Shown here in pieces: positions 1 through 23,212 of a stretch of 23,212 bases of DNA. The notes beneath the pieces were generated by a model. It was not told where the DNA came from and did not search any database. It saw nothing but the letters and a program-made list of their open reading frames with translations. The stretch's first letter is position 1. The number at the start of each line of letters is the position of its first letter. The stretch spans positions 1 to 23,212 of the forward strand of contig JAGSPR010000048.1 in NCBI GenBank assembly GCA_018262455.1. The letters run 5' to 3'. The position numbers were made by a program, and so were the translations under genes. Source of the DNA: Deltaproteobacteria bacterium. GTDB taxonomy: Bacteria > Myxococcota > Polyangia > Haliangiales > Haliangiaceae.

Positions 1-32
1 AACCTGTCAGCAGCCCTGTGGCCCAGCACTAG

Positions 33-1448
33 ATGAAGGCGCCAAGCAATCCCCCGCTGAGGGGGGCCTCTCGCACGCAGATCTTTGCCGGAGAGTCCCG
101 GCAGCTCCTTCGCATGGCAGGCCCACTCATGATCGCCGAGGCCGGCGTGGTGATGATGGATGTCGTGGACACGGTCATTGTCTCCCGTGCGGGCACGCTG
201 GCCATGTCGGCGCTTGCGTTGGGAACGATCATCTTCTTCGCGACCGTGCATTTCGCCTTCACCGCAGCCTTGGGCGCCGAGCCACTCATCTCACAGGCCC
301 ACGGCCGCAAGAATGCCGCGAGGGCGTGGGGCTGGGGCTGCCAGGCCTTCTACCTCGGCATCCTGCTCAGCCTGCCCCTGATGGCTGTCGCGCTGCTGAT
401 CGTGTTCGGGCTCGAAGCCGCAGGCGTGCCCAGCGAGATCGCCGACGAGACACGGTCGTTCTTGTTTGCGCGGCTGCCCGCATATCCGGCGATCGCGAGC
501 GCGGTCGTGTTTCGGTTCTATCTGTCCGCAACTCAACGGTCCAGCTCCATCCTGAAGGCTGTCCTCGTCGCCAACGCGCTGAATGCGTTTCTGGACATCG
601 GGCTCGTGTTCGGACACTTCGGATTTCCAAGGCTCGGGGTCGTCGGCTCGGGGTGGGCAACGACGAGCTGCAATTATCTACTGCTCGGGATGTGGTCGTT
701 CTCCGCGTGGCGCCGCACGCGACTCGAACACGGCACGAGCGACGCCATGGTGATTCCGCGGCCGTCGTTCGAGCGCATGCGCAGGATCTTCCACCTTGGC
801 TGGCCAGCAGGAACAAGCCTGACGCTCGACACCGCGGTGTTGATGATCATCTCCACACTGATCGGGTCATTCGGCGCGATCCAGTTGGCCGCCCACCAGA
901 TCGCGAATGCGGTCTCATCGCTCAATTGGATGTGCACGAACGGCCTCGCCAACGCGACCGCGGCGCGCGTCGGGCATCACATCGGACAGGAGGAACCGCT
1001 CCTCGCGCGCCGATCGGGTCAGATCGCGATCGCGACCAGCGCGGTGGTGATGATGACCTTGGGGGCCATCTGCGTCGTGTTCGCGAGCGGGCTCTCGAGC
1101 CTGTTTTCCTCCGATCCACCGGTGCACGACGTGAGCACGACGCTGGTTCGAATTGTCGGCCTCGTCGCCGTCTTCGATGGGATCCAGCTGGTCGCCGCGG
1201 GAGCGCTTCGCGGAACCGGCGACACCCGTTCGAACCTCTACGCCGGTCTCGTCGCATACTGGGCGATCGGGTTGCCGCTCGGATATTTGTTAGGCAGCGT
1301 GTTCGGCTGGGGCGCAGCCGGCTACTGGACAGGGCACACGACGGCACTGGTCTGTCTCGCCGTGTTCCTGGTGGTCCGGTTCTGGAACACCAGCGCATCC
1401 CTGGAGCGCCTGGAGAAGACGCACCACAGTGTCATTCCGGGAGTGTAG
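33..1448 (+). CDS. MATE family multidrug/metabolite efflux transporter
   Basis: Predicted inner-membrane antiporter of the MATE (NorM/DinF) family, which exports cationic drugs or metabolites in exchange for Na+ or H+. The 471-residue length fits the family (about 440-480), and the protein shows about twelve hydrophobic segments. The N-terminal MAGPLMIAEAG...VVDTVIVSRAG stretch (residues 28-54) matches the first MATE helix with its 'P-x(n)-D' pattern. IQLAAHQIAN (about 283) and AAGALRGTGDTR (about 388) are typical of the second half-repeat. The ATG at 33 directly follows a TAG at 30-32 and has no clear Shine-Dalgarno. Bases 3-32 could be the tail of an upstream gene (PVSSPVAQH then stop), which would make this start translationally coupled, but too little is visible to call that gene. 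A glycosyltransferase gene follows 62 bases downstream on the same strand with no hairpin between, so the two may be co-transcribed. The substrate cannot be told from sequence. Confidence 0.93.
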   Translation: MKAPSNPPLRGASRTQIFAGESRQLLRMAGPLMIAEAGVVMMDVVDTVIVSRAGTLAMSALALGTIIFFATVHFAFTAALGAEPLISQAHGRKNAARAWGWGCQAFYLGILLSLPLMAVALLIVFGLEAAGVPSEIADETRSFLFARLPAYPAIASAVVFRFYLSATQRSSSILKAVLVANALNAFLDIGLVFGHFGFPRLGVVGSGWATTSCNYLLLGMWSFSAWRRTRLEHGTSDAMVIPRPSFERMRRIFHLGWPAGTSLTLDTAVLMIISTLIGSFGAIQLAAHQIANAVSSLNWMCTNGLANATAARVGHHIGQEEPLLARRSGQIAIATSAVVMMTLGAICVVFASGLSSLFSSDPPVHDVSTTLVRIVGLVAVFDGIQLVAAGALRGTGDTRSNLYAGLVAYWAIGLPLGYLLGSVFGWGAAGYWTGHTTALVCLAVFLVVRFWNTSASLERLEKTHHSVIPGV

Positions 1449-1510
1449 CGCGCGCCGGTCAGTGCGATGATGGAGTCGGTCCAGCACGATGCAGACAGGG
1501 GGAGAGGTCT

Positions 1511-2698
1511 ATGGGGAAAAGGCTGTTACCATTGCCAATCACAGATGCTCCGCGACGATCGCGAACAGTTCACGATTATCCGGGCATCATCAGCGTCCAG
1601 CGCCAGGACTGTGGGGACGACTTTTTCGCCCCTGATGAGCCGGAGATCGACGAGCATGGTGAACGGATCCGCGACTTCCTGAAGACGCCATCGGTGGCGC
1701 TGTTGCTGCCGCTCGCATCAGAACGCGAACGCGAGACATTCTCGTCCGTGATCCATTACGTGACCAGCTGGGGAGTGCGGCCCTCCCAGGTTGCGGTCGT
1801 GTATACGGCGGCCGCGGCGAAGGTCGTCGAGGACCTCGAGCTGCAGAGACACGGATACCTCCTGATCCAGGAGGACGCTGCGATCTCACTCTGCGACACC
1901 CAGAGGATCCGGGAGAGATTTGGCGTGGAGTTGCACGGCACGCGCGGCAAGGGGCGAGCGATCTTTGCCGCCTTCCTGCACCTCAAGTACATCGCGAAGC
2001 GATCCGAGATCCGCGAGTTGTTCCTGTTCGACGTCGACGTGATCGTTGGTCAGTACAGGCCACTCGAATACCTGGCATACCCACACGTGTCGGCGCCGAG
2101 CCCGGACAGGTTATTTGTCCTCACGGCGCAGAACAACGCACGGAGAGACAATCACTACCTCGTCGTGCCCCGAGAGATCTGGCGGCATGAGAGCGACCTC
2201 GGACGTCACTACGTTCGCCACTTCGACAAGATCGTATGGAGCCTGACAGGTGAGATGAGCATGCGCTGGAGCGATGTCGTGGACTCGATCCCGTTTGCCG
2301 TCGGTTATGGCATCGAGACCGTGTGGCAGCTGTTCGCAGCGGATCTCACCGCGGACCGCGAACGATCGCCCAGGTGGAGCGTGTCGCAGGTAGTGAACCC
2401 GTGGACGAAAGAGGATGGTGGAAACGCTGGAGCGAGCGGGCGTTGCTATGACGCGATGATGTACTTGCAGCTCAACCGGATGGCGTGGTTCCTCATCAAA
2501 CACGGGAAGCACCTGTCGGAGCTCGGCGCCGACGACTATCGACAGATCAATACGAGACTCGGATCGGCACGCGAGACCTCGATCTTGCCGGACAATGGGG
2601 ATCACGGCCCCCCCTATCTCGTGAATGCCCAGTCGGACCTCTTCATCCCACCCATCCACTTGTTGAGATCGGAAGGTTGCCTCCGGGTCGCCGAGTGA
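1511..2698 (+). CDS. GT-A glycosyltransferase, glucosyl-3-phosphoglycerate/mannosylglycerate synthase-like
   Basis: 395-residue soluble protein with a GT-A nucleotide-sugar transferase layout. What I see: a beta-strand start VALLLPLASERE (about 60-71); a GTRGKGRAIFAAF segment (about 142-154) like the 'GKG' loop of GT78/GT81 enzymes; a DxD metal-binding motif at D174-V-D176 in ELFLFDVDVIVG; and LTGEMSMR (about 246) followed by IPFAVGYGIET (about 259-269). The last pair resembles the acceptor/catalytic region of glucosyl-3-phosphoglycerate synthases (GT81) and mannosylglycerate synthases (GT78). In those families the product is a compatible solute or a polysaccharide precursor; applying this here is inference. 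The ATG at 1511 is chosen because GGGGGAGAGG lies just upstream; the open frame extends further 5' but overlaps the MATE gene and has no coding character. It converges with the next gene, leaving 8 bases between stops. A GT-A transferase of unknown acceptor is the safe reading. Confidence 0.65.
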   Translation: MGKRLLPLPITDAPRRSRTVHDYPGIISVQRQDCGDDFFAPDEPEIDEHGERIRDFLKTPSVALLLPLASERERETFSSVIHYVTSWGVRPSQVAVVYTAAAAKVVEDLELQRHGYLLIQEDAAISLCDTQRIRERFGVELHGTRGKGRAIFAAFLHLKYIAKRSEIRELFLFDVDVIVGQYRPLEYLAYPHVSAPSPDRLFVLTAQNNARRDNHYLVVPREIWRHESDLGRHYVRHFDKIVWSLTGEMSMRWSDVVDSIPFAVGYGIETVWQLFAADLTADRERSPRWSVSQVVNPWTKEDGGNAGASGRCYDAMMYLQLNRMAWFLIKHGKHLSELGADDYRQINTRLGSARETSILPDNGDHGPPYLVNAQSDLFIPPIHLLRSEGCLRVAE

Positions 2699-2706
2699 GG
2701 TGATGG

Positions 2707-5136
2707 CTAAGGGAGGTCGTGCGCGCGGGCAACCGGCACGGTCGTGCGCGCACTGCGCAACACGTCACCGACCGTGATGCGCGCCGTCTCGCCGAACTGC
2801 TCCGGCACCATGATGATCGCCGGCGCGAACGGCCCGAAGAACGCGAGCAGCGTGCGCAGGTGGCTCGCGTGGAGGTGGCACGGGATGCCCGCATCGCCGA
2901 GGACGCGCTCGATGACGCCGGCGTACTGGATCTGATGGAGCACCCCGACGGGGACGAGCCTCCTGCGGTGCGCCCGCGCGTCGGCGATCATGTCGAGCAC
3001 GACCGCGGCTCCGATCATCGCGCCGACCGGCTCGGCGAACCCGACGCTCACATCGGTTCGCGTGGCAACGAGCCACAGCACCATGACGCTGCCGAGCAGC
3101 AGCGCGCTCACCAGCGTGGCCCGCCGCCACGCTGCGCGCGTCGGGCGGTCGAGCCCGGCCTGCATCGCGACGCGTTCGACGAGGGAGGGCCGAGAGAACA
3201 GCCACGCCCAGATCGGGATCGAGACGAGGACGATGCCGAACGCCAGCCAGGGATCGCGCTGCAGGCCGCTGATCCACACCGCCGCGTCGTCGAACGAATC
3301 GCCGAACTTGAGCGCGGACAGCATCATCACGAGGAACACCAGCGCCGCCGTGTCGCGGAGCGGCGCGACGCCCGTCACTGGCATCCGCAGCGCCGATTCG
3401 CGCTCGCCCGTCGCCACGCGCCAGCGCAGCACGTTCGCGGTGGCGATCACGATCGCGGTGAGCGTCACGAAGCCGAGGAGGTGGCCTCGGGTCAGGAGGT
3501 CCGGCCACGCGCCCGGCTCGGCAACGTAGGGCTGGACGAGCCCGAGCAGCGTGCTCGTCACGATCACGACGCCATAACCATTGCCGAGCCCGTGCTCGCG
3601 GATCATGCCCGCGACGACCGCGAGGACCAGCGTGCCCGACGCGAGCGACCCCATGACGAGCAAGCGGAACTGCCAGCCCGTTCGCTCGACGATGGTGGTG
3701 TGACGGCCGAAGCCCAGCAGCCCATCTCCAAGCGATTCGAGGTACCTCGCCATGAAGTAGCCCTGGATCAAGGCGAACACGATCGCGAGCACCGCGACCC
3801 CCTGCCCCAGAGCGACGCGACCCAGCGCATCATGGCGTCGCCAGCGCAGCCGCGGCACGATCAGCGCGACGAGCTCGACGAGGAAGAACGCCACGAAGAT
3901 CGGCCCGACGCCGAGCGCGACGACGCTGAACGAGCTGCCAAGGTCGCGACCCATGACGTGCTCGAGCTCGTCGCCGTTGAGGCCTGGCAACACCAGCTTG
4001 CCCCCGATCACCAGGACGACGGGAGCGAGCAGGGTCACCGCGAGGCGACGCCATGGAAACACACCGACCACGGGCGCCGGCTTCGCGCGCCACACCGGTC
4101 GCGCGAGCCGCAGGACGAACCCCACCAGCAGGGCGAACGCGAGGCCAGCGCCGAGGCCAAGCAGCAAGCGGGCCGCCCACTCCTGATTGCGAACATCGGC
4201 CGGTGGCGTCCAGGTGTGGGCCTCGACCTTTCCGCCGGGCGGCAGCGCGCCCTGCGCGAGCACGGCGACGAGCGCACGGGCTTCGCGTTCGGGATCGGAG
4301 CCGCCACCCATCGTGATCGACACACGCCCACCGCAGATCCGGTCGTTGATGATCGGCGCGGAGCGGATCCGGCCACCGAGGATCGTGGCGAGCTTCCGGG
4401 TCACGAGCCGTGCGGTGACGTCGCAGAACCGCTCGCCGCCTCGTCGCGTGAGGTCGAGCAGCACGACCGGTCGGTTCGAGCTCGGCTCGAACGACTGTGT
4501 CGCGCCCGAGATCATCGACCCGTCGATCAGCACCTCGGACGCGAGCTCGTAGGTGCGCCAGTACGGTCGTTGATCCTGATCGCGAAGGTCCGGCTCGACG
4601 AATTCGAAGCCGAGCTCGTGATGGGCTGGAAGCGACCAGCCACGCGCGGTCGCGTTGGCGATTGCCTTGTCGAGAGCGGCGCGGGTGTACGCCTTGAGGA
4701 ACGGGTTGGTGTGCGCCGGCCCGTCATCCTCGGTATGCCAGCTATCGACATCGAGGAAGACCTCGTCGGTCTCGCCGATCCCCACCGCGTAGTCGGTCTC
4801 GAGCACCTCCTTCATCGCGAGGCCGCCTCCCGCGAGCGTCTCGATGATCTCGGTGGAGAGGTCCTCGGAGAGACCTGGGAATTCGAGGACGAGCATGTCG
4901 CGATCGCGACGCACGTCCGCGCGCTGCGCGAGGTACTGCTCGAACGCCGCCTCCGAGCCCGGAGCCGGCCGGTAGCGCACGCGCAGCCCACCGATCCGGT
5001 CGACGCCGCCGGGGCCACCGAGCAACGAGACCGCCGCGTCGGGAATCGGCCGGATCAGGAACGTGATCACGACGTACAGCGCGACGAGCAGCCCCGCGAC
5101 GATGGCCGCACGCGCAGGTCTCACGGGCTCGATCAT
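2707..5136 (-). CDS. SecD P1 domain - SecY-like channel - DUF2007-like chimeric membrane protein
   Basis: 809-residue membrane protein that combines parts of two Sec translocase subunits. One N-terminal helix (about 7-28) is followed by a periplasmic region. Residues about 213-300 (SFEPSSNRPVVLLDL..., LATILGGRIRSAPIIND, ARALVAVLAQGALPPGG) match the end of the SecD P1 domain. Two helices follow (about 320-385), then a SecY-like part: FSVVALGVGPIFVAFFLVEL...VPRLR (about 402-430) resembles SecY TM2, IREHGLGNGYGVVIV (about 510-524) resembles the TM5 'GIGNG' motif, and GAMIGAAVVLDMIADA (about 704-719) resembles TM10. The SecY cytosolic 'PGxRPG' motif is missing: only LDRPTRAAW is present. The last 85 residues (AGIPCHLHASH..., IIMVPEQFGETAR) look like DUF2007. 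I chose ATG 5136 because it precedes the first helix; there is no clear Shine-Dalgarno, and the frame is open back to 5301. The opposite-strand frame is rejected because only this strand gives hydrophobic helices. The role is unknown; a specialised export or membrane-insertion factor is possible. Confidence 0.78.
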   Translation of the reverse strand: MIEPVRPARAAIVAGLLVALYVVITFLIRPIPDAAVSLLGGPGGVDRIGGLRVRYRPAPGSEAAFEQYLAQRADVRRDRDMLVLEFPGLSEDLSTEIIETLAGGGLAMKEVLETDYAVGIGETDEVFLDVDSWHTEDDGPAHTNPFLKAYTRAALDKAIANATARGWSLPAHHELGFEFVEPDLRDQDQRPYWRTYELASEVLIDGSMISGATQSFEPSSNRPVVLLDLTRRGGERFCDVTARLVTRKLATILGGRIRSAPIINDRICGGRVSITMGGGSDPEREARALVAVLAQGALPPGGKVEAHTWTPPADVRNQEWAARLLLGLGAGLAFALLVGFVLRLARPVWRAKPAPVVGVFPWRRLAVTLLAPVVLVIGGKLVLPGLNGDELEHVMGRDLGSSFSVVALGVGPIFVAFFLVELVALIVPRLRWRRHDALGRVALGQGVAVLAIVFALIQGYFMARYLESLGDGLLGFGRHTTIVERTGWQFRLLVMGSLASGTLVLAVVAGMIREHGLGNGYGVVIVTSTLLGLVQPYVAEPGAWPDLLTRGHLLGFVTLTAIVIATANVLRWRVATGERESALRMPVTGVAPLRDTAALVFLVMMLSALKFGDSFDDAAVWISGLQRDPWLAFGIVLVSIPIWAWLFSRPSLVERVAMQAGLDRPTRAAWRRATLVSALLLGSVMVLWLVATRTDVSVGFAEPVGAMIGAAVVLDMIADARAHRRRLVPVGVLHQIQYAGVIERVLGDAGIPCHLHASHLRTLLAFFGPFAPAIIMVPEQFGETARITVGDVLRSARTTVPVARAHDLP

Positions 5137-5277
5137 GGATGGATAACGCCCGACGATGGCGATGGCGTCAAGCGAACAACCGCCGTCGACGTCCCTCCTC
5201 GCGCTCACCTTCGGTTCGCGGGCACGCTGGCCGCGGGCAAGCTCGCGCACGCCATGCCGGTCATGCGGATGACGATG

Positions 5278-5299
5278 GCGAAGCCCAAGGCGGCTTCGC
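5278..5299 (-). terminator. Hairpin downstream of the DUF2752-like gene
   Basis: A perfect 8-bp stem (GCGAAGCC / GGCTTCGC) with a 6-base loop lies 19 bases past the stop of the DUF2752-like gene and about 140 bases before the SecD-SecY gene start. There is no U tract, so it may be a weak or factor-dependent terminator, or only a stem in the leader of the next gene. Confidence 0.35.
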
Positions 5300-5318
5300 A
5301 CCAGTAGGGCTCCTCACG

Positions 5319-5735
5319 TCACCGGCACAGCCACGGCACGTAGATCGCGGCTGCGAACAGCGCCAGGCTGGCGACCAGATCGATCACCCACACCCGCGCC
5401 GGATCGGGTGGCCGGACCGCGACCAGGGCTCGCCATCCGAGCTGGGCCACCAGGTACGCGAACACCGGCGCGGCCGCATTGTGGCGCGCCATCCCGGCCG
5501 CGAGATCGCCACGCAGCATCGCGCGCATCGCGGTGGTAAGGCCGCCGGTCGGCCCCTCCTGGCCGGCGGTGCGTCGGAGCACGGAACCGCCGGGAAAGCC
5601 GTGGCCAGCGGCGACCCACGCCGCCATTCCCCCCAACACCACCAGCACGATCAGGCTCGCCCTGCGATAGCTCGCCCGGCGAGCGGCCGCAGAGCCCGTG
5701 ATCCGAGTCCGCGGCTTCACCGCCGCCACGATCAC
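5319..5735 (-). CDS. DUF2752-like small membrane protein
   Basis: 138-residue protein with three hydrophobic stretches (about 27-43, 90-105, 117-135). The central GPTGGLTTAMRAMLRGDLAAGMARHNAAAPV (about 63-93) matches the DUF2752 signature 'CP.CGLTRA...L.GD...A...NP', but both cysteines of the usual CPxCG are replaced (here GPTGG). The start is GTG at 5735, whose bases overlap the TGA of the upstream DUF4190-like gene (GTGA, 4-base overlap), pointing to translational coupling. The family function is unknown; genes of this type often lie beside small membrane proteins of the DUF4190/TM2/CD225 kinds. The SecD-SecY chimera lies 182 bases downstream in the same direction, with a hairpin in the gap. 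Confidence 0.75.
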   Translation of the reverse strand: MIVAAVKPRTRITGSAAARRASYRRASLIVLVVLGGMAAWVAAGHGFPGGSVLRRTAGQEGPTGGLTTAMRAMLRGDLAAGMARHNAAAPVFAYLVAQLGWRALVAVRPPDPARVWVIDLVASLALFAAAIYVPWLCR

Positions 5736-6106
5736 CGGGTCGTCGGAGCCGGCGTCGGCTCGGCTTCGGCCGGCGCCGTCGGAGCGGACTCGTCCGGCGT
5801 CGTCGGCTTGTTCCGCCGCTCTTGCTTCTGCTGCTCCTCCTTGATGTCATTCCCGAACTTCGTCAAGGCCTCGTCGGCTTGGCTCCTGAGGGTCAGGTAC
5901 GCGTACAGCCACCAGCCCGCGATCGCGGTGCCGACGATGCCGCACACCAGGCCAGCGATCGCCATGCCCTTCCCCTGCGGCTTCTTCATCCCGAGCGCGC
6001 CGAGGACCACGGCGAGCAGCGTCAAGGGAATGGCGTACATCCCGAGGCACGGGATGAACGAGAACAAGAGGCCGACGATTCCCAGCACCAGCGCAGCAAT
6101 GGCCAT
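5732..6106 (-). CDS. DUF4190-like two-helix membrane protein
   Basis: 124-residue protein. Residues 1-38 (MAIAALVLGIVGLLFSFIPCLG...LGALG) and 47-72 (GMAIAGLVCGIVGTAIAGWWLYAYL) are two hydrophobic hairpin-like segments with the repeated 'A.A.LVLGIVG' pattern typical of DUF4190 proteins. A charged helix (about 75-98, probably short coiled coil) and a Pro/Thr/Ala/Glu-rich tail follow. The start is well supported: AAGGAG sits just ahead of ATG 6106. It is coupled to the DUF2752-like gene by a 4-base stop/start overlap. The biochemical function of the family is not known; a small envelope-associated protein is the most that can be said. Confidence 0.78.
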   Translation of the reverse strand: MAIAALVLGIVGLLFSFIPCLGMYAIPLTLLAVVLGALGMKKPQGKGMAIAGLVCGIVGTAIAGWWLYAYLTLRSQADEALTKFGNDIKEEQQKQERRNKPTTPDESAPTAPAEAEPTPAPTTR

Positions 6107-6125
6107 AGAGCTCCTTCGCGAGATG

Positions 6126-6149
6126 AGCGCACACCAACCCGGGTGCGCT
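6126..6149. promoter_or_regulatory. Inverted repeat upstream of the DUF4190-like gene
   Basis: A perfect 7-bp inverted repeat (AGCGCAC ... GTGCGCT, 10-base spacer) lies 20-43 bases ahead of the DUF4190-like start codon, within its leader or promoter region. It could be an operator or an RNA stem. A TTGACG/TAGTAT pair further up (6163-6185) has only an 11-base spacer, so I do not call a promoter. Confidence 0.3.
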
Positions 6150-6192
6150 ATCGCCGAACCAGATACTAGCCCACCTGCGCGTCAACCGCTGC

Positions 6193-6213
6193 CCCCGGGC
6201 CGGCAACCCGGGG
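6193..6213 (-). terminator. Hairpin immediately after the six-cysteine lipoprotein gene
   Basis: A perfect 7-bp G/C stem (CCCCGGG / CCCGGGG, 7-base loop) begins directly after the stop codon of the upstream minus-strand lipoprotein gene. It has no U run. Its position, between that gene and the DUF4190-like gene, suits a terminator or mRNA-end stabiliser. Confidence 0.4.
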
Positions 6214-6765
6214 TCAGTGGAGCTCGAACCACAGGTCGTCGGTGCACTTCTTGAACGCGAAGCAGTTCTTCGCGTTCTCGTAACATCGCACGAGCTTGGT
6301 CTTGTTCGCCTCATCGGCCTTGATGTTGCCGATCATATCCTTGCACTTGGAGCGCGCGAACGGCTCGTCCGGCGCACACACCTCGTCGGCGCGCTTGCAC
6401 TCGGCGGGTAGGCTCGCGCTGTCATCGTCGACGTCGCGCCGGACGCGGCGCTTGGACTTCGGGAACATCCTGCCGAACCCGTGCTCCGCTTCCTCGCCCA
6501 TGGTCGCCAGCAGGCCGCCCGCACAGCCGACGATCTCCATGCAGCTCTTCGCCTCGACTCCGCACGTCAAGAACCGGTCGGCGACGTCCTCGCCGACCAG
6601 CTTCTTGAGCTCCGGGAACTCCGCCGCGCACTCGTCGAGCTCCTTGGCGGACGCGGGGTCGTCACACAGCTTGGCTGCGCGTTCGCAGAGCTCGCGCGCC
6701 TTGCCGGTGCCGCCTTTGCCACAGCCACAGCCGAGCGCGACCACGATCGCCAACGCCGTTCGCAT
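6214..6765 (-). CDS. Predicted lipoprotein with duplicated six-cysteine module
   Basis: 183-residue predicted exported lipoprotein. MRTALAIVVALGCGCGKGG gives a short signal peptide and a lipobox-like end (VALGC, Cys at 13). The mature part has two modules with the same cysteine pattern. Module 1 (about 26-90) runs C-x6-C-x11-C-x21-C-x6-C-x5-C, from LCERAAKLC to CGVEAKSCMEIVGC. Module 2 (about 122-177) runs C-x6-C-x10-C-x19-C-x6-C-x5-C, from ECKRADEVC to CYENAKNCFAFKKC. A charged linker with KSKRRVRRDVDDD separates them. Six conserved cysteines per module suggest three disulfides each in an oxidising envelope compartment. I do not recognise a named family. ATG 6765 is preferred over an upstream in-frame GTG (6810) because it places the signal peptide at the N-terminus; the Shine-Dalgarno is weak. 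Confidence 0.75.
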   Translation of the reverse strand: MRTALAIVVALGCGCGKGGTGKARELCERAAKLCDDPASAKELDECAAEFPELKKLVGEDVADRFLTCGVEAKSCMEIVGCAGGLLATMGEEAEHGFGRMFPKSKRRVRRDVDDDSASLPAECKRADEVCAPDEPFARSKCKDMIGNIKADEANKTKLVRCYENAKNCFAFKKCTDDLWFELH

Positions 6766-6819
6766 GCGGCGACGATAGCATGGTGACTTCGCTCCGACAG
6801 CGCTCGGCACGAGCCTTGG

Positions 6820-7560
6820 CTACGGCTCGCGCACGTCAACCCCGACGTCGGCGAGGAGCCGGATCGTGGTCTCGCGCGCGCCTCCGACGATCGGCCGGCC
6901 GTGGCCCGCGAGCAGGTTGTCGTAGCGAAACCCGCGTTCGTGGAACGACCGCAGCGACGCGTAGGCTTGACCGAGATCCTTTGCGTAGGCGGGGTACGGC
7001 AGCGCCATGCCCTGGACGAAGGTGAGCGGGGGGAACGCGGCGAGCAAGGTGTCCCCCGAGAGCAGGCTCGACGTCGTGTCATGGCGATAGAACACCGATC
7101 CGTCGGTGTGGCCCGGCACCGCGTGGACCTCGAGCCCGGCGACGGTCTCGCCGCCTTCGAGCACGCGATCGACTCGCAGGCCCGCAGCCGGCAGCCGATT
7201 CTCGAGGTGCGCGAACAGCCGTGCGAACCGCGTGGCTCCGGGTTCGGGATGGAGCCGGGGGCGCGCGACCCGCCCCTCGAGTACGGTGGCATCATCCCGG
7301 TGCGCGTAGATCTTGACGCCGTACCGACGCTGGAGGAACGCGGCGTTGCCGGCGTGATCCGAGTGGCGGTGGGTGAGCAACACGCCGGTCAACTCGCTCG
7401 GGCGCAGCCCGGCCCGCCGGAGCTCCCACAGCAGCGTGGCGCGCTCCGCCCAGTGCCCGGTGTCGACCAGCCAGCGATCCCCGCGCTGGCCATCGAGCAG
7501 GAACACGTTGGCCACGCGGACGCGCGCGAGATGACGGATGCCTGCGACGACTGGCTTCAT
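6820..7560 (-). CDS. MBL-fold metallo-hydrolase
   Basis: 246-residue metallo-beta-lactamase-fold enzyme. The metal-binding set is complete: T-H-R-H-S-D-H (about 63-69) is the HxHxDH motif, VPGHTDGS (about 147-154) gives the next His, SGDTLLA (about 168-174) the bridging Asp, and AGHGRPI (about 216-222) the last His. This arrangement is usual for glyoxalase II-like and related hydrolases that act on thioesters, lactones or phosphoesters. No feature fixes the substrate, and there is no signal peptide, so it should be cytoplasmic. ATG 7560 begins MKPVVAGIRHLARVRVANVF, directly ahead of the first beta strands; the Shine-Dalgarno is poor. It lies 39 bases after the preceding lipoprotein gene and 54 bases before the six-cysteine lipoprotein gene, on the same strand. 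Confidence 0.92.
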   Translation of the reverse strand: MKPVVAGIRHLARVRVANVFLLDGQRGDRWLVDTGHWAERATLLWELRRAGLRPSELTGVLLTHRHSDHAGNAAFLQRRYGVKIYAHRDDATVLEGRVARPRLHPEPGATRFARLFAHLENRLPAAGLRVDRVLEGGETVAGLEVHAVPGHTDGSVFYRHDTTSSLLSGDTLLAAFPPLTFVQGMALPYPAYAKDLGQAYASLRSFHERGFRYDNLLAGHGRPIVGGARETTIRLLADVGVDVREP

Positions 7561-7599
7561 GGCGCACCGGACTCGGCGCGAGCGTAGCGCGTTGCGCGG

Positions 7600-8202
7600 T
7601 CACCGCGCCGCTGTCTCGGTGGGGCAAGACGATCCCCTCACCGAGACGCCGAACGAGCCCGCGATGCCCCAACGCCGCAGCTCCTGGTCGACCACCTCGA
7701 TCGCGGCGTCGGCGTGCTTCCAGTCGTCGACGCTGACCGACAGGTGCCAATCATCGACGCTGCCCTCGGTGGTTCCGCAGATCCCGAGGCCGAGGTCGGT
7801 GGCCTCGACGTGAGCCTGGTGGAGGCGGGCGACGACGGCCTTGCCGAACGCGTCGAAGAACACGACCGGACAGACCGTGGGCGCGGCGTCAGAGGGTGGC
7901 GGTTCCTTGCAGGCAGTCACGGCGGCATCGGTCCCCATCGCGAGGACTCGGTTGCCATGGCCATGGACACGGATGTAAGCGCCACTCGACCAACCCGCGG
8001 TCCCCCCGCAGATCTCGGGTGGATCGATCGCGGGCCCGCCCGGAGCGTGGACCGGTGTCGTCATCTGGTCCGGGACCCCGAGCGGGCCGGCCTCGCGACA
8101 TTCGGCCGGGCGCGGCTGGCGAACAGGGTGATCGACGCCGCGTGCGGCGGGACGATCGGCGCAACCGACAGCGGCGAGCAGGAGGACGAGCTGGATGCGC
8201 AC
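7600..8202 (-). CDS. Hypothetical lipoprotein paired with the Gly-rich lipoprotein
   Basis: 200-residue predicted lipoprotein of no family I recognise. The N-terminus (MRIQLVLLLAAVGCADR) is a short signal peptide with a lipobox at AAVGC. The mature protein starts with a Pro-rich, probably flexible segment to about residue 65. A small alpha/beta domain follows, with SGAYIRVHGHGNRVLAMG, TVCPVVFFDAFGKAVVARLHQA and VDDWKHADAAIEVVDQELRRWGIAG. The start is GTG at 8202, only 3 bases after the stop of the Gly-rich lipoprotein gene, so the two are almost certainly one transcript and translationally coupled. A partner role for that protein is inferred from position only. Confidence 0.72.
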   Translation of the reverse strand: MRIQLVLLLAAVGCADRPAARGVDHPVRQPRPAECREAGPLGVPDQMTTPVHAPGGPAIDPPEICGGTAGWSSGAYIRVHGHGNRVLAMGTDAAVTACKEPPPSDAAPTVCPVVFFDAFGKAVVARLHQAHVEATDLGLGICGTTEGSVDDWHLSVSVDDWKHADAAIEVVDQELRRWGIAGSFGVSVRGSSCPTETAAR

Positions 8203-8205
8203 GCT

Positions 8206-9600
8206 TCAGAGCGCCTTCGTGTTCGCTGCGATCCCAGCAATCCCGGGGAGCAACGCTTTTCCACCGACGCCTGCGCGGCCGATCACGATGCTGCTCTCGG
8301 TCATGTCGTCGAGATGGGGCGCGGTGGCTTGCATGTAGAGGACCCCGACCGAGATCCCGCCCGCGCCACCACCACCACCGCCGCCGTCGCTGCCGCTACC
8401 GCCGTTGCCTCCGTTGCAGCCGCCGGGGCCATCGATCTGCTTCATCCCGCTGCCGCCGAGCTGGCCTGGTTGCCCGAAGCCGCCGAAGCCGCCATCGCCC
8501 GCATCGCTTGCGACCAGGACCGATTCCGCGACGTCCGTCACCGAATCGAGCGCGAGCAGCGCGATGCTCGCACCGCCGCCCGAGGCACCGCCGCCGCGTG
8601 CACCCCCACATCCGCCGCATGCACCACCGCCGCCGCCGCTGGCTGCCTTGCCTGCGCGTCCGCCGCCGCCCTGCCCCGGTTGACCGTCGCCCCCGTCACC
8701 ACCGCCGGCGGGAAGCCAACCCTGCACGTCGAGCAACCCCAGCGTCGTTGCGCCCGCACCTGCAACACCCGGTAGCGCAGGGGTGGCGCCATCGTTGCCG
8801 CCCGCACCCGAGATGCAACTGACGCCGAAGTGTCCGCCACTGCCATTCAAGGGCGGCAAGCCCGAGAGGGATGGCATCGAGGCACCGGCCAGCCCGTCGG
8901 CTTGCGAGTTGCCACCTCGACCACCCGTGGTGCTCCCTCCGGTCTCACAAACGCAGGTCTGTTCGAGTCCGCCATCGGTCAGGTTCGGCTGCAATCCGCT
9001 GCTCGCCGGCCCGGCATAAGGCGTCGGAGTTGACCCATCTGCCCCGGTGGCGCCACGTCCAGCGGCAAGCCGGACGGATCGAACCGAAACGTTGGGCGAG
9101 CTCCGCACGAGCATCGCGATGCTGGACTCGCCTCGCGTCGTGGCGTCGGCAGCTTGCAGGTCCAGCCCCTCGAACACCAGCTCGGTCATGACGGCGTCGA
9201 CCTCCACAGGAATCCCCGCGGGAGGAGCGAGCTTTGCGCGCGTCGTGCCCCAGGACCACGCATCACACGAGAAGCCGCCATAGATCCCCGGGACCGCAGT
9301 GGTGCGGGTGAGTGCGATCGGATCCGAGAACGTTCCGGCGCACAGGTACAACCGCTTGCCGGTGTCATGCGCGACCGCGAGCGCCTTGGGCAACGTGGCA
9401 AACGGTGCGGTCTTGGTGCCGTCGCCGCGGGTGTCACTGCCCGCTGCCGAGACGAACACACCGCAGCGCTCGACCACCACCGTCGGGTCGGTCGCTGGAT
9501 CTGGTTCGCATTCAGTTGGCAACGTGCTCTCGGCAGAGCTGCCGCCTCCACATGCGATGCTCGTGACCAGCGGGTACAGCCAGATTAGACCTGTTCGCAT
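8206..9600 (-). CDS. DUF1565-type glycine-rich lipoprotein (PGRS-like)
   Basis: 464-residue predicted lipoprotein. MRTGLIWLYPLVTSIACGGGSS is a signal peptide with its lipobox Cys at 17. Residues about 48-85 (VFVSAAGSDTRGDGT.., APFATLPKALAVA, LYLCAGTF) match the DUF1565 start of right-handed beta-helix proteins ('VSPxGsDxnxGT...PF.TI..AL..A'). A beta-helix-like stretch follows (IYGGFSCDAWSWG, VEGLDLQ-type strands). From about 190 to 450 the protein is dominated by Gly, Ala and Ser with GG-x repeats (GGDGGDGQPGQGGGGRAG and similar), like PGRS or collagen-like surface proteins. It should be an outer-membrane or surface protein; its ligand is unknown. ATG 9600 is chosen to fit the signal peptide, although the frame is open upstream to 9807. 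A small lipoprotein gene follows after 3 bases. Confidence 0.82.
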   Translation of the reverse strand: MRTGLIWLYPLVTSIACGGGSSAESTLPTECEPDPATDPTVVVERCGVFVSAAGSDTRGDGTKTAPFATLPKALAVAHDTGKRLYLCAGTFSDPIALTRTTAVPGIYGGFSCDAWSWGTTRAKLAPPAGIPVEVDAVMTELVFEGLDLQAADATTRGESSIAMLVRSSPNVSVRSVRLAAGRGATGADGSTPTPYAGPASSGLQPNLTDGGLEQTCVCETGGSTTGGRGGNSQADGLAGASMPSLSGLPPLNGSGGHFGVSCISGAGGNDGATPALPGVAGAGATTLGLLDVQGWLPAGGGDGGDGQPGQGGGGRAGKAASGGGGGACGGCGGARGGGASGGGASIALLALDSVTDVAESVLVASDAGDGGFGGFGQPGQLGGSGMKQIDGPGGCNGGNGGSGSDGGGGGGGAGGISVGVLYMQATAPHLDDMTESSIVIGRAGVGGKALLPGIAGIAANTKAL

Positions 9601-9918
9601 GTCGGCCCGCTGAGCAAGCAGGAGGCCATCCTGGCCAGTCCCCGAACCAGCTGTTATTGGGCGAGCCCGGATGGCCGCTGAGAACACGTAGCCACAGCCG
9701 CGGGGGTGAAACGCCACGCTCGCGGTGGTCGACTGTTTGCTGCGTTCGATTCCAGCGTTGCGCCAGCGCATCGATCCAGCGCTCGGTATCTCAGGCTTTG
9801 TCAGCACGCGATCAGATCACGCGAACCACGGCCGCGCGAACCGCGTCACGAATTCTGCGGTCGCAAACCACCGCGACGACGGCACCGCGTCCTCGGGGTT
9901 GGTGCCGGCGTACGCAGA
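9601..9918. other. Intergenic region, 318 bases
   Basis: This non-coding gap lies between the start of the Gly-rich lipoprotein gene and the end of the small Cys-repeat lipoprotein gene. The Gly-rich gene's frame is open through part of it (to 9807) but lacks coding character there. It is probably that gene's leader and promoter. I see no convincing -35/-10 pair, long hairpin, tRNA or repeat; the only local structure is a short AGGA...TCCT stem near 9620. Confidence 0.5.
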
Positions 9919-10266
9919 TCAGTTGAGAACGCAGATGTGATTGAGCGAAGTCGGTGGCGTCTGTAGACATCCATCAACCTGCCCCGCTGGGCACACCTTC
10001 GCGACCTCTTGCGTGCACGGCGGGCCAGCCGTGGCATCGGCGGCCACGCACACGTGCACGGAGGTCTTGCTACCTCCGCAACCATCCACCATCCCGTCGG
10101 CGCAGACGCGCGCGATCTCCTGCTCGCACGGCACCCCAGCGCCCGCGGTCGGAGCGGTTGGCGTCTGCGCGCTGCCGGCGCTGGGCAACGTGTCCGGCTT
10201 GTGCTCGCCGCCGCATGCCGCGAACGCGAGCCCGCTCATCATGATCATCGTCTGCAGTAGCTTCAT
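9919..10266 (-). CDS. Small lipoprotein with two cysteine repeats
   Basis: 115-residue predicted lipoprotein. MKLLQTMIMMSGLAFAACGGE is a signal peptide with lipobox FAAC. A Thr/Pro/Ala-rich linker precedes two tandem copies of a short module: PCEQEIARVCADGMVDGCGG...VCV and PCTQEVAKVCPAGQVDGCLQ...ICV. Both begin C-x7-C-x7-C and end in a fourth Cys, 9 residues later in copy 1 and 11 in copy 2, so two disulfides per copy are likely. I do not recognise the family. ATG 10266 is preferred over the adjacent GTG (10269) because AAGGAG lies 6 bases before the ATG. It stands about 140 bases from the upstream GHKL gene and may have its own promoter. Confidence 0.78.
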   Translation of the reverse strand: MKLLQTMIMMSGLAFAACGGEHKPDTLPSAGSAQTPTAPTAGAGVPCEQEIARVCADGMVDGCGGSKTSVHVCVAADATAGPPCTQEVAKVCPAGQVDGCLQTPPTSLNHICVLN

Positions 10267-10409
10267 CACCTTCTCCTTGTGCCCGTCAGGCTGGGCGGCT
10301 CGGAGCTTACACGAGCCTGTCGCCCGGACGGATTTCGGCGGCGTGCCCGGTGCACGACTTCATGCCGATCTCCACGACCGTGGGCGATCGCCGGCTCGTC
10401 GCCGGTTGT

Positions 10410-11450
10410 TCAGATGAAGCGCATCAGCGTGACGGAGTCGTCGTCCAGCTCGCGGTCAACGTGGGGGGCAGCGGGCGCTTCCGAAACAGCGGGCTCCCTG
10501 GCGAAGAACAGGTGCACAGCGAGCAACTGCTTGCCGATGCGGCCATCCTTCGTCGCGAACCCGATGCGGATGTCGGTGACACGGTCGGGAATGACGGCGA
10601 TCGAGAGGGTCGTCGCGGTCGAGAACACGCGCCACATCCCGAGTCCGGCCCCGCCGCGGCTCTCATCCAGCGCGACGGAGCTCGCGTTGCACCGGTTCAA
10701 GACCTCGAGCAGGCGATCGCGCTTGAGCGCGCCAAACGTGTCACGGACGCGGACGAAGGCGTCCCCGTACTCGATGCCGTAGCTGATCTCGCATGCCCGA
10801 TCGAGCGGCAGCTCGACGTCCTCGGTGCGAGGAATCGCGTGCTCGAAGTAGCCGGCCTCGACCGGGGCATCGTAGAGCGCGTTCGTCACCAGCTCTTCCG
10901 CCACCTCCGTGATCGTCGCGATCGTGCGATGCGACAGCTCGTGTTTGGAGAAGAACTCGCGCATGCGGTCGAACCGCGCTCCACGACGGCTCGCCCGTGC
11001 CAGCAAGGCGACGCGCCCGATGCCCGGGCCACCCACCATGGACTGGTCGGGTCCGTGCGGGAGGAGGTCCAGCAGGCTGGTCAGGTGGCTCCGCGCCATC
11101 GGGTTCGAGAGCAGCGACGCCACGATGACATGCGACAGCCAGGGCGATGACTCGAGCGAGCGGATGGTCTTGGTGAGCGAGCTCGAGAGCGTGTCATCGA
11201 TGATCGCCACGATGGGAGCATTCGTGGTCACGCCGTCGATCAGGTGGAACAGATCGCTGTCGACGAACGCGACCGCGTCGGGCTTCGCGGTCTCGAGCAG
11301 GAAGTCCGCCCGGTTGGTCACGGTGACCGTGGACCCGGGTAGTGCCGCGCGGATCAGGGCGGCGTGTGCCTCTCCCGCAAACAACACCGCGTAGCGCGCT
11401 CCCCAGCTCACCAGGTGAGCATGACCATTACCGTGTTCGAAGGAAACCAC
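10410..11450 (-). CDS. Receiver-like / GHKL ATPase-like protein (soluble paralogue)
   Basis: 346-residue soluble protein. The N-terminal third (YAVLFAGEAHAALIRAALPG, AVAFVDSDLFHLID, APIVAIIDDTL, SHVIVASLLSNP) has the alternating strand/helix look of a response-regulator receiver or pseudo-receiver. Residues about 175-290 look like a GHKL ATPase: an N-box EVAEELVTNALYDAP with N190, a G1-like VRDTFGAL (D237, where classical kinases have DxGxG), and a G2-like RGGAGLGM (about 262-270). No phospho-acceptor His domain is seen. The divergent gene at 21026 encodes a paralogue sharing NALYDAPV, VRDxFG and GGAGxG. This gene lies 31 bases after the giant TPR gene on the same strand, so it is probably in its operon. 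The start is GTG 11450 with a weak Shine-Dalgarno; GTG 11411 is an alternative. It may be a kinase-like or switch ATPase. Confidence 0.75.
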   Translation of the reverse strand: MVSFEHGNGHAHLVSWGARYAVLFAGEAHAALIRAALPGSTVTVTNRADFLLETAKPDAVAFVDSDLFHLIDGVTTNAPIVAIIDDTLSSSLTKTIRSLESSPWLSHVIVASLLSNPMARSHLTSLLDLLPHGPDQSMVGGPGIGRVALLARASRRGARFDRMREFFSKHELSHRTIATITEVAEELVTNALYDAPVEAGYFEHAIPRTEDVELPLDRACEISYGIEYGDAFVRVRDTFGALKRDRLLEVLNRCNASSVALDESRGGAGLGMWRVFSTATTLSIAVIPDRVTDIRIGFATKDGRIGKQLLAVHLFFAREPAVSEAPAAPHVDRELDDDSVTLMRFI

Positions 11451-11481
11451 TGGATCGCGCCCCTACCCCACCCGTAACTCA

Positions 11482-14400
11482 TCACGAGACCGGGGGAGCG
11501 GGTCCGCGATCCTCGCCCAGCGCGAACGCGATCAACGCCTGAACGATCGGGTCCTCGAGGATCCCTGTCAGCTGGGTGTTCACCGACGCCGCCAGGATGG
11601 AGAGGCCCGAGAGGATGCTCCCCGAGGCGACCAATCCTGCGCGAAGCCCCGCGATCTTGAGATCTCGCGCGAGCACATGGTGACTGAAGCCGGTCACTGC
11701 AAGTGCATGTGGGCGGACGTCGTTGAGCAGCCCCGCGGAGATCAGCCGGCGCAGCTTCGGTAGCCGAGCGTTCACCTCGCCGAGGTCGACCCCGGGACTG
11801 GTGAGCTCCGGCTGAACGAGCCGCAACACGGCGACGGTCACGATCCCGAGCTCTTCGGGCGGTAGGCGCGCCGGTATCGCGAGCGAGAGCTGTGCGAGCT
11901 TGAGCGCGGCGCCAGCGGCGAACCTGATCCCCTCGGGGGCGCCTGCAGCGATCGCCGCCCCGAGGATGAGCGACACCGGGTTGGTGGGCTCGGCAACCAT
12001 CGCGTAGGGCTGGCGGTGGGAGATGTAGACGTCGAGGTCAGAGAACCCGAAGCTCGTGGCGACCTCGCGAGCGGTCACGGCGATGGGATCGACGGAACGC
12101 AGCCGGTCCTTCCGACCGACTCCGTGGACGTTGAGATCGACGCCGATGTGCTTGGCCAGGACCTCTCCCAGCAAGCGGAACACCAGGCGAAGCTCGTGCG
12201 ACAAGGTGCGAGGAAACAGCACCTCGTGGCCTGGACTGACCAACAACGAACGATCAACGGGTGGCGGTCCGGCGACCAGGCGCTGTTCGGGCTCGCCGCC
12301 CGCGCCGAGTAACTGCGCGAGCTCCGCGGCCGCGCGCGCGATCGGCGGCGAGCCGTCGCCCATGGCCTCGGCCCGGGCCGCGTTCGCGCGCGCGATCACG
12401 CGATACGCCACGCCATCGGTCACGCTGTGCGCGATCCGCAAGCGCATCAGCTCGGCGACGCGATCCAGCTGGACGGACATCGCCATCGGATCGCCCCGGC
12501 CCCGGAAGAACTTCACGAGGCGTTGCAGGCCGTCGTCGCTGGTCGGCGCCTTTTCGAGCGCGAGGATCAGCATGCGCTCGGTGCGATCCGGATCGTGGAA
12601 CCCCTGCTCGAAGATCGTCGCGGCGCGGTGGAGGTGTAGCGCGAGCTTCTCGGGGTCGTGTTCGGCCGTGACGAGCTGCTTGCATGCATCGAGCGCGACC
12701 TGCCACTGACCCGAGCGGATCGCGAGATCGGTGAGCTGGATCAGCACATTCTCGTCGTCGGGCTTGTAGGTCAGCGCACGCTGGAAGGCGCTCGAGGCGA
12801 GCGCCGGATCGTGATCGCCATAGATGATCCCCAGCCGGTAGTGCAGCGTCCGCAGGATCTCGGGATCGGTCTCGAGTCGGACACGCGCGGTCACGGCGTC
12901 AGCCGTCTCCTGCCAGGTTCCGTGCTCGGTGGCGAGGTCAGCGATCGCAGCGTGCGCCCGCACGTCGGCCGGATTGATCGTGAGGATCGTCCGGTAGTGC
13001 TGCATCGCAGCCTTGCGATCTCCGACGTTCCAGCCGTGCTCGGCGAGCGTGCGGTGGAGCTCGACCTGCGCGGCTTGATCCGGCTCGATCTTGAGCCGTT
13101 GACGCAGCAGCGTCGCGAGCTCGTCGGCCTTCCCGGTGGTCTCGAACAAGGTCCGGAGCCGGGAGAACGCATCGAAGTGGCCAGGATCCGCAGCGAGCGC
13201 GAGCCGGAACATCGAGATCGCCGGCTCGGTGGCACTCGCCTTGTCCATCAAGGCGACCCCTGCGAAGTGATAGCGGGCCGCGAGCGCCCCCGGATCGCCT
13301 CCGAGCTCGCCGTGGTGGATCGCCGTTTCGGCGAGCTCCGCCCACAGCTCCCCATCGAGCGCGGTCTGATGCCAGGCGTCGAGCGCCGGCAGGTAACTGG
13401 GCAGCGCGTCGACGGCTCGAGCGAACCGCTTCACCGCCTCCTCCGGCTTGCCGAGCCCCGCGAGCGTCTCGCCGGCCCTGGTCAGGAACGCGGCCCTGGC
13501 GCGTGGATCCTGGAAGGTGTCGGAGATCCGCTCGTCCAGCGCGACGAGCTCGTCGGACAACCCGGCGCGACACGCGATCGATTCGAGGTGAACCAGCATG
13601 AGGCGGTTCCCCGGCTCGGTGTCCAGCGCGGCGCGGTAAGCCGCGGCCAGCTCTGCATCGGAGCGCTTGGCACGAACGGCGAGCGTCGTGCTGTCCATGA
13701 CCATGGCGGCGAGGTCCTGGGCGCCGCCTGCTGGCAGGGTGCGCCGGATCTGCTCGACTTCGCGCTCGCGCAGGTTGAGCAGCTGGCGATACCGACCACC
13801 CGCGATCAGCTCGCGTTCGAGCCGATGCATGAGATCGAACCGCGTGGGGTCGGCCTTCGACGCGCTCTCCAGCGCGATCTGCGCGGCCGTCCGGTCGTCA
13901 CGCAGCTCGAGCTCGACGCGCGCGAGCAGCTCGTAGGCCTCGGCTTTGGCCAGCGTATCGCCGAGCGCCTCGGCCGATCGGAGCTGGTCGAGCGCGAGCT
14001 CGGTGATCGGAGTCGGCGTGCGGAGCTGGGTAGCGATCTGGATGAGGGGCGCGGCAGCGAGCGCATCGGCGGGCTTGAGCTGGAGCGCGCGCTGGTACAG
14101 CTCCACCGCTACCGCGCCAGCGCCTTGTGCCGCAGCGAGATCCGCCTCGCGCAGGATGCGCAGGAACGAACCACGGCTCGGTGGAGGTCCCTCCCCACTC
14201 GAGGATGGGCTGCTGGCACGGCGAGCGGCCGCGTCGACCAGATCGTCGACCGAGCCGGGCAATGCCTGGTTGACCCGGGCCAGGAGCGATGTGGCGCGCG
14301 GCACATCGCCGGCATCGAGCGCGAGTTGCGCGGCGCGTAACCGGAGCGTCGCCGCCTCACGACCCTCCGCACCTTCGTGCAGTGTGTCGAGCTGCGCGGC

Positions 14401-17400
14401 ACGGTCCTCGAGGGCGGTTGCGGCGTCACCGAGATCGCGACGGTGTGCCGCGGCCATCATCGCCGTGAGCGTGCGCCTTGGATCGTCGAGCCCTGGCGCG
14501 GCCTCGCGGGCCACGTCGTGAGCCAGCCTCGGATCGTCGACGAGGAGCAGGCGAGCGTGCCGGAGGGCGAGACTCGAGGCCGCCCACGCCGAGTGCTCCG
14601 CCGACTGCGCACGCACGAGCACCTCGGCGAGGATGCCAGGGTCGTCGAGCCGCCTCGCCAGGACCATCGCAGCGGCGTGCGCGACCGGCGCCCGCGGGTC
14701 GTCGGCGAGCACGAGGTCCCACGCGTCGAGCGCCGCCATGGTCGCGTGTTCGATCTCGTCGCTGGCGGAGGGATCGGTGGAGGCGGCCGCGACCGCTCGG
14801 TCCCAGGCGAGCGCCTTGCGCAACCGGGCGACCTCGCCAGCCAGCAGGCCCGGGTCAGCGGCCAGCTCATCGACCAGCTTTGCGCGCTCGCTCCATCGCC
14901 CGGCGATGGCAAGCGCGCCGGCGAGGGCTTCGGCGATGGCCACCGACGCAGGTCGTTGGTCGCGACCGCGCACCAGGACGGCGAGCGCGGCGTCGACCTG
15001 ATGGCGGCCGAGCAGCTCGGCCGCGGCACGCAGCAGCGGCGGGTCTTGCTGGGCAGCCTCGGCGATCTGGAGGTCGAGCTCGGTCGCCAGATCCGCCTCC
15101 CCTGCGTCGATGTGTACGGCTCGCAGCTGCGCGGCCGCGTAGTCGTCGCCCGGATCGAGCTCGAGCACCTGTGCCCACAGTCGCCCGAGCCGCGTGGGCT
15201 CGAGCTCTGCGGCGCGCGCGGCGGCATAGGCGCGCTCGTCAGGCGTGGACTTGCAGCGTGCCCACCGGCTGAACGCGTGCAGCGCGAGCGTGGAATCGCC
15301 CGCAAGGAGCGCGGTCTCGGTTGCGACCCGAGCGACGAGGGGATCGCGTGGAGCGGCGCGCGCCGCCAGCTGCGCCGCGGCGACCATGGTCTCGCGACCC
15401 ACATCCGTCGGCACCTCGCGTGCGATCCAGACCTGCGCACGCACCGCGAGTGCAGCAGCGGTGATCGGATCCTCGCCTTCGACGTGACACGCGAGATCGA
15501 GCAAGGCGACACCGGCCGCCTCGCCTCGGCCCGCGGCGGCGGCCTGACGGATCGCCGCGAGCCGCGTCGCCGGGGAATCCGGATCCGACGCGGCGGCGTG
15601 GGCGAACCAGAGGGCCGCGGTCGCCTGGTCGCCGTCGTGGGCCGCGACCACCGCGCGGGCAGATTGCACGGCACGACGCAGCATGGGATCGGTCACCGCG
15701 TGGGCGAGCAGCTCGAGCGCCTTGGCGAACTCGGCCGCGCGGTCATCGACAAACATGAGCTCGAGGTTCGCGAGCAAGGCCGAAATATCGAGTGGCGCGC
15801 TGTCGAGCAACTCACCCACCGCGACACGAGCGACGTCCAGTTCGCCGGTGGCCATCAGCAGGTCGATGCGGTACCGCAACAGCGCATCGCGCTCGCGCCC
15901 GGTGGCGATGGCGAGCTCGACATCGACCAGCCGCGCCACCTCGCCGAGATCACCGTTGTCGCGCGCGATCCGACGCAGGCCGCGCAGCGCCTCCCTGGCA
16001 TGCGGGTTCGCGACCAGCGCCGCCTCGTAGTGGGCGGACGCGCGGTCGGTGTCGTGGAGCGCTTCACAGAGCCGGCCGGCTTCGATCCGCAGCGAGACCG
16101 CGGTCGCTGGATCGTCGATCGCCGCGATCTCGGATTCGTACTGGAGCAGCGGTTCTGCCGAACCGTCGTCCGTTCTCGTTGCGTGGAGCTGATCGAAGGA
16201 GAGCATCACCACGGCCGAGTCGTCGGGCTCCATCTCTCGGGCCTCGGCAAACTGGAGCGCACCGGGATCGAACCAGGGTGTTGTCTCGTCGACTCCCTCG
16301 AGACTCGGACCTGCACCACGAAACACCGCGGCAAGGTCGAGCGCAGGAGGCACGAGCCTGCCATCAGGCGCCTGGCCGGTCTCCGCGTGGGCGGGTGAGG
16401 CGGGCTGGGCGTCGCGCACCGTCGGCTCGAGCTTCGGCACGTCCCCCGTGATCTCGAGGTCGTAATCGTCAGGAGCCCCGGCCTTGGCCGCGCGCCGCTC
16501 CTGTTCCTGGAGCTCCGAGAGATCGCTGCGCACGGTGTTGGCGGCGAACGGATCTTCCGCGTCCACGACGGTCGGCGCCGCGGTCGCCATCCCCGTGGGG
16601 GTACGGCGGATGATCGCCGGCGTGCGACGGGTGGCTGGCTGGGCGGACGACGGGGTCGGAGCATCGGCGCGTGGTGGCGTCTCCCGCGGGGCTGCGACCG
16701 GAGCGATCTCGGCCGTGATCGGATCCACCGAGTCCGTGGTTTCGAGATCCCAGCCCTGGTCGACCTCCCTGTCGACCTTGTGAACATCGGTCTTCGGCTC
16801 GCGCAGCTCGGTCTTCGGCTCGCGCAGATCGGTCTTCGGCTCCTCGTCGAACGCCGGCGCCGTCCGACCGTGGGGTGCGGCGACGGGCGGCGGGGCCAGG
16901 CCGTCCTCTCGCTTGAGAGCCTGGTCGAGCAGGAGCTCGATCTCGGCGCGTCGCGGACCATCGGTCTCGACCGCGAGATATTTCCACCACAGCCCGATCG
17001 CCTCATCGACGTCCCCGGCGTCGATCGCGAGGGCGGCCCGGAGCCGGAGCGCCTCGGCGTTGTTCGGGACGTGGGCGAGTAGCGCGTCGAGGTCGGCGCT
17101 CGCATCGCCGACCCGGCCGACCTCGTGCAGCAACCTGGAACGCTCGAGCAGGAGCGGGATCATCTCTGGCTCGGTTCCAGGCGCCGCTGCGAGCTGGGTC
17201 AGCCGTCCGGTCAGCGCTTCGATCTTGCTGCGGGCGTCACCGTGCTCGCACACCAGGACGAACAGTCGTTCCGACTCGGGAGCCGCGGGATCCAGGGCCA
17301 CGATCCGGCGGTAGGTGGCGAGCGCTCGCTCCGGGTTGCCAGCGGATCCAGGTTGATCGAACACGCCGGCCGCGTCGCGCAGCATCCCCAGGCTCCATCG

Positions 17401-20400
17401 AGGATCGCGGCTGAGCCCTGCGAGCGCACAGCTCGCGTGAGCCCAGGTCGTGTGGTCGCCGGCGCGGTGGGCCATCCTGCGCAAGGCCAACGCCGCACGG
17501 CGGTCGTCGGGTGTGAGCAGGAGCACCGCTGCGACCACGGTCGCCGCTTCGCGCAGCTGACCTGCGAGCTCGAGCGCTTCGGCGCGGTCGAGCTCCCACG
17601 AGGCGCGACCTGCCGGATCGTCAATGAGCGAACCACGGGTCCCGAGGATCTCGGCGCGGGCGATCAGCTGATCGTCGGCGGCAAATGGATCGTCCTTGTC
17701 GATCGGCTTCGTCGAGCCGACCTCCGCTGCCACGAACAGCGCGTTGATGTTGTCTGGCGCAGCGGTTCGCGCCGACTCGAGTCGCTCGTTCGCGAGCTCG
17801 ATATCGCCGGTCGCGGCGGCGATCGCGGCCCCTCGCAAGAACAACGCGACCGCGGCGTCAGGCATCTGGACCGACGACGCGAGCTGCACGTACGCCTCAC
17901 CCGCGTGGAGCCGTCCGGACTGCCGCGCGGCCACCAGCGCGGCACCCAGCAAGGCGCCCTGGCTGGTCGGCTGGAGCGCGAGTGCCGCGCTGAACGACTG
18001 CGCCGCGTGCTCGAAGTCGTCGAGCGCGACCACGTACATCCAGCCACTGTTCTCGAACAGCGCCGCACCGAGCCGAGGATCGGTGGTGCGCCTGGCCAGG
18101 ACATCACTCGCCTCGATGCGCATCGCCAGGTCGCCAGCACGCGCCGCGAGATCCTGGATCGCGAGGGTGGCGCTCGTGGCAGCGACCAACGAATCCTCGA
18201 TGGTCGCCAGCGGGCGGTACTCCTCGGCGGCCTGGTCGTACGACCCTGCACGCTCGAGGCTGCGAGCGAACAACCACCGGGCATCGGCGATCGGGTCGAG
18301 CTCGACGATCTTGGCGCGCACCGTGACTTCTCGACGGTGATCGCCGAGCTGCGCGCGACAGCGCGCGAGGCCTTCGAGGGCGATGCGGTCGTCCGGCAGC
18401 CGCCCGATCCACGCTTCGTAGACGTCCGCAGCCTGGGCAACATCCGAGAGCAAGATCTCGAGCACCCAAGCGGCCTCGCGCAACGCACGGCGCACCGCCG
18501 GTCCATCGGACTGCGCAGCCGCCTCGGCGCGCCGCTCGGCCACGAGCTCGACCCATCGCGCCTGCTGGCGCAGCAGCCCGATCAGCGCGTCGCGCGCGAA
18601 CCCATCCTGGGGCCCCAGCGCGAGCAGCTGGCGATACTGGTCCGTCGCCAGCTCGACCGCGCCCGCGCGCTCGTGAAGCCGGGCGGCGCCAAGCAGCGCG
18701 GTCCGGCGCCGGGCCGGATCGGAGTCGCGCCGGGCAAGCTCGCCCAGCAACGCGGCGCGCTCGGCGTCGCGCCCGAGCTCGAACAGCGTCGCCTCCAGTC
18801 GCCAGCCGATCACGCAGTCATCCGGATCGGCGATGACGAGCTCACGCTCGAGCTCGAGCACGACCTCCATCAGACCATGGCCGCGCGCGAGCCGGATCGC
18901 CCGCTCCACGATCGCACGACGCGCAGGTCCTGCGGCCGCACTCGCCAGCACGCGCAACCGCGCGATCGCCGGCAACGCACGGCCGGTGGTGTCGTCGAGC
19001 TCGGTCAACGCCTCGACCACCGCCGGATGCTCGGGCGCGGCCTCGAGTGCCTTGCCGAGCGCCTCGCGGGCCTGCTCGAGCGTCGCAGGCGTCCCGACGT
19101 AGTACGCGAGCAGGTCGGCGGCCTGGACGTAGAGTGCGGCCGCCGCATCCGGGTCGGGCCGCAAGGGCGCGCCTGGACCGAGCCAGCTCCCGCGCACCGC
19201 GGCCCCGGCCGCCGCGAGATAGGTCTTGGCGAGATCGAGAGGTACCCAGACCCGCGACGGATCGGCGAGTGCGGCGCATTCTGCCGATGAGGTGAGCAGC
19301 AGGAAGCCCGGCGCCGTGGCCTCGAGCCTCTTCAGCAGCGCGCGGATCTGTTCTCGTCGATCCTCGCGGAGGTGGGCCGCGGCGCACCAGAATGACAGCA
19401 TCGTCGCCAGGCCCGCGTCGCCGAGGATTGCGTGGCCGCTTTGCACCAGCTGCACGAGATCATCGGAACGACCGAGCTCGGCGGCGAGCTCGACCAGCTC
19501 GATGACCACGACGGGCTCTTCGGGATCCAGCGCGAGCGCTTGCTGGAGGTGGTCCCATGCCTTGAGTGGCTGCTCGGCGCGGTCGCGTTGTGCCTGACGC
19601 CGGCGCAACGCGACCAGCTCGCTCCTTCGCGCGAACGCACGATTCACGTGCTCCCCGGGCTGGATCACGATGGGTGCGCCGACAGGTCGTCCCGTCGCGG
19701 CGATCAACTGCTGGGCGAGCGCTTCGATCGCCGCTTCGATGTCGGCGGGGTTGCCGTACTGGTCGGCGACCCGTAGCCGTTCGCGCGCGACTCGCACCCC
19801 GAGGGTCCGACGCGCCGGCGCGCTCTGCGATTCGGCAAGCTGCGCCGCGTGGTCGAACGCTGCTCGAGCACGGCCGAGGTCAGACGCCGCGGCAGCACGG
19901 ACGACCTCGAGCCAGTACGTGACCTTGCGATCGGGCTGCTCGATCGCCTCGGCGAGGCGCTCCCAGACGCCGAGCAAGGCCGGCAGATCGCCGGTTCGCG
20001 TGACCACGCGCTCGAGCTCGAGCAGAGCGCGCTGATGCCGGGGGTCGAGCTCGATGGCCGCTTCGAGCGCGATCCGGGCCTGCGCCTCGGAGCTCCCCTG
20101 GTGGCCGAGGACAACCGCGCGCTCGACCAACAACTCGACGCGCTCGGAGACGTCTGTGGCATCGCCGAGCTCGGCATCGAACAGCTCGAGGAGGTCGGCC
20201 CACAGCGCGCGGTGATAGAGCACGCGGCGGAGCGCCCACAGGTTGGGCCGCAACGACACGTCGAGCTCGAGCGCGCGGCGGTACGCAGAGAGCGCGCGGG
20301 CCTCGTCCCGGAGCCGTCGCTCGCACAGCTCGCCGAGCTCGTACGCCAGGATCGCCGCGCCCACCGGATCCGTGGCCGCCGCTGCTTCGACATCCTTGGC

Positions 20401-20886
20401 CAGCTGCTCGGCGCGAGCCTGATGGCTGGCCCCAGCCCGCATGGCGAGCGCGCGATCGACGACGGTGGGCGACGCTGGCTGGTTCGATGCGAGCTTCGGC
20501 GCCGCACCACTGCCGAGACCGAGGCTGCCGGGTGGCCGGGGCTCGGTCCCGAACGCCAACATGGTCCCGTTGGTGAAGCTCGGACGCTTGCGTCGTTCCA
20601 CCGATGGAATCGGTGGAGGAACCGACCGCGCGATCCGACGCTCAGGGGAATGAGGTGGACCCGGCGACATCGCTGGCGACGGCTCGTTCCCGCCCTCGAT
20701 CGCAGCGCCGGCCTCGATCGTGGCAGCCGATGCGGTCTCCGCAGGGCTCACCACAACAGCCCCCGCACCGGCCCCGGCGACTCGGTCAGGGCGCGGCGGC
20801 TGGCCGCCATCGCTGGCCCCTGCCTTCGTGTCGTCTTCCGGAGAACCCAACCCTCCGAGATCACCACCTGGTGTGCGAGGTGTCAA
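11482..20886 (-). CDS. Giant tetratricopeptide-repeat (TPR) scaffold protein
   Basis: 3,134-residue protein made mostly of TPR and related helical repeats, which bind partner proteins. Residues 1 to about 155 are disordered (Pro, Ala, Gly; VPPPIPSVERRKRPSF). About 160-1325 hold many TPR-like units such as AILAYELGELCERRLRDEAR and ASAHYEAALVANP-type helices. About 1325-1560 are disordered and contain a REPKTDL repeat. A second TPR block runs about 1580-2840. The last 265 residues (from LLVSPGHEVLFPRTL) form a different globular domain that I do not recognise. There is no signal peptide or membrane helix. The start is a TTG at 20886 after GAGG; just upstream in the same frame lies a strong Shine-Dalgarno with ATG-TAG. 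The nearest functional analogue I know is AgmK/GltI, the giant TPR motility protein of Myxococcus, but no other Glt genes lie nearby, so this is only a possibility. Confidence 0.93.
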   Translation of the reverse strand: MTPRTPGGDLGGLGSPEDDTKAGASDGGQPPRPDRVAGAGAGAVVVSPAETASAATIEAGAAIEGGNEPSPAMSPGPPHSPERRIARSVPPPIPSVERRKRPSFTNGTMLAFGTEPRPPGSLGLGSGAAPKLASNQPASPTVVDRALAMRAGASHQARAEQLAKDVEAAAATDPVGAAILAYELGELCERRLRDEARALSAYRRALELDVSLRPNLWALRRVLYHRALWADLLELFDAELGDATDVSERVELLVERAVVLGHQGSSEAQARIALEAAIELDPRHQRALLELERVVTRTGDLPALLGVWERLAEAIEQPDRKVTYWLEVVRAAAASDLGRARAAFDHAAQLAESQSAPARRTLGVRVARERLRVADQYGNPADIEAAIEALAQQLIAATGRPVGAPIVIQPGEHVNRAFARRSELVALRRRQAQRDRAEQPLKAWDHLQQALALDPEEPVVVIELVELAAELGRSDDLVQLVQSGHAILGDAGLATMLSFWCAAAHLREDRREQIRALLKRLEATAPGFLLLTSSAECAALADPSRVWVPLDLAKTYLAAAGAAVRGSWLGPGAPLRPDPDAAAALYVQAADLLAYYVGTPATLEQAREALGKALEAAPEHPAVVEALTELDDTTGRALPAIARLRVLASAAAGPARRAIVERAIRLARGHGLMEVVLELERELVIADPDDCVIGWRLEATLFELGRDAERAALLGELARRDSDPARRRTALLGAARLHERAGAVELATDQYRQLLALGPQDGFARDALIGLLRQQARWVELVAERRAEAAAQSDGPAVRRALREAAWVLEILLSDVAQAADVYEAWIGRLPDDRIALEGLARCRAQLGDHRREVTVRAKIVELDPIADARWLFARSLERAGSYDQAAEEYRPLATIEDSLVAATSATLAIQDLAARAGDLAMRIEASDVLARRTTDPRLGAALFENSGWMYVVALDDFEHAAQSFSAALALQPTSQGALLGAALVAARQSGRLHAGEAYVQLASSVQMPDAAVALFLRGAAIAAATGDIELANERLESARTAAPDNINALFVAAEVGSTKPIDKDDPFAADDQLIARAEILGTRGSLIDDPAGRASWELDRAEALELAGQLREAATVVAAVLLLTPDDRRAALALRRMAHRAGDHTTWAHASCALAGLSRDPRWSLGMLRDAAGVFDQPGSAGNPERALATYRRIVALDPAAPESERLFVLVCEHGDARSKIEALTGRLTQLAAAPGTEPEMIPLLLERSRLLHEVGRVGDASADLDALLAHVPNNAEALRLRAALAIDAGDVDEAIGLWWKYLAVETDGPRRAEIELLLDQALKREDGLAPPPVAAPHGRTAPAFDEEPKTDLREPKTELREPKTDVHKVDREVDQGWDLETTDSVDPITAEIAPVAAPRETPPRADAPTPSSAQPATRRTPAIIRRTPTGMATAAPTVVDAEDPFAANTVRSDLSELQEQERRAAKAGAPDDYDLEITGDVPKLEPTVRDAQPASPAHAETGQAPDGRLVPPALDLAAVFRGAGPSLEGVDETTPWFDPGALQFAEAREMEPDDSAVVMLSFDQLHATRTDDGSAEPLLQYESEIAAIDDPATAVSLRIEAGRLCEALHDTDRASAHYEAALVANPHAREALRGLRRIARDNGDLGEVARLVDVELAIATGRERDALLRYRIDLLMATGELDVARVAVGELLDSAPLDISALLANLELMFVDDRAAEFAKALELLAHAVTDPMLRRAVQSARAVVAAHDGDQATAALWFAHAAASDPDSPATRLAAIRQAAAAGRGEAAGVALLDLACHVEGEDPITAAALAVRAQVWIAREVPTDVGRETMVAAAQLAARAAPRDPLVARVATETALLAGDSTLALHAFSRWARCKSTPDERAYAAARAAELEPTRLGRLWAQVLELDPGDDYAAAQLRAVHIDAGEADLATELDLQIAEAAQQDPPLLRAAAELLGRHQVDAALAVLVRGRDQRPASVAIAEALAGALAIAGRWSERAKLVDELAADPGLLAGEVARLRKALAWDRAVAAASTDPSASDEIEHATMAALDAWDLVLADDPRAPVAHAAAMVLARRLDDPGILAEVLVRAQSAEHSAWAASSLALRHARLLLVDDPRLAHDVAREAAPGLDDPRRTLTAMMAAAHRRDLGDAATALEDRAAQLDTLHEGAEGREAATLRLRAAQLALDAGDVPRATSLLARVNQALPGSVDDLVDAAARRASSPSSSGEGPPPSRGSFLRILREADLAAAQGAGAVAVELYQRALQLKPADALAAAPLIQIATQLRTPTPITELALDQLRSAEALGDTLAKAEAYELLARVELELRDDRTAAQIALESASKADPTRFDLMHRLERELIAGGRYRQLLNLREREVEQIRRTLPAGGAQDLAAMVMDSTTLAVRAKRSDAELAAAYRAALDTEPGNRLMLVHLESIACRAGLSDELVALDERISDTFQDPRARAAFLTRAGETLAGLGKPEEAVKRFARAVDALPSYLPALDAWHQTALDGELWAELAETAIHHGELGGDPGALAARYHFAGVALMDKASATEPAISMFRLALAADPGHFDAFSRLRTLFETTGKADELATLLRQRLKIEPDQAAQVELHRTLAEHGWNVGDRKAAMQHYRTILTINPADVRAHAAIADLATEHGTWQETADAVTARVRLETDPEILRTLHYRLGIIYGDHDPALASSAFQRALTYKPDDENVLIQLTDLAIRSGQWQVALDACKQLVTAEHDPEKLALHLHRAATIFEQGFHDPDRTERMLILALEKAPTSDDGLQRLVKFFRGRGDPMAMSVQLDRVAELMRLRIAHSVTDGVAYRVIARANAARAEAMGDGSPPIARAAAELAQLLGAGGEPEQRLVAGPPPVDRSLLVSPGHEVLFPRTLSHELRLVFRLLGEVLAKHIGVDLNVHGVGRKDRLRSVDPIAVTAREVATSFGFSDLDVYISHRQPYAMVAEPTNPVSLILGAAIAAGAPEGIRFAAGAALKLAQLSLAIPARLPPEELGIVTVAVLRLVQPELTSPGVDLGEVNARLPKLRRLISAGLLNDVRPHALAVTGFSHHVLARDLKIAGLRAGLVASGSILSGLSILAASVNTQLTGILEDPIVQALIAFALGEDRGPAPPVS
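16786..16848 (-). repeat. Three-copy 21-base in-frame repeat (REPKTD-x)
   Basis: Inside the disordered middle of the TPR gene, a 21-base unit occurs three times in tandem, nearly identical, giving EPKTDLR-EPKTELR-EPKTDV. Charged, low-complexity heptads like this are typical of flexible linkers, and the copy number may vary between strains by slippage. Confidence 0.85.
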
Positions 20887-20904
20887 ATCAACGGACCTCG
20901 CCCC

Positions 20905-20920
20905 CTACATGTCGTCCTCC
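20905..20920 (-). promoter_or_regulatory. Strong Shine-Dalgarno followed by ATG-TAG start-stop, in frame with the TPR gene
   Basis: On the minus strand GGAGG (20920-20916), 5 bases, then ATG (20910-20908) and at once TAG (20907-20905). It is in the same frame as the TTG start at 20886, which lies 18 bases beyond the TAG. It may be a regulatory start-stop element feeding reinitiation, or the trace of a start lost by a single base change or sequencing error. Confidence 0.5.
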
Positions 20921-21011
20921 GGAAGGTCCGATCCAGCCAAGCCGCTTGCTTACATATGTGCTGGGCTGACCGTACTGCACTCCCAGGGGGCGTCGCCCGC
21001 GCTGCATACGC

Positions 21012-21017
21012 TACAAT
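21012..21017 (+). promoter_or_regulatory. Candidate -10 element (TACAAT) for the GHKL-PEGA gene
   Basis: TACAAT differs from the consensus -10 by one base and ends 8 bases before the GTG chosen as start of the GHKL-PEGA gene. No matching -35 is visible. If used, the transcript would begin at or next to the GTG, that is, be leaderless, which would fit the lack of a Shine-Dalgarno there. Confidence 0.35.
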
Positions 21018-21025
21018 TCGCGACG

Positions 21026-23020
21026 GTGCCCGCACAGCGGATCATCGCTGTCTCGCCCGACCAGGCGTTTGGCGACCAACTCGCGACCGCCCTCTCGCTC
21101 GCGGGTGCGGTCGAGACGCATCGAACGCTGGATTCGATCGGCAAGGCCCAGCTCCAGGCGCCGCTGTGGGTGATCCACTTCGATGGTGCGCTCATCGACT
21201 CCGCGGGCTCGATCTTGCGCCGGCTTGGCGACGACTCCCGGGTGATCGCGGTGTTGCCGCGCGCGAACCTCAGCTCGGTCGTCGGGCTCATGCAGACCTC
21301 GGAGCGCGTCGTCGGCATGATGGCGGCGGAAGACCTCGATCCGAGCCAGCTCTCCGCCATGGCCGCGCGGATCCTCACCGGCGACATCTTCGGGCTCGAG
21401 CAGCTGGTGATCCCGGGAACGCAGATCCACTCGCACGTCGTCGCCGACTACGAGGACAAGGCGCGGTGCATCGCGCAGGTCGCCGACTTTGCCGAGTTGC
21501 TCGGCGTGCCGCGAAAGTACGACGCGCCGATCGAGCAGTGCCTGGACGAGATGCTGATGAACGCGCTCTACGACGCTCCGGTGGACGAGCATGGCAAGTC
21601 GATCTTCGCGGACGTCCCGACGAAGACCCGGGTCACGCTGCGCATCGTGCAGCCGGTCCTCGTGCAGTACGCGTGCGACGGCAAACAGTTCGTGATCTCC
21701 GTGCGCGATGCGTTCGGCAGCCTCGAGCGTGCACGGTTGCTGCGCGTCTTGCACAAGTGCCTCCACGCGAAGGAGCAGATCGATCGCAAGGCCGGCGGTG
21801 CGGGCGTCGGCCTGTACATGATGGTCAACTCGTCGACCACGGTCTACTTCAGCGTGGTGCCGGGCGCCGCGACCGCGGCAGTCTGCATGTTCGATCTCGA
21901 GGCGCCGCAGCTGCAACTCGCGCAGTTCGGCTGCTTCGTCGAGCAGCGAGATCTTGCGGGCAGGCTCACGACAGGTCCCTCGCCCCGGATGCCCGCCGGG
22001 GTGCTACCTCCCGTCGTGCGGTCGCGCGCGGCGATTCGCGCACTTCGCGCCCGCATCGCGGTGATCACCGCGGCGATCGCCGCGATCGTGGCGATCGGCA
22101 TCGTCGCGTGGCCACGGATCTTCGTCGTCGTCAGCAAGACGACCGCGGTCACCTTCACGACGATCCCCAAGGGGGCGACCATCGAGATCGAAGGCCGTCA
22201 CGCGGGTACCGCCACGCAGGGCACACTGTCCGTCGACGATCTCGAGATCGGCCACGACTATCCCGTGGTCGTGCGACTCGACGGTTACGAGCCGAGGCGG
22301 ACGGTCGTGCAGCCCCACGCGGGCGCAAACGAGCTGCGCATCGAGCTCCAGCCGATCGTCCCGAGGGTCGAGCTCGACTCGGAACCGACCGGCGCCTCGA
22401 TCGAGATCGACGGCAAGCTGCTGGGAGGGACTCCGCTCACGGTGACCTCGCTCGTCCCCGGTAGGGAGGTGGCGATCGTATTCAAGCGAGCCGGTTATCG
22501 CGCCGCAACCGCGCGCCTCCAGGTTCCGCGAGCTGGCGAGACGAAGCGTCTCGTCCAGCCGCTCGAGGTCTCGGACGAGTTCGTGCGCGTGCACTTCGTC
22601 TCGGTCCCGTCGGGTGCTCAGCTGATCGAGCTCGGCACCCCGACGACCGCGGGCGCGAGCCGCACCTACACTCCCGCCGACGTGTTCGTCGAAGCCAACA
22701 AGGTCCAGCGCTTCATGCTGACGATGCCCGGCCACGTGCCGCTCGTCATCGAGCCGTTCACGCCAGCGCGTGGCGCCGGCGTGCTCGAGAAGGGCGGTCC
22801 CCTCATCGAGGGAGCCAGCCTTCACCTCGAAGCGACGCGCGACGGCAAGGTCACGGTCGTGGGTGCGCGGCATTGCCAGGATGTCGCGGTGCCGGTCGAC
22901 TGTACGCTTGCACCGGGCACCTATGTCGTCGAGTACGTCGGACCGAACAACGTCAAGGCGACGCACACGGTGAAGCTCACCGACGAAGCCTCGGCGTTCA
23001 AGTTCGAGCTCGCAAACTAG
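21026..23020 (+). CDS. Receiver-like / GHKL ATPase-like membrane protein with PEGA domains
   Basis: 664-residue protein. Residues 1 to about 130 resemble a receiver or pseudo-receiver (RIIAVSPDQAFGDQLATAL, PLWVIHFDGALID, SRVIAVLPR). About 165-290 are GHKL-like, related to the soluble paralogue at 10410: CLDEMLMNALYDAPVD (N179), VRDAFGSLERARLL (D228), KAGGAGVGLYM (257-262). A single membrane helix (about 342-364) is preceded by Arg-rich sequence, so the N-terminal domains should be cytoplasmic. Outside lie PEGA domains at about 373-441 (TTIPKGATIEIEGRHAG...GYEPRRTV) and 443-508 (SEPTGASIEIDGKLLGGTPL...AGYRAATA), a degenerate third (about 515-580), and a C-terminal beta domain with one Cys pair (HCQD, VDCT). 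PEGA domains are thought to bind cell-surface polymers or proteins. The gene is divergent from the giant TPR gene. GTG 21026 is a choice; the frame is open upstream, with ATG 20909 as an alternative that lacks a Shine-Dalgarno. Confidence 0.87.
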   Translation: MPAQRIIAVSPDQAFGDQLATALSLAGAVETHRTLDSIGKAQLQAPLWVIHFDGALIDSAGSILRRLGDDSRVIAVLPRANLSSVVGLMQTSERVVGMMAAEDLDPSQLSAMAARILTGDIFGLEQLVIPGTQIHSHVVADYEDKARCIAQVADFAELLGVPRKYDAPIEQCLDEMLMNALYDAPVDEHGKSIFADVPTKTRVTLRIVQPVLVQYACDGKQFVISVRDAFGSLERARLLRVLHKCLHAKEQIDRKAGGAGVGLYMMVNSSTTVYFSVVPGAATAAVCMFDLEAPQLQLAQFGCFVEQRDLAGRLTTGPSPRMPAGVLPPVVRSRAAIRALRARIAVITAAIAAIVAIGIVAWPRIFVVVSKTTAVTFTTIPKGATIEIEGRHAGTATQGTLSVDDLEIGHDYPVVVRLDGYEPRRTVVQPHAGANELRIELQPIVPRVELDSEPTGASIEIDGKLLGGTPLTVTSLVPGREVAIVFKRAGYRAATARLQVPRAGETKRLVQPLEVSDEFVRVHFVSVPSGAQLIELGTPTTAGASRTYTPADVFVEANKVQRFMLTMPGHVPLVIEPFTPARGAGVLEKGGPLIEGASLHLEATRDGKVTVVGARHCQDVAVPVDCTLAPGTYVVEYVGPNNVKATHTVKLTDEASAFKFELAN

Positions 23021-23052
23021 CGGGAAGCGCCGAAGGCGCTTCCCGCTAGTTT
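23014..23052 (+). terminator. Perfect 18-bp-stem terminator hairpin at the end of the GHKL-PEGA gene
   Basis: AAACTAGCGGGAAGCGCC, a 3-base GAA loop, then the exact reverse complement ending in TTT. The stem contains the TAG stop codon (23018-23020). The A-rich 5' arm and T-rich 3' arm would let it work in both directions. The T run is short (three), but the stem is very strong. Confidence 0.8.
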
Positions 23053-23212
23053 CAATGCCGCTCAGATAAGGGGCCGCGCGGGACGAGTGTTCTGCAGACC
23101 GCGAACGCCGCGGGCTGCTGGCGCGACGGACCCCACCCCGCTCGCGCTCGAATCCTCGCGCAGGCGACCGGTGCTCGCTCGAATGTGGGTGCGCGCTGCG
23201 GACTCGCGCTCG
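23053..23212. other. Unassigned end of window
   Basis: These 160 bases follow the terminator. All three minus-strand frames are open to the window edge, one ending at a TGA at 23062-23064, which would suit a convergent gene, but the translation (Arg/Ser/Ala-rich) has no recognisable motif and open frames are expected at this GC content. I see no supported gene. Confidence 0.3.

Follow-up and report, generated by a model that had tools for sequence, protein, structure and literature searches.

Do two GHKL proteins and the giant TPR protein encoded between them form a signalling system of their own, or a variant of one already known? The question arises in the window, here the whole stretch of 23,212 nucleotides that was analysed, which a preliminary description took to hold a three-gene module. 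The genes concerned are:

10410..11450, minus strand: GH1, receiver-fold and GHKL (SpoIIAB/RsbW-like) domains, soluble; 346 aa, stop included
11482..20886, minus strand: TPR-L, giant TPR protein; paralogue, in fused form, of a TPR pair encoded by two genes; longest ORF 3134 aa
20909..23020, plus strand: GH3, receiver-fold and GHKL domains, one TM helix and PEGA-type beta domains; 703 aa, stop included

All three frames are open, at 10410-11450(-) for GH1, 11482-20886(-) for TPR-L and, in its longest form, 20720-23020(+) for GH3. The layout first described, with GHKL proteins on either side of the TPR gene, stands: soluble GH1 follows TPR-L in the same orientation after 31 bases (11451-11481), and GH3 is divergent from TPR-L. 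The GH3 start is most likely the ATG at 20909, the database record of the window's protein having 703 aa.

GH1 and GH3 and their domains

The domains of the two GHKL proteins are delimited as follows:

11052..11402, minus strand: GH1 receiver-fold domain, residues 17-133 (predicted model)
10548..11027, minus strand: GH1 GHKL domain, residues 142-301 (predicted model and alignment)
21029..21382, plus strand: GH3 receiver-fold domain, residues 41-158 (predicted model)
21416..21901, plus strand: GH3 GHKL domain, residues 170-331 (predicted model and alignment)
22043..22105, plus strand: GH3 helix 379-399, putative transmembrane helix of hydrophobic sequence (model and sequence)
22139..23005, plus strand: beta domains at the C-terminus of GH3 (residues 411-699), with Pfam PEGA matches in two stretches (model and Pfam)

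The predicted models bear out the receiver-like N-terminal domains proposed at the outset: both proteins combine a receiver fold with a GHKL domain, followed in GH3 by helix 379-399 and the beta domains. With one predicted transmembrane helix and a PEGA match of 61.2 bits against a Pfam cut-off of 20.8, GH3 fits its initial portrayal as the membrane/PEGA form; its match to HATPase_c_2 is sub-threshold (19.0 bits, cut-off 27.4). GH1 has no match at all in a Pfam search and a single one, at E 2.3, in a sequence search of the PDB. None of its 120 listed homologues carries a functional name; their organisms, where named, are Kofleriaceae, Myxococcales, Deltaproteobacteria or Proteobacteria MAGs. 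None of the papers listed in the literature searches deals with the GH1/GH3 family, and nothing wider is claimed.

By structure, the GHKL domains of GH1 and GH3, each taken alone, have their best matches among proteins of the SpoIIAB/RsbW type, whose ATP-site features (N-box Glu and Asn, G1 Asp and a glycine-rich lid) are present in both. Glu185, Glu186, Asn190, Asp237, Gly240 and GGAGLG are invariant in the GH1 alignment (25/25), and Glu214, Asn218, Asp267 and lid residues 297-299 and 301 are kept in all 30 rows of the GH3 alignment. The G1 box of both proteins reads D-x-F-G, whereas the classical G1 box of SpoIIAB/RsbW-type kinases is D-x-G-x-G. GH1 and GH3 are 34% identical across 121 aa (E 4e-19), and a GH1-family HMM picks up GH3 at E 1.8e-24; judged from their sequences, the two are paralogues, as their proposed common descent had implied.

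A canonical receiver carries a phospho-acceptor Asp, a beta-4 Thr/Ser and a beta-5 Lys. The Asp is present in 23/25 GH1 rows (Asp64) and 28/30 GH3 rows, and neither family has a conserved beta-5 Lys or beta-4 Thr/Ser at the positions given by the predicted strands. At the level of aligned residues, the GH1 and GH3 receivers depart from the canonical response-regulator pattern, with the Asp retained and the Lys and Thr/Ser missing.

TPR-L and its linkage to the GHKL genes

Three further features belong to TPR-L and its upstream side:

16282..16914, minus strand: low-complexity linker, about residues 1325-1535, joining two TPR halves
11485..12309, minus strand: C-terminal part beyond the TPR repeats (approximate boundary), matching nothing of its own by sequence in Pfam or the PDB
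20563..20908, no strand: gap separating the divergent TPR-L and GH3 genes, provided the database starts are correct

The database record of TPR-L has 3026 aa and starts at about 20562, 108 residues later than the longest ORF; with this start and that of GH3 at 20909, the divergent genes need not overlap. The gap between them (20563-20908) yielded no promoter, sigma-70-type site or terminator, and an Rfam search of the window gave no match. TPR_2 scores 46.5 bits in TPR-L against a Pfam cut-off of 27, and TPR_8, TPR_17 and TPR_14 also exceed theirs. Attempts to identify the C-terminal part through Pfam and PDB sequence searches returned TPR matches, together with weak matches of few members that are taken as chance; this part has homologues in most genomes of the order (30/35).

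In 13 canonical TPR loci both halves are seen, as two adjoining ORFs, and a gene of about 700 aa often comes after the pair; the single such protein searched against Pfam has PPC and Big_9 domains. Among the 120 of 229 TPR-L homologues listed, five exceed 3000 aa, the window's included, and the other 115 have 1724-2283 aa, the search covering candidates of about 1720 aa and above. The five long forms group with P0248 and with the TPRs of contigs G005:C204 and G146:C263 in one clade (SH-aLRT 100) of a quick tree of 150 rows, in which the G005:C204 protein has a long branch and a placement flagged as unsure by the tree tool. A more careful tree retains 53 of the 150 rows, with eleven long-branch rows left out and the canonical rows thinned, and supports the TPR-L clade at 100/100 without P0335 and G005:C204. 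As it stands in this separate clade, the window's gene is not simply the orthologue of the canonical ones. Genomes G005 and G146 keep a canonical TPR alongside TPR-L, so the TPR-L clade is a paralogue.

How tightly do these genes hold together? The two refuting conditions named in the preliminary description had mixed outcomes: sequence and profile comparison upheld the kinship of the GHKL proteins, and in relatives' gene neighbourhoods the three genes are mostly apart. The order GH1/TPR-L/GH3 is seen in the window only, as is GH3 adjoining TPR-L, and a fixed three-gene module is ruled out as a general rule. TPR-L adjoins GH1-proper genes in two of seven loci including the window's (2/8 if L058 is counted by its tree position; it is GH1-proper by tree and GH1-like by the score rule of the neighbour count). 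In genome G001, source of the best genome matches to GH1, GH3 and the TPR C-terminus, the genes are spread over separate contigs, with a single TPR match. Genes in related genomes were mapped with a basic ORF picker (scoring by length times GC3 minus GC2) that overlooked at least one GH1-like gene, G149:C42:34085-35002, and also a STAS-kinase gene on the joined G146:C263 contig, which another map shows.

That GH1, TPR-L and GH3 evolve independently and merely adjoin here, TPR-L having an unrelated role, would account for the unique order, for the split in G001, for the five of six other GH1-proper loci that have no TPR neighbour and for the canonical TPR loci, 31 of 31 of which are free of GH genes in the fetched flanks (short in several). 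We nevertheless consider such chance proximity rather improbable, since the linkage recurs. GH1 again follows TPR-L in G005:C204, after 50 bp, on a contig that ends inside TPR-L and so stops short of the place of GH3. Two more pairs, P0005 (GH1) with P0247 (TPR-L) and P0023 (GH1) with P0248 (TPR-L), are each on contigs listed with exactly the same size, 127,632 and 713,209 bases respectively, a pairing that rests on the listed sizes and not on contig sequence; among the three lists of 120 homologues (GH1, GH3 and TPR), the window's own contig size is the only other one in common. The 41-kb contig G146:C263 carries, in order and with other genes interspersed, a GH1-like gene, a STAS-kinase gene, GH3, a double STAS gene, SpoIIE and TPR-L, the GH genes being about 12-19 kb away from TPR-L. 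All GH-linked TPRs, moreover, fall in the one TPR clade, also in the tree without G005:C204. The GH/TPR-L association is real, recurrent and loose.

TPR-linked GH1s are scattered across the GH1 tree (P0005-P0123 and loci above 160 bits), which rules out that they form a single clade. In the GH3 tree, built from 60 of the 120 listed homologues and loci above 400 bits, the window's GH3 shares a clade of 20 rows (support 99) with those of G001-G004, G146 and G149, and its nearest supported group includes G146:C263; clade mates in G002, G003, G146 and G149 stand beside or near STAS-kinase or kinase genes. Genes of the GH1-like sister clade occur in 7/35 genomes (G001-G005, G146 and G149), in six of which a cluster-type GH3 is placed in the tree, and G005 has an unplaced fragment.

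STAS neighbours and partner switching

With P0001 as query (E 1e-5), and likewise with the GH3 protein (E 1e-10), GHKL-family genes turn up in 32 of the order's 35 genomes, often several apiece, and a search with the GH1 alignment matches 51/144 genomes of the class at E 1e-5. The GH1 clade itself was found in two of 377 genomes sampled across the phylum at E 1e-30, both already known.

Many family members adjoin STAS proteins, single or in tandem, with a zinc ribbon and in some cases joined to a Ser/Thr kinase. An iterated HMM collects 46 such proteins with 79 STAS-like domains from the fetched loci. A single-domain member exceeds the Pfam cut-offs for STAS_2 and STAS, and by sequence the STAS part matches a PDB entry named 'Stage II sporulation protein' (4hyl, E 6.5e-4). 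CxxC pairs stand behind the STAS part in most rows, and the second half of a STAS-zinc protein matches zinc fingers in the PDB. The column aligned with the RsbV/SpoIIAA phosphoserine, which we take to be the phosphorylated position, holds Ser in 44/46 first STAS domains and in 1/33 second ones, where Pro is found in 24/33; the two first domains without Ser are apparently later copies that count as first owing to a truncated ORF.

A STAS-zinc or kinase gene lies within 700 bp of 50 of 105 GHKL genes: 39/56 in the 'other' subfamily, 8/11 GH1-like, 1/7 GH1-proper and 2/31 GH3-type. STAS-zinc genes alone are within that distance of 32/105 GHKL genes, 25/392 other genes in GH loci and 0/119 genes of TPR loci; these counts leave out L117, a second fetch of L057, and the rates are biased, as the loci were picked for holding GHKL genes. 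One protein is a GHKL and STAS-zinc fusion (L064:11053-12477), and other GHKL genes share a few bases with overlapping kinase-PEGA genes (L152). SpoIIE (PP2C) phosphatase is matched in 16/16 related genomes, 3-13 times in each, and also on contigs G146:C263, G149:C42 and G004:C84. The neighbour pattern fits partner switching and is weakest for the window's own subfamilies; the window contains no STAS gene.

GH1 and GH3 might instead have abandoned STAS partners to act on TPR-L itself in a dedicated complex, as the preliminary description proposed; the 31-base spacing on one strand, and the lack of any STAS or kinase gene closer than 700 bp to six of seven GH1-proper genes, could suggest this. 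Such a complex appears quite unlikely: in G001 a STAS gene lies 344 bp from GH1 in divergent orientation, and most other GH1 loci, as noted above, have no adjoining TPR-L. In our view both GH1 and GH3 probably belong to the partner-switching kinases of the SpoIIAB/RsbW kind and carry an atypical receiver-fold domain ahead of the GHKL domain. STAS-zinc or Ser/Thr kinase genes beside many family members make this the most likely reading; since few GH1 and GH3 orthologues have them, the partner is deduced mainly from the sister subfamilies.

As partner-switching kinases, GH1 and GH3 would each use the GHKL domain, with ATP, to bind and phosphorylate a STAS partner from another locus of the genome, which a SpoIIE-type phosphatase would reset, and the receiver domain may tune binding. 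GH3 would couple the switch to the envelope via its helix and PEGA domains, and GH1 would work in the cytoplasm. TPR-L, a fused TPR protein derived by duplication, would have come to lie among GH genes; we infer that it is a partner or scaffold, probably docking one or more of the switch partners and keeping them together. More tentatively, and with doubt on our part, some Kofleriaceae-like Myxococcota might possess an accessory set in which receiver-RsbW kinases (one of them PEGA-anchored), tandem STAS-zinc-ribbon kinases and SpoIIE gather on the fused TPR protein as an envelope-linked hub.

The presence of the GH family in 32/35 genomes amounts to an apparently expanded partner-switching repertoire. 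Should the switch reading prove true, it would supply many unnamed proteins with partners to test, and would point to an input from myxobacterial Ser/Thr kinases into STAS switches. The TPR-L clade is a test case for a giant repeat protein as a docking platform for a switch.

Comparison with known systems

The statement in the preliminary description that the locus resembles no Rsb locus is not supported, given the SpoIIAB/RsbW-like GHKL fold and the STAS proteins adjoining many family members. In comparison with the anti-sigma kinases SpoIIAB and RsbW (1th8, 6m37), GH1 and GH3 have an extra receiver domain in front and the altered G1 box, GH3 has a PEGA tail, and their window is without a STAS gene. 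To our knowledge, receiver fusions, PEGA anchors, STAS-zinc ribbons and STAS-Ser/Thr kinases do not occur together in Rsb systems.

SypE of Vibrio fischeri is a multi-domain response regulator that also has a phosphatase domain; we know of no PEGA or TPR partner of SypE-SypA. In the parts of the sources available, it is a response regulator with serine kinase activity on a STAS protein (PMC10120452, PMC3610818), and to that extent resembles GH1 and GH3, multi-domain regulators that would likewise act as serine kinases on a STAS protein.

LvrC of Leptospira (PDB 9qih) is the top Foldseek match of GH1 over both domains and, like GH1, combines a Rec domain with an RsbW/SpoIIAB-like GHKL domain behind it, at 13% identity and an rmsd of about 20 over both domains. 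Were GH1 and GH3 anti-sigma factors of this type, they would bind a sigma factor themselves and let it go once the receiver changes state, with no STAS partner. Sigma factors abound, with 23-78 Sigma70_r2 matches in each of the five genomes searched; however, among the matches listed, no sigma gene adjoins GH1 or GH3 relatives on the cluster contigs, the sole one on such a contig (G149:C42) being about 34 kb away, and STAS neighbours are common across the GHKL family. The LvrC receiver, as far as the available portion of the source goes, is described as canonical and as a phosphorylation target of LvrB, in contrast to the GH1 and GH3 receivers, which are without the usual beta-5 Lys and beta-4 Thr/Ser; unlike GH3, LvrC has no membrane or PEGA part described there (PMC13269768). 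Direct sigma binding is therefore unlikely.

CapK-CapS, a kinase and its substrate repressor, is comparable in that the text of the paper mentions both GHKL and STAS (PMC13373217); it governs immune operons after DNA damage. Set against these systems, the locus is probably an altered form of partner switching, not a separate kind of system.

PEGA domains beside GHKL genes

Among loci fetched from related genomes, L152 (5139-9021) and L190 (4992-8928) each carry a GHKL gene (a relative of GH1 and GH3, putative partner-switching kinases) overlapping a Ser/Thr kinase-PEGA gene at the latter's 5' end, which suggests that the PEGA part is able to sit on either partner, GHKL or Ser/Thr kinase.

Wider neighborhoods

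Upstream of core orthologues of GH3, the form with one TM helix and PEGA-type domains, a common context judged by gene size (~315 aa, ~594 aa, ~184 aa) is repeated in L123, L124, L126, L131 and L142; the ~594-aa gene encodes an AAA ATPase in L126, the sole one of these scanned. At L045-L051, from several genomes, a second GHKL gene lies ~13-17 kb away from a GHKL gene paired with a tandem STAS-zinc ribbon gene, and the intervening content, as read from L045, the sole locus scanned along its length, includes FadL-type, OmpA and TonB-receptor genes. Two small GHKL genes adjoin a glycine cleavage P-protein gene in L165 and L172, and a protein with ~16 EGF-like repeats plus FG-GAP repeats (L061, 5865-8966) adjoins the GH1-like/STAS-kinase cluster of genome G001, contig C303.

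A Sec-related ORF in the window

2707-5301 (-), single ORF of 864 aa

Its product, with a SecDF_P1_head match at residues 249-354 and a partial SecY match at 459-620, is an apparent SecD-SecY fusion.
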